Assembly: GCA_024399545.1 (NCBI GenBank)
Contig: JAKSNS010000006.1
Coordinates: forward strand, 1-64,000
Source of the DNA: Paludibacteraceae bacterium
Lineage (GTDB): Bacteria > Bacteroidota > Bacteroidia > Bacteroidales > Paludibacteraceae
DNA: 64,000 nucleotides
Reading direction: 5' to 3'
The notes beneath the pieces were generated by a model, which made no database searches, had not been told where the DNA came from, and saw only the letters and a program-made list of their open reading frames with translations. Made by a program: the position numbers and the translations under genes. Shown one piece after another: positions 1 through 64,000 of the stretch; positions within the stretch are counted from its first letter, which is position 1; each line of letters opens with the position of its first letter.

Positions 1-131
1 GCCTGCTCCGTCTCCAACAATATATGCTTTTCAAATCGTACCAATTTATTATTTAACCCTGACTATATTGTTCCAGTAAAATTGAATTCAAAAAACTTTA
101 GGAAACATTTGTCCATTTCAAAATGATCAGC

Positions 132-173
132 GAGACGATTCTTTGATTGATTAGTCAATCGGAGAACCGTCTC
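132..173. repeat. Inverted repeat, 19-bp arms, 4-base loop
   Basis: Arms 132-150 and 155-173 are complementary except for three positions and enclose the loop TTAG. The repeat begins about 20 bases after a lone TTTG box, roughly where a -7 box would lie in the cassette seen elsewhere in the window. Related positions in two other cassettes (46.1 and 48.7 kb) also carry long palindromes. Confidence 0.75.
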
Positions 174-280
174 ATTGATTTTAGAGTCATCTTAACATAA
201 TGTATTGCGTTGCAATGATGGAGGCTTTTCAGTATCCATTTTTCCAAAAAAAACAATCTTCAAAAATTATTCCGTAAACA

Positions 281-312
281 TTTGTCCAAGTCAAAAATAA
301 TTTCTACCTTTG
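281..312 (+). promoter_or_regulatory. Bacteroidota promoter, cassette copy A
   Basis: TTTG at 281-284 and TACCTTTG at 305-312 are separated by exactly 20 bases, matching the Bacteroidota -33/-7 consensus. The surrounding bases (AAACATTTGTCCAAGTCA) closely match the promoters at 46238-46269 and 48799-48830. It probably drives the GIY-YIG operon through a long leader, or a short RNA ending near the T-run at 471-478. Confidence 0.75.
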
Positions 313-544
313 CAGCGTCAAATGGTAAGTCTGACTCTCCGCTCTTCGGGAGATATGATACAGAAGAGGACATATAGTATTCAGCATTTTCAAAATGCTT
401 GATTGCCTGTCGTCTTGAACCTAGGAAATTCAAAATGCACTTTGCAGGCAACGAGTTGATTTGAAGCTGCTTTTTTTTATGCGGTTTTGCAAGACAAATG
501 ACAAAAGGACTCGTTTGGACCAATGTTGAGAAAAGAAAAGGCAG

Positions 545-552
545 TAACTTTG
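545..552 (+). promoter_or_regulatory. Candidate -7 box (TAACTTTG)
   Basis: TAACTTTG fits the TAnnTTTG consensus and lies about 150 bases before the ATG at 701. An upstream TTG (526-528) is spaced closer than usual. It may be a second promoter for the GIY-YIG operon. Confidence 0.4.
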
Positions 553-700
553 CAACGGGAATTTGATTCTTGACCTGGTCCCTGCCGTTGAACATAGGAA
601 AAGCAATATAACTTGAAGAGACCAGGTTATTTTATTGATTCTGAAACTGACAATATAATATTAGAAGTTGCGCCCGACACGAACCAAAGGGTATAAGTTT

Positions 701-1237
701 ATGAAAAATCACCAATTTTCGATGATTAAAGTAATGGATATTCGTAAGAATATAAATTGTGTACCTGATAAGGTTGGAGTATATGAATGGTGGTTTTCCG
801 AGTCTGATGCCAAGAAATTGTTAAAATGTAGAACCAATATTGATGTCAACAGAATTAAAAAGATTGATTTTGAAGGAGAAGAATATTGGGCATTATATTT
901 CGGACAGGCCAAAAAAGAATCTTTGAAAAAGAGAATCAATTGGCATGTCAATCAAGAACATAGGACAAGTGCAATAAAAAGTGGTACTTTGTCAACGTTA
1001 CGCCAAACGATATCTGCATTGACAAATCTTGATGAAAGCACATCACAAGATACTGTTAACAACATCTTGGATGGTGCCTTGATAAAAGTGATTGAAATGC
1101 AGCCAACAGAAATCGATGATTATGAGAAACAAGCTATTCAAAATGGATATTATCCACTAAATATTCAAGGAAATAAATCTGTTGATAAAGAATTTCTTAA
1201 AGAGTTGAAGAGTCTTAGAAAAAAACATAAACAATGA
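701..1237 (+). CDS. GIY-YIG nuclease-like protein
   Basis: A 178-residue protein with the layout of a GIY-YIG endonuclease domain: GVYEW at 26-30 (the GIY strand), YFGQAK at 66-71 (the YIG strand), an Arg/Lys-rich helix with RINWH at 78-82, and a candidate metal-binding Glu in EIDDYEKQAI (about 137-146) followed by the usual Asn. The family cuts DNA and occurs in homing, repair, restriction and mobile-element proteins; the target here cannot be inferred. I chose ATG 701; an upstream TTG (668) would add 11 basic residues with no family similarity. It overlaps the next gene by four bases (ATGA), so the two are translationally coupled. The coding sequence is A-rich compared with the core genes, as are its accessory neighbours. 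Confidence 0.65.
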   Translation: MKNHQFSMIKVMDIRKNINCVPDKVGVYEWWFSESDAKKLLKCRTNIDVNRIKKIDFEGEEYWALYFGQAKKESLKKRINWHVNQEHRTSAIKSGTLSTLRQTISALTNLDESTSQDTVNNILDGALIKVIEMQPTEIDDYEKQAIQNGYYPLNIQGNKSVDKEFLKELKSLRKKHKQ

Positions 1238-1704
1238 AATCAAGGAAACGTATTGTATTGATAGCCTGTTCTGGCAAAAAAATAGAGACAAATGGCAATC
1301 CAATTGCTGCTGAGAAGCTTTACATTGGACCACTTTTCAAAAAATCGCTTGAATATGCCAAGTTGATAAATGCAGATAAGATTTTCATTCTTTCAGCAAA
1401 GCATCATCTTGTTGAATTGGACGACAAGTTGGAAAAGTATGATTGCTACCTTAAAACTTTTAAAGACAAAGATAAAGAAAAATGGGGTGACGAGGTGATT
1501 AAACAACTAAAAACAAAAGTTGACCTCGAAAATGATGAGTTTATCATACTTGCAGGCAGAGATTATTATCGTTTCCTCAAAGGAATTACTAATAATAATA
1601 AGAAATTGCCATTGGAGGGAATGAAAATTGGTTTGAAATTGCAGGAATTGAACAGATTGATAAATGATTTTCAATTAATTACACCTGATAAGTCTAACAA
1701 ATAA
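1234..1704 (+). CDS. DUF6884-like protein
   Basis: A 156-residue protein starting with a hydrophobic strand and a CSGKK motif (residues 12-16), followed by KLYIGPLFKKSLEYA (28-42) and ILSAKHHLV (52-60). This pattern of a Cys-Ser loop, a 'LY.gp.F' helix and an 'SAKHGL'-like motif fits the DUF6884 family, which I place by memory of its motifs and not by a search. The biochemical role is not established; the family is common in phages and genomic islands. It is coupled by an ATGA overlap to the GIY-YIG gene upstream and is followed nine bases later by an unknown gene, so the three form an operon. The conserved Cys and His suggest an enzyme, which is an inference. Confidence 0.6.
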   Translation: MKSRKRIVLIACSGKKIETNGNPIAAEKLYIGPLFKKSLEYAKLINADKIFILSAKHHLVELDDKLEKYDCYLKTFKDKDKEKWGDEVIKQLKTKVDLENDEFIILAGRDYYRFLKGITNNNKKLPLEGMKIGLKLQELNRLINDFQLITPDKSNK

Positions 1705-1713
1705 ATAAAAGAT

Positions 1714-2181
1714 ATGAGTATTTTAGATCCAAAATTAGTTGAAAAAGCGAATGATTGCGCGGAAATTTTCCAGAAGGTTTATAAACCCAGTCCATTACTC
1801 GAGTCTGCGACAGAAGAAGAGTATGAGATTGTTCGTGCCGTGTATTGGCCAATATACAAAGCCTATAAAGAATTATTCAAAAAGTGCTGTTTAGGAAATG
1901 ATCTAAATGAAATAAACCAGGCACTTGCCGATGAGCTAAATCGTGCTGGTTTCACACGCTTCACACCGTTTACAGATATTAAGGACATTCAACTCCTAAA
2001 AGAGTATGTGTTTTCGTTAGTTTATCCAGCCTTTTATTCTGATATGTTGACCTTTCTAAAACGAGTGCTTATGAGTGACTTGGAATTCTTATGCCAGATT
2101 CATACTGATAGTGGAGAAACTTGCATTAACATACTAAAGAGCAGCGGATTGGCAAATACAATACTGAAACATAATCCATAG
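1714..2181 (+). CDS. Hypothetical protein, third gene of the GIY-YIG operon
   Basis: A 155-residue soluble protein with no signal peptide or membrane segment. I do not recognise the family. It appears largely helical and acidic in the N-terminal half, with an aromatic-rich middle (YWPIYKAYKELFKKC near 45-60), a probable amphipathic region at 95-125 and several Cys residues (14, 59, 60, 130, 140) with no zinc-binding spacing. The start ATG lies nine bases after the DUF6884-like stop codon, so it is probably cotranscribed and may be an accessory or immunity partner of the two upstream genes; nothing in the sequence shows which. Downstream are only decayed fragments. Confidence 0.5.
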   Translation: MSILDPKLVEKANDCAEIFQKVYKPSPLLESATEEEYEIVRAVYWPIYKAYKELFKKCCLGNDLNEINQALADELNRAGFTRFTPFTDIKDIQLLKEYVFSLVYPAFYSDMLTFLKRVLMSDLEFLCQIHTDSGETCINILKSSGLANTILKHNP

Positions 2182-2368
2182 ACATACTTACTTCCTGAAA
2201 AAAATAAAAATTCTACCAGGCGTTAACATAACCTTCTCGTTGAAGAGGGCTCTTGGTATAACCAAGCTTAAGAAAAAAGTGTCAAAAGCAACAGGTGTGC
2301 CTACTACACGGCAGGGCATTGAACGGAAAATAGGTAAGGCAATAATCAAAGCAATAACAGGGAAATAG
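2168..2368 (+). pseudogene. DUF4236-like fragment without a start codon
   Basis: An open frame from 2168 to the TAG at 2366-2368 encodes FLKKIKILPGVNITFS followed by a basic helical tail ending in KAIIKAITGK. The first part resembles the start of DUF4236 proteins (R/K-x-IKILPGV-x-LNxS pattern), and the tail resembles the basic linker of that family. There is no ATG, GTG or TTG in a sensible place: the frame is closed upstream by a TGA inside the preceding gene, and the middle of a normal family member is missing. I read it as a remnant. The family has no established function. Confidence 0.4.
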
Positions 2369-2370
2369 AT

Positions 2371-2569
2371 ATGTTTGACTTTATCTCAGTGATATTCCGC
2401 CATTGATTATGCAGATGACGAGAAAGCCTTTTTTAAGATTATTGCAAATGGTATGAATTTATCGCCCCGTGCTAATAAGATAGTTCTTTACGATATTGAA
2501 CATCCTAAGAATTTTGAGGTTGACATGACCCCATTCAAAGATGACTTGATGCTGTCATCTTCAACTTGA
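2371..2569 (+). pseudogene. Frameshifted remnant of an unidentified gene
   Basis: ATG 2371 opens a 12-codon frame ending at a TGA (2404-2406). The overlapping frame, open from 2393 to the TGA at 2567-2569, encodes 55 plausible residues (IDYADDEKAFFKIIANGMN..., ending LMLSSST). Joining the two needs a one-base shift near 2400. The composition is protein-like (acidic and aromatic), unlike the A/C-rich spacer that follows. I do not recognise the family. Together with the fragment just upstream it suggests deletion or decay at the 3' end of this accessory block. Confidence 0.35.
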
Positions 2570-3311
2570 AGGATATTTTTCTCTTTTCCACAAAAACCAC
2601 CCCCAGCTTTTTAATTGTAATAATTGAAATAATTGTAATAGGTCTCACAATTCAATGGATAAATCCTAAAAAATCATTATACATTTTAACATATAAGCAT
2701 ACTTGTTTTATAATAGGGGTATTGGGTATGCGATTTTAATTGTAACAATTGAAACAAGCAACATTCGTTAAATATAAATTTCCGACATTAACCCATCAAA
2801 AAAACCATCCTCAACACAAAACAAAAGACGTATAAAAGTCGTAGCCCTAAAATAAGATAAACGACCCCGAAACGCCCGAAAAACGCATCAAAAAACACGA
2901 AAAACCACCATAAAAAATACTTAAATAATTAACTCCCGTTAACTTATCTCCTCACTACACCACACAAAAAAACCGCACAAAAATCCCAAAATTCACTCCA
3001 AAAACCGCATCATTTCCCTATAAAACTCATCCAACAAACATCGTATATGTTAACAAAACCAATAGAGAATGGCTCTATCAAGAAAGGTGAATAGATTTAA
3101 GGTTTATTAGGTGGTTAAACTTAGAAGGAGCGAAGGAGTTTGAGGGCTGTTTATGTCCGACAGGGCTTGCTCTTTATTGCTGTTTCCAGCACCCCCAAGA
3201 CACCATTTTGCAGGATGGTACGGATTTTTTCAACGCAAAATGAAAATAACGGTTTTTCGGTTGAAAAAATCGAAAAATGTGGTATATAATGGTGAGGGCT
3301 TTGACTGCGGC
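2570..3311. repeat. AT-rich gene-free spacer with AATTGTAA-type repeats
   Basis: No supported gene; the plus-strand frame over 3153-3500 is a shadow of the antisense antitoxin remnant and spacer. The motif TTAATTGTAAYAATTGAAA occurs twice in the same orientation, at 2611-2629 and 2737-2755. The preceding CACCCCCAGCTTTTTA recurs in close form near 34312-34327 before another AATTATTGAAATTATTGAAA run. From about 2780 to 3060 the plus strand is strongly A/C-biased. This repeat type is related to the AATTGTAACC arrays at 43.5-44.0 kb. Confidence 0.5.
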
Positions 3312-3485
3312 TTAAAGGCTATTATCTTGAATCTCGCCCATTTCCCACATAGCATCAATAGCTTTCTGCGCCTTATCTGCAAAATAGTGTGCAAGCATAT
3401 TGCGAAACTCAATATACTCAGCCTCAGAATTTATGCCTTGTATAACATTAAGAGCCTCCAAACGTGCCATTTCATCATAACTCAT
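3312..3485 (-). pseudogene. Truncated PIN-associated antitoxin-like gene, orphan copy
   Basis: Encodes 57 residues from ATG 3485. The first 45 or so (MSYDEMARLEALNVIQGINS...) are nearly identical to the antitoxin-like frame at 45592. After AMWEMGEI the two diverge at a small deletion that shifts the frame, so this copy ends early in IQDNSL. The toxin gene that follows the other copy is absent. A TACCTTTG box lies just upstream, so a short protein may still be made. I treat it as the remnant of a toxin-antitoxin module; the antitoxin assignment depends on the neighbour at 45.8 kb. A longer frame starting at 3599 is open but has no matching start. Confidence 0.55.
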
Positions 3486-3513
3486 AATCGTACCCCATAA
3501 TGATTTTCGACTG

Positions 3514-3521
3514 CAAAGGTA
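3514..3521 (-). promoter_or_regulatory. -7 box for the antitoxin remnant
   Basis: CAAAGGTA on the plus strand is TACCTTTG on the minus strand, 29 bases before ATG 3485. It fits the Bacteroidota -7 consensus. Confidence 0.6.
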
Positions 3522-3573
3522 CGATAATTTTCGGAAACAATAAAATGTTTGAAAGACCTTTTCATACGCAAAC

Positions 3574-3608
3574 AAAAAAACAGCCAGTCGCAATTCCACG
3601 ACTGGCTG
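3574..3608 (-). terminator. Rho-independent terminator of the OPT gene
   Basis: CAGCCAGTCG (3581-3590) pairs with CGACTGGCTG (3599-3608). On the minus strand the stem is followed by seven T (complement of 3574-3580). It lies 30 bases after the OPT transporter stop codon. Confidence 0.85.
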
Positions 3609-3637
3609 TTTTTAACCTAAAGGATTTTTACTATGAT

Positions 3638-5593
3638 TTACTTCTTAGCCTTAAGGGAAGCAATGATAAGGTATGAGATGATGACAAGATACATCACAAT
3701 GCCAAGAACCTCGGCACCTGTAGAAGAAGCCCATGCGGTTTGGTACAAATCAGCACCCGCAAACTTTATAGCAGCGGCGACAACACCCATCAACGCACCA
3801 CCTGCGATGAAACCAGAGGCGAGAAGCGTACCACGCTCCATACGTGCGTTGTTGACGGCAGCATCCTTTGAACGTGTTGACACGAACCAACTTACAAGAC
3901 CACCGACAAGCAGTGGGAGGTTCAACTGAAGAGGAATGAACATACCAAGGGCGAATGGCAAAACGGGAACACCAAGGAAGTTGAGCAGCAACGCAAGAAT
4001 AGCCCCAACGCCGTAAAGCAACCAAGGAGCACCCTGCCCCATCATCAATGGCTCTATTACAGCCGCCATTGCATTAGCTTGAGGAGCAACGAGGGCATTG
4101 TCACCTGAGAATCCGTATGTCTTGTTCAGCACCAGAATCACACCACCGACAGTAGCGGCAGACACCAAAGCACCGAGGAATTTGAAAGTCTCCTGTTTTG
4201 CAGGTGTAGTTCCCAACCAGTAGCCAATCTTCAAGTCAGTTATAAATCCTCCAGCGGTGGAAAGAGCCGTGCATACAACACCACCGATAATCATTGCAGC
4301 AACCATGCCGCTTGTGCCTTTCAGACCTACGGAGACAAGCACCACAGAGGCAAGTATAAGGGTCATAAGCGTCATACCAGAGACAGGGTTGCTGCCCACA
4401 ACTGCCGTGGCGTTTGCCGCTACTGTGGTAAACAAAAACGCAATCACTGTCACCACAAGCCATGCGATAAATGCCTGAAGGAATGAGTGTATGACACCAA
4501 ACCAGAAGAAGACAAGCACGATGATAAGCGCAGAGACAATGGCGATTATGACTGTCTTCATAGAGATGTCACGCTGTGTACGAGGAAGGTCGCCTGAAAC
4601 GTTCTTACCTTTCGAAAACTCGCTGACAGCAAGCCCTGCAGCCTGTTTTATGACACCCCAAGACTTGATGATACCTATGATACCTGCCATGGCAATTGCG
4701 CCAATACCTATGTTGCGGGCATACTGCGTGAATATTAGTTGAGGGTCCATCTCGCTGAGCATCACGGAGTCAACCGTTGTCATACCAAGAAGGGGAATGA
4801 CGACGAACCAGATGAAAAGCGAGCCTGTGCAGATAATCAGCGAATATTTAAGACCGATGATGAAGCCAAGGCCGAGGGTAGCGGCAGAGATGTTGAGTGA
4901 GAGTTGCATCTTCAGTTTCATAGCGACAGCCTCGCCAAAAGCTGTCATACGTGTCGTGAGAACCTCGCTCCATGCGCCGAAAGTTGACACTGCAAAGTCG
5001 TAAAGACCACCGATGAGACCTGCGATGAGGAGTGGTTTAGCCTGTGAACCACCTCGTTCGCCCGAAATAAGCACCTGCGTTGTCGCAGTAGCCTCAGGGA
5101 AAGGATACTTGCCGTGCATGTCGCTGACGAAGTATTTGCGGAAAGGAATCAGGAACAGAATGCCGAGAATACCACCAAGGAGCGAACTGAGGAAGACCTC
5201 GAAGAAGTTTACGGTGATTTCTGGGTACTTGTCCTGCAAGATGTAAAGTGCAGGGAGAGTGAAGATTGCACCTGCAACGATTACGCCAGAGGCAGAACCA
5301 ATAGATTGGATAATGATGTTCTCGCCAAGGGCATTCTTGCGTCTGGTGGCAGACGAAAGTCCAACGGCGATAATGGCGATAGGAATAGCAGCCTCGAATA
5401 CCTGACCGACTTTAAGTCCAAGGTAAGCCGCTGCCGCTGAGAATATTACAGCCATCACAAGACCGAGTGTGACAGAGTAGGCACTAACCTCGGGAACTGT
5501 TTTTTCGGCAGGCATCACAGGGTTGTACTGCTCGCCGGGTTGCAGTTCGCGTGCTGCATTCTCAGGAAGGGAGATGTTTTTGTTTTCTTCCAT
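3638..5593 (-). CDS. OPT family oligopeptide transporter
   Basis: A 651-residue inner-membrane protein with about 15 hydrophobic segments and the OPT/YSL hallmarks: an N-terminal region with TLGLVMAVIFSAAAAYLGLKVG (about 41-62), KYPFPEATATTQVLISGERGG (about 161-181) and the SNPVSGMT motif near residue 400. OPT proteins are secondary transporters, typically proton-coupled, for oligopeptides; the bacterial group also includes metal-chelate carriers, so the substrate is uncertain. The length is usual for bacterial members. It is monocistronic: dnaB ends 24 bases upstream on the same strand, and a strong terminator follows. It may be cotranscribed with the dnaB group, since no clear promoter lies in the 24-base gap. 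Confidence 0.9.
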   Translation of the reverse strand: MEENKNISLPENAARELQPGEQYNPVMPAEKTVPEVSAYSVTLGLVMAVIFSAAAAYLGLKVGQVFEAAIPIAIIAVGLSSATRRKNALGENIIIQSIGSASGVIVAGAIFTLPALYILQDKYPEITVNFFEVFLSSLLGGILGILFLIPFRKYFVSDMHGKYPFPEATATTQVLISGERGGSQAKPLLIAGLIGGLYDFAVSTFGAWSEVLTTRMTAFGEAVAMKLKMQLSLNISAATLGLGFIIGLKYSLIICTGSLFIWFVVIPLLGMTTVDSVMLSEMDPQLIFTQYARNIGIGAIAMAGIIGIIKSWGVIKQAAGLAVSEFSKGKNVSGDLPRTQRDISMKTVIIAIVSALIIVLVFFWFGVIHSFLQAFIAWLVVTVIAFLFTTVAANATAVVGSNPVSGMTLMTLILASVVLVSVGLKGTSGMVAAMIIGGVVCTALSTAGGFITDLKIGYWLGTTPAKQETFKFLGALVSAATVGGVILVLNKTYGFSGDNALVAPQANAMAAVIEPLMMGQGAPWLLYGVGAILALLLNFLGVPVLPFALGMFIPLQLNLPLLVGGLVSWFVSTRSKDAAVNNARMERGTLLASGFIAGGALMGVVAAAIKFAGADLYQTAWASSTGAEVLGIVMYLVIISYLIIASLKAKK

Positions 5594-5617
5594 AATATAA
5601 TAATGTGTTTGATATTA

Positions 5618-7204
5618 TCAGAAAGGTGCCCCACCAAAGGACGAAGGAGGGGGAAGCTGCGCATCATAGTCGGCAGAGAAATTTGTGTCAGGGTCAGGAA
5701 GTGCATTGTTTGCAGCCCGCGCATCGTTTGTGCGTGACGACAATAGCCCGTGGTATGAGGCGTTACTCTGCTCTATCTCAGTGTTTAACGAGGTAAATAG
5801 CGCAAAATCCTTGTAGAATCGCAGGTCAATATCCTCAGTAGAACCATTACGGTGCTTGGCAATAAGGAATTGTGCCACGCCACGAAGGTCCTTGCCGTTA
5901 TCCTCGAAAATCTTGTAATACTCTGGACGGTGAATGAATGCGACTATATCAGCATCCTGCTCTATGGCACCTGACTCACGAAGGTCTGACAACTGAGGTT
6001 TACGCCCCTCGATGGTCGTTGCACCCTCGCGTTTCTCGCTGTTACGGTTCAGCTGCGAAAGTGCGACGATAGGAATGTTTAGCTCCTTGGCAAGACCCTT
6101 CAGCGAACGGGAGATGAGGCTGACCTCACCCTCGCGCGAGAAGAAGTTCATACCTTGTGCGTTCATCAATTGCAGATAGTCAATGAAAACTATGCGAATG
6201 CCGTGTTCTGAAACTAAGCGCATAACCTTCGTGCGAAGTTCGAGGATGGATAGTTGCGGAGTGTCGTCAATATATATTGGTGCATCCTGCATAGCCTTGA
6301 TTGCAAAATCAATCTTTCCCCACTCCTCGCGGGTTAGTTGCGCACTTCGTACAGTGTTGCCGGGTATTCGTGCGGTAGATACCAAAAGACGGTTGACCAA
6401 CTGCACGCAACTCATTTCAAGCGAGAACATTGCGCATGGTATCTGCTCATGGCCTTTTGAGGTCATCACACCGTCGATGGCAATATTCTTAATCATCGAA
6501 AGTACGAAAGCAGTCTTACCCATCGCTGGACGAGCGGCAATGATGATAAGGTCAGAATCCTGCCAGCCGAAAGTCACTTTATCCACCTCTGCATACCCGG
6601 AAGGAATGCCGGAAATACCCTCTTTTCGCTTGCTTGCCTCCATGATACGGTGCAAAGCCTCCTCAATATAAGGGTTAATCTGGCGTACATCACGCTTCAC
6701 GTTACGGTTTGAAATCTCAAAAATCTGTCCCTGCGTCTCTTTCAAAAGGTCGTCAACGTCAGTTTGGTCATCGAAAGCCTTGGACTGTGTTTCTATGGCA
6801 ACTCGTATCAACTCACGGGCTATATACTTCTGCATCACAATCTTGGAGTAGTATTCCACATGTGATGCGCTATGCGCTTGCGTTGATACGTCAGTGATAT
6901 AATCCAAACCACCGGCAGCCTCGAAATTCCCCTCTTGCTTCAGACGCTCAACGACGGTAATTGCGTCAACAGGCTGTTTGTTGCCAAACAGATGTATGAT
7001 AGCTTCGAATATCTTCTCATTCCTTGGGTCATAGAAATACTCAGGTTTAAGTGTCGAGGCAGCCTCGGAGAGTGCGTCACGGTTCAAAAGTATTGAGCCA
7101 ATGATGCTTGTCTCCATCTCAAGTGCCTGTGGCTGCACATTGCCGAGATTTAGATTTCGGATGTCAAGTTTGGGTGCTTTTTTCTTGGTGTTAGAAACTG
7201 GCAT
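5618..7204 (-). CDS. dnaB: Replicative DNA helicase DnaB
   Basis: A 528-residue hexameric helicase that unwinds DNA ahead of the replisome. The N-terminal primase-binding helical domain covers about 25-130. The RecA-like ATPase domain has Walker A RPAMGKTA (225-232), Walker B in IVFIDYLQL and the late DADIVAFIHRPEYY motif before a low-complexity Pro/Asp/Ser tail. I start at ATG 7204 (MPVSNTKKKAPKLD); the open frame extends 39 codons further upstream into the next gene, but that extension is only a shadow of the overlapping frame. It sits downstream of a GNAT-like gene (8-base gap) and a secreted nuclease gene, so it seems to be the last or second-last gene of an odd operon. Confidence 0.95.
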   Translation of the reverse strand: MPVSNTKKKAPKLDIRNLNLGNVQPQALEMETSIIGSILLNRDALSEAASTLKPEYFYDPRNEKIFEAIIHLFGNKQPVDAITVVERLKQEGNFEAAGGLDYITDVSTQAHSASHVEYYSKIVMQKYIARELIRVAIETQSKAFDDQTDVDDLLKETQGQIFEISNRNVKRDVRQINPYIEEALHRIMEASKRKEGISGIPSGYAEVDKVTFGWQDSDLIIIAARPAMGKTAFVLSMIKNIAIDGVMTSKGHEQIPCAMFSLEMSCVQLVNRLLVSTARIPGNTVRSAQLTREEWGKIDFAIKAMQDAPIYIDDTPQLSILELRTKVMRLVSEHGIRIVFIDYLQLMNAQGMNFFSREGEVSLISRSLKGLAKELNIPIVALSQLNRNSEKREGATTIEGRKPQLSDLRESGAIEQDADIVAFIHRPEYYKIFEDNGKDLRGVAQFLIAKHRNGSTEDIDLRFYKDFALFTSLNTEIEQSNASYHGLLSSRTNDARAANNALPDPDTNFSADYDAQLPPPSSFGGAPF

Positions 7205-7212
7205 ATATTGAG

Positions 7213-8022
7213 TTAGTTTTTTGTTCTTGGTGATAGTCTCCAAATGCGGAGATACGGTTGCTCTACCCCACCCAACCCACGGTAAAAACGAGCCACACCT
7301 GTAAGCATTGAGCCTTCGCAATCAATAATAAGTTCGCCACGTTGCTGTATCAGATTGTCCATCAAGCCGAACATTGCACTAAGTCGCAGACCTTCAGGCG
7401 AAGAGACTGGCGCAAGAGTAACTAAACGGCTCTCTGTGCGGACAGTGAAAAGCGCAGATACCAGAGTCTCTTCGTAGTATGCAGCATCTATGCGTGACAT
7501 ATCGTGCGCCGTACAAGCTTCAACAATCCTGCGAAGAAGCGAAGGGTCAGAGAGGTGGCCGTTGTGCTTTGCCCAGAAATCCATAAACGTGTTAACGTCA
7601 ATGGTTTGATACTCGAGGCAACCTGCCCTTTTAATATTTCGGCGTGTATTGTTATCTGGGGCTTTTGTCCCGTCTATTACGTAATTGGTATGCACAATGG
7701 ATTTAGAACCATTGTATTTGTTGGTGTAATTAAGGTTGAAGTCGTACGAAAGGTAAGGAATATTGCGCAGGAAATGACAGACATTGCCTTCACCGAAAAG
7801 TCCAAGTTGCTGAGTGAAACGTGGTTGCACCAAATACGTAAGGAAATAGCGGCGTTTCACAGGCAAAGGCATTACAGCTTTGTAACCATCTTCAACAAGG
7901 GCTTTCCAACCAGGCGAGACAATGTCAAGCCACCACGATAGAGCGTAAGGCTGACCCGTCATAGCGACAAGGTTATCCCATTTCGCACGGTCTATGGCGT
8001 TATTGTCAAGGCAATCAATCAC
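7213..8022 (-). CDS. Probable GNAT/FemAB-type acyltransferase
   Basis: A 269-residue soluble protein. The pattern of an aromatic-rich N-terminus (WDNLVAMTGQPYALSWWLDIV), a mid-region with NTRRNIKRA, and a C-terminal block with SALFTV... and GLMDNLI resembles the GNAT-fold proteins annotated in Bacteroidota as FemAB-like or acetyltransferase-like. I see no definite acetyl-CoA loop (Q/RxxGxG/A), so the catalytic assignment is an inference. It overlaps the upstream nuclease gene by four bases (ATGA) and precedes dnaB by eight bases, so the three genes are probably cotranscribed. Its substrate is unknown; FemAB relatives act on peptidoglycan precursors or protein termini. Confidence 0.5.
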   Translation of the reverse strand: MIDCLDNNAIDRAKWDNLVAMTGQPYALSWWLDIVSPGWKALVEDGYKAVMPLPVKRRYFLTYLVQPRFTQQLGLFGEGNVCHFLRNIPYLSYDFNLNYTNKYNGSKSIVHTNYVIDGTKAPDNNTRRNIKRAGCLEYQTIDVNTFMDFWAKHNGHLSDPSLLRRIVEACTAHDMSRIDAAYYEETLVSALFTVRTESRLVTLAPVSSPEGLRLSAMFGLMDNLIQQRGELIIDCEGSMLTGVARFYRGLGGVEQPYLRIWRLSPRTKN

Positions 8023-8789
8023 TTCCAGATGTCGTAATTAAAGGATGATTCAACCTTAGACTCTATATCATCAGGCAGGTTGTAGAAAAAATCAATGCCC
8101 GTCAGCCGCTCAACTTCGTCTATCGTATAGCAATAGCCCTTGAGGTCAACACCGTACGGACGTTCCTCATGTGTAAACACGAAACCTATGCCATGCCACG
8201 AGCCGTCAATCTTGACAATGAAGACCTTGAAGAACGCACGAGGCACAAGGATTTTGTAATTGTTGCCGATGTATCTGTCAACGCATGACGGTTTGAAGAC
8301 TACAGGACCTGCGCAAATATACAGCGAATCGTATTGTTTCGCGAGTTTGCGCGCCCTATTCTCCAAATCACCCCAGCAGCCATCATTGAGGTTGTGGATT
8401 TGCGGACACATATTCGACATATAAAAACACTCTTTCTGCACATTCTCGTCCCACAGCATATCTGCCGAAGGAGCCATGTGACCACGGTCATAACCGGAAT
8501 TTGTATATTCCTTCGTAGTCGGACAGTTGCGCACATCGGGGTCTGTGCGAAAAGTGTTTTTCCGTGACACTGCCTTTTTCTTCACCTCGTCACGTGTCAG
8601 GCAATGGCTCACCCAATTGGGGATATTTAGGTCTGAGTTCCAACTGACAGTATAAGCCGTATGGCTTATCTGCAATGCTTTTACGCTGTCGGCGGTTTGT
8701 GCAAATGACAATCGGTCATTGTCTTGTGCAAGGAGCGTCAGGTTTGCCAACAACCCGAAAAATATAAAAAGAAAACGTTGTTTCGACAT
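8019..8789 (-). CDS. Secreted DNA/RNA non-specific endonuclease
   Basis: A 256-residue protein with an N-terminal signal peptide (FLFIFFGLLANLTLLAQ, cleavage likely near 21-22) and the beta-beta-alpha-metal nuclease signature YDRGHMAPSADM (about 100-111; His104 is the predicted general base). The metal-ligand Asn region follows in SNMCPQIHNLNDGCW. The family (NUC1/NucA/EndA) cuts DNA and RNA without sequence preference outside the cytoplasm, for nutrient salvage, DNA uptake or breakdown of extracellular DNA. It is first in a probable operon with an acyltransferase-like gene and dnaB. A TAACTTTG-type -7 box lies just upstream at 8816-8823. Confidence 0.9.
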   Translation of the reverse strand: MSKQRFLFIFFGLLANLTLLAQDNDRLSFAQTADSVKALQISHTAYTVSWNSDLNIPNWVSHCLTRDEVKKKAVSRKNTFRTDPDVRNCPTTKEYTNSGYDRGHMAPSADMLWDENVQKECFYMSNMCPQIHNLNDGCWGDLENRARKLAKQYDSLYICAGPVVFKPSCVDRYIGNNYKILVPRAFFKVFIVKIDGSWHGIGFVFTHEERPYGVDLKGYCYTIDEVERLTGIDFFYNLPDDIESKVESSFNYDIWK

Positions 8790-8815
8790 AGTAAGGCGGT
8801 TATTGTTTCAGCTTG

Positions 8816-8823
8816 CAAAGTTA
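8816..8823 (-). promoter_or_regulatory. -7 box for the nuclease-acyltransferase-dnaB unit
   Basis: CAAAGTTA on the plus strand reads TAACTTTG on the minus strand, 27 bases before the nuclease ATG. Confidence 0.6.
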
Positions 8824-8888
8824 CTAAATAAAACTCAGACTAAGGTCATTTTCCTGAATTATTTTTATATAAAATAATGTGTGGGAAT

Positions 8889-8920
8889 TTTGGATATTTG
8901 TAGAAAAATATGTAACTTTG
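8889..8920 (+). promoter_or_regulatory. Promoter of the DUF3109-mntP group
   Basis: TTTG (8889-8892), a 20-base spacer and TAACTTTG (8913-8920) match the Bacteroidota consensus. The ATG of the first gene is 57 bases downstream. Confidence 0.75.
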
Positions 8921-8976
8921 CATAGACAAAACTTTCACTATTGACAGAGTCTTTATAACTTGAAAAACATAAGATT

Positions 8977-9567
8977 ATGGTAGAAATCAAAGACACTGTG
9001 GTTTCGTTTGACCTGTTTGAGGAACGTTTTTGCTGTGACCTTGACAGTTGCAAGGGCATCTGTTGCGTTGAGGGTGACTGTGGTGCCCCGTTAGAGATTG
9101 AGGAGATTGGGAAGATTGAGGAGGTGCTGCCTGAGATATGGGATATGTTGCCAGAGAAGAGTCGTAAAGTAATTGATGAACAAGGTGTTGCGTATATTGA
9201 CCCAGAGGGCGAGATGGTGACTTCGATTGTTGATAGCAAAGATTGTGTGTTTGCTTTTCATGACAAGGAGGACGGCTGTTGCAAATGTGCGATTGAGAAG
9301 GCATACCGTGAGGGGAAAATAGACTTTATGAAACCTGTCTCGTGCCATCTTTACCCTGTCCGGGTCAAGAAATATGAGAAGTTCACAGCCGTAAACTATC
9401 ACCGTTGGGACGTGTGCCAATGTGCAGTCCGTAAAGGCTGCGCGCTGAAACTGCCAGTTTATAAATTCCTGAAAGAGCCTTTGATAAGACGGTTTGGCGA
9501 GGATTGGTATAAAGAACTGGAATTGGCTGCTGACGCATACGAAAAGCAATTTTCGCAATTCAAATGA
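8977..9567 (+). CDS. DUF3109 family cysteine-rich protein
   Basis: A 196-residue soluble protein with the DUF3109 cysteine pattern: FCCDLDSCKGICCVEGDCGAP near 17-37, ACKC-like CCKCAIEKA near 107-115, SCHLYPVRV near 129-137 and a late CQCAVRKGC. The conserved cysteines probably bind a metal or Fe-S cluster (YkgJ-like zinc- or iron-chelating family), but no function is established. It is common in Bacteroidota. The gene after it (mntP) starts two bases beyond the stop codon, so it heads an operon with mntP, a flavoprotein and a PlsC-like acyltransferase. A good -33/-7 promoter lies upstream. Confidence 0.85.
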   Translation: MVEIKDTVVSFDLFEERFCCDLDSCKGICCVEGDCGAPLEIEEIGKIEEVLPEIWDMLPEKSRKVIDEQGVAYIDPEGEMVTSIVDSKDCVFAFHDKEDGCCKCAIEKAYREGKIDFMKPVSCHLYPVRVKKYEKFTAVNYHRWDVCQCAVRKGCALKLPVYKFLKEPLIRRFGEDWYKELELAADAYEKQFSQFK

Positions 9568-9568
9568 C

Positions 9569-10135
9569 ATGACAATATTAGAACTGATATTACTCTCAAT
9601 CGGGTTGGCAATGGATTGCCTTGCCATCTCTGTGGCAGGCTCAATTGCCTATGGGCGATATAATTGGCGACGCATATTGCTGATGGCTCTGTGTTTCGGT
9701 GGGTTTCAGGGGATTATGCCTGTCATAGGTTGGGCAGTCGGCATTAGTTTTGTCGATATTATTGGACGTTACGACCATTGGATTGCCCTTCTGATTCTTG
9801 GGTACATAGGCGGCAAGATGATAATCGAAAGTTTCAGGAACGGCGAAAAGGTGTCGGAATACACCCCGTACGGGTCAATCAAGATGCTCCTGATGTTATC
9901 CGTTGCAGACAGCATTGACGCACTCGCCACTGGGCTACTGTTCATCTCATACAGCGAAATTCTGGCGTTAGGCGCTGCGATAATAGCATTAGGCAGTTTC
10001 TTAATCACCATATTAGGCTGTGTTATTGGCATTGAGTTTGGCAAGCGTTTCAGGGTGAATGTCAACCTTATAGGTGGTTTGATACTCATAGGTATAGGTG
10101 TTAAGATTTTTATAGAACATTTGTTTTTGTCGTAA
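9569..10135 (+). CDS. mntP: Manganese efflux pump MntP
   Basis: A 188-residue inner-membrane protein with six predicted transmembrane segments in two repeats. It carries the conserved acidic motifs AMDCLAIS in the first helix and ADSIDALATG in the fourth, which are known to be needed for Mn(II) export in the family. I chose ATG 9569, two bases after the preceding stop; the open frame runs 25 codons further upstream but only within the DUF3109 gene. The E. coli homologue is controlled by a manganese riboswitch; nothing of that kind is visible here, and expression is probably set by the upstream operon promoter. Confidence 0.9.
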   Translation: MTILELILLSIGLAMDCLAISVAGSIAYGRYNWRRILLMALCFGGFQGIMPVIGWAVGISFVDIIGRYDHWIALLILGYIGGKMIIESFRNGEKVSEYTPYGSIKMLLMLSVADSIDALATGLLFISYSEILALGAAIIALGSFLITILGCVIGIEFGKRFRVNVNLIGGLILIGIGVKIFIEHLFLS

Positions 10136-10138
10136 AAT

Positions 10139-11671
10139 ATGATACTGAAACTGACACCGGAACAGGCGGCAAACGAGCATGAGATAAAACGTGCAATGGA
10201 GCGTGAGACGCACGGTAAAGTACGTTCTTTCAGAATTATAAAGAAATCCATTGACGCTCGTGGACGTTCGATAAGCGTGTTGCTTAATGTCGAGCCTGCC
10301 GACAATCCTTTGAAGTATGAGAACAGCTTTGAATATAAAGATGTTACCAACCGTCCAGAGGTGATTATTGTAGGGTCTGGACCTGCTGGACTGTTCTGCG
10401 CACTTAGGCTTATTGAGTTGAACATCAAGCCGATAATACTCGAAAGAGGTAAGGAGATTCTGTCAAGGAAACAGGACATAGCCTTGCAAAACCGCAATGA
10501 GGCATTTGATGAAGAGAGTAATTACTGTTTTGGTCAAGGTGGTGCAGGGACTTTCTCGGATGGCAAACTATACACACGCTCAAAAAAGAGAGGCAACAAC
10601 CAAAGGATTTTCGAGATTTTCCATGCCCACGGAGCGCAGGACGAGATACTGTACGAGGCTCACCCTCACATAGGTACAGACCGTCTTCCAGAGGTTATAC
10701 GCCGTATGTGCAATACTATTACGGAGTATGGTGGAGAGATAAGATACAACAGCCGTGCAGAAGAGTTGATTGTTAAGGACGGAAATATTAAAGGCGTGAA
10801 AATCAGCGGAGGGGAGATTTGCGAATGCAACCGTGTCGTTCTTGCGACAGGTCATTCGGCGAGGGATGTGTATATGATGCTGGATAAAGCTGGCATAGCT
10901 ATTGAGGCAAAGGGTTTTGCATTGGGTGTCAGGGTTGAGCACCCTCAGAAGCTTATAGACTCGATACAGTACCACAAGATGGACACTAAATACCTTCCTT
11001 CGGCATCCTATCAGCTTGTGACGCAGGTTGATGGGCGTGGGGTATATTCATTTTGCATGTGTCCCGGGGGACATATAGTACCTGCCTCGACAGAGAAGGA
11101 GCATACCGTGGTCAACGGGATGTCCTCTTCACAAAGAAACTCGCCTTTTGCAAATTCTGGTATTGTCGTGGAAATTCACCCGGAGGATTTACCTGAAAAA
11201 TATCAGAAATACGGCGCATTGGCAGGATTGATTTTCAGAGACGACATAGAACATACTGCCTTCGTTAACAACGGTGGGGGAATACAAAACGCTCCTGCTC
11301 AGAGAATTGGCGATTTTGTCAAAGGCAAGGTGTCATTTGACTTGCCACAATGCTCTTACCTTCCGGGCATTGTCTCGTCACCTTTGCATTTCTGGTTGCC
11401 TGACATAATCTCCAAACGTTTGCAGCAAGGATTTCATGATTTCGACAAAAAGATGCACGGTTTTCTGACCAACGAGGCGTTGATTGTAGGTGTTGAGAGC
11501 CGTTCTTCGTCACCAATCAGAATACCACGAGACAGTGAGACACTACAGCACCAGCAGGTCAAAGGGCTTTACCCTGCCGGCGAAGGTTCAGGGTATGCAG
11601 GAGGAATAACATCGTCTGCCGTTGACGGTGAACGTATAGCAGAAAGAATAGCGTATGAGATTGGCTTGTAA
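10139..11671 (+). CDS. FAD-dependent dehydrogenase (COG2509 type)
   Basis: A 510-residue flavoprotein. An N-terminal domain (1-70) of the type seen in COG2509 proteins precedes the dinucleotide-binding GSGPAG (79-84). Then come FGQGGAGTFSDGKLYTR, an NAD(P)-type ATGHSARD region and a C-terminal FAD-contacting block YPAGEGSGYAGGITSSAVDG. Annotated relatives are called NAD(P)/FAD-dependent oxidoreductases of unknown substrate. It starts three bases after the mntP stop and overlaps the next gene by 17 bases, so it is in the same operon. The sequence gives no clue to the electron acceptor. Confidence 0.85.
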   Translation: MILKLTPEQAANEHEIKRAMERETHGKVRSFRIIKKSIDARGRSISVLLNVEPADNPLKYENSFEYKDVTNRPEVIIVGSGPAGLFCALRLIELNIKPIILERGKEILSRKQDIALQNRNEAFDEESNYCFGQGGAGTFSDGKLYTRSKKRGNNQRIFEIFHAHGAQDEILYEAHPHIGTDRLPEVIRRMCNTITEYGGEIRYNSRAEELIVKDGNIKGVKISGGEICECNRVVLATGHSARDVYMMLDKAGIAIEAKGFALGVRVEHPQKLIDSIQYHKMDTKYLPSASYQLVTQVDGRGVYSFCMCPGGHIVPASTEKEHTVVNGMSSSQRNSPFANSGIVVEIHPEDLPEKYQKYGALAGLIFRDDIEHTAFVNNGGGIQNAPAQRIGDFVKGKVSFDLPQCSYLPGIVSSPLHFWLPDIISKRLQQGFHDFDKKMHGFLTNEALIVGVESRSSSPIRIPRDSETLQHQQVKGLYPAGEGSGYAGGITSSAVDGERIAERIAYEIGL

Positions 11672-12188
11672 AATATTACACACTTTGGGCTGGCAAGCCA
11701 TGGATGCTGATGTGCCAGAAAAGTGCATAATCGTTCTTGCGCCACACACTTCAAACTGGGATTTCTTCTACGGTTTGTTATATCGCTCTTCGTTGGGCAT
11801 AAAGTCGAAGTTCCTAATCAAGGATTTTTGGTTCCGTTTCCCGTTTGGTGTTTTCATGAAACGTGTAGGCGGCGTGGCTGTAAATCGTGACGAACACACA
11901 AACATGACTGATGAATTGGCGAGACTTTTTGAAGAAAATGAATCATTCCACCTCGCCATCACCCCAGAGGGTACACGCAAACCTAACGAAAACTGGAAAA
12001 CAGGGTTTTACCATATTGCCACAAAAGCCCAAGTGCCCGTGGCATTAGCTTATATAGACTATAAGCGTAAAGTCGTAGGTATCAGCCAGATTCTACACCT
12101 TACTGGCAACAAAGAGGAAGACCTCAAGTACATAAAGAACTCCTATTCCGCAGAACAAGCGCGCTATCCAGATAAGTTCAAAATCTAA
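11655..12188 (+). CDS. 1-acyl-glycerol-3-phosphate acyltransferase-like (PlsC family)
   Basis: A 177-residue protein with the acyltransferase motifs in order: PHTSNWDFF (His31 and Asp36, the HX4D catalytic pair), a hydrophobic block with FMKRVGGVAVNR (substrate-binding motif II) and PEGTRKPNENWKTGFYHIA (motif III). The family transfers acyl chains to lysophosphatidic acid or related glycolipids at the cytoplasmic membrane. This short version lacks an N-terminal transmembrane anchor, as is common for the compact family members in Bacteroidota, so the acceptor may differ from lysophosphatidate. Its start overlaps the flavoprotein gene by 17 bases. Confidence 0.8.
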   Translation: MRLACKILHTLGWQAMDADVPEKCIIVLAPHTSNWDFFYGLLYRSSLGIKSKFLIKDFWFRFPFGVFMKRVGGVAVNRDEHTNMTDELARLFEENESFHLAITPEGTRKPNENWKTGFYHIATKAQVPVALAYIDYKRKVVGISQILHLTGNKEEDLKYIKNSYSAEQARYPDKFKI

Positions 12189-12189
12189 G

Positions 12190-12399
12190 ATGAATTATGT
12201 GATGATAAAATACATTCTTCCGCACAGCAATCTGCTCAAAACAAACTTCAAAAACACTCAAAATGAATTTATAGAACTCACCTATAAACACACTGCCCAC
12301 TTCAAGTAAGTGCGTATCGAGGCAGATTGCCAACTGAAAATCACCACCTGCCATCTTTATGACTCCCTAAAGAAGCTATGGAATGGTGATTTATTCTAA
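12190..12399 (+). pseudogene. Small 69-codon frame interrupted by one in-frame stop
   Basis: From ATG 12190 a frame runs through TAA at 12307-12309 and continues open to a second TAA at 12397-12399. The first part has 39 residues (MNYVMIKYILPHSNLLKTNF...), the second 29 (VRIEADCQLKITTCHLYDSL...). The second part reads like protein sequence, so a small gene disabled by a point mutation is the simplest reading. I do not recognise the family. It begins one base after the PlsC-like stop codon and overlaps the convergent gene by nine bases. Confidence 0.35.
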
Positions 12400-12936
12400 C
12401 TTGGTATATTTATACCCCATGGCTGCAAGTTGCAGCGAAGCACCCACACAGAATACCGCCTTTACTGTGCGTGCATAGATATGAAACGCAGCCTCTGTCT
12501 GTGGCTCAACGTTTTCATGACGTATAGTGTCAAGCCCCAACTGTGCGAGCATGCGCATATTATCTTCTATCTTCTGCCATGACCTCGTCTCAGGCAGATA
12601 ACCTATAACCTCTTCGATGATGTACTCATCCATCTCGTCAAACCCTCGTGGCGTGCGCATTCTTGTGTAGAAATCAACACCGTCATTCTTACGAAGCAGC
12701 ATTGGGTTTTTGTCCCAAAGTTTGGCAGAAGCCATCCCAAGATAGCCTGCCCACCCTATTGCGCAAAGCGGATACTGAACTATATTAGGCACAGCGTCAA
12801 CCATATAGGACGGCGCTGTGTCTTTCCAAACTTCAATGAGATCATCAGACATTAGAAGATGCTTATGCCCTACCGCTTTCAGCAGGTTTTCGGTCAGTTT
12901 CAACTCGTAATCATCCAAATATTTGAGGTCAGCCAT
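12391..12936 (-). CDS. Conserved hypothetical protein
   Basis: A 181-residue soluble, mostly helical protein beginning MADLKYLDDYELKLTENLL. It has an aromatic/Gly-rich stretch in the middle (YPLCAIGWAGYLGMASAKLWDKN) and a hydrophobic C-terminal helix (KAVFCVGASLQLAAMGYKY). I do not recognise a named domain. Gene neighbourhood is the only hint: its start overlaps the end of riboflavin synthase by eight bases, so the two are translationally coupled. No signal peptide is visible; the internal hydrophobic stretches are short for membrane spans. Confidence 0.6.
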   Translation of the reverse strand: MADLKYLDDYELKLTENLLKAVGHKHLLMSDDLIEVWKDTAPSYMVDAVPNIVQYPLCAIGWAGYLGMASAKLWDKNPMLLRKNDGVDFYTRMRTPRGFDEMDEYIIEEVIGYLPETRSWQKIEDNMRMLAQLGLDTIRHENVEPQTEAAFHIYARTVKAVFCVGASLQLAAMGYKYTKLE

Positions 12937-13525
12937 TGATCCTTGCGATGTATTTGCCTATGATGTCAAACTCAAGGTTTACCACTGTGCCGACCTTGAT
13001 TTGGCAGAAGTTGGTGTTGTCGAAAGTATATGGTATGATTGCCACCTCGAAGGAGTTGTCCGTAGGTGTGCAGACTGTCAGCGATACGCCATTTACGCAC
13101 ACTGAACCTTTGTCAACTGTAAGATAGCCACGGCGGCGCATCTCGGGTGTTGACTGGTACTCGAAGTGGAAGTAGTGACTGCCGTCTGCTTCCCTTACCT
13201 CTGTGCATACAGCCGTCTGGTCAACATGACCCTGTACTATATGACCGTCCAAACGACCGTTCATAATCATAGAACGCTCGACGTTTACCTTGCTGCCAAC
13301 CTCAAGTCTTCCAAGGTTTGAGCGGTCAAGGGTCTCTTTGATGGCCGTCACGGTGTATTCGTCACCCTCTATCTTGACTACAGTCAGGCATACTCCGTTG
13401 TGGGCAACGCTCTGGTCTATCTTTAGTTCGTTGGTGAACGAGCAACGCATTGTTATATGCAAGTTGCCCGCCTCTGTGACGAGGCGGGTAACAACAGCTG
13501 CTTCTTCAATTATTCCTGAAAACAT
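12929..13525 (-). CDS. ribE: Riboflavin synthase, alpha subunit
   Basis: A 198-residue enzyme that dismutates two 6,7-dimethyl-8-ribityllumazine molecules to riboflavin, the last step of vitamin B2 synthesis. It starts with the invariant MFSGIIEE and contains the two tandem lumazine-binding barrels (about 1-97 and 98-198). Visible motifs are SVAHNGVCLTV in the first, GHVDQTA at the junction, and SVCVNGVSLTV in the second. It starts two bases before the end of the DPP III gene, so it is probably cotranscribed with it and with the downstream hypothetical gene. No FMN riboswitch is apparent upstream. Confidence 0.95.
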   Translation of the reverse strand: MFSGIIEEAAVVTRLVTEAGNLHITMRCSFTNELKIDQSVAHNGVCLTVVKIEGDEYTVTAIKETLDRSNLGRLEVGSKVNVERSMIMNGRLDGHIVQGHVDQTAVCTEVREADGSHYFHFEYQSTPEMRRRGYLTVDKGSVCVNGVSLTVCTPTDNSFEVAIIPYTFDNTNFCQIKVGTVVNLEFDIIGKYIARING

Positions 13526-13527
13526 AT

Positions 13528-15603
13528 TTATTTGATGGTTTTAGGCAAGAATGAGTATTCGCGTGAGTAACGAAGGTTCTGCTGTACATAGTTCTCTTCG
13601 TATGATATACTCAACCCCTTGAATTTACCGTTTTCATCAAAAGTGGCTGTATATACAGGGTTTACGAAACCTTTGTATGGAGCCATATTTAACTTGGCAT
13701 AACGCTCAAGTATCTCTTTGTGGAGGTCTTGGTCAATCTTGATTGAGTAGTTCTCAACAAGGTCACGTGCTGCTTTCTGGTCGCCTGTTGACTTGATACG
13801 CTGTATTTCACGAAGAAGGTCGCCGAAGAGTGTACGCAGTTTTGCGTAATCGTTTACTACTACATAGTGTTTGCCGTCACGCTCAACAAGTTCCACGGTC
13901 TTGTCTACAGCTGAATGCTCAAGCACCCATTTAGCGATAAGTTGGCGGTTGCGCATGTGTGTCTGCTCAATGTTATCACCAAGTTTAATACGTGTAGTCT
14001 GGGTCATGAGACCATTCATTATATAAGAGTAGAATTGTGCCTTATAGGCGTTGGTGTCTGGCAGAAGACCAAGTTCAACCAACTTAGGGTCAGCGACGTA
14101 GTAAAGGCCAAAAAGGTCAGCGCGTGCCTCTTCTATAACTGCGTGGTATTTGCCAAGAGCCTCTGGCGAGACACCAGCGGCAAGTTTGCCTGAACCATGG
14201 CCAAGGCATTCGTGAAGGTCTGTGTGAAGGTTGTCGGTTATATCCTTATACTTAGCGAGGAGTTCTTTCTCTGTATCACCATAGACAAATTCGTCGTTGA
14301 AGCCAGAGTTTTTGACAGATTGTGCGTAAGCCTCTGATACATTATCTATTGAAACAGATTTAGAACCGTATGCTGCACGAATCCAGTCAGCGTTAGGAAG
14401 GTTGATGCCAAGTGCTGACGTTGGATAGTTGTCACCACCCATCATCGCTGCGGTGATTACCTTGGCTGTCACACCTTTGCACTCCTCTTTTTTGAATTGA
14501 GGGTCAACAGGCGAGTTGTCCTCAAACCACTGTGCGTTGTTTGAGATTTTGAGTGTACGCTCTGTTGCCTCAAGGTTCTTGAAGTTGATGACAGCTTCCC
14601 AAGCGGCTTTTATGCCAAGAGGATCACCGTAGGTCTCTGTATAACCGCAAACATAGTCGATAAGTGACTCTGTGTCTTTAATCCAAAGGATTGCGTATTC
14701 GTCAAATGTCTTGAGGTCACCAGTCTTGTAGAATTCTATCATCTTTGCAAGTGCCGCACGCTGTGCCTCTGTCTCGCAAACAGTGAGTGCTTTCTCAAGC
14801 CAATATACGATTTGCGACATTGCGCTGTCATAAAGCCCGCCAACTTTATATATGTCCTCAACGAGATTGCCGTCACGTTTCACGAGACGAGAGTTTAGGC
14901 CGTATGAAATAGGTGTCGAGTCTTCAGGGTTGCGCATTGCTTTATAGAATGCCTCTGCCTCTTCTTGTGTAATGCCTTCACCGTAGTAGTTGCTTGCTGA
15001 TGTGGCAATAACATCTTCGCCTTCAGCCTGGTTTTTATGGAGTGGCATAACAGTAGGGTCGAAGATTACAGGAAGAATCTCAGCAAATAATTCATCTTTT
15101 GACTGACCTTCGGCGAGAACAGGTTTCAAGGCGTCAAATGAGAGTTTGCCAAGTTGTTCCTCAAACCACGCTTGTTTAAAATCAGGGACGAATTTCACGC
15201 CTGAGTAGTGGTGGTGAATGCCGTTAGATACCCAAACACGTTTCAGATATACCTCCATAGCTTTGTAGTCTGCTGATGTGGTGTCTATGCCGTCCATCGT
15301 ATAGACAGCCTCAAGAAGTGTACGGACAGCGAGGTTATAACGCCCGTTTTGGTCATAAATGATGTCACGACCGCAGAGTGCAGCCTGCGAAAGGTAGTAG
15401 AGCAACTCCTGCTGCTGTAGCGTGAGGTTCTCAATACCTATCACGCGGTAACGGAGAATCTGAAGGTCAGCAAAGTTATCTACAATGTAGTCGAAATCCT
15501 CAATCTCAGGAGTAAAGAGTTGAGGTGCAGCCTCTTCTTTCTTGTCAGAGCAGGCTGTGAGTGCTAAGATTGCCATAGCAAAAACAAAAAAATACTTCTT
15601 CAT
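13528..15603 (-). CDS. Dipeptidyl peptidase III-like zinc metallopeptidase, lipoprotein (M49)
   Basis: A 691-residue protein with a lipoprotein signal (lipobox LTAC, Cys18) and the M49 zinc-binding motif HECLGH (464-469) plus the third-ligand motif EEARAD (491-496). The family removes dipeptides from peptide N-termini; most characterised members are cytosolic and carry HELLGH, whereas HEXXGH with a Cys and a lipobox is typical of Bacteroidota. The length fits the family. It is probably periplasm- or envelope-anchored and feeds dipeptides to transporters. It is the first gene of a unit with ribE; a TAACTTTG -7 box lies at 15649-15656. Confidence 0.9.
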   Translation of the reverse strand: MKKYFFVFAMAILALTACSDKKEEAAPQLFTPEIEDFDYIVDNFADLQILRYRVIGIENLTLQQQELLYYLSQAALCGRDIIYDQNGRYNLAVRTLLEAVYTMDGIDTTSADYKAMEVYLKRVWVSNGIHHHYSGVKFVPDFKQAWFEEQLGKLSFDALKPVLAEGQSKDELFAEILPVIFDPTVMPLHKNQAEGEDVIATSASNYYGEGITQEEAEAFYKAMRNPEDSTPISYGLNSRLVKRDGNLVEDIYKVGGLYDSAMSQIVYWLEKALTVCETEAQRAALAKMIEFYKTGDLKTFDEYAILWIKDTESLIDYVCGYTETYGDPLGIKAAWEAVINFKNLEATERTLKISNNAQWFEDNSPVDPQFKKEECKGVTAKVITAAMMGGDNYPTSALGINLPNADWIRAAYGSKSVSIDNVSEAYAQSVKNSGFNDEFVYGDTEKELLAKYKDITDNLHTDLHECLGHGSGKLAAGVSPEALGKYHAVIEEARADLFGLYYVADPKLVELGLLPDTNAYKAQFYSYIMNGLMTQTTRIKLGDNIEQTHMRNRQLIAKWVLEHSAVDKTVELVERDGKHYVVVNDYAKLRTLFGDLLREIQRIKSTGDQKAARDLVENYSIKIDQDLHKEILERYAKLNMAPYKGFVNPVYTATFDENGKFKGLSISYEENYVQQNLRYSREYSFLPKTIK

Positions 15604-15648
15604 ATTGTTACATTATTATTACAAGCGCAGTGTCTCCAAAAGAGTTTG

Positions 15649-15656
15649 CAAAGTTA
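15649..15656 (-). promoter_or_regulatory. -7 box for the DPP III-ribE unit
   Basis: CAAAGTTA reads TAACTTTG on the minus strand, 46 bases before the DPP III start. Confidence 0.55.
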
Positions 15657-15701
15657 CGAATTTTTCTTCATATAAATAGGGGTAAATCGAAAAATAATTC
15701 G

Positions 15702-15709
15702 TAAATTTG
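15702..15709 (+). promoter_or_regulatory. -7 box for the rarA-lytS unit
   Basis: TAAATTTG fits TAnnTTTG and lies 26 bases before the rarA ATG. It is divergent from the DPP III promoter. Confidence 0.55.
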
Positions 15710-15734
15710 CACCCTGAAAAGAAAGCGAAGACAA

Positions 15735-16916
15735 ATGCAACCTTTAGCTGAGAGATTCAGGCCTAAAAGGCTTGACGATTATGTTGGACAGCAACACCTT
15801 GTGGGGCATGGGGCTATATTGCGTAGAATGATAGAGAGTGGTAATATCTCTTCTTTTATCCTATGGGGTCCCCCTGGTGTTGGCAAGACAACGCTCGCTA
15901 AATTGATAGCAAACCAACTGGACATACCTTTCTACACCCTTAGTGCTGTTACCTCTGGCGTGAAGGACGTGCGTGAGGTTATCGAGAAGGCTCGCCAGTC
16001 ACAGTTCTTCACTAAAAACAGCGCTATTCTTTTCATTGACGAGATTCACCGTTTCAGTAAATCGCAGCAAGACTCGCTGTTAGGGGCTGTCGAGAATGGC
16101 ACTATAACACTTATAGGGGCGACTACCGAGAACCCCTCTTTCGAGGTTATCACTCCCCTACTTTCAAGGTGTCAAGTCTATGTTCTCAAGTCTCTTGAGG
16201 CTACAGACCTTCGCCTGATTATTGAACGTGTGGTTAACACCTTGAAGGATGAATATACGTTCCATATAGAAGAGGATTCTGAATTGCTCGCCAATTCTGG
16301 CGGAGACGCTCGCAAACTTCTGAATATCCTTGAAATACTGATTAACGACAGCGAAGGGCGTAACGTCACAATCAACAACGAGATTGTTCGCACACATATC
16401 CTACAGAATCCCATGGCTTACGATAAGGATGGCGAGATGCACTATGACATTATTTCAGCCTACATCAAAAGCATTAGGGGAAGCGACGCTAAGGCGGCTA
16501 CTTATTGGCTGGCAAGGATGATAGAGGGTGGCGAAGACCCTAAGTTTATCGCCCGAAGACTCGTTATCGCAGCCTCTGAGGACATAGGCCTTGCAAATCC
16601 CAACGCCCTTCTTATGGCTAATGCCTGCTTTGATACTGTGAATAAGGTTGGCTTGCCAGAAGGTCGTATCCCTCTTGCCATGGCTACAATTTATCTCGCT
16701 AATAGCAAGAAGGATAACACTGCTTATAAAGCCATTGACGGAATGCTTGACGTAGTGCGAAAGACAGGCAACTTGCCTGTACCACTACACCTACGCAATG
16801 CGCCTACATCGCTTATGAAGGAGTTGAATTACGGTGCAGAGTATAAATACCCGCACGATTACCCAAACCACTGGGTGGAACAACAATATTTGCCAGATGA
16901 ACTGGCAGGGAAATAG
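15735..16916 (+). CDS. rarA: Replication-associated recombination protein A (AAA+ ATPase)
   Basis: A 393-residue AAA+ clamp-loader-like ATPase that acts at stalled replication forks. Visible are the N-terminal LAERFRPKRLDDYVGQQHLV, Walker A GPPGVGKTT (45-53), Walker B FIDEIHRF, sensor 1 GATTENPSF, an arginine-finger SRC and the conserved C-terminal MgsA domain (ASEDIGLANPNAL, LRNAPTSLMKELNYG). The length is slightly short of the usual 400-450 residues, but both ends carry family motifs. The sensor kinase gene starts two bases after its stop codon, so they share a transcript although their functions seem unrelated. Confidence 0.95.
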   Translation: MQPLAERFRPKRLDDYVGQQHLVGHGAILRRMIESGNISSFILWGPPGVGKTTLAKLIANQLDIPFYTLSAVTSGVKDVREVIEKARQSQFFTKNSAILFIDEIHRFSKSQQDSLLGAVENGTITLIGATTENPSFEVITPLLSRCQVYVLKSLEATDLRLIIERVVNTLKDEYTFHIEEDSELLANSGGDARKLLNILEILINDSEGRNVTINNEIVRTHILQNPMAYDKDGEMHYDIISAYIKSIRGSDAKAATYWLARMIEGGEDPKFIARRLVIAASEDIGLANPNALLMANACFDTVNKVGLPEGRIPLAMATIYLANSKKDNTAYKAIDGMLDVVRKTGNLPVPLHLRNAPTSLMKELNYGAEYKYPHDYPNHWVEQQYLPDELAGK

Positions 16917-16917
16917 T

Positions 16918-17991
16918 ATGGAAAAGAACATAAAACATCACCGCAGAATGACCGCGCTGTCCGTTGTCGGACTTGCGGTAGGCTATGTTATGGTGATAGC
17001 GTTGAATAATATTTTCTACGAGCATACGATTTCATTGAGTTTTATGGTCTATTGCACGGCTGCAGGCGCGCCTTTCATTATCTTGGGTGGTCTGTTCGTC
17101 AAATGGATGGCAAGGTTTTTCAACCGTCTCAGGTGGACAAATAAGCATACTCGCACTACTTTCGCCATTGAGATGGCTATTTGTATCGTTATGGCGATAA
17201 CTCTAACGACCATAGGTTTTTTCTTTTTTGACCCTAATGACAATGACGGCTTGTCGGAACTTATTAAACGCCAGTATTACCTGATTACCCTTCCGCCTGT
17301 CTCCATAATAGGCATGCTGATGCTGTTTGTGGCTAAATATGATGACCAGGTTGACCTTGTTAAGGAGCAGGAAGAGCAGTTGGAGCAAGCGCAACTTAGG
17401 TTGACCCAAATGCGCTATCAACAACTTAAAGCGCAAATAAACCCCCATTTCCTCTTTAATTCGCTGAACATTCTCTCATCGCTTATAAATATAGACACAA
17501 AGAGGGCTGTAAAATATACGAAAGAGTTGGCGGCAATATACCGCTACCTACTTGCGCATGACGAGGATAACATTTCTACGTTGAAAGAAGAGTTGGAGTT
17601 TTGCCGCCAATACGCCAACATTCTTATGATTCGCTATAATCAAGGTTTGGTTGTTAAATTCCCTGACACAAAGGATGCTGACGTCAACCAAATGAAGGTA
17701 ATGCCTACCGCTATACAACTTTTAATAGAGAACGCCTGCAAGCACAGTATAGTTTCAGAAGAGAAACCTCTTGAGATAACGATTACAATACAAGATAATT
17801 ACGTTGTCGTTTCTAACAACGTAATTCCACGCATCCAACCTGCGGACTCTACGGGCATGGGGTTAAGAGGGCTTTCTGACAAGTACAACATAGTGGCGCA
17901 CAAGCAAGTGATTATCGAACAAGGTTCTGAAAGGTTTACCGTCAAAGTGCCACTCTTAACGCAAGACGAAACTAACGAGTTCCTATGGTGA
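16918..17991 (+). CDS. LytS-type sensor histidine kinase
   Basis: A 357-residue membrane kinase. Four hydrophobic segments occupy about 12-30, 38-62, 82-105 and 120-140, then a short coiled coil (QEEQLEQAQLRLTQMRYQQL). The His_kinase motif is KAQINPHFLFNSLN (171-184) with His177 as the phosphorylation site. The ATPase domain has QLLIENACKHS (N box) and a GMGLRGL G box. There is no extracytoplasmic sensor domain, so the signal is probably sensed in or near the membrane. I start at ATG 16918, two bases after rarA; the longer open frame is only a shadow. The partner response regulator follows 51 bases downstream. Confidence 0.9.
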   Translation: MEKNIKHHRRMTALSVVGLAVGYVMVIALNNIFYEHTISLSFMVYCTAAGAPFIILGGLFVKWMARFFNRLRWTNKHTRTTFAIEMAICIVMAITLTTIGFFFFDPNDNDGLSELIKRQYYLITLPPVSIIGMLMLFVAKYDDQVDLVKEQEEQLEQAQLRLTQMRYQQLKAQINPHFLFNSLNILSSLINIDTKRAVKYTKELAAIYRYLLAHDEDNISTLKEELEFCRQYANILMIRYNQGLVVKFPDTKDADVNQMKVMPTAIQLLIENACKHSIVSEEKPLEITITIQDNYVVVSNNVIPRIQPADSTGMGLRGLSDKYNIVAHKQVIIEQGSERFTVKVPLLTQDETNEFLW

Positions 17992-18042
17992 CACTCTACA
18001 ATCTCAAAAAATATATTACCAAAAGGAAATTATAATAACTGT

Positions 18043-18804
18043 ATGAAATATCTTATCATTGAAGACGAGCAATTGGCGGCAGTAGAGATGCAACGACTGC
18101 TGAAAGTTATTGAGCCAGCTGCTGAAATTGTCGGCATTCTGCCATCTGTCAAGAAAAGCGAGGAGTGGCTTAAAGGTAACCCACAGCCTAACCTGATTTT
18201 TATGGATATTCACCTACAAGACGGTTTGTGCTTTGAGATTTTCGACAAAATGGAAATCCGTGTACCTGTGATATTTACAACAGCGTATGACCAATACGCA
18301 CTAAAGGCGTTCCAGTCTAACGGCGTTGCGTATCTTCTCAAACCTATTGACGAAGATGAGTTGCGCGATGCTTTGAAGAGAATTTCATCTTTCTCCGAAG
18401 AGAAGCAAAAAGCGTCTGTCGAAGAGACCGCGAAGACACTTATGAATCGTACAGAAACTGATTATATGCAGCGTCTCTCATTAAAGACGGGTGATACTTA
18501 TATCTCTTTACCAATAGAAAACGTCGCTTATTTCTATTCTGAAGACCACTACACTTTCGTATGTTCTAAGGATAACAAACGCTATATAATAAATTCTTCG
18601 TTGGATGATCTTGATGGAAGGCTTGACCCTAATCGCTTTTTCCGTGCAGCGCGCAACTGCACTGTGTCTATAGAGGCTGTCGGCAAAGTTAGCAAGTTTT
18701 TCAACGGCAGGTTGAAGTTGCACACACTCCCAGACTTCAACAGCGACCTTTACGTGTCACGAAACAAGGTCAAGGAGTTTATAACATGGCTTGGTGACAA
18801 TTAA
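18043..18804 (+). CDS. LytTR-family response regulator
   Basis: A 253-residue two-domain regulator. The receiver domain (1-120) has the acidic pocket EDE (7-9), the phospho-acceptor Asp55 in LIFMDIHLQDG and the conserved Lys in LLKPID near 106. A linker leads to a LytTR DNA-binding domain (about 150-253) with the typical FYSEDHYTFV and FRAARNCTVS motifs. It is the cognate partner of the LytS-type kinase just upstream. LytTR regulators bind paired direct repeats with about a 12-base gap; I could not identify such sites here with confidence. Target genes cannot be named. Confidence 0.9.
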   Translation: MKYLIIEDEQLAAVEMQRLLKVIEPAAEIVGILPSVKKSEEWLKGNPQPNLIFMDIHLQDGLCFEIFDKMEIRVPVIFTTAYDQYALKAFQSNGVAYLLKPIDEDELRDALKRISSFSEEKQKASVEETAKTLMNRTETDYMQRLSLKTGDTYISLPIENVAYFYSEDHYTFVCSKDNKRYIINSSLDDLDGRLDPNRFFRAARNCTVSIEAVGKVSKFFNGRLKLHTLPDFNSDLYVSRNKVKEFITWLGDN

Positions 18805-18861
18805 TACACCGTGCTTTTCCGCTGTTTCAGTGTGCAAAAGCCACTATTCAGAGGATATCGC

Positions 18862-18892
18862 TTGTGTATGTCACGAAAATGCCGTACCTTTG
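18862..18892 (+). promoter_or_regulatory. Orphan promoter before a putative small RNA
   Basis: TTG (18862-18864), a 20-base spacer and TACCTTTG (18885-18892) match the consensus, yet no gene follows before the terminator at 18969-19004. Confidence 0.65.
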
Positions 18893-18897
18893 CATCG

Positions 18898-19005
18898 GTT
18901 TTCAAAAAGGACCATGATGCTGGGAAGCATCGGATAAATAGGTTTTAGGTAATAATTAGGAAAAGTGTCTCTGCCAGTTCATCCCTGAACTGGCAGAGTT
19001 TTTTA
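18898..19005 (+). ncRNA. Putative small RNA of about 105-110 nt
   Basis: Bounded by a consensus promoter (-7 box 18885-18892) and a strong intrinsic terminator (12-bp stem at 18969-18998 then six T). Between them lies a small stem GATGCT-GGGA-AGCATC (near 18917-18932) and an A/T-rich single-stranded stretch with AGGTTTTAGGTAATAATTAGG. The only frame is a seven-codon ATG frame (MMLGSIG), so a leader peptide is possible but unlikely. The region is flanked by the LytTR gene and a convergent NUDIX gene, so it is not a leader of either. Function unknown. Confidence 0.45.
18969..19004 (+). terminator. Intrinsic terminator of the putative small RNA
   Basis: CTCTGCCAGTTC (18969-18980) pairs perfectly with GAACTGGCAGAG (18987-18998) around a six-base loop, followed by TTTTTT. 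It may also terminate readthrough from the LytTR gene. Confidence 0.9.
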
Positions 19006-19070
19006 CTTACTCCGCAAATTAGTCACATAATAAACCCTAATAACGTACATAAACGTAGCCCATACATAAC

Positions 19071-19574
19071 TTAACGCTCAATAAACTTCTGGTACTCGCT
19101 CTCGAAATTAGGTGTGAAAAACTCCTTTCCTATCAACGACGCTATCTCTTGTTTTGTAAAAAACCTTCCACCGTCCAACTCTTCGGCATTAGTCCTAACC
19201 TCGCCGTCATATACAGCCTTGTGGATATAAACTAATTCCCGTTCTCGCTTGCTTTCAAATACGTATTTCCCAATAGGACACATTTCAACACCTTCAATTC
19301 CAAGTTCTTCGCTCACCTCACGTTTTAACGCCTCTTCTATCGTCTCTCCAAATCCCACATGTCCACCACAAGCCGTATCCCACTTGTTTGGCTGAATGTC
19401 TTTCCATTCTGGGCGATGTTGCAGAAAAAGTTCCCCTTTGCTGTTGAATAAGTGCAAGTGTACTACGGGATGAAGTTTCTTTGTACCGCTATGTGCCTCA
19501 CCACGTGTTATTTTACCTATAGTCACCCCATCCTCGTTTACCTCTGGGAAGAGTTCGTTTTGGTTGTCTTTCAT
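19071..19574 (-). CDS. NUDIX hydrolase
   Basis: A 167-residue enzyme with the complete Nudix box: GGHVGFGETIEEALKREVSE then ELG (about 90-113). The N-terminal part (VTIGKITRGEAHSGTKKLHPVVHLHLFNS) and HRPEWKDIQPNKWD resemble the isopentenyl-diphosphate isomerase/YfcD branch of the superfamily, in which the substrate is often a nucleoside or isoprenoid diphosphate. The true substrate cannot be told from sequence. It is transcribed alone from a promoter that overlaps the divergent promoter of the phosphorylase gene (-7 boxes 19604-19611 and 19625-19632). Confidence 0.85.
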   Translation of the reverse strand: MKDNQNELFPEVNEDGVTIGKITRGEAHSGTKKLHPVVHLHLFNSKGELFLQHRPEWKDIQPNKWDTACGGHVGFGETIEEALKREVSEELGIEGVEMCPIGKYVFESKRERELVYIHKAVYDGEVRTNAEELDGGRFFTKQEIASLIGKEFFTPNFESEYQKFIER

Positions 19575-19603
19575 ACTTTTGAAAATTATATGGATTTACA
19601 ATG

Positions 19604-19632
19604 CAAAGTTACGAAAAAAATCCGTATCTTTG
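19604..19632. promoter_or_regulatory. Divergent promoter pair
   Basis: CAAAGTTA (19604-19611; TAACTTTG on the minus strand) serves the NUDIX gene and TATCTTTG (19625-19632) serves the phosphorylase-mnmE unit. The two -7 boxes are 13 bases apart, so the polymerases must compete for the same DNA. Confidence 0.65.
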
Positions 19633-19662
19633 CACATTGTAAACGTAAAAACACAAGTCCCT

Positions 19663-20532
19663 ATGAAAAGAGTAATAGAACCATCAGAACTCATTATAAA
19701 TGAGGATGATACGATATTCCATCTGCACCTCAGACCAGAAATGCTTGCAGATACAGTCATTCTTGTCGGCGACCCTGAAAGGGTAAATATGTTCAAGGCT
19801 ATATTTGAAAACGTTGAGTTTGACGTACAAAGCCGTGAGTTTCATACCATGACTGGAATTTATAAAGGGAAACGTATCTCTGTTGTTTCTCATGGCATTG
19901 GCACAGACAATATTGACATTGTGTTGACGGAACTTGATGCGCTGAAGAACATTGACTTCGCCACACGTACTGTAAAAGATAATTTCACGCAACTTACGCT
20001 TGTCAGACTTGGCACATCAGGAGGTCTTCAGGAATACTGCCCTGTTGGTTCGTATGTATGTGCCACTCGTTCAATAGGTTTTGACGGGTTACTGAACTAT
20101 TACCAAGTGCCAGAAGGTGTATTTGACCTTGAGTTTGAACGTGCTTTCTGCGAGCATACACGCTGGAGTCACAGACTTGCGTCACCTTATGTCGTTTCGG
20201 CTGATGAAAGCCTTGTCGAGCGTTTGGCTTTTGATATGGTACAAGGCATTACAATCTCGGCACCAGGCTTTTACGGACCACAAGGGCGTTATGTCCGCAT
20301 ACCTCTTGCAGACCCAGAACTTAATTCTAAAATACAATCCTTCGAGTATAAAGGAATGAAAATAACAAATTTCGAGATGGAGAGTTCAGCTCTCGCTGGA
20401 CTTGCAAAATTATTAGGTCATAAAGCGGTGACAATCTGTGCAATAATAGCAGGAAGAGTAGCGAAGGATGCTAATACAAACTACAAAGGCAGCATTCAGA
20501 ATCTCATTTCTACCGTCCTTGAGCGTATATGA
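19663..20532 (+). CDS. Nucleoside (uridine-type) phosphorylase
   Basis: A 289-residue enzyme of the purine/uridine phosphorylase superfamily (NP-I). The phosphate-binding VGDPERV (about 35-41), GIGTDNIDI and RLGTSGGLQ match family motifs, and the purine/pyrimidine site is followed by ITNFEMESSALAGLA (the ribose-binding Glu/Met/Glu). The members cleave uridine or other nucleosides with phosphate to free base plus ribose-1-phosphate for salvage. I chose ATG 19663 (MKRVIEPSELI), 31 bases after the -7 box; an upstream extension lies across the promoter and is not used. It overlaps mnmE by four bases. Confidence 0.9.
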   Translation: MKRVIEPSELIINEDDTIFHLHLRPEMLADTVILVGDPERVNMFKAIFENVEFDVQSREFHTMTGIYKGKRISVVSHGIGTDNIDIVLTELDALKNIDFATRTVKDNFTQLTLVRLGTSGGLQEYCPVGSYVCATRSIGFDGLLNYYQVPEGVFDLEFERAFCEHTRWSHRLASPYVVSADESLVERLAFDMVQGITISAPGFYGPQGRYVRIPLADPELNSKIQSFEYKGMKITNFEMESSALAGLAKLLGHKAVTICAIIAGRVAKDANTNYKGSIQNLISTVLERI

Positions 20533-21869
20533 TACAAACAGAGACCATAGCAGCAATATCAACAGCACCTGGTGTTGGCGGAATAGCCGTTATACGTGTC
20601 AGTGGACAGAAGGCGATTTCTATTTGCGACTCGCTTTTCATTCCTAACCATGAAGGGCGAAGACTTTCATTAATAAAGGCGCAACAGGCTGTATATGGCA
20701 CTTTTGCGAATATAGACCAAGTTGTTGCCACGTTATACAAATCGCCTTATTCTTTTACTGGTGAGGATGTTGTTGAAATATCTTGCCACGGTTCTCTCTA
20801 CATACAAAATGTAATCCTTCAGCGATTGATAGAGGCAGGTTGTAGATTGGCAGACCATGGTGAGTTCACTATGAGAGCCTTTTTGAATGGGCGCATAGAC
20901 CTTGCGGAAGCAGAGGCGGTAGCAGACCTTATTGGCGCAAAGTCTGCCGAGGCTCACCGTCTTGCCCTTAAGCAGATGCAAGGGGCATTATCTACGAGAC
21001 TTTGCGAATTAAGGGATAAACTATTGGAACTTACCTCATTGCTTGAACTTGAACTTGATTTTTCTGACCACGATGATGTTGAATTTGCAGACCGCACAAG
21101 GCTTACGCAACTAACTAAAGAAACTGAGCAGGAGATAAATCGCCTTATGCTCTCTTTTGACTCCGGTAATGCTATTAGGAACGGTATTACAATCGCTATT
21201 GTTGGTGCTCCTAATGCAGGAAAATCCACACTTCTTAATAGGCTTGTAGGTGACGACTGTGCAATTGTTAGCGACATTCCAGGTACTACCCGAGATACCA
21301 TTGAACGTTCAATAAATTACCGAGGCCTACTCTTTCGTTTTATTGATACGGCAGGCATTCACGATACTGAAGATACTATTGAAAGACTTGGCATTGAACG
21401 TTCATACAAGGCAATAAACAACGCACGCATCATTATTGCGTTATCTGAAAATGGTGATTTTTCAACTGTACATCTTGATGGTATTCCTAACATCTCAAAA
21501 ATCATTTTTTGTCACAGTAAATCAGATATTTGCACCAACTGCGAAGATATTGCCCAAACAAATGTATTAAAACTATCCGCACGCACGGGATACAATATTG
21601 ATAGCCTAATGCAGCGTCTGTACGATTTAGCAGAGATTGACCAAACAGAGGACGTTATCATAACAACGCAACGCCATTACGAAGCATTGCGACTTGCGCT
21701 TGAAGATATCAAAAAAGTAGGATATTCAATGTCACAAAACATACCGTCAGACCTTATCGCGGAAGACTTGCGCAGTTGTCTTAATCATCTTGGGGAGATT
21801 ACTGGAGGTACGATAACGGCAGACGAAACGTTACAGAATATATTCAGTCATTTTTGCATCGGCAAATAG
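20529..21869 (+). CDS. mnmE: tRNA uridine-5-carboxymethylaminomethyl GTPase MnmE
   Basis: A 446-residue tRNA-modifying GTPase that works with MnmG at U34 of several tRNAs. The N-terminal tetrahydrofolate-binding domain (1-118) has APGVGGIAVIRVSG and SYTFTGED-like PYSFTGEDVVEISCHG. The central helical domain encloses the G domain, which has GAPNAGKSTLLN (P-loop), GTTRDT, DTAG and an NKxD-like CHSKSD. The C-terminal CIGK fits the family's conserved last motif (C-[ILV]-GK). Its four-base overlap with the phosphorylase gene implies cotranscription. A terminator follows directly (21870-21900). Confidence 0.97.
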   Translation: MIQTETIAAISTAPGVGGIAVIRVSGQKAISICDSLFIPNHEGRRLSLIKAQQAVYGTFANIDQVVATLYKSPYSFTGEDVVEISCHGSLYIQNVILQRLIEAGCRLADHGEFTMRAFLNGRIDLAEAEAVADLIGAKSAEAHRLALKQMQGALSTRLCELRDKLLELTSLLELELDFSDHDDVEFADRTRLTQLTKETEQEINRLMLSFDSGNAIRNGITIAIVGAPNAGKSTLLNRLVGDDCAIVSDIPGTTRDTIERSINYRGLLFRFIDTAGIHDTEDTIERLGIERSYKAINNARIIIALSENGDFSTVHLDGIPNISKIIFCHSKSDICTNCEDIAQTNVLKLSARTGYNIDSLMQRLYDLAEIDQTEDVIITTQRHYEALRLALEDIKKVGYSMSQNIPSDLIAEDLRSCLNHLGEITGGTITADETLQNIFSHFCIGK

Positions 21870-21900
21870 AAAAAGCAACTCTTACAAAGAGTTGCTTTTT
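21870..21900. terminator. Bidirectional terminator between mnmE and the CrtI-like gene
   Basis: AAAAAGCAACTC (21870-21881) pairs perfectly with GAGTTGCTTTTT (21889-21900). The A and T runs on either side let it act in both directions, and the two genes converge on it. Confidence 0.85.
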
Positions 21901-21921
21901 CTTCTTACTATTTCTCAAAAG

Positions 21922-23427
21922 TTAGTTGACGAATTTTATTTTGTGGTCTTTGCAAAGGCGTTGCACTGCATATTTCCCAGAAATCAAGGCGTTAGGCAGC
22001 CCCCCAGGAGGGTTGATCCACTGACCCGCCAAATACAAGTTATCTATTCCCGAAACCCTTCCACGGTGTTTCAGAGGTTTTATGTTTTTTGTAGTGATAA
22101 ATGACATATAAGATCCTTTGTAAGCACCAGTCCATTTATGGAAAGAATATGGTGTCAGAACCTCAACCACCTCAAGTTGCCCTGCCAATTCGCTGAAATG
22201 TTTCTCAACATTCTGCCTTACGGCTTCTGCAACACGGTTTTTCTCTTCCTTGTATTCGTCACGGTTAGTCTTGTAGAGGTTTTCCCAAAAATCGAAGTCT
22301 GCCTCGTCTTGAAGCAACATAACCTGCATAACGCATTTGCCATCAGGTGCAAAGCTCTCCTCATACATATAATTCTTCAGCACAATCAGATGTGCGTTAC
22401 GATTGCACAATGTGAACGCATCTTCCTCGAATGCCACAGTGTCAGGCAGGTTTTCTGGTCGGCAGTTGCAACCAAAATATATGACCATGTGTGAACCTAT
22501 TGGGTAATGTTTTTTGTCTTCAAAACGCTTTGTGAAGTATTCATCTTTCACCGAACCACCTAACAGTTTTTCCAAAGTCACAGAAACGTCGGTTGCTGCT
22601 ATAACATAATCTGCATCTATCACGTCACCATTAGCCAACTTAACCCCAGTCGCTTTATGAACCGTTTTATCCACTACTATGTCTTCTACAGGAGAGTTCA
22701 ACAATGTCTTTCCGCCAAGTTCCTCAAAGCGTTTCTGCATTCTCAATGCCGTTGCCCTGCTGCCTCCTTTTGGAATGTCACCGTCGCTGCTAACAAAAGT
22801 GCCGTATGTGTAGAATAGCGCCTCGGCATAGAAATGTGCTGGCATTAATACATCCATTGCTCGTCTCAACAATGGACTTTTGAATTTTTCACGAAAGTCG
22901 TCAATTGAAATCTTCGAATATTTTTTTGTGACTTTCCCCACTCTGCGCATCTTGACTAGCAAGCGTAAATAGTCAAGGATAGAATACTGCTCGATAGGTA
23001 TTCCAAATATCTCAACATCCCTGTATCTGTCTATGGCATCTATAAACTCCTCTATAACCTCTTTGTCTTCAGGAGCTAAACTCAACATCTCATTTCTCAT
23101 CTTATTCAGGTCGCGCCACACATGATACTGTTTGCCGTCTTTGCTATCTATGCGTATCAAGCTCTCATTTTGGACCATTTCAACATCAGGTCCCAATGCG
23201 CCAACGCGTTTCCAAATTTTATAAAGGCATTTGTTGGGGTTTGAACCTGTCATCCAATGTATGCAGTTATCAATATGAAACCCTTTACGTTCCCAGCCTG
23301 TACACTGTCCCCCAACAATATGGTGTTTTTCTAACAAGGTGGTCTCAAACCCTGACAGTTGTCCATAGACACCTGCTGCCAGTCCGCTGATACCTCCACC
23401 GATAATGATTAGTCTTTTGCCTGACAT
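21922..23427 (-). CDS. FAD-dependent CrtI-family oxidoreductase
   Basis: A 501-residue flavoprotein of the phytoene desaturase / carotenoid isomerase superfamily. The N-terminal Rossmann motif IIIGGGISGLAAGVYGQLSG (about 6-25) is followed by LLEKHHIVGGQCTGWERKGF, a family-typical segment. The C-terminal FAD block GIDNLYLAGQWINPPGGLPNALISGK is complete. Many gut Bacteroidota carry such a protein without a carotenoid pathway; fatty-acid, retinoid-like or other isoprenoid substrates have been proposed for relatives, so I keep the call generic. It is a single-gene unit with a TAATTTTG-type -7 box at 23460-23467 and the shared terminator at 21870-21900. Confidence 0.85.
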   Translation of the reverse strand: MSGKRLIIIGGGISGLAAGVYGQLSGFETTLLEKHHIVGGQCTGWERKGFHIDNCIHWMTGSNPNKCLYKIWKRVGALGPDVEMVQNESLIRIDSKDGKQYHVWRDLNKMRNEMLSLAPEDKEVIEEFIDAIDRYRDVEIFGIPIEQYSILDYLRLLVKMRRVGKVTKKYSKISIDDFREKFKSPLLRRAMDVLMPAHFYAEALFYTYGTFVSSDGDIPKGGSRATALRMQKRFEELGGKTLLNSPVEDIVVDKTVHKATGVKLANGDVIDADYVIAATDVSVTLEKLLGGSVKDEYFTKRFEDKKHYPIGSHMVIYFGCNCRPENLPDTVAFEEDAFTLCNRNAHLIVLKNYMYEESFAPDGKCVMQVMLLQDEADFDFWENLYKTNRDEYKEEKNRVAEAVRQNVEKHFSELAGQLEVVEVLTPYSFHKWTGAYKGSYMSFITTKNIKPLKHRGRVSGIDNLYLAGQWINPPGGLPNALISGKYAVQRLCKDHKIKFVN

Positions 23428-23459
23428 AAAAGTAAAATAGGTAATAGGAAAATCGGCTG

Positions 23460-23467
23460 CAAAATTA
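23460..23467 (-). promoter_or_regulatory. -7 box for the CrtI-like gene
   Basis: CAAAATTA reads TAATTTTG on the minus strand, 33 bases before ATG 23427; a partial upstream element (CTTG) sits 20 bases further on. Confidence 0.5.
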
Positions 23468-23494
23468 CGAAAAAAAAATCATATCAGCAAGGGT

Positions 23495-24586
23495 TTATTC
23501 AAAAATTTCAGCAGAACCATAACAACGATGGTAATCTGTGTCGTAGATGACGCAGAATTGCCCAGGTGCCACTCCATGTATTGGTTGCTCTGACTCTATA
23601 CGCCATACAGTTTTTCCGTTGATTTTGCTATCTTCTCTTATCAGCCTTGCGTGGTAGTGGTCAGGTGTATGACGTATCTTGAACGAAATCTCTTCCGGCA
23701 ATTCCACACCTGGTGTCAGCAGGTGCATATCTGTAACATTAAATATGTTTTTATAAGCGTCTTGAGGGTCATAACCATTTGAAACGTAGAGAATGTTATT
23801 TGCCACGTCCTTACGTATAACGAACCATGGCCCACCACTGAATCCCAATCCTTTACGTTGTCCTATTGTATGAAACCACAACCCACGATGTTCACCTATC
23901 TTACGCCCTGTTTGCAAATCCACGACATCGCCTTTCTGCTCACCAAGAAACCTGCGTATATACTCGTTGTAATCTATTTTTCCAAGGAAACAAATCCCTT
24001 GCGAATCTTTTCTGTGTGCGTTTATAAGGTGTTCCCGTTCTGCTATGTGCCGCACCTCATCTTTGTTCATACGCCCAATTGGAAAAACGGCTTTACGCAG
24101 TTGCCAGTCATATAGTTGTGCAAGGAAATCAGTCTGGTCTTTCACAGGGTCAGGTGTCGTGCATAGCCATTTCCTCCCCTGCTCGTCAACCTCAGTGTCG
24201 GCATAATGTCCAGTAGCTATTATGTCATATTTGTTACCGCATTTCTCATCGAAAGCACCGAATTTGATAAGGCGGTTGCACATTACGTCAGGGTTTGGCG
24301 TGAATCCCGCACGAACTTTCTCCATTGTATAGCGTGTCACTTTCTCCCAGTATTCGCGGTGACAATCTACGACATCGAGTTTCAAACCGTATTTTCGTGC
24401 CACGGCAGAAGCCATCTCCATATCCTCCTCCGAAGTACAATCCCACTCTTTTTCCTCTTCTGGACCAATTTTTATATAGAAGCAATCTGGATGCAAACCC
24501 TGTTCTACCAACATATGGACAGCGACGGCGCTATCTACACCGCCGCTGAGTAGTAATGCTATACTTTTGCCTTTTATGTCTTCCAT
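23495..24586 (-). CDS. mnmA: tRNA-specific 2-thiouridylase MnmA
   Basis: A 363-residue enzyme that thiolates U34 of tRNA Lys, Glu and Gln. The PP-loop LSGGVDSA (13-20), the catalytic Cys103 in NPDVMCNRLIKFG and the persulfide-bearing Cys199 in SQGICFLG are all present, as is the C-terminal barrel with GLGFSGGPWFV and the motif APGQ. Bacteroidota often carry two MnmA paralogues; I cannot say whether a second exists outside this window. The start is eight bases from the end of the upstream outer-membrane protein gene, so they share a transcript. With mnmE at 20.5 kb it gives two U34-modification genes near each other, but they are not in one operon. Confidence 0.95.
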   Translation of the reverse strand: MEDIKGKSIALLLSGGVDSAVAVHMLVEQGLHPDCFYIKIGPEEEKEWDCTSEEDMEMASAVARKYGLKLDVVDCHREYWEKVTRYTMEKVRAGFTPNPDVMCNRLIKFGAFDEKCGNKYDIIATGHYADTEVDEQGRKWLCTTPDPVKDQTDFLAQLYDWQLRKAVFPIGRMNKDEVRHIAEREHLINAHRKDSQGICFLGKIDYNEYIRRFLGEQKGDVVDLQTGRKIGEHRGLWFHTIGQRKGLGFSGGPWFVIRKDVANNILYVSNGYDPQDAYKNIFNVTDMHLLTPGVELPEEISFKIRHTPDHYHARLIREDSKINGKTVWRIESEQPIHGVAPGQFCVIYDTDYHRCYGSAEIFE

Positions 24587-24593
24587 TAATTAT

Positions 24594-26069
24594 TTAGAAA
24601 ACAAAACCTAAATTGACGTCAAAATAACCCATTGTCTCGTTTTTAAGTTGCAGTGAGTTACTGTCGAAGTTGAATTTCTGTTCGTATTGTATGCCGACAA
24701 AAAACTTAGAGCCACGGTTTTTTAGCCTTACGAAGAGGTCAGCACCAACCATAGGCGACAATGAGTTTACATAGTGATATGTGTTGCGACACGACATAGG
24801 GCTGTCCCACTCTAACATAATATTAGGGACAATGGATAGTTTGCCGTTAAGGTTTATAGGTATCAAACCACCCAAACGTATGCCAAGCCCTATGAAACTA
24901 CTGTATTTGTAATCAGAATTATACGGGCTGCCGTTATAATAATAAGGGTCATGGTCCCATGTGCGGTTCAAACCAAGACTGTTATATAGGAATACAGCCT
25001 CTACGGTCAGGTATTTGAATACGTAACCTATTCCCACCGAACCTGATACGCCTTGATCACGAAAATCATAAGGAATCATTACCTTACCAGTAAATATTGT
25101 TCCTATGATGCTCTGGTCTATGGCAGAAGTAGTGGTTACTTGTACTGTGGTATTGTCGCCTGTAGTCGTATAAGTCGCTGTGTTAGTCGTTGTTGACTCT
25201 TGTGGCTTAGTGTCCGTCAGGATACGCCATGCGCCCAACTCTTTTACGAATGTGATCTGCTGTCCATCTTTGCATTCCAGAATTACAGTATTCTCTTTGA
25301 CCACCGTGTTACTCACCTGTATGTTTTTCCTCATATTCCTTGCCGCCATGTCACCTGCCAAAATACGCATTGCCGAAATCACGTCGCCGTTGGCGTTCAT
25401 GTTGCGGAACAACTCGTAATCCCCTTCGCTTAGTGAGTCTATACCGTCGGCTATCTGGTCAGCCGTCTTGCTGTAAAGGTATTTGTATGAGAGGTTTGGC
25501 AGTATGTAGTAGTACCCTTCGCTTGCCGACGAGGCCAACCTATTGTACAGCACGCTGATTGTTCCTGCCTCGCCCGAAACTTCCATTGGCACGCCTTTTA
25601 GGAACATACGGGCAGAGACGCTGTATTGCTCGCTCTCGTCGCTGAACCATACTTCGTCTATGTTTAATGCTTTGTCGTATGCGTCTTTAGGGAGACGGAT
25701 GACGGCAAGGTTCAGTTTCTCGTTAACATTTATAACCTTCAGGTCTGTGTATGTGATTTTCGAGACTGAGTCAGTGATTGTCACCTCTACATTGTCTGCG
25801 AATGCCACTATATCTGCCGCTGACACAGCGTATGCGTTGCCGTCATTTCCTTTGACTATGAATGCCGGGAAACTCTTTGCGCCGTTCATAGAGACAAAGC
25901 CCGTAATGTCTGGGTCAATCTCGAAATCCCTCAGTACAGAGCGGTAATTGTAGATGAACCTGCTGTAAATACGGGGATTTGAAGGGGTGACGCTGACTTG
26001 TGTTGCCTGAATTGCCATAAAAGGATATGACAAGACCATGGCGAATAATAAAAAAAATAGTCGTTTCAT
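24594..26069 (-). CDS. Outer-membrane protein with a trypsin-like N-terminal region and a beta-barrel
   Basis: A 491-residue exported protein: signal peptide 1-22 (FFLLFAMVLSYPFMAIQA). Residues 65-190 resemble an S1C-type trypsin-like fold (SFPAFIVKGNDGNAYAVSAADIV, NEKLNLAVIRLP, EAGTISVLY), but the His of the usual TNxHV is missing (AVSAADIV) and I see no GxSGxP, so it is probably inactive. A Thr-rich linker (about 290-325) leads to a C-terminal region of alternating residues (GSVGIGYVFKYLTVEAVFLY, ending FDVNLGFVF with a terminal Phe) typical of an outer-membrane beta-barrel. I start at ATG 26069; an 18-codon upstream extension lacks a signal. It precedes mnmA by seven bases. Confidence 0.65.
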   Translation of the reverse strand: MKRLFFLLFAMVLSYPFMAIQATQVSVTPSNPRIYSRFIYNYRSVLRDFEIDPDITGFVSMNGAKSFPAFIVKGNDGNAYAVSAADIVAFADNVEVTITDSVSKITYTDLKVINVNEKLNLAVIRLPKDAYDKALNIDEVWFSDESEQYSVSARMFLKGVPMEVSGEAGTISVLYNRLASSASEGYYYILPNLSYKYLYSKTADQIADGIDSLSEGDYELFRNMNANGDVISAMRILAGDMAARNMRKNIQVSNTVVKENTVILECKDGQQITFVKELGAWRILTDTKPQESTTTNTATYTTTGDNTTVQVTTTSAIDQSIIGTIFTGKVMIPYDFRDQGVSGSVGIGYVFKYLTVEAVFLYNSLGLNRTWDHDPYYYNGSPYNSDYKYSSFIGLGIRLGGLIPINLNGKLSIVPNIMLEWDSPMSCRNTYHYVNSLSPMVGADLFVRLKNRGSKFFVGIQYEQKFNFDSNSLQLKNETMGYFDVNLGFVF

Positions 26070-26225
26070 TTTGCTATAGTTAATTTTAGGTCTTAAAATC
26101 GCCGTATATGTAAAAACAAACAAATATGTTTGTCGCTTTATGCTTTATTTGTCGTAAAGTGTGTTGCTTTCATCTAAAAGTACAAAATCGTTGGCGCAAA
26201 TGTCGTATCTATCAAGTATTTTTGT

Positions 26226-26233
26226 TACCTTTG
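26226..26233 (+). promoter_or_regulatory. -7 box of thiD
   Basis: TACCTTTG lies 26 bases before the thiD ATG and fits the consensus. Confidence 0.6.
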
Positions 26234-26258
26234 CACGAAATTTCAAAACTTATAGATT

Positions 26259-27059
26259 ATGCGACATTACAATACTGTCCTCACCATTGCTGGCAGCGAT
26301 TCTGGTGGAGGTGCGGGCATTCAGGCGGACATCAAGGCCATTTCTGCCACTGGGGGGTACGCCGCTTCTGCCATTACTGCCATTACTATACAGAATACCT
26401 TGGGTGTCCAATCCGTCTTCTCCGTGGATACTGACACTATTAAAGGACAGATTGACGCCGTCCTATCAGACATTGGTGCTAAGGCTGTCAAGATTGGTAT
26501 GCTTCACTCGGCAGAGGTTGTCATAGCTGTTGCAGAAACCCTCAAACGTCACGCCGTCAACAACATAGTGCTTGACCCAGTTATGGTCTCAACCTCAGGT
26601 CACAAACTTATCGAAGATAGTGCCATCACTACGCTGAAGGATGTGCTTATCCCTATGTCAAGGGTCATTACACCCAATATCCCCGAGGCTGAGATTCTCT
26701 GTGGTCGCAAGATTACTGACCAAAGCGCTCTCCCCGAGTTCGCAAGGTTGCTGTCTCTCAACGGCAAAGTCTCAGTGCTGCTCAAGGCAGGCCATTTGAC
26801 AGGCGATCGTCTCACTGACATATTATATAATGCCGAGACTGACACTATCATCGAGTTGGAGTCACCAAGGTTCAATACACGCAATACCCACGGTACAGGT
26901 TGCACACTGTCGTCAGCTTTTGCGTCCTATCTTGCGCAGGGACAATCTCTTGACGAGGCGGCAAAATCCGCCAAGGCTTATATCACTAAGGCTATCGAGA
27001 CTGGTGTCTCTTACGAGATTGGCAAGGGTCATGGTCCTGTCAACCATTTCTTCCTCTAA
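26259..27059 (+). CDS. thiD: Hydroxymethylpyrimidine (phosphomethylpyrimidine) kinase
   Basis: A 266-residue ribokinase-fold enzyme that phosphorylates HMP and HMP-phosphate in thiamin synthesis. Family motifs are TIAGSDSGGGAGIQADIKA (about 7-25), ITAITIQNTLGVQSV, LDPVMVSTSGHKL, TPNIPEAEIL, and the ATP-site/catalytic NTHGTGCTLSSAFAS, in which the GTGC anion hole and the catalytic Asp-equivalent region fit. No TPP riboswitch is evident in the short leader and no other thiamin gene is nearby. It converges on sufE, with which it overlaps by 20 bases at the 3' ends. Confidence 0.95.
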   Translation: MRHYNTVLTIAGSDSGGGAGIQADIKAISATGGYAASAITAITIQNTLGVQSVFSVDTDTIKGQIDAVLSDIGAKAVKIGMLHSAEVVIAVAETLKRHAVNNIVLDPVMVSTSGHKLIEDSAITTLKDVLIPMSRVITPNIPEAEILCGRKITDQSALPEFARLLSLNGKVSVLLKAGHLTGDRLTDILYNAETDTIIELESPRFNTRNTHGTGCTLSSAFASYLAQGQSLDEAAKSAKAYITKAIETGVSYEIGKGHGPVNHFFL

Positions 27060-27456
27060 GCGACTTTATCGTTTCAATGACCGCTTTTATACCATTGGCT
27101 CTGGTCTCTGACAGATGCGAGGCCAGGCCAATCTCCCTTAGGAAAAATATTTCCGTTTCCTCCACCTGTTCATACGTAAGTCCGTCGAATACACGCAGCA
27201 ACAAAGCCACTATTCCACTTATTATCAATGTATTGCTTTCCGCTCTAAAACGGAACTTTCCTTCGTTGTCCTTTTCGCATACCAGCCACACTTTGCTCTG
27301 ACATCCTTGTATCAAGTTTTCGGGTACACGTTCCTTTTCTGCAAGTGGTGCGACACCCGAACCAATGGCGATTATATGTTCGTATCTCTCCATCCACTCG
27401 TCGAATGGCGAGAACTCATCTATTATCGCTTGCTGGCGTTCCTCAGCTATGCTCAT
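27040..27456 (-). CDS. SufE-like sulfur acceptor
   Basis: A 138-residue protein of the SufE/CsdE family, which accepts persulfide sulfur from a cysteine desulfurase (SufS) for iron-sulfur cluster assembly. The catalytic Cys52 lies in the conserved LIQGCQSKVWLV motif, and ISGIVALLLRVF is the family's hydrophobic core helix. It lies 28 bases after nadA on the same strand, consistent with supply of Fe-S clusters to NadA, which is itself a 4Fe-4S enzyme. Its 3' end overlaps thiD. No other suf gene is in the window. Confidence 0.9.
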   Translation of the reverse strand: MSIAEERQQAIIDEFSPFDEWMERYEHIIAIGSGVAPLAEKERVPENLIQGCQSKVWLVCEKDNEGKFRFRAESNTLIISGIVALLLRVFDGLTYEQVEETEIFFLREIGLASHLSETRANGIKAVIETIKSLRGRNG

Positions 27457-27484
27457 TAGTTAGATTGTTGGAATTGTCGAAGGT

Positions 27485-28480
27485 TTATAGTCCCAATTTG
27501 GCTGACACTTCCAACATTCGCTCTATCGGCAGTATAGCTTTCTTGCGTATCTCTTCGCTGACGGTAATCGAAGGCCATTCGTATTTCAGTGAGTTATACA
27601 GTTTTCCGAGCGTGAACATCTTCATATACTCACATTCGTTGCAACTGCTTTTCCCTTCGATAGGTGGTACTGGGATAAACTCTTTCTCAGGTGCCTGACG
27701 CTGCATTTCATGCAGTATGCCTACTTCGGTTACAACCAAGAATCTTTTCGCCTCGTTGTTTACGGCGTATTTCAGCAGTGCGGCTGTCGAGCCTACAAGG
27801 TCTGCCATCTGTGCCACCTCACCACGGCATTCTGGATGCACCAATACCTTTGCGTCAGGGTATCTCTTCTTTAGGTCCATCAGTTTGTCTAACGAGAAAC
27901 GGTCGTGTACGTGGCATGCGCCGTCCCACAACAACATTCTCCTACCTGTTATATTGTTTATGTAGCCACCAAGGTTACGGTCCGGCCCGAAAATAAGCTT
28001 CTCGTCTTTCGGGAATGAATCCACAATCTGTTTAGCATTCGACGAAGTTACCACAATGTCCGTAACAGCCTTAGTAGCAGCGGTTGTATTGACATACGAT
28101 ACGACTTTATAATCTGGGTGTGCTTTCACGAAGTCTGCAAATCTGTCTGCTGGACAACTTTCCGCCAATGAGCACGTCGCATTGATGTCTGGGCAGATTA
28201 CCGTTTTTCCAGGACATAATATCTTGCATGTCTCTCCCATGAAATGTACTCCGCACATTACTATAATGTCAGCGTCCGTCTTTGCGGCTTTCTGCGCCAA
28301 AGCAAGCGAGTCTCCCACAAAATCCGCAACTTCCTGTATCACGCCCTTAGTATAATAATGTGCAAGGATGACAGCGTTCTTTTCTTTTGCCATCCTGCGT
28401 ATTTCCGTTTTCAGGTCTATTCCTTCTGCCACAGGCTCGTCGATGTAACCTTTAGCTTTCCATGTTTCCTTTATTTCCAT
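27485..28480 (-). CDS. nadA: Quinolinate synthase
   Basis: A 331-residue 4Fe-4S enzyme that condenses iminoaspartate with dihydroxyacetone phosphate to quinolinate in NAD synthesis. Conserved motifs include AVILAHYYTKGVIQEVADFVGDS, MCGVHFMGETCKIL, VVSYVNTTAATKA, VHPECRGEV and a late SCNECEYMK; the cluster ligands lie in the MCGVHF, PECRGE and CNECEYM motifs. I start at ATG 28480 (MEIKETWKAKGYIDE); the 33-codon upstream extension crosses the promoter. The neighbours nadB and nadC are absent here. It is followed by sufE, probably in the same unit. Confidence 0.95.
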   Translation of the reverse strand: MEIKETWKAKGYIDEPVAEGIDLKTEIRRMAKEKNAVILAHYYTKGVIQEVADFVGDSLALAQKAAKTDADIIVMCGVHFMGETCKILCPGKTVICPDINATCSLAESCPADRFADFVKAHPDYKVVSYVNTTAATKAVTDIVVTSSNAKQIVDSFPKDEKLIFGPDRNLGGYINNITGRRMLLWDGACHVHDRFSLDKLMDLKKRYPDAKVLVHPECRGEVAQMADLVGSTAALLKYAVNNEAKRFLVVTEVGILHEMQRQAPEKEFIPVPPIEGKSSCNECEYMKMFTLGKLYNSLKYEWPSITVSEEIRKKAILPIERMLEVSAKLGL

Positions 28481-28618
28481 ATCATTGATAAAATAAATTT
28501 TCAAACTTCTATATAACTGCACGCTAACACCTGTAAAGACGAAGCCCGCTCCGTCTCCGAGGGATACATGTCCCATCACTATATTCCTCCTTTGTTGAGA
28601 CTCATCTCAATCAGGCTG

Positions 28619-28626
28619 CAAAATTA
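28619..28626 (-). promoter_or_regulatory. -7 box of nadA-sufE
   Basis: CAAAATTA reads TAATTTTG on the minus strand, with ATTG 20 bases further upstream; about 139 bases before the nadA ATG. Confidence 0.4.
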
Positions 28627-28702
28627 CGAATAAATTCTGAGCTGTGCAATTTTTTCCCGATAAATATTTCAACTTTTATACGATAATCTCGACAAATATT
28701 TG

Positions 28703-28710
28703 TACCTTTG
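28703..28710 (+). promoter_or_regulatory. -7 box of radC
   Basis: TACCTTTG lies 98 bases before the radC start and is divergent from the nadA promoter. Confidence 0.5.
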
Positions 28711-28807
28711 TCGTGATTTTCAAAACTATTGACACGCATATTGGTACTAACGGTTCGTCTTTGATGCTAATCAATTTGTTTCAAGCCTATTATGATATGT
28801 TAGCAAG

Positions 28808-29500
28808 ATGGAAAAAAGGAAACTGAAAGAGTTGGACACTGAACTGCAACCACGCGAGAAGCTGAAGAAATATGGCGTTCGCAGCCTTACCGATGTCGAA
28901 TTGCTTGCTATAATGCTGCGTTCTGGCATTCCTGGAAAGAATGTTCTTGAACTCTCGTCCGAGATTATGGACTGGTCTTCCGGCAAATGGGGTACGCTTA
29001 CAAACCTTTCGCTGTATGATATGGTTAGGCAGTTTAACGGCTTGGGCGAGGTCAAGGCTATGCAGATGATTGCCGCCTTGGAGGTCGGGCGAAGGCGCAG
29101 TGTCGAGTTTAACTCCCCTGATAAGGTCAAAGGCAGTCTCGATGTTGTCCACCTTCTTCACCGCATTTTGGCTGACCTTGACGTCGAAAATTTCTTTTGC
29201 GTTTACCTTTCCAATTCCAATGCCGTCATCGCCACGCAACGCATTTCAACTGGTGGGCTGACCGCTGTCAACGTGGATGTTAGGGTTGTTATGCGCTATG
29301 CTTTGAGTTACAATGCCACTGGCATTATCTTGGCTCATAATCACCCATCAGGCAATGTCACACCTTCCGGCCCTGACAAGAACCTGACCGAAAGACTGTC
29401 CAAGGCGGCTGCCTTGTTGGATATCCGCTTGCTTGACCATGTCATTCTCTCCTCTGACCCTAATAACTATTTTTCATTCTCGGATAATTGTTTGTTATGA
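28808..29500 (+). CDS. radC: RadC-family JAB/MPN protein
   Basis: A 230-residue protein with the UPF0758/RadC layout: an N-terminal helix-hairpin-helix region (PREKLKKYGVRSLTDVELLAIMLRSG, about 17-42; and GLGEVKAMQM) and a C-terminal JAB/MPN domain with AHNHPSGNVTPSGPD (the HxH-x7-S-x2-D metal site) near 177-191. The name is historical; the original radC mutation was later traced to another gene, and the biochemical role is unsettled. Its stop codon overlaps the start of the transglutaminase lipoprotein gene (ATGA). Confidence 0.9.
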   Translation: MEKRKLKELDTELQPREKLKKYGVRSLTDVELLAIMLRSGIPGKNVLELSSEIMDWSSGKWGTLTNLSLYDMVRQFNGLGEVKAMQMIAALEVGRRRSVEFNSPDKVKGSLDVVHLLHRILADLDVENFFCVYLSNSNAVIATQRISTGGLTAVNVDVRVVMRYALSYNATGIILAHNHPSGNVTPSGPDKNLTERLSKAAALLDIRLLDHVILSSDPNNYFSFSDNCLL

Positions 29501-31920
29501 ATAGATTCATTTTTCTCCTCTTTTCCCTGTTGCTTTTGGCGGCTTGTGCCGAAGATAAGCATTTTATCACCGACTCTGAGTATCGTGATGCCGTCCACCG
29601 CGATTTCGAGGCTCGCAAAAACCTCTACCCTTCATCTTTGCGTCTCGACACTCTTGATAATGAGCGTCGCGAGGCTATGGAGTTTCTTTACGCTTATATG
29701 CCTTATAGCGACTTGGCTGATTATGAGCCTGAATTTTTCCTCGGTCAGGTTGATGTCGCCCTCCAAACCCGTGAGACTTTCGGTTGGAATGTCCCAGAAG
29801 ACATTTTCCGTCACTTCGTTTTGGTCTATCGTGTCAACAACGAGAACCTTGATACCGCAAGGAGTTATTTTTACAACGAAATAAAGGATCGTATAAAGGG
29901 GATGACTCTTCAACAGGCTGCCCTTGAGGTGAACCACTGGTGTCACGAGCACCTATCTTACCGTGCCTCCGATGGTCGAACTTCTTCTCCTTTGGCCTCT
30001 TTGCGTACCTCTCTCGGTCGTTGTGGCGAAGAGTCAACTTTCGCTGTTACGGCACTGAGGGCGGTGGGTATCCCTGCGCGTCAGTGCTACACCCCGCGCT
30101 GGGCGCATTGCGACGACAACCACGCTTGGGTCGAGGTCTGGACGGGTGACGGATGGCATTACCTTGGTGCCTGCGAACCTGACCCTGAGCTTGATATGGG
30201 CTGGTTCACTATTCCTTCCACTCGTGCGATGATGGTCCACACCAAGGTTTTCGGACGTTATCGCGGTGACGAGGAGGTGGTCTGCGTCAACGCTCTCTAT
30301 TCCGAACTTAACCTGCTGTCACATTATACCAAGACTCGCAGGATTAAGGCTACTGTCCAAGATGACGACGGCAAGCCTCTTGATGGTGTCACCATATCTT
30401 TCCGCCTTTACAATTACGCTGAGTATTATCCGTTGGCTGAAATCAAAAGTGATGCCAATGGTTCTGCTGAGCTTACAACTGGTTACGGCGATTTGCTTGT
30501 CTGGGCAACGGACGGCGACAGTTACGGGTTTGCCAAGATTGATGTCCGTCGTCAGGACAATGTGCTGCTTCATCTCGATCATGCCGCCGACTCTGTCTAT
30601 GCCGCCGAGTTCGTTATGGCGCCTCCTGCCCCTGACTCCACACGGCTCAAAAACGTGGATGGCACTGCCAACCAACTCCGTCTTGCCTATGAGGACTCTA
30701 TTAGGCACGCTTATATGGCCACTTTCCCTACTCGTGACAATTTCAAGGAGTATGTGCATGATAACGAGAATCTCACGGACAGCCAGTTGTGGGAGATTAT
30801 ACATCTTGCCGAGGGGAACTATGCGGAGATGGCACGTTTCCTGAACAATCACCGCAAGGCCGAAACAGGACTTTTCCTCTACGATTACCTTTGCTCGTTT
30901 TCCGAGAAGGATCTCCGCGACACCCCTGCCGAGATTTTCGAGCATCACCTCACCCGCTACGACGGCAAGCTACCTCTTGATGTCTATAAGAAAGGCATCA
31001 TGCCTGCCAGGATAAGCAACGAGTTGGTACGTCCTTGGCGTAACATAGCCCTTTATATAGAACCTTCCGTTGACGACACAGGCAATTATTACCACTGCCC
31101 TATCTCTCCCGCAGGTGTCGAACGCCTCATGGTTGCCGACCCTCACAGCCGTGACATCTATTTCATCGCCTCATGCCGTGCCAACGGCATTCCCGCCTAT
31201 CTTGATTGGGCAACTGACATCGTTTATGTTTACCGTGATGGCGAGTGGCATCAGCGTAAGTTTGGTGATGCTCACGAGGAGCCCGAGACAGCTACCATCC
31301 ACCTGCTTCACGACGGTAGCGATTATTATGTCAATTACACTTTGCAGCGTATGATTGGCGGCGAGTTCGTCACTTTGGATTACGAGGGCGACGGGCGTCT
31401 TGCGCTTTCGCCATCGTGTCTGACCCTTGCTCCTGGCACTTATTGCTGCTCCAAGGGTACCCGCGACCAGAATGGCACTGTTTTTTCCTCTGTCGAGGTT
31501 TTCAATGTTAGTGATGGGGCGACCCACAGTCTCGATTGCCGCCCTTTAGGCAACCCTATGCGTGCCGAATTGCGTGGATTGTTTACCCTTGATTTGGAGT
31601 TGGGACCTCATGGCGAACCTGCCAAACATACCGTCCTCGAAATGATTGCCGCTGCTGACGTGCTGAATCATCTTTGCAGTCGGATAACAATCCAAACATC
31701 CGACCCTCGCAATGAGGAGTTGCAGCGTCTTGCCTCAGCCGTGCCTGTCGTCCAGGTTTTTCCAACCTACGATTATGCGTCAAGCGTCGATTATCCCATT
31801 GCCACGCTCAAACGCCAAGGCAAACCAGTCTCTTCTTTCCACGGTTACCGCATTGGCGGCGTATCAATGCTTTTCTCTAACCTTTCTTCCGAGCCGTCTC
31901 TCCCTGCGGCAAGGCGTTAG
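29497..31920 (+). CDS. Transglutaminase-core lipoprotein
   Basis: An 807-residue lipoprotein (lipobox LAAC, Cys17). The transglutaminase-like core lies around 120-225: a catalytic Cys in SLGRCGEESTFAVTALRA, His in NHAWVEVW and Asp in CEPDPELDMGWF, a complete triad. A beta-rich domain follows (KATVQDDDGKPLDGVTISFR, a CarboxypepD_reg/transthyretin-like repeat). A second region (about 535-640) repeats the layout (SCRANGIPAYLDWATDIVYVYRDGEWH) but the catalytic Cys/His/Asp set looks incomplete. Such proteins are often cysteine proteases or peptidases of the cell envelope rather than cross-linkers. The ATG overlaps the radC stop (ATGA). Confidence 0.8.
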   Translation: MNRFIFLLFSLLLLAACAEDKHFITDSEYRDAVHRDFEARKNLYPSSLRLDTLDNERREAMEFLYAYMPYSDLADYEPEFFLGQVDVALQTRETFGWNVPEDIFRHFVLVYRVNNENLDTARSYFYNEIKDRIKGMTLQQAALEVNHWCHEHLSYRASDGRTSSPLASLRTSLGRCGEESTFAVTALRAVGIPARQCYTPRWAHCDDNHAWVEVWTGDGWHYLGACEPDPELDMGWFTIPSTRAMMVHTKVFGRYRGDEEVVCVNALYSELNLLSHYTKTRRIKATVQDDDGKPLDGVTISFRLYNYAEYYPLAEIKSDANGSAELTTGYGDLLVWATDGDSYGFAKIDVRRQDNVLLHLDHAADSVYAAEFVMAPPAPDSTRLKNVDGTANQLRLAYEDSIRHAYMATFPTRDNFKEYVHDNENLTDSQLWEIIHLAEGNYAEMARFLNNHRKAETGLFLYDYLCSFSEKDLRDTPAEIFEHHLTRYDGKLPLDVYKKGIMPARISNELVRPWRNIALYIEPSVDDTGNYYHCPISPAGVERLMVADPHSRDIYFIASCRANGIPAYLDWATDIVYVYRDGEWHQRKFGDAHEEPETATIHLLHDGSDYYVNYTLQRMIGGEFVTLDYEGDGRLALSPSCLTLAPGTYCCSKGTRDQNGTVFSSVEVFNVSDGATHSLDCRPLGNPMRAELRGLFTLDLELGPHGEPAKHTVLEMIAAADVLNHLCSRITIQTSDPRNEELQRLASAVPVVQVFPTYDYASSVDYPIATLKRQGKPVSSFHGYRIGGVSMLFSNLSSEPSLPAARR

Positions 31921-32498
31921 GATTAGCAAGCACCCGACACTCCTATATGCCACATTTTTCCGCTTTTTTGAACTGAAAAGTCGATTTTTTCATTTCATGG
32001 GTAATTTCACTCAAATGGTTTCAATGGTTTCAACAAAAATCGTAGGTGTACTTTTCTGACACATTATATATTATATTATATATATTTAATTACTTCATGG
32101 GGGTATATGAGGCACATCAAAGGCACGAAACACTCACAGAACAAGATGTTGACCATGTCTATGTAAGGTCGCCAACTGGCTTTAACAAAAGCTGCAATCT
32201 CGTTGATTTTATTTAATACATTATTCTCTCGCAAAAAACACATTCCTGCGGATTTCCATTATAGACACGTCGTTCCACTCAGCTGATTTCATGGACAAAT
32301 GCGAAGCCAAACACGATTTTAGACCACATTTTACCATCTAACATACTGATTATCAACTCAGGGCAAAGACAAAAAAAAAAAAAAAAAAGCTTGTTAATTG
32401 GAAAATAATACAAAACAAAACAAAAAAAAAAAAAAAAAACACAAAAAAGTAAGAAAGGCAAAAATACAAAAACAAAACAAAATAAAAACAATACGATT
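31921..32498. other. Gene-free AT-rich region with two poly-A tracts
   Basis: No confident gene. It includes an AT-only stretch around 32064-32090 and a 39-codon frame from ATG 32097 to 32216 that reads protein-like (MGVYEAHQRHETLTEQDVDH...) but has no known family. I found no TAnnTTTG box in the last 280 bases before the next gene, so the promoter of the fimbrillin-like unit is not a standard one or lies further upstream. Two runs of 18 A occupy 32371-32388 and 32422-32439. Confidence 0.45.
32371..32439 (+). repeat. Two 18-A homopolymer tracts
   Basis: Runs of exactly 18 A in this sequence lie at 32371-32388 and 32422-32439, 33 bases apart, upstream of a small protein and a fimbrillin-like lipoprotein. 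Length estimates of such tracts are prone to sequencing error. Confidence 0.8.
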
Positions 32499-32681
32499 AT
32501 GCAAAAGAAACATGTATCACCTGAATTCACGGTGATAAAACAGGACGAAGCAAATGCTAAGTTCTTTGTGGCAAGTTTTGAGAACGAGCAGGAGTTTGCT
32601 GGCTCACAAACGCCTTCTCCAGTAGCGTCTAACTATGATGATGAAACAGATGTAGATGCTAGCTCTCTTTGGACTCTTTAG
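32499..32681 (+). CDS. Small conserved-type Bacteroidales protein (60 aa)
   Basis: A 60-residue, acidic, cytoplasmic-looking protein with no signal peptide. It begins MQKKHVSPEFTVIKQDEAN and ends with a Ser/Asp-rich tail and SSLWTL. This pattern (basic start, P-x-I/F-x-V strand, a variable acidic tail ending in an aromatic) recurs in short proteins placed before surface-protein genes in Prevotella-like genomes, as far as I remember; no function is known to me. It lies 21 bases before the fimbrillin-like gene and is probably cotranscribed. Between them is an AGGAGG (32689-32694), unusual for this phylum. Confidence 0.5.
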   Translation: MQKKHVSPEFTVIKQDEANAKFFVASFENEQEFAGSQTPSPVASNYDDETDVDASSLWTL

Positions 32682-32688
32682 TAAAAAA

Positions 32689-32694
32689 AGGAGG
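32689..32694 (+). promoter_or_regulatory. Strong Shine-Dalgarno sequence
   Basis: AGGAGG with eight bases to ATG 32703. Most genes in this window lack such a site, so it suggests extra-efficient translation of the lipoprotein gene. Confidence 0.6.
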
Positions 32695-32702
32695 AATAGA
32701 AA

Positions 32703-34193
32703 ATGAAAAAGGTATTATTTACAATCGCAGCGGCAGTGATGATGTTTGCCGCAAACTCTTGCAAGAAAGAGAGTATCAACGAGCCAGAGGTAATGCATGA
32801 CCCAAAGGCTAACGAGTTCCTCGCAGCCATTGATGGTGGAGGCATGGTGCAGAATGCCCCAAGTGTAAATGACGGGATGAACACAATGGCTACATTCAAT
32901 CCCAACGACAAACTACAGGTGTTGTGGCAGAGAGGAGACGTCATCAAAGTTAACGGAATAGATTTCACATGCACCACTTACCCATTGGATGACGGACGTG
33001 CATACTTCGAGAATAATTATTATAAAGATGGCTTTCATGCTGACGTGTATCACGCATTCTACTCAACATCAGTGTCAATTACAAACGCTAATAATAGCGG
33101 CACACTGAACGAATGCCAGTATTACAATCCAGTGAATCAGGCAGAGAACCTTCCAATGTATGCTACCAGCACAGACCACTGGCTGAATTTCAGCAATATC
33201 TGCGCTGCCATCAAGATTTACGTTCCTTGCACAGCTCACCATATCGTTATCTCTAACACATCTGCTCCAATGAACGGAGGTTTCACAGTGCAGGGCAATA
33301 AGGCGGTTATGGACAACGCAAGTGCGCAAAGTCTTTCCGACAATGAGAAAAAGATTACCATATATAAGAAGGGAACACAAGGACAAACAACTGATTTCCA
33401 CGCATGCGACTCTTTGTTTATCGCCATTCCTGAAGGTACATACGCAGGCTTACAAATAGCTTTCTATGAAAATAACGGTGATGCTACTCCTATCTATACT
33501 ACAGGAGGATCAAACAATCCGTTGACTGTTACAGCCAACCACATCTACAGAATCGTTGGATATAAATACACAAACCTGTTGCCTGGCAAATTCAGAGTAG
33601 GTACTGGTCCAAACGACTATGTTAAGTTTACTACCGGTAACCTATGGAAAGATGGTTCATCATCATATCATTTTGAGAATAATCAGACAGATTACCCAAC
33701 TGAATATGATGCCAACTATATTGGACATTTTACAGATTTAGTAACTACGGAGGTCGATGGCATCGCATACGATGCTTTGAATTCCTCAGAATTTTCTTCT
33801 CTTATTAATTATAATAGAGATTTGGTGTCATTTGCGCAAGTTGATAATGTTTTGTGTGTGTTGGTTGCACCAGACGGAGCAACAGCATTTAATCCAACCA
33901 GAGATAGTTATACTCTGAAAGAGGTCAACTCTATGGGATTGCTCTGTCTGCCTTTTGCAGGAAATTGTGCTCAAGGAAAAGTATTTGCCAATAGCGGCAA
34001 CCCTAAGGATAACCAAATTTGGGCAAAATATTGGGAATCTGACACAGACGATTCTGGTACCTTCAGATCCTATATATCCATAACTAATAACACACCATTT
34101 AATGAATTTGGAGAAAATGATATAATAGAGGGATGTTCTAGCACTCTACCAACTTCAGTAGCCCGTCCAATAAGACTTGTGAAGAGACCATAA
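32703..34193 (+). CDS. Fimbrillin-like cell-surface lipoprotein
   Basis: A 496-residue exported lipoprotein (signal 1-19, lipobox ANSC, Cys20). The N-terminal region (30-290) has fimbrillin-family features: a mature start KKESINEP, FNPNDKLQVLWQRGDVIKVNG and IYVPCTAHHIVISNT. The C-terminal half (295-496) begins PGKFRVGTGPNDYVKFTTGNLWKDG and ends SVARPIRLVKRP, matching a carbohydrate- or matrix-binding-like domain type (sulfatase-modifying/FISUMP-like end) common in Prevotella surface proteins. It is probably a fimbrial tip or an adhesin-like protein; that role is an inference. A terminator follows. The upstream A-tracts may make its expression phase-variable. Confidence 0.65.
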   Translation: MKKVLFTIAAAVMMFAANSCKKESINEPEVMHDPKANEFLAAIDGGGMVQNAPSVNDGMNTMATFNPNDKLQVLWQRGDVIKVNGIDFTCTTYPLDDGRAYFENNYYKDGFHADVYHAFYSTSVSITNANNSGTLNECQYYNPVNQAENLPMYATSTDHWLNFSNICAAIKIYVPCTAHHIVISNTSAPMNGGFTVQGNKAVMDNASAQSLSDNEKKITIYKKGTQGQTTDFHACDSLFIAIPEGTYAGLQIAFYENNGDATPIYTTGGSNNPLTVTANHIYRIVGYKYTNLLPGKFRVGTGPNDYVKFTTGNLWKDGSSSYHFENNQTDYPTEYDANYIGHFTDLVTTEVDGIAYDALNSSEFSSLINYNRDLVSFAQVDNVLCVLVAPDGATAFNPTRDSYTLKEVNSMGLLCLPFAGNCAQGKVFANSGNPKDNQIWAKYWESDTDDSGTFRSYISITNNTPFNEFGENDIIEGCSSTLPTSVARPIRLVKRP

Positions 34194-34264
34194 CAAGCAC
34201 AACAAGAATAAACTTTGCATAAGTTTTTTCATTGCCAAAAGCTGAAAGGCTTTGGTGCAAAAGG

Positions 34265-34298
34265 CAGCCGCTGCAATTCCTTGCAGCGGCTGCTTTTA
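34265..34298 (+). terminator. Intrinsic terminator after the fimbrillin-like gene
   Basis: GCAGCCGCTGCAA (34265-34277) pairs perfectly with TTGCAGCGGCTGC (34282-34294) around TTCC, followed by TTTT. Confidence 0.9.
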
Positions 34299-34566
34299 TT
34301 TTCGACAAAACCCACCCCCAACTTTTTAGGTGAAATTATTGAAATTATTGAAATCGTTCTGGGATGTCAGGCTTTTAATGACATCGCCAAAAATGCCAAA
34401 ATTATCAAAAAACCGAAACGTCAAAACATCAAAATGTCGAAAACACAAAAGAGCAAGAAAAGAGCAAGCCCAACCGTACCATAAAAACATTCTCTCCTTC
34501 TATTTTCATTCCCCACTTTCTCCCCATTTCTTCCTCTTGAATACTATGTGCGCTGACCCTTATTGT
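34299..34566. other. AT-rich spacer between converging genes
   Basis: No gene supported. It holds CACCCCCAACTTTTTA followed by a tandem AAATTATTG-type run (34333-34355), similar to the spacer at 2597-2640, then an A-rich/CAAAA-biased stretch. The short plus-strand frames here (34215-34484 and 34330-34572) are low-complexity Lys-rich and not credible. Confidence 0.5.
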
Positions 34567-35307
34567 TTATGACATTCCCCCGCACACAGGAATAACCTGT
34601 CCCGAAACGTACGATGATAAGTCAGACGCAAGGAAAAGTGCCACCTTGGCGACCTCATCTACTGAGCCGCCTCTACGTAGAGGAATGTTTTTCTCCCATG
34701 CCTTGCGCATATCCTCGGGTATCTTGTCCGTCATTTCGGTGATGATGAATCCAGGGGCGATGCAGTTGGCACGTATGTTACGAGATCCCAACTCTTTCGC
34801 TGTGCTTTTGGCAAGACCTATCAGACCTGCCTTTGATGCCGAATAGTTGCATTGTCCCGCATTGCCGTTGACTCCAACGACAGACGACATATTTATTATC
34901 GACCCTATACGCTGTCTCATCATAACAGGTGCGACGGCATGAGTGAAGTTGTATGCTGACTTCAGGTTGACATTTATCACGGCATCCCACTGCGACTCCT
35001 CCATGCGTAGCAGAAGCCCGTCTTTTGTTATACCTGCGTTGTTCACCAGTATGTCTATACGTCCGAAGTCTGTCACAATCTGGTTTACAACATCGTGTGT
35101 CTCAGCAAAATCCGCAGCATTTGAGGCATACCCCTTTACCTTTACGCCAAAGGCTTCAATCTCGCGGATTGTATCCTGCGCAGCCTCGTTTATCGCCAAA
35201 TCAGTGAACGCTATGTTGCAGCCTTCTGAGGCGAATTTCAATGCTATGGCTTTGCCGATGCCCCTTGCGGCACCAGTGATAAGTGCTGTTTTGTTTTCTA
35301 ATAACAT
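34567..35307 (-). CDS. fabG: 3-oxoacyl-[acyl-carrier-protein] reductase
   Basis: A 246-residue short-chain dehydrogenase that reduces 3-oxoacyl-ACP with NADPH in fatty-acid elongation. The motifs are complete: TGAARGIG (cofactor loop), NNAG, the catalytic Ser in NMSSVVG, and YSASK (Tyr and Lys), with a PG-type end PGFIITEMT and VSGQVIPVCGG. I chose ATG 35307 (MLLENKTALITG). It is the last gene of a nine-gene minus-strand run; it starts 26 bases after the metallophosphatase gene. Confidence 0.95.
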   Translation of the reverse strand: MLLENKTALITGAARGIGKAIALKFASEGCNIAFTDLAINEAAQDTIREIEAFGVKVKGYASNAADFAETHDVVNQIVTDFGRIDILVNNAGITKDGLLLRMEESQWDAVINVNLKSAYNFTHAVAPVMMRQRIGSIINMSSVVGVNGNAGQCNYSASKAGLIGLAKSTAKELGSRNIRANCIAPGFIITEMTDKIPEDMRKAWEKNIPLRRGGSVDEVAKVALFLASDLSSYVSGQVIPVCGGMS

Positions 35308-35333
35308 ATAGCTTTTCAATCTTTGAAAGATAA

Positions 35334-36917
35334 TTATTTCTTAATCCTAATTCTGTTGGCAGGCTTGCGGAATTCTTCGCCGACTGAGCCTGAAAGGTTC
35401 TTTGTTATGTATTCCTCGACAATTTCGATAAGCTGACCCTGCGTCTTGCCGTCAAGGGTGCAACCGCCAAACGAACCGTGGCAACCCCGGTTGAGCAAGG
35501 TGTAGTCTATAGAGCAGATAGAGTAGTTATGTGTCGGGTCTATAGTCTCGAAAGTGCGTTCAGCGCTGTTCCAAATACGCACGTTGGAGATACGGCGTGT
35601 GCCGTTGATACCCTTGACAAAACCATCCTTGGTGAATACAACTGGCGAAGGGATTGTAGTGTCAACGTCGAATGTTATTCCGCTGACCTGAAGGAATGCG
35701 CCTGACTCCTCTGGCATGAATGCCACAGAGGCCTCAAGGATGTCCAATATCTTTGCTCCTGTTGCGTGTGCCGTGATAACCTTGTTGTCGAAAGGATACG
35801 CCGAGCAAAGCAAACCGTATGTAATGTTGCCTGCCGGTATGTCAGTGCGTATTGAGCCTCCGTTGATGAATGCCACGTCTGTCTCGCAGGTCATACGCAT
35901 AGCGTCAGCCACGAGGTCGCCGAAGTTAGTCTCCGCATTGCGCACCGCACGTTCGCCGTTAGGGGCGTTTATGGTTAGTGTCACACGGCTTTTTCCTATC
36001 ATGCGGCTTGTAATAGAGGAGAGTTCTTTATTGAACTTTGTTATAATCTCTTCGGTGGCAGCCTTTTTGCCACTAATTGTATTCAATGGAATGAGTTCTG
36101 TCCTAATGTCACCATTATCAGCAATAGTCAATCGTCCAACGTTTGCGAAACGTGTTCCGGTCTGACTGAGGATAACATCTTCGCCATTGGCGTTCATAAT
36201 GATTTCTTGTGGTATAACGCTGTGCGAGTGTCCGTCAAGGATAATGTCTATGCCAGAGGTAGCGGCGGCAAGGGTGCGGATGTCCATTTTGTGCGAGTCT
36301 GGCTCAATACCTATGTGCGACAAAAGTATTATATAGTCAACGCCCGAGGTGCGGAGTTCGTCAACGGTGTTCTGAAGCACCTCTGCAAGGTCGTCCCAGC
36401 AGAATGTGTATGCCGCATCGCCTTTTTTGTCAAGGAATGTCGAAGGTAATGAACTCGATATTGTGTTAGGCGTTGTGATACCTATGAATGCCACATGCCG
36501 TGAGCCATACTCCTTGACTACGTACGTAGGGAACACCGGCGTTTTGTCAATACTGCGGAAATTGCAATTGACGATTGAGGCTTTCAACTCTTTTGATAGC
36601 TCCATTAGTTGTGGAACACCGTAGTCAAATTCGTGGTTGCCAAGTGTCACGATGTCGTAGCCCACGCTGTTCATTATCGTGACTATGGCATCTCCTTTCG
36701 AGTTTGCGCCGATTATGTCACCTTGTATGAAATCGCCTGACGATACGGTGGTTACGTATTTATGGTTTTTTGCCATTTCGTCGCGCAAAGCACCCATCTT
36801 CGAGTATCCGTTGACGGCGCAGTGTACGTCGTTGTCGTAGAGAATGATAATGTCCTCAGCCAATGCGTTGAACGCAATGAGTAGGAGAACTAACAATGAT
36901 ATTATATTCTTTTTCAT
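35334..36917 (-). CDS. 5'-nucleotidase/metallophosphatase (UshA-like), secreted
   Basis: A 527-residue exported protein (signal 1-20, LLVLLLIAFNALA). The calcineurin-like phosphatase domain has YDNDVHCAV, SGDFIQGD, GNHEFDYG, and GHSHSVIPQ metal-binding motifs, followed by a C-terminal 5_nucleotid_C domain with a substrate-binding region (TNFGDLVADAMR, INGGSIRTDIPAGNITYG, ATGAKILDILEAS). This architecture is that of the periplasmic UshA/5'-nucleotidase family, which cleaves nucleotides or UDP-sugars for phosphate and nucleoside salvage. I use ATG 36917; the upstream 20-codon extension is not signal-like. Its start overlaps the upstream methyltransferase gene (ATGA). Confidence 0.9.
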   Translation of the reverse strand: MKKNIISLLVLLLIAFNALAEDIIILYDNDVHCAVNGYSKMGALRDEMAKNHKYVTTVSSGDFIQGDIIGANSKGDAIVTIMNSVGYDIVTLGNHEFDYGVPQLMELSKELKASIVNCNFRSIDKTPVFPTYVVKEYGSRHVAFIGITTPNTISSSLPSTFLDKKGDAAYTFCWDDLAEVLQNTVDELRTSGVDYIILLSHIGIEPDSHKMDIRTLAAATSGIDIILDGHSHSVIPQEIIMNANGEDVILSQTGTRFANVGRLTIADNGDIRTELIPLNTISGKKAATEEIITKFNKELSSITSRMIGKSRVTLTINAPNGERAVRNAETNFGDLVADAMRMTCETDVAFINGGSIRTDIPAGNITYGLLCSAYPFDNKVITAHATGAKILDILEASVAFMPEESGAFLQVSGITFDVDTTIPSPVVFTKDGFVKGINGTRRISNVRIWNSAERTFETIDPTHNYSICSIDYTLLNRGCHGSFGGCTLDGKTQGQLIEIVEEYITKNLSGSVGEEFRKPANRIRIKK

Positions 36918-37609
36918 CCTATTAGAAAAATGGTTGGTTTCTTGTTTATGCGGTTGAGGGGGAGCAGTTTGCGCCATTCCGCTATGGTGCGTGTCTCTAT
37001 AAACTCGTCGTCAGTAGTAATTGACGAGGCTATGCAGAGCATTGTTTTTGGTTGCAGCGTGCGGCAAAGTTCCTCAACCAGTTGCACGTTGCGGTATGGT
37101 GTTTCGATGAACGATTGTGTCTGGTGTTCGGCGTTTGCCCTGTGTTCCAGTGCTTTCAGCCGTGCCACACGGTCGTTTTTTTCAATCGGCAGATATCCGT
37201 TGAAGGCAAACGACTGCCCGTTGAACCCTGATGCCATGACCGACATAAGGATTGACGATGGTCCCACGAGGGGCTTTACTTTTATATGTCTTCTATGCGC
37301 CTCTGCTACAATCAGTGCGCCAGGGTCAGCCACCGCAGGACAACCGGCCTCTGATATTACGCCAATGTCGTGCGCCCATGCCTCTTTCATCTGTGTCAGC
37401 AGGGCGTTTATGTCCGTGTGTTGGTTCAGTTCGTAAAACGTAAGGTCGTCAATCACAATGTCACGGTCCACCTGTTTGAGGAAACGGCGTGCCGTGCGTA
37501 TGTTTTCGACGACGAAATAACGAAGAGAATGTATTACCCCGGCATTATACCGAGGTAACACATTGTCCAAAGAGGTATCACCTAATGTTGTTGGTATCAG
37601 GTAAATCAT
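36914..37609 (-). CDS. RsmI-like tetrapyrrole-methylase-family SAM methyltransferase
   Basis: A 231-residue protein of the TP_methylase fold. It carries the family's VISEAGCPAVADPGALIVAEAH motif, VGPSSILMSVMASGFNGQ, a central SAM site and FIETPYRN near the middle. RsmI, its best-known relative, 2'-O-methylates C1402 of 16S rRNA; in Bacteroidota a shorter RsmI-like protein co-occurs with a full-length RsmI, so the exact target is uncertain. Overlaps both neighbours by four bases (ATGA), a sign of tight translational coupling in the operon. Confidence 0.8.
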   Translation of the reverse strand: MIYLIPTTLGDTSLDNVLPRYNAGVIHSLRYFVVENIRTARRFLKQVDRDIVIDDLTFYELNQHTDINALLTQMKEAWAHDIGVISEAGCPAVADPGALIVAEAHRRHIKVKPLVGPSSILMSVMASGFNGQSFAFNGYLPIEKNDRVARLKALEHRANAEHQTQSFIETPYRNVQLVEELCRTLQPKTMLCIASSITTDDEFIETRTIAEWRKLLPLNRINKKPTIFLIG

Positions 37610-39270
37610 TTGATATTAGGTTCTTCAAGACCGTAACCTTTCTTCTTGTCAACAGCCTTGAGGTATATACCAATCAGCAGTGCAGCTACGCCGAGCAGTG
37701 CAAGCATTACCATTGCCCAGGTGTAATCAAACGAGTTGGCGAGCATCTCAACCTTCTCAATGTCACCTGCTGCGGCTGCTTCGTTTACCTGTGCGACGAT
37801 TTCTGTGTTTGTGCCGTCCAACACCTTGCCTATGAGGATAGGGAAGAGCCACAAACCGATGTTCTGAATCCAGAATATCAGTGCGTATGCTGAACCAATG
37901 ATTTTCTCGTCAACGAGTTTTGGAACTGATGGCCAGAGAGCGGCAGGAACAAGCGAGAATGAAGCGCCGAGCACAAGGATAGTAACGTAAGCCACGACAA
38001 TACCGCCAACTGCGTTACCCTTGAACATAGGAAGTATGAATGCGAAGGTCAGGTGACATACGATGAGCAGCAACGAGCCAATCATGAGCATTGACGCAGC
38101 CTTACCTTTATGGTCAACAACGTTGCCGAGGATTGGGGTGATGGCTACAGCCAAAAGTGGGAATACGGCAAATATTGTCTCGGCTGTACCACGGTTGTAA
38201 CCCATCCAGCAATAAACCACAAGGGCTATTATGGCAATAGCCATAAGCGAATATTTCTTGACAGCATTTTTTGAGAAGTTGCTTGTGAATGCACAGGCGG
38301 CTACAACGAGCATGAGTGCGTACTGTATGTAAGTCACTGTATCAGTTACCCAGAAACCTTCGCCAGGAACAAGCGTCAGGTTGCACTGGAGCATGTTGAC
38401 GGCGTATTTCTGGAATGGAAAGATGGCAGAGTAGTAAAGCACGCAGAGCAGGGCAACGAGCCAGAAGCCTTGGCTTGAGAGTATCTTGCCAATGTCCGAA
38501 ATCTTGAATGGGTCGTCTTTCTCTTCTCCCTCGCCTGTCTGTGCGTCGAGTTTCTTATCCATGAAGAAGTAGATGATGAACATCATCAAAGCGATGCAGA
38601 GCAACACTATACCGAAGGCAACTGAGCGGCTGACGTCTATTGTGCCGCCAAGACGTGCGAAGAATGGCGAGAATATCATACATGTGGCAACACCAAGGCG
38701 AGCAAGAGCCATCTCAGAACCCATTGCCAACGCTGTCTCACGACCTTTGAACCATTTTACTATACCACGCGAAACGGTTATACCACCCATCTCTGTTCCG
38801 CAACCGAATATCATGAAACCTACGGCTGCAAGCTTGGCTGAGGCTGGCATTCCTTCGTAGAATGGCGCAATGCCAAGTTCCTCAAAGCCTGGGATGTAGT
38901 TCAGGTGGTTGGTGAACCATGCCTCGCACGAACTGCCGATGAATGCTTCAGAAACGGCATAGTACTCAATGAAACCACCGACCAACATCACAGCACCCGA
39001 AAGCACAGCGGTGAAGCGGACACCCATCTTGTCGAGGATGATACCTGCGAAGATGAGGAAGAAAACGAATACGTTCAGGAATGTCTCCGCACCTTGCATC
39101 GTGCCGAAAGCGGTTGAGTCCCAACCACGTTGCGACATCATAAGGTCCTTGATTGGGGAGAGGATGTCCATGAAAATGTAAGAACAGAACATGGCAAGAG
39201 CGAGGAGCAGCAACGCCGTCCAACGCATACCAGCACTGTCTCGGAGTGTGTTTTGAATTTTTTCTACCAT
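37606..39270 (-). CDS. Major facilitator superfamily transporter
   Basis: A 554-residue inner-membrane protein with about 12 transmembrane segments plus a long cytoplasmic loop (DKKLDAQTGEGEEKDD). The first-half MFS motif is FAGIILDKMGVRF, with related GNVVDHKGKAAS in the second half. The order resembles the MFSD1/OFA-like branches; the substrate is unknown. An insertion between helices 3 and 4 (residues about 95-135, SEAFIGSSCEAWFTNHLNYIPG) makes it longer than the usual 400-450 residues. It starts four bases after the aroE gene end. Confidence 0.8.
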   Translation of the reverse strand: MVEKIQNTLRDSAGMRWTALLLLALAMFCSYIFMDILSPIKDLMMSQRGWDSTAFGTMQGAETFLNVFVFFLIFAGIILDKMGVRFTAVLSGAVMLVGGFIEYYAVSEAFIGSSCEAWFTNHLNYIPGFEELGIAPFYEGMPASAKLAAVGFMIFGCGTEMGGITVSRGIVKWFKGRETALAMGSEMALARLGVATCMIFSPFFARLGGTIDVSRSVAFGIVLLCIALMMFIIYFFMDKKLDAQTGEGEEKDDPFKISDIGKILSSQGFWLVALLCVLYYSAIFPFQKYAVNMLQCNLTLVPGEGFWVTDTVTYIQYALMLVVAACAFTSNFSKNAVKKYSLMAIAIIALVVYCWMGYNRGTAETIFAVFPLLAVAITPILGNVVDHKGKAASMLMIGSLLLIVCHLTFAFILPMFKGNAVGGIVVAYVTILVLGASFSLVPAALWPSVPKLVDEKIIGSAYALIFWIQNIGLWLFPILIGKVLDGTNTEIVAQVNEAAAAGDIEKVEMLANSFDYTWAMVMLALLGVAALLIGIYLKAVDKKKGYGLEEPNIK

Positions 39271-39273
39271 AAT

Positions 39274-39975
39274 TTATTGATTTGTTTGATTATTGATTTT
39301 CCAAAGTCGTCTTGCGTATTCAGCCTGTTTTACAAGCATCGTCATACCGTTATAAACCCTTGCCCCCCTAATTCTTGCCTCACGCAGAAATTCAGTTTCT
39401 TCTGGGTTATACGTCAAATCTATGGCGCATTTCCCTTCACTAAAGCCGTCATACGATACATTCGGATGATGGTTAGGCGTGGCATTTATTACCATCTTAT
39501 AACCGCTTATATCAACCATTCCACCGTCCATTTCTTTATGTGTCACCGTATCATACCTAAAACACAAGTTGTCTAACACATACTTAACCGCTTTTGCCGC
39601 CCCTCCATTTCCCAAAATTGCTATCTTGTCTTCACCACTAATTCCATCCCTTGCCTCGTCGAAAAGTGCCATAAACCCGTCGCAATCCGTGTTGTCGCCT
39701 ATCAGCAGCCCGTCTTTTTTATATATTGTGTTGACTGCCCCTATAACCGATGCTCTTTGCGTCAATCTGTCTAAGAACGGAATGACCTCCTGTTTGTAGG
39801 GTATCGTGACATTCGCCCCGTCAAGCCCCTTCATCAGTTCACCGAAAGACCCCAAGTCAGGAATGTCACAAAGTCCGTACTCAGCCTCAATTCCCTCCCG
39901 ACGAAACGCTTCGTTATGCAACTGAGGCGACAATGAATAGGATATTCCTCTGCCAACCAGACCAAAACGGAGCAT
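39274..39975 (-). CDS. aroE: Shikimate dehydrogenase
   Basis: A 233-residue enzyme that reduces 3-dehydroshikimate to shikimate with NADPH. The shikimate-binding motifs SYSLSPQLHN (about 12-21) and NVTIPYKQ (catalytic Lys) are present, followed by GDNTDCDGF and the NADP-binding ILGNGGAAKAV. It is shorter than the E. coli enzyme (272 residues) but typical of compact Bacteroidota versions. It starts one base from the end of the DedA-like gene (shared TAATG-type junction). It provides a core aromatic-acid step amid otherwise unrelated neighbours. Confidence 0.95.
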   Translation of the reverse strand: MLRFGLVGRGISYSLSPQLHNEAFRREGIEAEYGLCDIPDLGSFGELMKGLDGANVTIPYKQEVIPFLDRLTQRASVIGAVNTIYKKDGLLIGDNTDCDGFMALFDEARDGISGEDKIAILGNGGAAKAVKYVLDNLCFRYDTVTHKEMDGGMVDISGYKMVINATPNHHPNVSYDGFSEGKCAIDLTYNPEETEFLREARIRGARVYNGMTMLVKQAEYARRLWKINNQTNQ

Positions 39976-40658
39976 TATTTCTTTCTTTTCTTAATAATAT
40001 ATATTGTAAGGACTACGACAAGCACCCCAAGGAGTATGTACCCTATCTCGTGCGAGTATTTATATATCAAATCCATATTGTCACCCACCGCATAACCGAT
40101 GAGCGCAAGGACGGTGTTCCATATCCCCGCACCTAACAAGGTAAATCCCATGAAAGGCACGATTGGCATTCTTGCCAACCCGGCAGGTATCGAAATCAAT
40201 TGCCTTATCCCCGGTATCAACCTCCCCACGAATGTAGAGACCTTGCCATGGTCGTTGAAGTATTCCTCCGCTTTCTTGATTTTCTCGCCTGACAGCAGGC
40301 ACAGATGCCCCAGTTTGCTGTCTGCGAATTTATAGATTATTGGGCGGCCAAGCCATACCGACAGGAAGTAATTGACCAAAGCCCCCGCCAAAGCCCCAAG
40401 TGTGGCGAACAGGATGATAAGTATCATGTTGAGGTTCGAGTCTTCGCGTGTGCTGACAGCGGCGGCAGGTGGCACAACAACCTCTGAGGGAAAAGGAATG
40501 AACGAACTCTCTATAGCCATCAGGGTCGTTATTGTCCCGTAGTTCATATTCTGGTCGTACCAGTCTGCTATTTTGTCAACATAGCCACTTTCGGCGACAG
40601 TGTCTTTTTGCACTGGTGTCACCGTAAGTAAAACACTCAGTAATACGGATATAATCAT
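39975..40658 (-). CDS. DedA/SNARE-associated family membrane protein
   Basis: A 227-residue inner-membrane protein. An N-terminal hydrophobic or signal-like segment, then ESSFIPFPSEVVVPPAAA (the conserved re-entrant motif) and GRLIPGIRQLISIPAGLARM (the second signature, FxRxxPxxRxxxxxxAG). DedA proteins are thought to be proton-dependent lipid transporters or flippases, including recyclers of undecaprenyl phosphate; the exact substrate here is unknown. A C-terminal helix and KKRKK tail end the protein. It lies between aroE and a TPR protein with a 1-base gap. Confidence 0.9.
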   Translation of the reverse strand: MIISVLLSVLLTVTPVQKDTVAESGYVDKIADWYDQNMNYGTITTLMAIESSFIPFPSEVVVPPAAAVSTREDSNLNMILIILFATLGALAGALVNYFLSVWLGRPIIYKFADSKLGHLCLLSGEKIKKAEEYFNDHGKVSTFVGRLIPGIRQLISIPAGLARMPIVPFMGFTLLGAGIWNTVLALIGYAVGDNMDLIYKYSHEIGYILLGVLVVVLTIYIIKKRKK

Positions 40659-40659
40659 A

Positions 40660-41928
40660 TTATTTCATTTTGTCTATCACCTCTTTTGCCTCTGGCATTA
40701 TTGTCAGAATGTCTTCTTTAGCCGTCGGGTTGATTTTCTCATATATACGGTACATCTTCCTGAACTCCGTCAGTTTGCCGCACCCTAATGTTGCCAACAC
40801 CATGTAAAGGATTGCGCTATTGTCGTTAGGCTCCATGCGGTATATGTGTCTCGCATGTTTCAGTGCGGGCGTATAATCCTTCAGCAAAAGGTAAATCCTT
40901 GCTGCCAACAGGTAAAACAACGGGTCTTTCTTGATTTTCTTAATGGCAAGTTCTATGTGTTCTGCTGCTATTGCCAGTCTCGGTTCACTATTGAAGTCTA
41001 TGGCTATCTGACACTCCACGTTGGCAAACATATAATGCACCAATGGGTCACCGGGGTATTTTTCCATCGCCTCTTGCATGATTTTCTCAGCCTTCAGCGG
41101 TTTTTGCTCCGTTGTTATGTAGTATTGTGCCAACATAGACCAATATCTCACTTCCTCAGGGAACAGTTCCAGTGCTTTCTGCCTGTGAGCCAGCTCTTTC
41201 TTTTTGTCTGCCAGCAGTCTGTAGCTCTCGGCTATGAAACAATGCACTGCGGCGGCGTGTTCTGGCATAAGCTCTTTGTTTTTCAGTGCTTTCTTCAGTG
41301 TAGCTATTGCCTCTTCGTGACGTTCAGCCACTGAATACGAGTTTGCTATAGGCACCAATATGCTGAAGTCTTCCGTGTCAGGCTCTATTGCAAGGTAGTA
41401 GTTGCAGCATTCCACCTCTTTCTCAGTGTCATTCATGAAATGGTATGCATATACCTTCTCATACCACGCCTTGCTGTAGAAAGGGTCTTTGTCCAACGCC
41501 TCGTCCAACAGTGGCAGTGCTTTTTCCGGTGTACCCATCATGTTGTAAAGTCCCGCGCAGATTGTCAGCACTTCCGTTGTCCTGAATTTCGCCAATACTG
41601 TCTTGATGACCTCAATGACATAAGGGTATATCTTCGAGTCATAGTTGGTGGTCATGATGTAGAACAGGTCGGCGATGTCTTCGGCGAAGGCCTTGTCGGC
41701 TTTCGGTACTGTGTTGAGATATACCTTGAAGTAACGTAAGAAATCGTTGAAATGTTGGGTGTTGAGGGCTATTGACGCAAAGAAGGCGCAATCGTCCACA
41801 TATTCGGTGACTTTCACCTCTTCCGGTATTGCGCTTATACATTCCCACGCCTCTTGGGGTTTGTTTTTACCCATGAAGTCGTCAGCACGGTTAAGCATTT
41901 CTTCGTAATCTTTGTCTTGGTAACTCAT
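40660..41928 (-). CDS. Tetratricopeptide-repeat protein
   Basis: A 422-residue soluble protein made of helical TPR-like repeats: AWECISAIPEEV, LPLLDEALDKDPFYSKAWYEKVYAYHFM, EAIATLKKALKN, HRQKALELFPEEVRYWSMLAQYY, ALKHARHIYRMEPNDNSAILYMV. There is no signal peptide, so it is probably cytoplasmic. TPR arrays bind partner proteins, and the partner is unknown. I start at ATG 41928 (MSYQDKDYEEMLN), which overlaps the preceding gene's stop (ATGA); the longer open frame extends into that gene and is not used. Confidence 0.8.
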   Translation of the reverse strand: MSYQDKDYEEMLNRADDFMGKNKPQEAWECISAIPEEVKVTEYVDDCAFFASIALNTQHFNDFLRYFKVYLNTVPKADKAFAEDIADLFYIMTTNYDSKIYPYVIEVIKTVLAKFRTTEVLTICAGLYNMMGTPEKALPLLDEALDKDPFYSKAWYEKVYAYHFMNDTEKEVECCNYYLAIEPDTEDFSILVPIANSYSVAERHEEAIATLKKALKNKELMPEHAAAVHCFIAESYRLLADKKKELAHRQKALELFPEEVRYWSMLAQYYITTEQKPLKAEKIMQEAMEKYPGDPLVHYMFANVECQIAIDFNSEPRLAIAAEHIELAIKKIKKDPLFYLLAARIYLLLKDYTPALKHARHIYRMEPNDNSAILYMVLATLGCGKLTEFRKMYRIYEKINPTAKEDILTIMPEAKEVIDKMK

Positions 41929-42401
41929 AACACGGGCTTTTCTTCGTTTGGTTTGACCGAAATCTTTGCCACCAGTTTCCTGTGACGTTCTGGACAATTG
42001 ATGTTAGGTGCGTGTGCGTCTTCTGGGAAGAATATCGCAAACTCGCCTTTGTTGACCGTAATCGTCTCTTTGATAGGGTCGTTGTAGAATATTATGTCGT
42101 GTTCCGCATCAAACTCGCCGTCAGGCTTTGCCAATGTCGCAACATTAGCCACACCTATTGTCTCCGGTTCGTCGAAAGGAATCTGTATGTCTATATACCT
42201 CTTGTGTGCCTCCAACCGTGCCTCGTTCGCTTTACGCCCTTTCGCCGTATCTACGTTGATATACACATAGTCTCCATCCAACTCAATGTGTCCTTCTTCC
42301 AGTGCGTCGAAGTTCAGCGACTGCAATATCTCAAAGACCATTCTGAAGTTTTTGTGCAGATGGTCATATTCGTGTGCGTTTTCTATCTTGTCCTTAATCA
42401 T
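41925..42401 (-). CDS. YhcH/YjgK/YiaL family protein (DUF386)
   Basis: A 158-residue cupin-like protein of the YhcH/YjgK/YiaL family (formerly the beta-galactosidase beta subunit). Visible motifs are the metal-site-containing EAHKRYIDIQIPFDEPETIGV, the FYNDPIKETITVNKGEFAIFFPEDAHAPNI strand and the end with KLVAKISVK. Relatives include N-acetylneuraminate/sugar anomerases, but most have no assigned substrate. I chose ATG 42401, which overlaps the end of the upstream lipoprotein gene by eight bases; the alternative TTG two codons earlier is less likely. No sugar-catabolic gene is in the operon. Confidence 0.85.
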   Translation of the reverse strand: MIKDKIENAHEYDHLHKNFRMVFEILQSLNFDALEEGHIELDGDYVYINVDTAKGRKANEARLEAHKRYIDIQIPFDEPETIGVANVATLAKPDGEFDAEHDIIFYNDPIKETITVNKGEFAIFFPEDAHAPNINCPERHRKLVAKISVKPNEEKPVL

Positions 42402-43239
42402 GTTCAACCGTGTTGTAAAGTCGTTGGTTCAACAGTTCTATCTGTCGCGAGAATTTGGTCTGCTGAGTGGCAAATTCGTGTATCTCATGCAGCAGCACGG
42501 CCAATTTCATCGTCTCTCCGAATGCCTCCCTGTCACGGCTGTTCATGTCGTACGAATAGTCGTTTTCACCCCTCAGCATCACCGTCACTTTTTCCCCGTC
42601 CGTGTCTGTTATATATGCGGTTATGCCAGTTTCCAAGTCGTCGTTGAACGATAGGAACTCATGGAATACGCCTCCGTCGTTGAATGATGACACATCGTCA
42701 GCGACTCCCGTGTGACGTTCCATTCCGTCAATCGAGATTGTCAACGTCGTATGCACTGCCTCACGCCCGACGTAGAAACTTATAAGCACTATGTCGCCGT
42801 TGTCGTTTACCGTGGGTTTCAGGTAGTTCCTGCTTGTGTTGTTCTCTGTCCTGAATACACGGTGTTCCCAGATACCTATGTCTTGGTATTCCGAAGCTGG
42901 CGAATAATTGAAGTTTACCTTGATTTTCTCCAATTTCGCACTGTCAACTCGCAGCATACTGTCAACATGGGGAAGTGACGTGATCGCTTGTATCAACTCA
43001 ATCCTCCACTCAATTGTGTCAGCCTGACGGCGTGATTTGATGTCACGTGGGAAACTCTCGTGGATTGAGTCCAGTGTCAGCAAGGCTGCCTGAGGGTCTT
43101 TTTTTTCCAACCTGCGGGCATTATCCAACAGCCCCTCGGCAGTGACGGTTTTCCCCGAGCCTGCGCATGAGGAAAGAATAAACGCTAATAATAAGGATAT
43201 TAGGATGTTTAGTTTGTGAAAAGTGTAAAAAGATGGCAT
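42394..43239 (-). CDS. Conserved lipoprotein, first gene of the nine-gene operon
   Basis: A 281-residue lipoprotein with a long n-region before the hydrophobic core (LISLLLAFILSSC) and lipobox LSSC, Cys25. The mature part has an N-terminal helical segment (GLLDNARRLEKKDPQAALLTLDSI, TPR-like), a middle beta-rich region with repeats of hydrophobic alternation, and a C-terminal coiled-coil-like helix (LLHEIHEFATQQTKFSRQIELLNQRLY). I do not recognise a named family. Its position just after a perfect -33/-7 promoter (-7 box 43267-43274) makes it the lead gene of the run down to fabG. Confidence 0.6.
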   Translation of the reverse strand: MPSFYTFHKLNILISLLLAFILSSCAGSGKTVTAEGLLDNARRLEKKDPQAALLTLDSIHESFPRDIKSRRQADTIEWRIELIQAITSLPHVDSMLRVDSAKLEKIKVNFNYSPASEYQDIGIWEHRVFRTENNTSRNYLKPTVNDNGDIVLISFYVGREAVHTTLTISIDGMERHTGVADDVSSFNDGGVFHEFLSFNDDLETGITAYITDTDGEKVTVMLRGENDYSYDMNSRDREAFGETMKLAVLLHEIHEFATQQTKFSRQIELLNQRLYNTVEHD

Positions 43240-43266
43240 ACAATATTCGTTAATCCATACAGGCTA

Positions 43267-43298
43267 CAAAGGTACGCAATATTTTTCAATTGACCAAA
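43267..43298 (-). promoter_or_regulatory. Promoter of the nine-gene operon (43239 to 34567)
   Basis: On the minus strand TTTG (complement of 43295-43298), an exact 20-base spacer, and TACCTTTG (complement of 43267-43274). The first gene starts 28 bases on. The following eight genes are separated by gaps of at most 26 bases or by overlaps. Confidence 0.85.
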
Positions 43299-43405
43299 CT
43301 ATTTCCCCTAAAATTTCTACGTCTTATCCACATCCGCCCAATTTCCACATGAAAAAATCCCCTTTGTTACAATGAAATAATAACTTGGTACAATCTTATT
43401 TTTAT

Positions 43406-43450
43406 GCCATTAGCCGTTACCCAGAAAGCGCAGCCAAAAGCCAATGGCTA
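43406..43450. repeat. 45-base repeat, copy 1
   Basis: Starts GCCATTAGCCGTTACCC and ends AGCCAATGGCTA. It is identical to 44031-44075 at 44 of 45 bases and in the same orientation. Its first 14 bases (GCCATTAGCCGTTA) pair almost perfectly with TAACGACTAATGGC just downstream (43456-43469), so this copy can fold into a long hairpin. Confidence 0.85.
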
Positions 43451-43488
43451 ACGACTAACGACTAATGGCCCAAAAAAGTGTATAGCAA

Positions 43489-43963
43489 ATTTCTAATTGT
43501 AACCGTTTAATTGTAACCCACCACCTAACCATCTGTCTGTCAATACCTATTTACCTCAAAACCGCCAAAAATTAATTGTAACCAATTGTAACCAATTGTA
43601 ACCACCCAACTCTCATAAAATATGCAAAATTTCGTAAATCCCAAAATCGACATTTCCAAATTAACATTAGTTGCGCAAATCTTAACCACCCTTAAAAAAG
43701 ACGTAGCCCAAACGAACCCCTGACCTATCCCAAAGTTGGTTCAAATCTCGAAAAACCGAATTTGAAATGTTAAATTTTCACCTCCAATTTTCCCCACCTC
43801 ATCAATTTTCATCCATTTTTTCCTATAATTCTTCACATCCCATTTTGCGGTTACAATTGGTTACAATTGGTTACAATTAAAATGTCGCCTTTTTGCCAAA
43901 ATCCACCCCTGATACTCAGCCTTTTAACCCCAAGGTTACAATTAAACGGTTACAATTAGAAAT
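43489..43963. repeat. Symmetric nested inverted repeats (30-53-32-245-32-53-30)
   Basis: Outer arms 43489-43518 and 43934-43963 are a perfect 30-base inverted pair. Inner arms 43572-43603 and 43849-43880 are a perfect 32-base pair made of three AATTGTAACC units. The distance from outer to inner arm is 53 bases on both sides, and the core is 245 bases. The 53-base stretches are not complementary to each other, so the symmetry is in spacing and arms only. The arms are built from one unit, AATTGTAACC. No frame of note lies inside. Confidence 0.9.
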
Positions 43964-44030
43964 CTCCTATCCTCCTCCTTGATATAGGAAAAAAAGTCTC
44001 TATAACATTTCGTGTGTAATACATCTTTAA

Positions 44031-44075
44031 GCCATTAGCCGTTAGCCAGAAAGCGCAGCCAAAAGCCAATGGCTA
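44031..44075. repeat. 45-base repeat, copy 2
   Basis: The second copy of the GCCATTAGCCGTTA...CCAATGGCTA repeat, same orientation as copy 1 and differing at one base. The two copies flank the nested inverted repeats, 38 bases outside them on the left and 67 on the right. Confidence 0.85.
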
Positions 44076-44339
44076 ATAGCGTATATGGCGTGTGCCAGCT
44101 AAGCCATCCCTCTAATGCAATCTCCTAAAACTTCAGGAACATATAGAAAAGCGCAGCGTTCTAAGAGAACTATGACTCTATAACCATTCTTTTGCTGAGA
44201 TGTACCTTGCTAACCGCTTAGGCGAACTTACCCACTCAAAACGTTATAGTGCCAAAAAAACTTTCCAAAACATTTGCTCAGTTCAAAAATATAATAGTCC
44301 CCAATTTTTAGACAACTTGCAAGGTTAAAAAATTATTCG

Positions 44340-44347
44340 TACCCTTG
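44340..44347 (+). promoter_or_regulatory. Transposase promoter flanked by a 9-bp inverted repeat
   Basis: TACCCTTG (44340-44347) is a TAnnTTTG variant, 25 bases before orfA. CTTGCAAGG (44316-44324) and CCTTGCAAG (44343-44351) form a perfect inverted repeat around it, overlapping the -7 box. Confidence 0.5.
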
Positions 44348-44371
44348 CAAGCGAAAAATAAAAGTACAGAA

Positions 44372-44677
44372 ATGGGTAGACCTAGTAAATTTGATGCTTC
44401 GTTCATGGCTAAGGTAACCATCGAGGCATTGCAAGCGAAAGAGACCTTGCAGGCATTGGCAAAGAAGTATGGAGTTGCGCCAAGCAAGATTGAGAAATGG
44501 AAGGAGAAACTCCTTCAGAACTCCAACAAAGCCTTCGAATCAGACGCAGAGGACAAGCGCGAAATCAAAAAGCTTAAGGAAACAAACGCAAAGCTTGAAC
44601 GCAAGGTCGGGCAACTAACGCTGGAATGCGATTTTTTTGCGGAAGCCTGCGAGGATGCCGGACTCAAAGTCAGATAG
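44372..44677 (+). CDS. IS3-family transposase OrfA
   Basis: A 101-residue helix-turn-helix protein: MGRPSKFDASFMAKVTIEALQ, then ALAKKYGVAPSKIEKWKEKLL (HTH_Tnp_1-like DNA-binding part) and a leucine-zipper-like coiled coil (EIKKLKETNAKLERKVGQLTLE) for multimerisation. I chose ATG 44372; a TTG nine codons earlier lies in the -7 region and is unlikely. The frame overlaps orfB by 52 bases, and a run of seven T (44632-44638) lies in the overlap near the end of OrfA as a likely -1 slip site, giving an OrfAB fusion transposase. Confidence 0.9.
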   Translation: MGRPSKFDASFMAKVTIEALQAKETLQALAKKYGVAPSKIEKWKEKLLQNSNKAFESDAEDKREIKKLKETNAKLERKVGQLTLECDFFAEACEDAGLKVR

Positions 44678-45495
44678 CAGAACTTGAGAAGAAGCGTCCC
44701 GCAGGCATAAGTCGCAACAGATTCTGCCAGTTGATGGATATTTGCCGTTCAGGCTTATATTACGAACCTGCAGAGGAATCGAAGGAGAACCAGGAAATAA
44801 TGAAGATAATGGACATGTATTTTATGGATCATCCTACTACCGGCAAACGTGGTTTCCGTGACTACCTGAGGCTTATAGGTTATAAGGTTAACATCAAGAG
44901 AGTTAGGCGTTTGATGGATGTCATGGGCATAGAACCTATATATCCAAGGAAATGTCTGAGCAAGGGTGGCGTCAGCAAGTACATCCATCCATATCTGCTC
45001 AGAGGCTTGAATATCACCCATCGCAATCAGGCATGGAGCACCGATATCTCATATATTCCGATGAAAAATGGTTTTATGTATCTATATGCAATCATAGATG
45101 TTTACAGCCGCTATCTTCTCGGATGGAAACTGAGCAACAGTCTTTCTGCTTCTAATGTTTACGAACTTCTGCAGGAATGTGTCGATTTATATGGGGCTCC
45201 AGAGATAGTCAATACCGATCAAGGGAGTCAATATACGACTGCTGACTGGGAGGAACTGCTTAAGCGAAACGGAATCCGCATCTCAATGGACGGCAAAGGC
45301 CGTTGCAAGGACAATATCTGGATTGAGCGGTTCTGGCGTTCTATCAAACAGGATTACATTTACACACATCCGACCGATGATGTCATGGAGCTCCGTAATG
45401 GCATTGATGGATGGATTCGTTTTTACAACTATGAACGGCCGCATCAGGGGCTCGGCGGCTTTGTTCCCTCGGCGTTTTTTGTCGCCGTTGCCTGA
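44626..45495 (+). CDS. IS3-family transposase OrfB (DDE integrase domain)
   Basis: A 289-residue catalytic subunit in the -1 frame relative to OrfA; it is normally made as an OrfAB fusion by slippage. HTH_21-type region first (KRPAGISRNRFCQLMDICRSGLYYEPAEE), then the rve integrase core with DDE residues: Asp in WSTDISYIPM, Asp in IVNTDQGSQYT, and Glu in WIERFWRSIKQDYIY. The end is NYERPHQGLGGFVPSAFF, with the last codons and the TGA stop lying inside a perfect 56-base palindrome (45468-45523). The frame looks intact, so the element may be active. Confidence 0.9.
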   Translation: MRFFCGSLRGCRTQSQIAELEKKRPAGISRNRFCQLMDICRSGLYYEPAEESKENQEIMKIMDMYFMDHPTTGKRGFRDYLRLIGYKVNIKRVRRLMDVMGIEPIYPRKCLSKGGVSKYIHPYLLRGLNITHRNQAWSTDISYIPMKNGFMYLYAIIDVYSRYLLGWKLSNSLSASNVYELLQECVDLYGAPEIVNTDQGSQYTTADWEELLKRNGIRISMDGKGRCKDNIWIERFWRSIKQDYIYTHPTDDVMELRNGIDGWIRFYNYERPHQGLGGFVPSAFFVAVA

Positions 45496-45523
45496 TCAGG
45501 CAACGGCGACAAAAAACGCCGAG
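45468..45523. repeat. Perfect 56-base palindrome at the end of the transposase gene
   Basis: Arms of 28 bases with no spacer, centred on TGATCA; the TGA is the orfB stop codon. It codes for the last residues of OrfB (PSAFFVAVA). Folded RNA would be a 28-bp hairpin with no loop at the base level. Six T/A form the middle of each arm, not a tail, so it is not a standard terminator. Confidence 0.95.
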
Positions 45524-45591
45524 AAAAGCAATTGTTTAACTGTCAAAAAATTGGGATCACTATACAACAGCAAAATTAATACGATACAACT

Positions 45592-45822
45592 ATGAGTTAT
45601 GATGAAATGGCACGATTGGATGTACTCAACGTTATTCAAGGTATAAATTCTGAGGCAGAGTATGTGGAGTTTCGTAACATGCTTGCTCGCTATTTTGCAG
45701 ATAAGGCGCAGAAAGCCATTGATGCTATGTGAGAAAAGGGTGAGATAACTGCCGAGATAATAGAACAGTGGGGTAATACAAAAATGCGAACACCTTACCG
45801 CAATGCGTTACATCGTTCTTGA
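45592..45822 (+). pseudogene. PIN-module antitoxin-like gene with an in-frame stop
   Basis: A 76-codon frame starting at ATG 45592 that carries TGA at codon 47 (45730-45732), where the related copy at 3.3 kb has TGG (Trp). The rest (EKGEITAEIIEQWGNTKMR...) continues in frame to TGA 45820-45822 and overlaps the toxin start. The first half is nearly identical to the orphan copy (MSYDEMARLDVLNVIQGINS). It is probably inactive. In Bacteroidota such proteins precede PIN-family toxin genes, which is the order here; I name it antitoxin by context. Its promoter was probably destroyed by the IS3 insertion just upstream. Confidence 0.6.
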
Positions 45823-45991
45823 CACAAACTGCTTGTTGCAGTCTTTGCCATCCAAGAGTCCGTACCACAAAATATGGACTGATGTCATGGCAGGCGAAAT
45901 CAGTCTTTGCGTTAATACTGACATTCTTGAAGAATACGAAGAGAAACTTTGCGAGTATTCAGCACCAGAAGTTGCTCATAATGTTGTATAG
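45803..45991 (+). pseudogene. Truncated PIN-domain toxin
   Basis: A 62-codon frame beginning MRYIVLDTNCLLQSLPSKSP (the first PIN Asp in LDTNCLL) and continuing ICVNTDILEEYEEKL-like CVNTDILEEYEEKLCEYSA (second acidic region) until a TAG. The same frame continues for six more codons (AIAAFY) after the stop before TAA, so the rest of the PIN domain, with its last Asp residues, is lost. The ATG overlaps the antitoxin frame. Family: VapC-like PIN ribonuclease of the COG1569/PIN_3 type. It cannot form a complete active site. Confidence 0.65.
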
Positions 45992-46031
45992 GCAATTGCG
46001 GCATTTTATTAAGGTTCTTACTGCATAATGA

Positions 46032-46060
46032 AAATGGAGGCAAATTCTGTCTCCATTTTT
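46032..46060 (+). terminator. Terminator after the PIN module
   Basis: AAATGGAG (46032-46039) pairs with CTCCATTT (46051-46058) around an 11-base loop, followed by TTTTT in overlap. The same loop words (GGAGGCAA...CTCC) recur at 48660-48687. Confidence 0.65.
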
Positions 46061-46099
46061 ATGTTCTATAGACAACGTTCAAGGCCAGGTTTGTACTGT

Positions 46100-46197
46100 T
46101 TCTTCGAGGATTACTCGACCATTACTCGACTATCGTACAAGAATTCGTGGAGATTCTTGTGCGATGGTTGAGTAATACCGCAGTGATGGTCGAAGAA
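46100..46197. repeat. 98-base imperfect palindrome, 45-base arms
   Basis: Arms 46100-46144 and 46153-46197 match at 34 of 45 positions, with an 8-base loop. The outer ends (TTCTTCGA) match the outer ends of the 36-base palindrome at 48722-48757. The arms contain an internal repeat (ATTACTCGACCATTACTCGAC), so it may have grown by duplication. Confidence 0.75.
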
Positions 46198-46237
46198 TCA
46201 GGCTTCAAAAACAACTCTCAAAAAACTTTCCGAAATA

Positions 46238-46269
46238 TTTGTTCAATTCAGAATAAAGTTGTACCTTTG
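46238..46269 (+). promoter_or_regulatory. Promoter cassette copy B
   Basis: TTTG (46238-46241), 20 bases and TACCTTTG (46262-46269). Preceding TTTCCGAAATATTTGTTCAA matches copies A and C closely. No gene starts soon after; the next ATG is 247 bases away and has its own -7 box at 46446-46453. Confidence 0.75.
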
Positions 46270-46445
46270 CAACGTGAAATAGTAGAGCTGAAGATTGTAA
46301 GGATTCTGGAACTCTGTGAAAGATACAGTTAAATCGTCTGTCCGTAGTAATAGAATTCTAACCTACTTATACTCAATTTGTAATCGCATATAGTTATACT
46401 ATTAGTAAAAAAATTCGAAAAACCTTGTTTTTGCGATTTTATTAG

Positions 46446-46453
46446 TAACTTTG
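46446..46453 (+). promoter_or_regulatory. -7 box of the DUF488 operon
   Basis: TAACTTTG with a TTG 18 bases upstream (46425-46427), 63 bases before ATG 46516. Confidence 0.55.
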
Positions 46454-46515
46454 TATGGTGGATATGCATAATCAGTTTCTTACATATATGTGTCTGAACG
46501 AATGTGTTAACTATT

Positions 46516-47079
46516 ATGAGTGAGTTTTATTTATATTCAATAGGTCATGGCAATAAGTCTATGGATGAGTTTATGTCTGAATTGCAACAGTTCTCCATCA
46601 AATATCTCATAGATGTTCGTTCTAAGCCATATTCCAAGTATTATCCGCATTTCAACAAGGAGCAATTAATAACTTATTTTTCTGCTCAGGATATAGCCTA
46701 TGATTGGTGGGGCGAAATGATTGGTGGTTTACCTCCTGCCTCGTGGAATTGTATTACCTCGGAAGGGAAAGTTGATTACGAAAAAATGTCGCACAACCAA
46801 ACGTTTATCAAAGGTATAGAGCGTTTGGTAAAAGCCAACGAGAAACATTGCAAGACAGCAATAATGTGCAGTGAGTCAGACCCACATATATGTCATAGGA
46901 GTAAACTTATAGGCAGAATGTTATCTGAAAGAGGAATTGAATTGCAACACATTGTACTCAATAAAATGGGCAATGCCATTATTCGTCCGCAAAGCGATAT
47001 CTTCACGGACATAATCAATGATGTTCGAAATTTGTTTTCTGACGACATCAAATTGACTTCGGTGAACGCACATGTCTGA
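46516..47079 (+). CDS. DUF488 family protein, first copy
   Basis: A 187-residue soluble protein with the DUF488 signatures: YSIGHGNKSMDEFMSEL (about 5-21), LIDVRSKPYSKYYPHFNKEQL (a strand and the 'DVR.fP.S' motif), a central WWGEMIGGLPPASWN and the Cys/His motif ICSESDPHICHRSKL-like CSESDPHICHRSKLIG. The conserved Cys, Glu and Cys-His-Arg suggest a nucleotide- or nucleic-acid-related active site; no biochemical role is established. I chose ATG 46516 (MSEFYLYSIGHG) over the GTG at 46504. It overlaps the second DUF488 gene by eight bases; both are in one operon with a third gene. Confidence 0.75.
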   Translation: MSEFYLYSIGHGNKSMDEFMSELQQFSIKYLIDVRSKPYSKYYPHFNKEQLITYFSAQDIAYDWWGEMIGGLPPASWNCITSEGKVDYEKMSHNQTFIKGIERLVKANEKHCKTAIMCSESDPHICHRSKLIGRMLSERGIELQHIVLNKMGNAIIRPQSDIFTDIINDVRNLFSDDIKLTSVNAHV

Positions 47080-47560
47080 AATGGTGTTATATACAATTGG
47101 TGTTTATGAAAGTACGGAAGCCTCATTTTTCAAGGCTCTTGCGGATAATAATATAGACACATTTTGCGATATACGTCAGCGCAGAGGAGTCCGAGGCAGA
47201 ATGTATAGTTATGTGAACAGTACTTATCTTCAGAATAAGCTTGCTGAACTTGGGATAAAATACCGTTATATAAAAGATTTGGCTCCAACAAACGAGATTA
47301 GACAGATGCAGAAAGATGCTGACAAACTTAATCATATAGATAAGAAATCAAGGACTGAATTGGGAATAATATTCAGAACAGAGTATGCTAAAAGGATTTT
47401 GAATAATTTTGATATTGATTCGTTGGTTGGCGAATTAAAAAAAAATGGAGCTAAAAACATAGTTTTTTTCTGTGTGGAGAAATCTGCCATGGCTTGTCAC
47501 AGATCTATTGTTACGGCTCGTATTGCTACTAAGTATGGTTATGAGGTAAAACATTTGTGA
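47072..47560 (+). CDS. DUF488 family protein, second copy
   Basis: A 162-residue second DUF488-type protein, divergent from the first: YTIGVYESTEASFFKAL, FCDIRQRRGVRGRMYSYVN (the 'DVR' position reads DIR) and VEKSAMACHRSIVTA (the Cys-His motif; EK in place of the usual E-x-D). The tandem of two differing copies suggests a heterodimer or two specificities. The start overlaps the first copy by eight bases, and the next gene begins three bases after its stop. Function unknown. Confidence 0.75.
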   Translation: MSEMVLYTIGVYESTEASFFKALADNNIDTFCDIRQRRGVRGRMYSYVNSTYLQNKLAELGIKYRYIKDLAPTNEIRQMQKDADKLNHIDKKSRTELGIIFRTEYAKRILNNFDIDSLVGELKKNGAKNIVFFCVEKSAMACHRSIVTARIATKYGYEVKHL

Positions 47561-47563
47561 GTT

Positions 47564-48169
47564 ATGGGAAAAGTATTGATTGTTTCGCGAACTAAAATGA
47601 GAAGTGGAATATGTGTTGGTGGCATAGATGTTGACAAGAAAAAGTTTGTTAGATTGCATACCGATCATGGAGCAAATCTTTCAGAAGAGGCACCTTATGC
47701 AATAGGTGGATTATGGGAAATGACGCTTGAATCGCCTTGGAATCCCCGTAAAGCTCCTCATGCAGAAGATATGATGGTCAAAGGAGCAAGCTTTGTGTCA
47801 GATTTACCAAAAACTATGTTGGCTGAAGAGATACGGCAAACAGGAGTTCCAATCATCAATGGCCCTTTGGAAGAAACATTTGATAAATGCCTGAAATTCA
47901 CTTCTAATGGTAAAGGCTATATAAATGAACAAAATGTGCCGTCAAATAGCGTGGCATTATGGGTGACCGATGATGATATTATCCCTGTTTTAGAATTTGG
48001 CAAAACAATTTTTAGATACAAAGATAGAAGAATGCCATTTGTGGGATTTCAAGATACTCAGAAAATAAACTCAGGAACGTTGGTGAGACTATCTTTGGCA
48101 AACTGGTGGAAACCAGAAGACGCAGAAGTGGAGTTAAGGTGCTATCTGCAATTGTCCGGGTGGTGTTAA
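47564..48169 (+). CDS. Probable dual OB-fold protein
   Basis: A 201-residue soluble protein. IVSRTKMRSGICVGGIDV (about 5-22), a VRLHTDHGAN segment, then GGLWEMTLESPWNP and the later VALWVTDDDIIPVL and GTLVRLSLANWWKP read as two small beta-barrels, which fits a dual OB-fold ('DuOB'-type) protein as I recall it from Bacteroidota islands. OB folds bind single-stranded nucleic acid or oligonucleotides. No catalytic residues are evident. It is cotranscribed with two DUF488 genes and is the last gene of the operon; a hairpin (48182-48214) follows. Confidence 0.5.
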   Translation: MGKVLIVSRTKMRSGICVGGIDVDKKKFVRLHTDHGANLSEEAPYAIGGLWEMTLESPWNPRKAPHAEDMMVKGASFVSDLPKTMLAEEIRQTGVPIINGPLEETFDKCLKFTSNGKGYINEQNVPSNSVALWVTDDDIIPVLEFGKTIFRYKDRRMPFVGFQDTQKINSGTLVRLSLANWWKPEDAEVELRCYLQLSGWC

Positions 48170-48181
48170 AGTCTGTTAAAT

Positions 48182-48214
48182 CAAAGGACTGTTATGGTAA
48201 AAAACAGTCCTTTG
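48182..48214 (+). terminator. Hairpin after the DUF488-OB operon
   Basis: CAAAGGACTGTT (48182-48193) pairs perfectly with AACAGTCCTTTG (48203-48214). The T-run is short, so it is only a probable terminator. A partial repeat of the downstream arm follows (AAAAACAGTCTTT). Confidence 0.5.
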
Positions 48215-48328
48215 TCAAAACAATACTCTGGTAAAAACAGTCTTTAATAGGCATCTGACTGAAACTCAACCAGAGCCTGATTAAATTGTTTAATAAATCT
48301 TATGTTGGGTCGAAAACCCGGCACTGAT

Positions 48329-48571
48329 ATGAAGATGTTTCTTGAAATAATCAAAGCCGAATATTTGGAAGACTATAAGGTAAAACTTCATTTCAACAAT
48401 GGAGAATGCCGTATAGCGGATTTGTGTTCGTCTTTGAAAGGTGAGATTTTTGCTCCCTTGAAGGATTTGGAGTACTTCAAGAGGTTTGCTATTAAGTTTA
48501 ATACAATTGAGTGGGAGAATGGTGCAGACTTTGCACCAGAGTATCTTTATGATATAAGCATAACAGCATGA
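48329..48571 (+). CDS. DUF2442 domain protein
   Basis: An 80-residue small protein: FLEIIKAEYLEDYKVKLHFNNGECRIADL, KGEIFAPLKDLEYFKRFAIKFNTIEWENGADFAPEYLYD. This is the standard DUF2442 pattern (L-x-V-x-F-D/N-x-G, then W-x-N-G-A/x-D-x-x-P-E-x-L). These proteins are usually paired with a DUF4160 partner in a presumed toxin-antitoxin unit. I see no DUF4160 here: the upstream 150 bases are spacer and the downstream bases reach a terminator. I start at ATG 48329 in preference to the ATG at 48302. Confidence 0.75.
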   Translation: MKMFLEIIKAEYLEDYKVKLHFNNGECRIADLCSSLKGEIFAPLKDLEYFKRFAIKFNTIEWENGADFAPEYLYDISITA

Positions 48572-48659
48572 TCCGTTGTTCTGACACAAAAATTGCCCAA
48601 TGTATTGGCACGTCGTCTAAAGAGATGGCAGGACTGTAATTTACATACCGCATAATAAT

Positions 48660-48687
48660 GGAGGCAAGTTCAGCCTCCGTTTTTTTA
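48660..48687 (+). terminator. Terminator after the DUF2442 gene
   Basis: GGAGGC (48660-48665) pairs with GCCTCC (48673-48678), followed by GT7. It is the equivalent of the terminator at 46032-46060 in the same cassette. Confidence 0.75.
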
Positions 48688-48721
48688 TTGTATAGAGATA
48701 ACGTTAAGGCTATGTGTTCTG

Positions 48722-48757
48722 ATTCTTCGAGCATCACTGCAGTGATGCTCGAAGAAT
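48722..48757. repeat. Perfect 36-base palindrome
   Basis: Arms of 18 bases with no spacer, beginning ATTCTTCGAGCATCACTG. It lies between the terminator and the promoter of cassette copy C. Confidence 0.95.
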
Positions 48758-48798
48758 TGAGCTTCAAAAAACAATAATCAAAAAAAATTTCCGAAACA

Positions 48799-48830
48799 TT
48801 TGCCCAAGTCAGAAATTATATCTACCTTTG
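48799..48830 (+). promoter_or_regulatory. Promoter cassette copy C
   Basis: TTTG (48799-48802), 20 bases and TACCTTTG (48823-48830); preceded by TTTCCGAAACATTTGCCCAA. It drives the frameshifted kinase-like gene starting at 48855. Confidence 0.8.
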
Positions 48831-48854
48831 CAATCTCAAACCACGTTAAAGTAA

Positions 48855-49516
48855 ATGATTGACAGATATGGCATATTTGACACCTTATCACAAGGAGAAG
48901 ACAGAGAGATGTCTTCAGAAAATGAAAGAGTGGAGAAAGTCGCAAATGACATTAGAAGAGCAGTTGGCTGCCGCACAGACAATGAAGGACAATATGGCCA
49001 AAGGAATTGCGATGCAATCTCAGCACTAAATGAACTTGAGAAACGTTGTGCCGAAAACTTGGCAAAAGACAATAATTGCTGGATACCATTCGATGAAATT
49101 TTCAATTTAGGCATTCATGGACCAAGTGGCAGTGAATCTGATACATATTTTCTAAAGAGGGTTATGTTTTTAAGGTGAATAATCTTCTTCATTCTCAGGA
49201 TAGCATCATGTTGGTGCTGACAAAAACAATCCTTTATAATAAACTTTTCCTAGACTCCGCTTATGCATTTGTCGGTTTTACAGGATTTGAAGGCCGTAGT
49301 GTATATCCCGTGTTAAAGCAAGACTATATTTCTAATGGTCATCCTGCTACCCAAAATGAGATTGATTGTTACATGGCGGCATGTGGATTTGGAAAACTCT
49401 GTGATGGTCGATATGCCAATGACAAATATGAACTTTGGGATGTTTTCCCTAAAAACGTATTAAAGGACGAATCGGGAGATATATTTGTGATTGACCTGGA
49501 AATTAGCGTGAAATGA
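48855..49516 (+). pseudogene. Polyvalent-protein kinase-like gene, broken by a frameshift
   Basis: Two frames, 48855-49178 and the GTG-started 49175-49516, are parts of one protein. The second frame read upstream gives KEGYVFKVNN (P-loop/Lys region), so the break lies near 49140-49155, around GATACATATTTTC. The joined protein has a helical N-terminus, GPSGSESDTY (glycine-rich loop), FKVNNLLHS, LDSAYAFVGFTGFEG, ATQNEIDCYMAACGF, WDVFPKNVL (HRD-like) and IFVIDLEI (DFG-like). This order fits the Ser/Thr/Tyr kinase family found in polyvalent proteins (Kinase-PolyVal), by memory. A sequencing error could also give the frameshift. Confidence 0.55.
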
Positions 49517-49604
49517 CGATAAAAATATTGGATGCCTTTGTCTGCGTAGTTTGTTTAAGATAAAACAGCGTAATTATGAATAAGAATTTTGTGTGAGCAA
49601 TTTT

Positions 49605-50846
49605 ATGAAGATTAATTCAATTAAAGATATTTGCATAGGAGATATCACCCCTATGAATGAAAATGATTCTATAGACTCGCTGAAATGTAATTTGTATGGA
49701 CATAATCCTAAATTGAGCGAAGTGCTAAATCTTACACAGTCTGTGATAGAAGGTTGGAATTATGATTTATATATAAACAAATTTTTCCCTGTCAATGTTT
49801 TTGGTTATTATTATACTCATGGTTTATTATTTGAGAACGAAAAAAACTTTAAAACTTGTTTGTATGCTGGACGAAGAAAGTTTTTTGATGAATATAAATC
49901 TCAATTAGAAGAGAATGTATCGCTTTATGAAGCGAGAAACCGTTATTTTAGGTGTGGTGAATTTGAAAGAAATGAGATAAATATTCATTATAACATTCTT
50001 AAACCTAAGCAGGACGATTGTCTAAATGTCATAAAACAAAAATATCTGCAACCCGATATTGTTGCTTCACTTTTGGCCTTAAATGTTGACATAGAAAAAT
50101 TTTGGTATGTATTACTTTGGTTAATGCACTATATTAATTCCAAATTTTCAAATCAGTTTGAGAAATTTAGACCGGCTTTAGATTGTTTTGAAGAACTTTG
50201 TGAGACAATTGAAACTGAGAATTTGTTATATAATAATGATAAAAATCTATTGTCAGATGAGAAAGAGTGTGAACTAAAATATAATTTAGTGCTTGAAACT
50301 CATGATAGGTGTGGAAAAAATGCTGTTAATATTGACAATCCACTTGTCTTGATGACTATTAAAAATTTAATAGAAAAGTATTTGAAGGATGTTATTGATA
50401 GCACAGAAGAACCTCCTCTTTGTTATTCTGATCCTCAGCCTACTAAAAGAGATATGGTTGATATCAACCTGTCTTCGGCTGCCAGTGATAAACACTATTT
50501 TTATAACAATAACAGAAGGCCTAAATCGATATCAACAAAAGCTAAACTATATTGGTTTAGAGAATATTTAAAGGTATATCTGAAGAACTACGAAGGGGTG
50601 CAGGGTAAATGTGTAGGTGACTTCATTGACAATTTTGAAATTATAGATATTGAAAATAAAGTACCAAGTCATAGTGTTAGTATTGACAAAGAATGGTTGA
50701 TATCTCGTTTGAGTTGTGTTGTTGGATATGGTTCAGATGGAGTTTTTAATAATCCTAATCAAAAAGATAAATTGAAAACGACACTCCGCAATATTAATAT
50801 TGATAGTGTGAAAGGTTATTCAAATATATACAAATGTTCAAAATAG
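49605..50846 (+). CDS. Unknown AT-rich protein (413 aa)
   Basis: A soluble, mostly helical protein with no signal peptide. I do not recognise a family. Notable features are aromatic patches (NVFGYYYTHGLLF, WYVLLWLMHYIN), a lysine- and asparagine-rich composition, and a Cys set without a clear zinc pattern. I start at ATG 49605; the GTG 12 bases earlier is possible. Base composition is strongly AT-rich compared with all core genes, pointing to recent transfer. It stands alone, with 89 bases before it and a terminator (50867-50903) after it. No promoter box is clear upstream. Confidence 0.6.
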   Translation: MKINSIKDICIGDITPMNENDSIDSLKCNLYGHNPKLSEVLNLTQSVIEGWNYDLYINKFFPVNVFGYYYTHGLLFENEKNFKTCLYAGRRKFFDEYKSQLEENVSLYEARNRYFRCGEFERNEINIHYNILKPKQDDCLNVIKQKYLQPDIVASLLALNVDIEKFWYVLLWLMHYINSKFSNQFEKFRPALDCFEELCETIETENLLYNNDKNLLSDEKECELKYNLVLETHDRCGKNAVNIDNPLVLMTIKNLIEKYLKDVIDSTEEPPLCYSDPQPTKRDMVDINLSSAASDKHYFYNNNRRPKSISTKAKLYWFREYLKVYLKNYEGVQGKCVGDFIDNFEIIDIENKVPSHSVSIDKEWLISRLSCVVGYGSDGVFNNPNQKDKLKTTLRNINIDSVKGYSNIYKCSK

Positions 50847-50866
50847 AAAATAGTGTTATGATATCG

Positions 50867-50903
50867 AAAGCCAAGATGTTATGAATTGCATCTTGGCTTT
50901 TTT
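50867..50903 (+). terminator. Intrinsic terminator
   Basis: AAAGCCAAGATG (50867-50878) pairs perfectly with CATCTTGGCTTT (50889-50900), followed by further T. Confidence 0.9.
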
Positions 50904-50983
50904 GTTGATAGGAGGAATGTTCTATAAAAAGATTCCTCTATGGAATATGCAAAGAATCTATCTCCCATCTCAGAGAAAAGCCG

Positions 50984-50991
50984 TACCTTTG
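50984..50991 (+). promoter_or_regulatory. -7 box of the DUF3825 cluster
   Basis: TACCTTTG followed by GCATCGTC, about 90 bases before the ATG at 51083. No standard upstream box is visible at the usual spacing. Confidence 0.6.
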
Positions 50992-51082
50992 CATCGTCAA
51001 AAACGAACGTTTTGATGTTAGTCTGGCTAGACAACGATTGTACAACAAATTAGCTCGCAAGGGCACACAAAAACATTTCAAA

Positions 51083-52267
51083 ATGAAATCAATTATTTCA
51101 ATTATGGCTTCAATGCCAAAGTCTGATAACACATTTAATGGTGTAACTGGTTGGATACACCTTGCAAAACTCGGAATAGAATGTTCAAGGAATGGGCTGG
51201 AAATAAAAGAAAAGCTCGAAACTCACATTCGCAATAACTATTCTGATGATATAGAATTGTATGATGACAATAGCTATGTTCCTAAAGTGGTTTATGCACG
51301 TTTGAAAGTACCTGTAAGAGAACAAAATACGTCATCAGTGCTTTCAAAATTGAAGGATTGGGCATATCTTGGTAACATTAATGATATGTTGATCAAACTT
51401 GTGGAAATGAATCTACTTGATGGCGACAAATGGGTTTATCCAAATGGATTGCCTAACTATCCAAATTATCCTATATTGTTCAATCTGCTGCAATGTACTT
51501 TTTGTAGGTTACAGTATCAGGGAAAAGTGGCATATTCCATTGATGGCAGATATGCTGCTTTCAACACTGGACTTGTCAATAAAAAGTATATGTCAATTGT
51601 TGCATTATTCAGTAAGAATGATGAGGGTTTCAAATCTCAATGGATTTTCAAGGATTTTATCATACCTGGTCAGAGGGAAGGGAAAATTCTCAATCAAAAA
51701 TTCAAAGACGAGATTGAACCAGCATCATTCTATGATGACCCATCGGAGTTAATATACAATCTGAAACTTGGAAGCCCAATGATTGATTATGAGCATATAT
51801 TGGCTCAGAGAGTTTATAGATTGCCGGAAAAGTTTCTTGAGCAAATATTTTCACCTACAATTGATGTTCATTCTTGCTTTAAATCAATCGGTGAAGAAAG
51901 AAGACAGCGTTTTGAAGCACTTACTGAATATTTGAGAGCTCACGACTCAGTATATAGAAATATGAAGAACAGGTTTGATGATGCTGTTGAAATAGCAATG
52001 AAACGGACTTGCTGGAACTATAAAACTGCGGTGCCAATGTATTACCCACGTTTCAATAGTATAGGCCTTTTATTGCCGCTTGCATTGGCTGATGAAGCTA
52101 AGATTGACATAGCGTTGATTGTAAACCGGACTCCTGCCGATAAATACGAAGGAGTATCTGTCTTGTCGCTTGATCAGGCTTATACGGATGCACGTGTCAT
52201 TGCTAGACCTAATAGCGAATGGCTAAACGTAGATACAATTGAAGGAAGCAATGAAATTTTTGGTTGA
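51083..52267 (+). CDS. DUF3825 family protein
   Basis: A 394-residue soluble protein. The C-terminal half shows the DUF3825 pattern: a long central segment with WAYLGNINDMLIKLVEMNLL, FNLLQCTFCRLQYQGKVAYS, AAFNTGLVNKKYMSIVALFSKND, then the family end WNYKTAVPMYYPRFNSIGLLLPLALAD...DIALIV and LSLDQAYTDARVIARPNSEWL. The family function is unknown; relatives co-occur with RNA-binding or nuclease-like domains. I chose ATG 51083; a TTG 15 codons upstream is open. It is followed by three more genes with gaps of 4-18 bases that may form an operon. Confidence 0.7.
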   Translation: MKSIISIMASMPKSDNTFNGVTGWIHLAKLGIECSRNGLEIKEKLETHIRNNYSDDIELYDDNSYVPKVVYARLKVPVREQNTSSVLSKLKDWAYLGNINDMLIKLVEMNLLDGDKWVYPNGLPNYPNYPILFNLLQCTFCRLQYQGKVAYSIDGRYAAFNTGLVNKKYMSIVALFSKNDEGFKSQWIFKDFIIPGQREGKILNQKFKDEIEPASFYDDPSELIYNLKLGSPMIDYEHILAQRVYRLPEKFLEQIFSPTIDVHSCFKSIGEERRQRFEALTEYLRAHDSVYRNMKNRFDDAVEIAMKRTCWNYKTAVPMYYPRFNSIGLLLPLALADEAKIDIALIVNRTPADKYEGVSVLSLDQAYTDARVIARPNSEWLNVDTIEGSNEIFG

Positions 52268-52285
52268 ACATAAAATAGCAAAAAT

Positions 52286-52903
52286 ATGAATTACAAAACA
52301 ATTGACACAATTTCTGCAATTTTAGGCAGAGGCGAAGGTATCGTAATTGAATCAGGCATGACTGTCTGTACACCTGAAATGCCAGAAGTGAAAATGTTTC
52401 TTGCGGGTTATGTCGGTTATCATGAAGATTTAAATCTGGAATGCTCAGTATATATGCCAGATTTAAACGGGCCAATAATGGTTACCCAATCAAGAGTATT
52501 AATAGGTAAAAAAGCCCATATAATAATGAACTCTGTAAGGATGGCTGGCGAATCAGAACAAATGGAAATCGATGCAAAACATAAGATTGGAATATTAGAA
52601 TGCGTGGGATTATGCATTGATATTATGCAGCGATTTAATAGTGGGCGGATTAACAAGGATAATATTTGTCACAAACTTCAATCCGTCATGAAAGATAACC
52701 ATGCAGAACGTTTTTCATATGAAAAGCCGAATTTATACTATAAAACCGCATCTGAAGACTTTGTTTTGGAGCGTGAAGATAGAGTTTATGTTGCCAGCAA
52801 ATTTCTATGTCTTTGCAGATATACCAATCCGGTGACAGGAACCCTTTCATATAATTTATTTAATCCTGACAATGTGATTTTGTTGTCAGAAAAAACAAAA
52901 TGA
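52286..52903 (+). CDS. Hypothetical protein in the DUF3825 cluster
   Basis: A 205-residue soluble protein I do not recognise. It has a Gly-rich start (ISAILGRGEGIVIESGM), beta-strand-like alternation (ECSVYMPDLNGPIMVTQSRVLIG) and a helical central region with ECVGLCIDIMQRF. No signal peptide, membrane segment or catalytic motif is evident. It starts 18 bases after the DUF3825 gene, so it is probably cotranscribed and may work with it. Confidence 0.5.
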   Translation: MNYKTIDTISAILGRGEGIVIESGMTVCTPEMPEVKMFLAGYVGYHEDLNLECSVYMPDLNGPIMVTQSRVLIGKKAHIIMNSVRMAGESEQMEIDAKHKIGILECVGLCIDIMQRFNSGRINKDNICHKLQSVMKDNHAERFSYEKPNLYYKTASEDFVLEREDRVYVASKFLCLCRYTNPVTGTLSYNLFNPDNVILLSEKTK

Positions 52904-52907
52904 AACT

Positions 52908-53336
52908 ATGAGATGTTATGCTTTTTGTTCAGTTGATGACAAGTTCACTTTTGGCAAGTATAGAGATTTGATGCTCGGTGATGTCATTGAAATGAATCCA
53001 GAATATATTTACTGGTGTGTTGCCAATGTTGATATCACATTCTCAGAAGACTGTATTATGGAAATTCAGGAAATGTATCCAGATTTCATAATATCGAAAT
53101 CGTTTGATGCAAAAATTCATTGTGGTGAATCTTTTGACGAGGTTTTTTATGAAGATGATAATGATTATTGCTCTTGCAATGAGGATTGGCATGATAACTG
53201 GCAAGATGATTGGTATGAAGAACCGACGTACGATAGGTACGGCGGTTCTTATGCGCAAGATGTGATGGGCTATAGCGATGATGATATTGATACTATATTT
53301 GATGGCGATCCTGACGCGTACTGGAATATTGACTAA
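52908..53336 (+). CDS. ExoX C-terminal-like domain protein
   Basis: A 142-residue protein. Its N-terminal part (FTFGKYRDLMLGDVIEMNPEYIYW, about 13-36) has the FGKYxG-x-LxE(V/I)xxxxPxYxxW pattern of the exodeoxyribonuclease X C-terminal-like domain, a small domain often fused to nucleases and thought to bind nucleic acid. The C-terminal half is very acidic and aromatic (DDNDYCSCNEDWHDNWQDDW), which could mimic DNA or act as a flexible tail. No nuclease domain is fused. It lies four bases after the preceding gene. Confidence 0.55.
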   Translation: MRCYAFCSVDDKFTFGKYRDLMLGDVIEMNPEYIYWCVANVDITFSEDCIMEIQEMYPDFIISKSFDAKIHCGESFDEVFYEDDNDYCSCNEDWHDNWQDDWYEEPTYDRYGGSYAQDVMGYSDDDIDTIFDGDPDAYWNID

Positions 53337-53354
53337 TCAAAACAAAGCAAAAAT

Positions 53355-53537
53355 ATGAGAGACAAAGAATTCTTTTTTATTATTGCCATTACATTGGCAT
53401 TATTAGTAGGGTATTGGGGTAGCACTCGCAAAATCGGTTTCTGGAGAGCGTTCTTATTATCTGTATTAAACATATTTATTGGTATAATTGCAGTATTGTG
53501 CTCAAGAAAAATTGAAAAGAAGGAGGAAGAAAAATGA
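53355..53537 (+). CDS. Small membrane protein (60 aa)
   Basis: A 60-residue protein with two hydrophobic segments (FFFIIAITLALLVGYWG and WRAFLLSVLNIFIGIIAVLC), separated by a basic turn (STRKIG), and a charged C-terminus (SRKIEKKEEEK). Inner-membrane localisation is likely. No family recognised. It overlaps the next gene by four bases (ATGA) and lies 18 bases after the ExoX-C-like gene. Paired small membrane proteins at the end of such clusters may be accessory subunits. Confidence 0.5.
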   Translation: MRDKEFFFIIAITLALLVGYWGSTRKIGFWRAFLLSVLNIFIGIIAVLCSRKIEKKEEEK

Positions 53538-53740
53538 AAACTACAGGAATTGTATTCTTAGTGTTGGGAATTGTGAGTTTCTTGGGCTGTGTGTTAGGTG
53601 GCTCAAGCGTTGTCGGACCTTGCTTCTGGATTGCCTTAGGCGCATTGTTGATTTATAGAAGCAAGGAAAGAGAAGAGCGAAAGAAAAAAGAAATGAGATC
53701 TGATGATGAAAATCATAGGGACATAAGACGTGATTCCTAA
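53534..53740 (+). CDS. Small membrane protein (68 aa)
   Basis: A 68-residue protein with two close hydrophobic segments (TGIVFLVLGIVSFLGCVLGG, FWIALGALLIYRS) and a charged basic/acidic tail (KEREERKKKEMRSDDENHRD). Inner-membrane localisation is likely. It starts within the stop of the preceding small gene (ATGA overlap). Function unknown. Confidence 0.5.
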   Translation: MKTTGIVFLVLGIVSFLGCVLGGSSVVGPCFWIALGALLIYRSKEREERKKKEMRSDDENHRDIRRDS

Positions 53741-53767
53741 GGTCATAAACCTATCTTTGTAGTTTCC

Positions 53768-53813
53768 AAAAAGTGCTGAAATCGACAAAATAATCATCGT
53801 TCCAGCACTTTTT
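53768..53813 (+). terminator. Terminator after the small membrane protein genes
   Basis: AAAAAGTGCTG (53768-53778) pairs perfectly with CAGCACTTTTT (53803-53813) around a 24-base loop that itself contains a small stem. Confidence 0.65.
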
Positions 53814-53823
53814 CCATATTTTT

Positions 53824-53855
53824 CTTGCTCAGTTCAGAGAAACTTATTACCCTTG
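53824..53855 (+). promoter_or_regulatory. Promoter cassette copy D
   Basis: CTTG (53824-53827), exactly 20 bases, TACCCTTG (53848-53855). The bases TTGCTCAGTTCA match the half cassette in front of the IS3 element (44274-44285). It has no intact gene behind it. Confidence 0.55.
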
Positions 53856-53987
53856 CAGCAGTAAAAAACGTCATTAGTATAAAAGAGCAACTTATTGGAA
53901 GACAGGAAGAAACAATAGCACAGACATCCGATAACCCACTTTTCTAAAAAAATCCCCCTAAACCGAAAATATAACGCAGAACTTGAA

Positions 53988-54024
53988 TAAAAAAAGGGCA
54001 GAACCAATTCCTTGGTTCCGCCCT
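53988..54024 (-). terminator. Terminator of ppdK
   Basis: AGGGCAGAACCAA (53995-54007) pairs with TTGGTTCCGCCCT (54012-54024) with one mismatch; on the minus strand a run of T (complement of 53988-53995) follows. Confidence 0.85.
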
Positions 54025-54048
54025 CTATATAAAGATAATTTTTCCAAA

Positions 54049-56778
54049 TTACTTTCCGTTGCGGATTGCAGCCTGAGCGGCAGCAAGACGTGCGATAGGC
54101 ACACGGAAAGGTGAGCAGCTGACATAGTCGAGACCTACGCGGTGGCAGAAATCTACTGACGAAGGCTCGCCGCCATGCTCGCCGCAGATACCGCACTTGA
54201 GGTCTGGACGTACCGAACGGCCCTTCTCTGTTGCCATCTGAACAAGTTGTCCAACACCATTCTGGTCGAGGACACGGAATGGGTCGTTCTTCAGAATCTT
54301 CTTATCGAGATAAGTTGGCAAGAACGAAGCAATATCGTCACGCGAGTAACCGAATGTCATCTGGGTCAAATCGTTAGTACCGAACGAGAAGAACTCAGCC
54401 TCGGTTGCTATACGGTTGGCGGTGAGTGCCGCACGTGGAATCTCAATCATAGTACCAACCTTGAACTCTACCCTATCCTTACGCTCGGCGAAGAGTTTCT
54501 CGGCAGTCTCGAGGATAACTTTCTTCTGGTTAGCGAACTCGTAGAGAATACCGGTGAGAGGCACCATAATCTCAGGAATAGCATAAACTCCCTCGGCCTT
54601 GAGGTCGAGAACCGCACCGAGGATGGCGCGTGTCTGCATCTCGGTGATTTCAGGGTATGTGTTACCAAGACGGCAACCACGGTGACCGAGCATTGGGTTT
54701 GCCTCGTGCAAAGAGTTCACACGGTTGCGGATATAGTCAAACGAAACACCCATAATCTCAGCCAACTCACGCTGCTCACGCTCCTCGTGAGGAACGAACT
54801 CGTGCAAAGGTGGGTCAAGCAGACGGACGGTAACAGGGCAACCTGCCATGGCTTTGAAGATACCACGGAAATCCTCCTGCTGGTAAGGCAGAATCTTCTT
54901 CAACGCATTGCGACGTCCAATCTCAGTCTCGGCAAGAATCATCTCACGCATAGCGCGAATCTTCTCCCCCTCGAAGAACATGTGCTCTGTACGGCAAAGG
55001 CCAATACCGATAGCACCGAAGTTGCGTGCTGTCTGAGCATCGCGAGGGGTATCAGCGTTTGTGCGGACTTTCAGACGTGTGTATTTGTCAGCCAAAGCCA
55101 TCAAATCGGTGAAGTCCTTGTCAAGCTCGGCATCCTTAGTGGCAACAAGTCCGAGATAAACCTCACCAGTTGAACCATTGATAGAGATGTAATCGCCCTC
55201 TTTAATTGTCTCGCCGGCAATCTTGATAGTCTTTGACACGTAATCGATGACGAGCTCACCTGCACCCGAAACGCAGCATTTACCCATACCACGGGCAACA
55301 ACAGCTGCGTGAGAGGTCATACCACCACGTTTGGTGAGAATACCCTGTGCAACGTTCATACCCTCAAGGTCCTCAGGTGATGTCTCGATACGAACCATGA
55401 TGACTTTCTCTTTCTTGGCAGCCCATGCCGCAGCATCGTCTGCGCTGAAGACAACCTTACCACAAGCTGCACCTGGGCTGGCAGCGAGACCTTTTGTAAG
55501 TACGCGTGCCTTTGCCTGTGCCTCTTTGTCGAATATTGGGTGGAGAAGCTCATCGAGTTTGTTAGGCTCAACGCGCATAACAGCCTCCTGCTCAGTAATC
55601 ATACCCTGACGGAGCATATCCATAGCGATTTTGACCATAGCTGCACCAGTGCGCTTACCGTTACGAGTCTGAAGGAACCAGAGTTTACCCTCCTGTACGG
55701 TGAACTCCATATCCTGCATGTCGCGGTAGTGGTTCTCAAGTTTAGTCTGGATAGCATCGAGTTCCTTGTATATCTCAGGCATTGACTCTTCCATTGAAGG
55801 ATATTTTGACAGACGCTCCTGCTCGCTGACACCTGCAAGGCGAGCCCAACGCTGTGAACCCTCTTTTGTGATCTGCTGAGGAGTGCGGATACCTGCAACG
55901 ACATCCTCGCCCTGGGCGTTGATGAGGTACTCACCGTTGAAGAGGTCTTCGCCAGTAGCGGCATTACGGCTGAAGCAAACGCCTGTCGCAGAAGTGTTGC
56001 CCATGTTACCGAACACCATAGCCATAACGCTGACAGCAGTACCCCACTCTGCTGGGATTCCCTCCATTTTACGATAGAGGATTGCGCGCTCGTTCATCCA
56101 TGAGTCGAATACGGCGCAGATAGCACCCCAGAGTTGCTCGTAAACATCGTCAGGGAAGTTCTTGCCTGTCTGTTTGAGAATTGCGGCTTTGAAGCGCTTA
56201 ACAAGTTCCTTGAGGTCGTCAACAGTGAGTTCAAGGTCTTTCTCGATACCTCTCGTTTTCTTGACATCCTCTATGATAGCCTCGAATGGGTCAATATCTG
56301 TCTTGTTTACTGGTTTGAGACCAAGAACGACGTCACCGTACATCTGTACGAAACGGCGGTAAGAATCCCAAACGAAACGTGGGTTATTAGTTTTCTTAAT
56401 CATACCCTCAACCACCTGGTCGTTCAAACCGAGGTTGAGGATTGTATCCATCATGCCAGGCATTGAAGCACGTGCACCCGAGCGGACAGAAACAAGCAAT
56501 GGGTTGGTTTCGTCGCCAAACTTCGAGTTCATTAGTTTCTCGATATGTTCCAGTGACTTCATGACATCGTCTTTGAGAATCTCAACGACTTTGTCTTTGC
56601 CAAGTGCGAAATACTCGTTACATACGTCAGTTGTGATAGTGAATCCTGGAGGCACTGGCACCCCGATAAGATTCATTTCGGCAAGGTTGGCACCCTTACC
56701 GCCAAGCAGATTTCTCATATCTGCTTTACCCTCAGCGCATCCGTTGCCGAAGGTATAGACTCTTTTCTTGTCTTCCAT
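54049..56778 (-). CDS. ppdK: Pyruvate, phosphate dikinase
   Basis: A 909-residue enzyme that interconverts pyruvate + ATP + Pi with PEP + AMP + PPi. N-terminal nucleotide-binding domain (GKGANLAEM; GFTITTDVC), the central phosphohistidine domain with GGMTSHAAVVARGMGKCCVSG (His in TSHAA), and the C-terminal PEP/pyruvate barrel with GIGLCRTEHMFF, MLGHRGCRLG, FGTNDLTQMTFG and CGICGEHGGEP. The length fits the bacterial family. In anaerobic Bacteroidota it works with the PPi-dependent phosphofructokinase (61.7 kb here) to run a PPi-based glycolysis. It lies 31 bases after dgt on the same strand. Confidence 0.97.
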   Translation of the reverse strand: MEDKKRVYTFGNGCAEGKADMRNLLGGKGANLAEMNLIGVPVPPGFTITTDVCNEYFALGKDKVVEILKDDVMKSLEHIEKLMNSKFGDETNPLLVSVRSGARASMPGMMDTILNLGLNDQVVEGMIKKTNNPRFVWDSYRRFVQMYGDVVLGLKPVNKTDIDPFEAIIEDVKKTRGIEKDLELTVDDLKELVKRFKAAILKQTGKNFPDDVYEQLWGAICAVFDSWMNERAILYRKMEGIPAEWGTAVSVMAMVFGNMGNTSATGVCFSRNAATGEDLFNGEYLINAQGEDVVAGIRTPQQITKEGSQRWARLAGVSEQERLSKYPSMEESMPEIYKELDAIQTKLENHYRDMQDMEFTVQEGKLWFLQTRNGKRTGAAMVKIAMDMLRQGMITEQEAVMRVEPNKLDELLHPIFDKEAQAKARVLTKGLAASPGAACGKVVFSADDAAAWAAKKEKVIMVRIETSPEDLEGMNVAQGILTKRGGMTSHAAVVARGMGKCCVSGAGELVIDYVSKTIKIAGETIKEGDYISINGSTGEVYLGLVATKDAELDKDFTDLMALADKYTRLKVRTNADTPRDAQTARNFGAIGIGLCRTEHMFFEGEKIRAMREMILAETEIGRRNALKKILPYQQEDFRGIFKAMAGCPVTVRLLDPPLHEFVPHEEREQRELAEIMGVSFDYIRNRVNSLHEANPMLGHRGCRLGNTYPEITEMQTRAILGAVLDLKAEGVYAIPEIMVPLTGILYEFANQKKVILETAEKLFAERKDRVEFKVGTMIEIPRAALTANRIATEAEFFSFGTNDLTQMTFGYSRDDIASFLPTYLDKKILKNDPFRVLDQNGVGQLVQMATEKGRSVRPDLKCGICGEHGGEPSSVDFCHRVGLDYVSCSPFRVPIARLAAAQAAIRNGK

Positions 56779-56809
56779 TTGTTTTTTATTATTATTGTGT
56801 GTATTGTTA

Positions 56810-58144
56810 TCAAATCCTTGGCAGGCTCATGCCTGTTATCTTAGAATATAGGTCAAGTGCGAACACATCAGTCATTCCGCTTATGTAGTCCAACACGCTC
56901 TGTATTTTGACGTAAGGGTCTTCTGCTCTGACGGCATATTGTACTGGAATACGGTCAAGCAACAGTCTCGAGTAGTTTTTCTCGGGATGGAATACTGCCT
57001 CCATCAGGAGTTCTATCAACTCATTGATTATCCTATAACCAGCCAATTCGACATCCACGACAGTCTGCGCACGATAGATATTCTTATACGAGTATTCGGA
57101 GCATTTGTGGTAAGGCACGCTGAGTTCATCAGGAAGATGGTCGATGAGCGAACCATGGAACGTTCCTGACAGTATCGCCTCTTCGTTCTCAACGAATACC
57201 TTGCTAACACCGTCAACCAATTTGCCCATAATAGTGCTTCGCAAGTATGCTATTCTCTCGTTTCTATCCTGTACTTTCTGGAAAATCATCTCTGCACGTT
57301 TCTGTTTCTCTTCGTTCAGATAGGACATCATTATACTAACAGTGTCGTCGTAGGTAATGATTTTCAGTTTGTATGCGTCCTCAAGGTCCATCAGTTCATA
57401 GCAAATATCGTCAGCCGCCTCTACTATATAAACTAAAGGGTAACGTGCGAAACGATTCACATTGCCAGGGCATCTGACTATACTTAAGTCGTCCGCAATT
57501 CTCAGGAACGAGTCATAATCAGAAACAAAAAAGCCGAATTTCTGTTTCCCAGATTCGGCATATATTGATTTGTAAGGATACTTTACTATTGAAGCAAGGG
57601 TTGGGTAAGTAAAAACAAATCCTCCCTCACGACGCCCCTCAAAGGTATGGGTGAGAAGGCGGAAAGTGTTGGCATTACCCTCAAACAGTTCAAAATCACG
57701 CCACTGTTCATCGTTTATGTCAAGGCTTTTGCGGACTGACTTTCCACGGTCATCGGCAAAAAAAGTCCCTATGGCGTTCTCGCCTGAATGTCCGAACGGC
57801 GGATTGCCGAGGTCGTGCGCAAGGCAAGCAGTCGCCACGATTGTCCCAATCTCGTTGAAACAATGTGCCTGCTCAGGATGGCGGGCGGCAAGCTCACGTC
57901 CCACCACATTGGCAATCGACCGACCGATACACGAAACCTCAAGACTATGCGTCAGTCGGTTATGGACGAAAACACTGCCTGGAAGTGGGAAAACCTGAGT
58001 CTTGTTCTGAAGGCGACGGAACGGCGGTGAGAATATAAGGCGGTCATAGTCGCGCTGAAATTCAGTACGGCTGTCATGGTTGCCCACATAATAATTCTCA
58101 AGTCCGAAACGCTTTGTCGTTATCAGACGCTCCCAATCCATCAT
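56810..58144 (-). CDS. dgt: Deoxyguanosinetriphosphate triphosphohydrolase-like HD protein
   Basis: A 444-residue HD-domain dNTPase that removes triphosphate from dGTP or other dNTPs. YDRLIFSPPFRRLQNKTQVFPL precedes the HD motifs: the first His in NRLTHSLEV, the His-Asp in CLAHDLGNPPFGHSGE and a later Asp in EAADDICYELMDLEDA. The length matches the family. Start ATG 58144 or 58141 (adjacent Met codons). It overlaps the upstream lipoprotein stop by one base. Possible roles are dNTP pool control or anti-phage nucleotide depletion, with the housekeeping role more likely given its operon. Confidence 0.9.
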   Translation of the reverse strand: MMDWERLITTKRFGLENYYVGNHDSRTEFQRDYDRLIFSPPFRRLQNKTQVFPLPGSVFVHNRLTHSLEVSCIGRSIANVVGRELAARHPEQAHCFNEIGTIVATACLAHDLGNPPFGHSGENAIGTFFADDRGKSVRKSLDINDEQWRDFELFEGNANTFRLLTHTFEGRREGGFVFTYPTLASIVKYPYKSIYAESGKQKFGFFVSDYDSFLRIADDLSIVRCPGNVNRFARYPLVYIVEAADDICYELMDLEDAYKLKIITYDDTVSIMMSYLNEEKQKRAEMIFQKVQDRNERIAYLRSTIMGKLVDGVSKVFVENEEAILSGTFHGSLIDHLPDELSVPYHKCSEYSYKNIYRAQTVVDVELAGYRIINELIELLMEAVFHPEKNYSRLLLDRIPVQYAVRAEDPYVKIQSVLDYISGMTDVFALDLYSKITGMSLPRI

Positions 58145-58734
58145 TATTTCTTCTTACCGTATTTGAAAGAGAGTGGCACCTCAGGCATTGTAACGTTGGT
58201 CCCCCTATTTGTGCTGAGGACAGGTTTGACTTTCAATCTGATAGTCGATTCCTGACCACTGATACCAGTGAAATTCTTCACAATCTGAACCAATTGGCTA
58301 CGGTTTTCGGAATTGACAAGGTTTCCCAGGTTTGTACCCACAACTACGGGAAGCACGCTGGTCTGACCTGGGGCGACATTGAACTTGCGGCCTATGTTGC
58401 CAGATGCGATGTTAATATTGTCAATAGCCATCTGGTAACGCATATCGGCAAGTGCAGCCTGCTTGGTGGTGCTTGGATTCATGACATTGACGTTGACTGT
58501 CATCTCAAGCGGAAGGTCACTGAAATCGCCCTGAATTATTTTAGTTATCTTCGGGATAGCCATTACCAGAGTTGCAGGCGTGATATTCATAAAATCAATC
58601 CCCGCAACCTTCACACCTGAGATGGAGTTGTAGGAATATTTGCATTTAGTCATCTGCATAGCGTTCTGGAATGCAGAACAGCCGGCAAGCAATACGGCTA
58701 CGGCTATGGCCGTTACCCAAAAAATTTTTTTCAT
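58144..58734 (-). CDS. LEA14-like (WHy-domain) lipoprotein
   Basis: A 196-residue exported lipoprotein (lipobox LAGC, Cys19; MKKIFWVTAIAVAVLLAGC). The mature part is beta-rich (VKVAGIDFMNITPATLVMAIP, LPLEMTVNVNVMNPSTTKQAAL, ...TIRLKVKPVL) and resembles the LEA14/WHy immunoglobulin-like fold. Function is unknown; such lipoproteins are common in Bacteroidota. I use ATG 58734; the longer frame lies in the lysS gene. It is between lysS (gap of seven bases) and dgt. Confidence 0.75.
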   Translation of the reverse strand: MKKIFWVTAIAVAVLLAGCSAFQNAMQMTKCKYSYNSISGVKVAGIDFMNITPATLVMAIPKITKIIQGDFSDLPLEMTVNVNVMNPSTTKQAALADMRYQMAIDNINIASGNIGRKFNVAPGQTSVLPVVVGTNLGNLVNSENRSQLVQIVKNFTGISGQESTIRLKVKPVLSTNRGTNVTMPEVPLSFKYGKKK

Positions 58735-58741
58735 AATTGTA

Positions 58742-60454
58742 TTATTTTGTCCAGTCCTCAACCTGTTCTTTGGAAGGATTGGTAAGACCCAATTTATTCT
58801 TCTTGTTATATCCGCAAAGATCCTGATGCAACTTGTTGAAATTGACACCTTTCAGTTTGCTGACCATATCAAAGCCAAGTTTCTGCAATGGCTCAACCCA
58901 TTCGGCGGGAACACCTGCCTCAATGAACTTCTCGGCAGAGTCCTTGACTATCTTCTTCTCTGGTTTCATCTGAGGGAAGAACAGCACCTCCTGAATTGCC
59001 GTCTGACCTGTCATAAGCATAACAAGGCGATCCATGCCGATACCCATGCCAGAGGTTGGAGGCATACCATACTCAAGAGCGCGCACGAAATCCTTGTCAA
59101 TGAACATAGCCTCGTCGTCACCCTTCTCAGAGAGTCGCAACTGCTCTTGGAAACGTTCCAACTGGTCGATAGGGTCGTTCAGCTCGCTGTATGCGTTTGC
59201 CAACTCCTTTCCGTTGACCATCAACTCGAAACGCTCTGTGAGGTCAGGGTTGTCCCTGTGACGTTTGCAGAGTGGTGACATCTCCTTGGGATAATCTGTA
59301 ATGAATGTCGGCTGTATATAATTTCCTTCGCAGAACTCGCCGAAAATCTCGTCAATCAGCTTACCCTTGCCCATAGTGTCATTGATTTCCATGCCAAGCT
59401 CAAGGCAGACTTTGCGAATCTCGTCCTCGTTCTTGCCCGTAAGGTCGTATCCTGTGAAGAACTTGATAGAATCAAGCATGGTGACACGTGTGAACTTAGG
59501 ACCGAAGTCAATCTCGTTGTCCCCTATCCGCACCTTCGTAGTGCCGTTGACATCCATGCAGACCTTGCGGATCATATCCTCGGTGAAGTCCATCATCCAG
59601 TTGTAGTCCTTGTACGAAACGTAAATCTCCATACAGGTGAACTCCGGATTATGTGTGCGGTCCATACCCTCGTTGCGGAAATTCTTAGAGAACTCATAGA
59701 CACCCTCGAAACCGCCGACAATCAAGCGTTTCAGATAGAGTTCGTCCGCTATTCGCATATAGAGGTCTATGTTGAGCGCATTGTGGTGCGTGATGAAAGG
59801 ACGGGCGGCGGCGCCACCGGGTATTGACTGGAGGATAGGAGTCTCGACCTCGGTATAACCGAACGAGTTGAAGAACTCGCGCATAGATGTATAGACCTTG
59901 GTGCGTTTTTCAAAAATAGCCTTTATTCCCTCGTTTACGACAAGGTCAACATAACGCTGGCGGTAACGCTGTTCCGGGTCTTCAAACGCATCAAAGGCTA
60001 TGCCGTCCTTATACTTGACGATAGGCAGTGGGCGAAGCGATTTGGACAATACTGTCAGTTCCTTGCAGTGGACGGAGATCTCGCCCATCTGAGTACGGAA
60101 CACGAAACCCTTCACGCCGATAAAATCGCCTATGTCAAGCAGTTTTTTGAAGACGATGTTATACATATCAGGCTGTGCCTCGGTGTTCACATCCTCGCGT
60201 GACACATAGACCTGAATACGTCCCTTTGAGTCCTGTAACTCGATGAAAGAGGCCTTGCCCATAATACGGCGGCTCATCATTCGTCCGGCGATGCAGACAG
60301 CGCGAGGCTCGGTCTCTTCGTCGTGGAAATTCTCCTTAATCTCGTCAGAGAAAGCGTCAGTGGGATACATAGCCGCAGGGTATGGGTTGATGCCCATTTC
60401 CCGCAACTGCTCCAAAGCCTGACGACGATATTGCTCTTGTTCAGTCAGTTCCAT
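58742..60454 (-). CDS. lysS: Lysyl-tRNA synthetase, class II
   Basis: A 570-residue aminoacyl-tRNA synthetase. N-terminal OB fold ([22 protein letters not shown]), class II motif 1 ([25 protein letters not shown]), motif 2 ([20 protein letters not shown]) and motif 3 ([20 protein letters not shown]). The C-terminal extension beyond motif 3 (about 70 residues, with helical [16 protein letters not shown]) is typical of Bacteroidota LysRS. It overlaps rpoZ by 14 bases, so translation is coupled. Confidence 0.97.
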
Positions 60455-60779
60455 CTTCGTCCTTTAAATCTGAAGGATTCTTCCAATAAATCTCGCCATC
60501 CTCGAATTCCTTGATTGCCTGAAGTGTAGGCTTTGGCTGCTGCTCGTAATAGCGAGAAATCTCAACTTGTTCACGGTTATCGAACACCTCATCAAGGTTA
60601 TCGTTGTTAGTTGCAAATTCCGCAAGTTTCTTGTCAAGCTCGCGTTTCGAGTCTATTGCTATCTGATTTGCCCGTTTCGCTACTATTCTTACTGTCTCAT
60701 AAATGTTTCCTACTGGTTCGCACAAAGCGTTCATGTCACGCGTAATCGTGCTTACAGGCGCATTACTTTTCTTTGCCAT
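60441..60779 (-). CDS. rpoZ: RNA polymerase omega subunit, Bacteroidota type
   Basis: A 112-residue protein. [19 protein letters not shown] is the omega/RpoZ core motif, followed by a helical tail with [24 protein letters not shown]. The protein binds and stabilises the beta' subunit. Start ATG 60779, which is 13 bases after the bamD stop; the end overlaps lysS by 14 bases. Length and pattern match the RpoZ-like protein of this phylum. Confidence 0.9.
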
Positions 60780-60792
60780 TGTAATATTAATT

Positions 60793-61611
60793 TTATTCTT
60801 GTGGTGTTAGTTTCTTAATAGTTTTCCGTGCGTTTTCGAGAACACGGTTTGCCTCCTTTGAATATTTCCCGTCAGGATATTCATTAGAATAACGGTAACA
60901 TTCATCTATCAACTCACTGTATCGGTCGTATTTCTTTTCATCGACTGACATTTCCGCCTCCTTCTGCTTTGACAGAAGAATTAAGAATAAGGCATCCTGC
61001 CTGTACTCAGAATCAGGGTAATCCCGCAACATATTCTCGGCAGTGACAATGCAAGAACGGTAATTGTTGCCACCGTAAAGTCCAATGTCATAATAGAGTT
61101 TGGCAGACAGATAAGCTTTGTATGACAATTTGTTTTCCATCTCGATGAGGTATGTCAAAGCATCCTCGGCATGGTATCCCAACGGATAGTACTCAAGGTA
61201 TTCCTCAAACGAGTATATGGCATTCTCCGTGGCTGTCTGGTCAAGCCTCACGTCAGGCGAGTCTTTGTAATAGCAATAGGCTATCTCGTAACGTGAACTT
61301 TCGGCGAATTTACCTCTCGGAAAATTACGAAGATAAGTATCAAAGTACTCTGAAGCCGACATATAGTCCTCAGTTGCCATATATGACTTGGCAAGAAGAT
61401 AGAGCAACTCCTCCGCCTGCGGCGTTCCACGGAACTCTCCCATAAGAGACTCTAACAACTGAATGCTGCGTGTATATTTCTTTTCCAGGAAATAGTTTTT
61501 GGCGGCATTGAACTTAAGATTCGCATCAGTTGACTTCTGAATCTTGGAATAGTTGGAGCAACCCGACAATACGACAACAAGCAACAATATGAGAAACAGC
61601 CTATTATACAT
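60793..61611 (-). CDS. bamD: Outer-membrane assembly lipoprotein BamD
   Basis: A 272-residue lipoprotein with lipobox LSGC (Cys18) and TPR-like helical repeats: AAKNYFLEKKYTRSIQLLESLMGEF, LLAKSYMATEDYMSASEYFDTYLRNFP, AIYSFEEYLEYYP, and DALFLILLSKQKEAEMS. This is the BamD/YfiO layout; BamD, with BamA, folds proteins into the outer membrane. I chose ATG 61611; the longer open frame has no sensible signal. It heads the operon with rpoZ, lysS, the LEA14-like lipoprotein, dgt and probably ppdK. A -33/-7 promoter lies at 61650-61681. Confidence 0.92.
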   Translation of the reverse strand: MYNRLFLILLLVVVLSGCSNYSKIQKSTDANLKFNAAKNYFLEKKYTRSIQLLESLMGEFRGTPQAEELLYLLAKSYMATEDYMSASEYFDTYLRNFPRGKFAESSRYEIAYCYYKDSPDVRLDQTATENAIYSFEEYLEYYPLGYHAEDALTYLIEMENKLSYKAYLSAKLYYDIGLYGGNNYRSCIVTAENMLRDYPDSEYRQDALFLILLSKQKEAEMSVDEKKYDRYSELIDECYRYSNEYPDGKYSKEANRVLENARKTIKKLTPQE

Positions 61612-61649
61612 TGTACTAAGATTACTGTTAAAGGGATTTTTTAAGCCTG

Positions 61650-61681
61650 CAAATATAGCAATAAATCTCGTAACAACCAAA
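61650..61681 (-). promoter_or_regulatory. Promoter of the bamD operon
   Basis: On the minus strand TTTG (complement of 61678-61681), an exact 20-base spacer, and TATATTTG (complement of 61650-61657), 38 bases before the bamD ATG. Confidence 0.8.
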
Positions 61682-61710
61682 TGATTTAATACTTTTAATT
61701 AAACTTAATG

Positions 61711-63366
61711 TTACATATGGTTATAAGGATGTTCCAATGACAGTGTCTCAGTTGTTGCGTCACATATCTGTTCTGGTCCGTAGTATTGAATTGGCCCAGG
61801 GTAAAGATAGGTGTTAGAACTGTCTGCCCAAACCTCGCGGTTGGCTTCGTAGTATCTGAAAGGATTGTCATCCAATTTCACTAACGACTTTTCTATCACT
61901 GGTTTTATCTGTCCTTTGCGCTTTTCTAAATGCATCATTGTTGTCAACGGAACACCACCAGCAACCCATTCTGTTGCTGGAGCAGTAAGATGACGGATGT
62001 TTGACATATACCCAGTCTTACCCTCAACGATGAGGGCTGCGGCAGTAAATCCCAACGAGTAACTGTAGTCTGCGTCAAAGTTAGTAGGGTACGAACAACG
62101 CCCCTCATACCCAAAGAAATGTGAAACAGTATTAAAACTACCCTTATATTCTCCTTCTTCCTTAAGTTTCTTCAGTTTTGCAGATACTAACTTGATAAGC
62201 AATTTCTCGGTTTCAATCAACGATACCTGCACATTGCCGTGGGGGTCACGATCCAAAGTCAATTGGTTGGCAATCTTGTGCGGCAATCTTAAGTAAACGT
62301 CACGGCTTTCAGGCGAGAGAGCCTGCATGATATAATATTTCTTATCGTCATCGGTAGGCAGTTTGTTGAACTCCTCACTCGACGAAACAGCGTCATTAAG
62401 TTCGCTTATCAGTTTACTCATTTCTGGGATAAATTCAATAAGTCCCTCTGGCACAAGAACAGTACCAAAGTTCAGACCGTCATTGCCCCTCTGTACTACT
62501 GATTTCACTATGACATCCACAACATCGTCCAACGACATTCCACGAGCCTTTATTTCCTCGCTTATGAATGTCACGTTAGGCTGGGTCTGCAATGCGCACT
62601 CCAACGTAATGTGAGAAGCAGAACGCCCCATAAGCCTAACGAAATGCCAATATTTCTTGGCAGAGATTGCATCCCTCTGCACATTGCCTATAAGCTCCGA
62701 ATAAACCTTACAAGCAGTATCAAAACCAAAAGATGTCTCAATATATTCATTCTTCAGGTCACCGTCTATGGTCTTTGGGCAACCTATCACCTGAATACCC
62801 ATATTGTTTGCAGCATAATACTCTGCAAGAACACATGCGTTTGTGTTTGAGTCATCACCACCTATTATAACAAGAGCACTGATTCCCAACTCTTTGCAAA
62901 TGGCAGCACCACTGTCGAACTGCTCTTTGGTCTCAAGTTTTGTCCTACCTGAGCCTATCATGTCAAAACCACCTGTATTGCGGCATTCATCCACCATATC
63001 ATGCTGCAACTCAATAAATTTATGGTCAACAAGCCCCGAAGGCCCGCCAATAAAACCATAAAGCCTACTACGGGAATTGAAATGGCGAAGCCCGTCATAC
63101 AATCCTGAGATAACATTGTGTCCACCAGGTGCTTGTCCACCGCTCAATATTACTCCCACGTTGATGGCTGGCCATTTTGCCTCTTCACCGCTCTCGACTG
63201 ACAGTAAAGGCAGTCCGTATGTGTTAGGAAAAAGTTTCTTCAGTTCCTCTCTGTCTTCATCTGGTTCGCTCACTGCTCCTGTCTTGATTGTAATTCCCTG
63301 ACGGAGTGAAGCAGGAAGCTTTGGTTTGTAAATAAGCCGGGCAATTTCGATTTTTGTTTTCCTCAT
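61711..63366 (-). CDS. pfp: Diphosphate-fructose-6-phosphate 1-phosphotransferase
   Basis: A 551-residue PPi-dependent phosphofructokinase of the long (plant beta/Bacteroidota-type) class. It has GGQAPGGHNVISGLYDG near the start, GGDDSNTNA (the GGDD motif, where the second Asp blocks ATP use and favours PPi), PKTIDGDLKN (the active-site Lys and Asp) and MGRSASHITLE. It catalyses reversible phosphorylation of fructose-6-phosphate with PPi, and fits with ppdK, which produces PPi. It lies alone, separated by 259 bases from the next minus-strand gene. Confidence 0.95.
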   Translation of the reverse strand: MRKTKIEIARLIYKPKLPASLRQGITIKTGAVSEPDEDREELKKLFPNTYGLPLLSVESGEEAKWPAINVGVILSGGQAPGGHNVISGLYDGLRHFNSRSRLYGFIGGPSGLVDHKFIELQHDMVDECRNTGGFDMIGSGRTKLETKEQFDSGAAICKELGISALVIIGGDDSNTNACVLAEYYAANNMGIQVIGCPKTIDGDLKNEYIETSFGFDTACKVYSELIGNVQRDAISAKKYWHFVRLMGRSASHITLECALQTQPNVTFISEEIKARGMSLDDVVDVIVKSVVQRGNDGLNFGTVLVPEGLIEFIPEMSKLISELNDAVSSSEEFNKLPTDDDKKYYIMQALSPESRDVYLRLPHKIANQLTLDRDPHGNVQVSLIETEKLLIKLVSAKLKKLKEEGEYKGSFNTVSHFFGYEGRCSYPTNFDADYSYSLGFTAAALIVEGKTGYMSNIRHLTAPATEWVAGGVPLTTMMHLEKRKGQIKPVIEKSLVKLDDNPFRYYEANREVWADSSNTYLYPGPIQYYGPEQICDATTETLSLEHPYNHM

Positions 63367-63625
63367 GGTTCTGTTGTGTTATATGTTCGTCCGCAAATAA
63401 TATTCATAAATAACCGCATTGCATTATTTATTGAGAAAAATTCCTGTATAAACAAGATTTGGGGTTCCATGCTCTTTGTAATCTGCCTGTATCACGAGGA
63501 TAAACCTGAACAAGCCAGGCGCAGCCCGCCATTGAAACAACGGTCAGCCCCGGTATAAAAAATAATTTGTAGAATTTTCCAATCCCAAAGGCAATGCGGT
63601 TAACTGTACAAAGGTGATAACCTAT
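63367..63625. other. Spacer upstream of pfp
   Basis: About 260 bases with no supported gene (a 60-codon plus-strand frame is not convincing). I could not identify a TAnnTTTG box for pfp with confidence. Confidence 0.4.
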
Positions 63626-64000
63626 TTAATCAATTTTCAAGTCTTTCTTTATCATGCCAACTTTCTCTATTGCGGCATCAATGCAGGATTTGTACTCCGA
63701 AGCATCTTTCATCTGCAACTGAACCTCAACATAGAATTTAATCTTTGGCTCTGTTCCTGAAGGTCGCACAGACACTTTCGTGCCATCTTCGGTTATGTAC
63801 TGAAGCACATTTGAAGTCACCGAGAAAGAAATAGGGAATTTTGCGCCAGTCAGCACATTAAGTTCCTGTAGTAACTGGTAATCCTTTATATATTTAACCT
63901 TTGAGCCTGCCAAATTGACAGGTGGGTTACTACGGTAGTTTTTCATCATACTGATAATCTCTTCCGCACCGCTTTTGCCCTCTCTGACCAAAGAGATACC
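63626..64000 (-). CDS. Phosphoglucomutase/phosphomannomutase family, C-terminal part
   Basis: The last 124 residues of a gene that enters from the right edge of the window; the frame continues without a start at 64000. The segment has the family's fourth domain with VSVRPSGTEPKIKFYVEV (the RPSGTEPK phosphate-binding motif), preceded by LQYITEDGTK. The enzyme interconverts hexose-1- and 6-phosphates for glycan precursor synthesis; glucose versus mannose specificity cannot be told. It is probably an independent unit from pfp, though on the same strand. Confidence 0.9.
   Translation of the reverse strand, partial: GISLVREGKSGAEEIISMMKNYRSNPPVNLAGSKVKYIKDYQLLQELNVLTGAKFPISFSVTSNVLQYITEDGTKVSVRPSGTEPKIKFYVEVQLQMKDASEYKSCIDAAIEKVGMIKKDLKID

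Follow-up and report, generated by a model that had tools for sequence, protein, structure and literature searches.

The mirror-symmetric repeat described here, found in a 64,000-nucleotide window (the whole stretch of DNA that was analysed), is probably one copy of a lineage-specific, non-autonomous, MITE-like mobile element that carries arrays of putative binding sites in its arms and was moved in trans. Its copies are dispersed, have homologous arms, share a fixed geometry and an extremely conserved 10-bp unit, and have relatives in sister species. Among the options that a first-pass annotation had offered for this region, the ends of a non-autonomous element are the best supported, with 19 dispersed copies in the genome and relatives in two sister species.

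Two perfect inverted repeats frame the element. The outer arms are 30 bp long (43489–43518 and 43934–43963) and the inner arms 32 bp (43572–43603 and 43849–43880). On each side 53 bp separate the two kinds of arm, and the core spans 245 bp; the annotated 30-53-32-245-32-53-30 layout was thus confirmed. The arms are built from the unit AATTGTAACC, as had also been proposed, with ten exact units at ±128, 138, 148, 213 and 227 bp around a centre at 43726. Alignments of 30 arms and of 18 copies set the limits of the element slightly beyond the mirror repeat (43489–43963), and the following features were assigned.

43478..43974, + strand: whole mirror-armed element, ~497 bp (arm and copy alignments, composition)
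43478..43603, + strand: left arm, with terminus GTGTATAGCAAATTTC, units 1–2, 55-bp spacer and units 3–5 (arm alignment)
43495..43504, + strand: unit 1, AATTGTAACC
43509..43518, + strand: unit 2, AATTGTAACC
43519..43573, + strand: left spacer, from unit 2 to unit 3; its final TT falls in the 32-bp inner arm
43574..43603, + strand: units 3–5, tandem, 10-bp period
43604..43848, + strand: 245-bp core; most conserved stretch CTTAAAAAAGACGTAGCCCAAACGAACCCCTGACC
43849..43974, − strand: right arm, the left arm's inverted and diverged copy, with terminus GGATAGGAGATTTC in reverse complement
43849..43878, − strand: units 6–8, tandem, 10-bp period
43879..43933, − strand: right spacer, inverted-repeat homologue of the left spacer
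43934..43943, − strand: unit 9, AATTGTAACC
43948..43957, − strand: unit 10, AATTGTAACC

With a GC content of 0.36 (window, 0.43), the element is AT-rich; it has a strong strand bias (GC skew −0.47), and its folded strand gave z = −13.8. No open reading frame within it exceeds 49 aa, in agreement with the earlier statement that the region holds no gene. The core, conserved among the copies of the own genome (G000) and two copies in a second genome of the genus (G002), contains no open reading frame and no significant RNA fold (z = −1.15); a structured RNA element was rejected on this fold and on the lack of any Rfam family at gathering score. Imperfect, well-conserved TAGCCC repeats at ~11-bp spacing occupy 43699–43760 of the core and recur in the G002 core at L102 (CGTAGCCCTAACGTAGCCCTGTCCTACCCCAATAATAGCCC); they are possibly a second binding array.

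Other repeats lie close to the window element. A 54-bp repeat (..GCCATTAGCCGTTAGCCAGAAAGCGCAGCCAAAAGCCAATGGCTAA) flanks it on both sides in direct orientation (43398–43451 and 44023–44076), and parts of this repeat also occur beside copies in L061, L072 and L073. A further dispersed repeat of ~190 bp is present at 44086–44266 and in L062 (5492–5604 and 6993–7067), where an IS4-type insertion (~5670–6992) splits it, giving an occupied and empty pair within one genome. At 44345–45495, on the edge of the accessory island, two overlapping frames encode an IS3-like transposase (HTH_Tnp_1 followed by rve).

Each side of the element is a single inverted-repeat arm of ~130 bp. The two halves align as inverted repeats with 72% identity over 122 bp. 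The 53-bp stretches had been called unrelated; however, the spacers of the window element are homologous inverted repeats with 41% identity, a value reached by 0 of 2,000 shuffles. Spacer identity ranges from 39 to 67% across copies (21–27% when shuffled), and in L074 both arms are still plainly alike. The equal 53-bp distances therefore reflect a common ancestral sequence for both arms and few indels since, and the previous argument that symmetric spacing with unrelated content speaks against duplication fails because the spacers are homologous.

Copies were sought throughout the 2.30-Mb genome. A paired-unit search gave 28 matches, and paired-unit and double-unit searches combined with the flanking DNA resolved 18 copies, 12 of them two-armed (C5, C7, C8, C9, C12, C15, C32, C34, C38, C45, C56, which is the window copy, and C65) and 6 one-armed (C4, C14, C18, C23, C24 and C43). 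A search with the related G002 sequence, which is mostly core, recovered nearly all of these and added a thirteenth two-armed copy, C41, and a decayed fragment in C34. The own genome thus holds 19 copies (13 two-armed and 6 one-armed) on different contigs and in unrelated flanks, with pairwise identities of 77–93% among the two-armed copies compared. In all two-armed copies the unit starts are spaced 14, 65, 10 and 10 bp, mirrored, with inner arrays of 2 or 3 units depending on the copy; the single exception is a 1-bp spacer insertion in L065. The genome contains 139 exact AATTGTAACC units, nearly all within element copies, against 3 for a reversed-pattern control, and together with the fold (z = −13.8) this argues that the repeat did not arise by chance, a reading also ruled out by the 19 copies and the relatives in two other species.

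The copies sit between predicted genes in every relative gene orientation, next to neighbours as varied as gyrB, thiC, pyrE, a P-type ATPase gene, gcvH and IS transposases, and a constant gene context was rejected because orientations are mixed. Other dispersed repeats often adjoin them and blur their outer limits. The sequence AAAATAATCAATAATCTGTCTATTTTTTCAGGAAAAGACA often lies directly outside an end, on the left in L060, L064, L066, L068 and L071 and on the right in L061 and L070; it is an extension of the element, a hotspot or a separate 20-bp tandem repeat.

Relatives were found in two sister species. Among the nine genomes of the genus, G002 holds two copies of the core (76–78% identity) with decayed arms, both near contig ends. 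These branch outside the G000 copies (support 0.999), which places the amplification in the G000 lineage. G005 carries a second family without the G000 core, mirror-symmetric in C52 (units at about ±163.5, 102.5, 85.5 and 75.5 from its own centre), C18 (±125, 64 and 47) and C78 (±123, 62 and 45), and partial in C50, C22 and C27. Its unit is mostly AACTGTAACG, most units of C52 read AATTGTAACC, and the units have changed as a set. Three G005 copies carry the terminus TAGCGGATTT, which matches TAGCAAATTT in G000, and a terminus TAG[C/G]RRATTT followed by the unit is common to all three genomes. Loci with the same geometry around different cores had been named as support for the first-pass annotation: the G005 arrays provide mirror symmetry, a different core and nearly the same distance from the outermost to the inner direct unit (78 bp, against 79 in G000), but their layout differs, with an opposite unit interposed. 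The absence of any other copy from related genomes, which would have counted against it, is contradicted by the 19 copies in the own genome and the relatives in G002 and G005.

Outside these three genomes, other genera, plasmids and phages yielded no convincing relative. The searches used did not find the element in six of the nine genus genomes. Across 358 genomes of the family, the terminus with arrays occurred only in G000, G002 and G005, and isolated terminus matches without an array occurred in three other genera; 393 genomes of the order gave only isolated inverted-unit matches. The exact pattern had 11 isolated matches in 84,980 genomes, a collection from which records of the own genome may be absent, and none had a mirror arm. 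No element match was found among 72,556 plasmid or 50,697 phage records, and an assignment as plasmid or phage sequence was rejected accordingly. Among the matches listed from the literature, no relevant paper contains the AATTGTAACC unit.

From these observations we infer protein binding, pairing of the ends and movement in trans. Each end would be an inverted-repeat arm of ~130 bp with five 10-bp putative protein-binding sites spaced 14-65-10-10 bp and mirrored in the other end. A DNA-binding recombinase, whose gene lies or once lay elsewhere, would bind these arrays cooperatively and pair the two ends, and the element would have been moved to other intergenic places by this recombinase acting in trans. 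By analogy, the element would work like a transposon end with recombinase-site arrays; its iteron-like arms are unusual. Tn7, Mu and IS21 carry arrays of transposase sites in their ends; their termini are a constant TG..CA, and they duplicate a few bases of the target. Like these and hAT elements such as Herves (PMC3143072), the present element has several short repeated sites at fixed distances near its ends. Unlike them, it has no transposase gene or target duplication, and the number and spacing of its sites are almost perfectly symmetric. Ends of the Tn7, Mu or IS21 type were rejected, as the termini (GTGGTATAG, GGGGAATAG and others) show neither a constant TG nor a duplication.

MITEs are about 50–1000 bp long, lack a transposase gene, occur in multiple dispersed, mostly intergenic copies and are bounded by terminal inverted repeats and a target-site duplication, with ends like those of an autonomous element that provides the transposase; those described in bacteria mostly have short ends that often match a known IS. 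The present element agrees in size and gene content (~497 bp, longest open reading frame 49 aa), in dispersal (19 copies with different flanks, between predicted genes) and in its inverted ends (a terminus plus ~130-bp inverted arms). In the 13 two-armed copies, none of the offsets and lengths tested gave target-site duplications above permuted controls. Because the direct repeats of MITE insertions fade with age (review, PMC10969869), the missing duplication lowers the case for membership without excluding it, hence the term MITE-like. An autonomous element or transposase sharing the ends was not found in the 358 family genomes. When the coding flanks of five copies (C12, C38, C7, C4 and C45) were searched in the genus, no relative kept both; sister species offered one flank only, or contig ends, at these loci, so an empty site was not demonstrable.

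As in prokaryotic MITEs (PMC10969869, PMC2229807), the copies are short, AT-rich, gene-less and intergenic, number in the tens, have inverted terminal repeats, include truncated relics and cluster with other repeats. However, their ~130-bp arms contain ordered arrays of 10-bp units, whereas prokaryotic MITEs have terminal inverted repeats of ~4–30 bp (PMC10969869, PMC2229807); moreover, no target duplication or known parent IS was seen, and the units are far better conserved than the rest. BrickBuilt, a MITE of Porphyromonas gingivalis (PMC4596501), is similar in copy number (~19), intergenic location, short tandem repeats, many partial copies, and target duplications that are inconsistent or missing. 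Its direct repeats are 23 bp long and form a single internal array, and its terminal inverted repeats are IS5-like and 12 bp long (GAGACC; PMC4596501), whereas here 10-bp units are mirrored in both arms and the ends do not resemble the printed BrickBuilt repeats; a BrickBuilt-type MITE was rejected since unit and ends differ from Table 2 of PMC4596501. REP/BIME sequences with RAYT transposases (PMC2817692) are likewise extragenic repeats of alternating orientation, but the present arrays are mainly direct within an arm, and copy number is low.

The units are far better preserved than the DNA between them. In the 18 AATTGTAACC copies, private substitutions affect 3 of 1,427 bp in units and 120 of 5,642 bp in spacers and core (Fisher p = 9e-9), with the caveat that these 18 copies were first found through the unit itself, although the core-based search added only C41 and the fragment; including C41 weakens the contrast (14/1,506 against 121/5,996, p = 0.003). 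Almost every other change within the units is a C-to-T at position 10. Measured against the majority, the units of C41, which read AATTGTAACG plus further changes, hold 11 private changes in 79 bp, a number that drops to ~5 when AATTGTAACG is treated as an ancestral form in its own right, next to 6/110 in its spacer and 10/244 in its core; C41 is an old copy in which decay is about even across the whole element. The presumed binding word evolves far more slowly than the surrounding DNA, and AATTGTAACC is probably a protein docking site.

This conservation bears on a second reading, which we consider possible but unlikely: a domesticated repeat whose AATTGTAACC arrays are the binding sites of a nucleoid or regulatory protein of the host, with selection preserving the units in place while spacers and core diverge. 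The one-armed copies speak for it, with private changes in 1 of 264 bp of units and 43 of 1,392 bp elsewhere (p = 0.006), despite tree branches of 0.04–0.17. Such intact units are not expected for dead insertions and count against the MITE-like reading. Conversion between copies confined to 10-bp units is implausible, and the even decay of C41, with its other unit form, suggests that maintenance is not automatic. However, rapid turnover of active copies could also explain intact units, and the low copy number, the lack of a constant position relative to genes and the failure of our searches to find the element in six of nine genus genomes fit host maintenance poorly. The protein-bound nucleoid or partition site suggested by the first-pass annotation survives in part: protein binding is likely, but the object is a repeated element and not a single site.

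In a more doubtful alternative, the units would be iterons read by the D5-type primase-helicase of a phage or a satellite, and the element would have spread by parasitising that replication or would act as a decoy for it. In viral contigs, (A/G)GTTACAA(T/G) is clustered in both orientations, and in L208/L250 and L213 the clusters lie near D5_N-DUF5906-Pox_D5 primase-helicase genes. Among non-redundant contigs, a D5 gene was found in 3 of the 11 that carry seven or more units, compared with 0 of 129 others (p = 4e-4). Yet the shared word is just 7–9 bp, the spacing differs, most array-bearing viral contigs showed no D5 gene, none lies within the window or the loci read, and the element matches none of the phage records. 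The association is a lead on the binding protein and not evidence of kinship. The dense GTTACAA/GTTACAG arrays themselves (L208 7251–7480, L250 5227–5455, L213 3511–3755, L220 4998–5400 and L207 4127–4527), some of them near D5-type genes, are candidate phage replication origins.

All six one-armed copies retain the left arm (two-sided p = 0.03). By inspection, the break lies at or beside the boundary of core and right array in four of them, ~60 bp ahead of this boundary in one, and early in the core in C23. Five of the six could be placed on the tree, where they are scattered, so the losses of the right arm look independent; possible causes are polar copying, a deletion provoked by the palindrome, or selection favouring the left half. 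Copying from RNA or single-stranded DNA, as in a retro-type element, would explain the constant retained end, the missing target duplication and the strand-biased composition (GC skew −0.47). We nevertheless regard it as highly improbable: six of six gives no more than p = 0.03, palindrome-provoked deletion could also remove an arm, and no reverse transcriptase or single-strand transposase is linked to the copies. That one half is an assembly artefact has a negligible chance of being correct and is in substance refuted: although the assembly consists of 67 contigs, no support for an artefact was found, 13 two-armed copies with independent flanks share one geometry, and comparable arrays occur in other species.

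The MITE-like reading thus describes a small family whose long arms hold putative binding sites in strict order, and for which neither a parent nor a target duplication was seen. More speculatively, and with doubts that outweigh our confidence, selection acting in place once the element had inserted may have preserved the 10-bp putative binding words of this symmetric, gene-less family, even where one arm was lost, with the word changing as a set between subfamilies (AATTGTAACC, AATTGTAACG and AACTGTAACG) while the mirror layout was kept. If true, the sites would be co-evolving with a DNA-binding protein. Identifying the protein that reads AATTGTAACC would reveal either a trans-acting transposition machinery or a host protein through which dispersed repeats stay in use.
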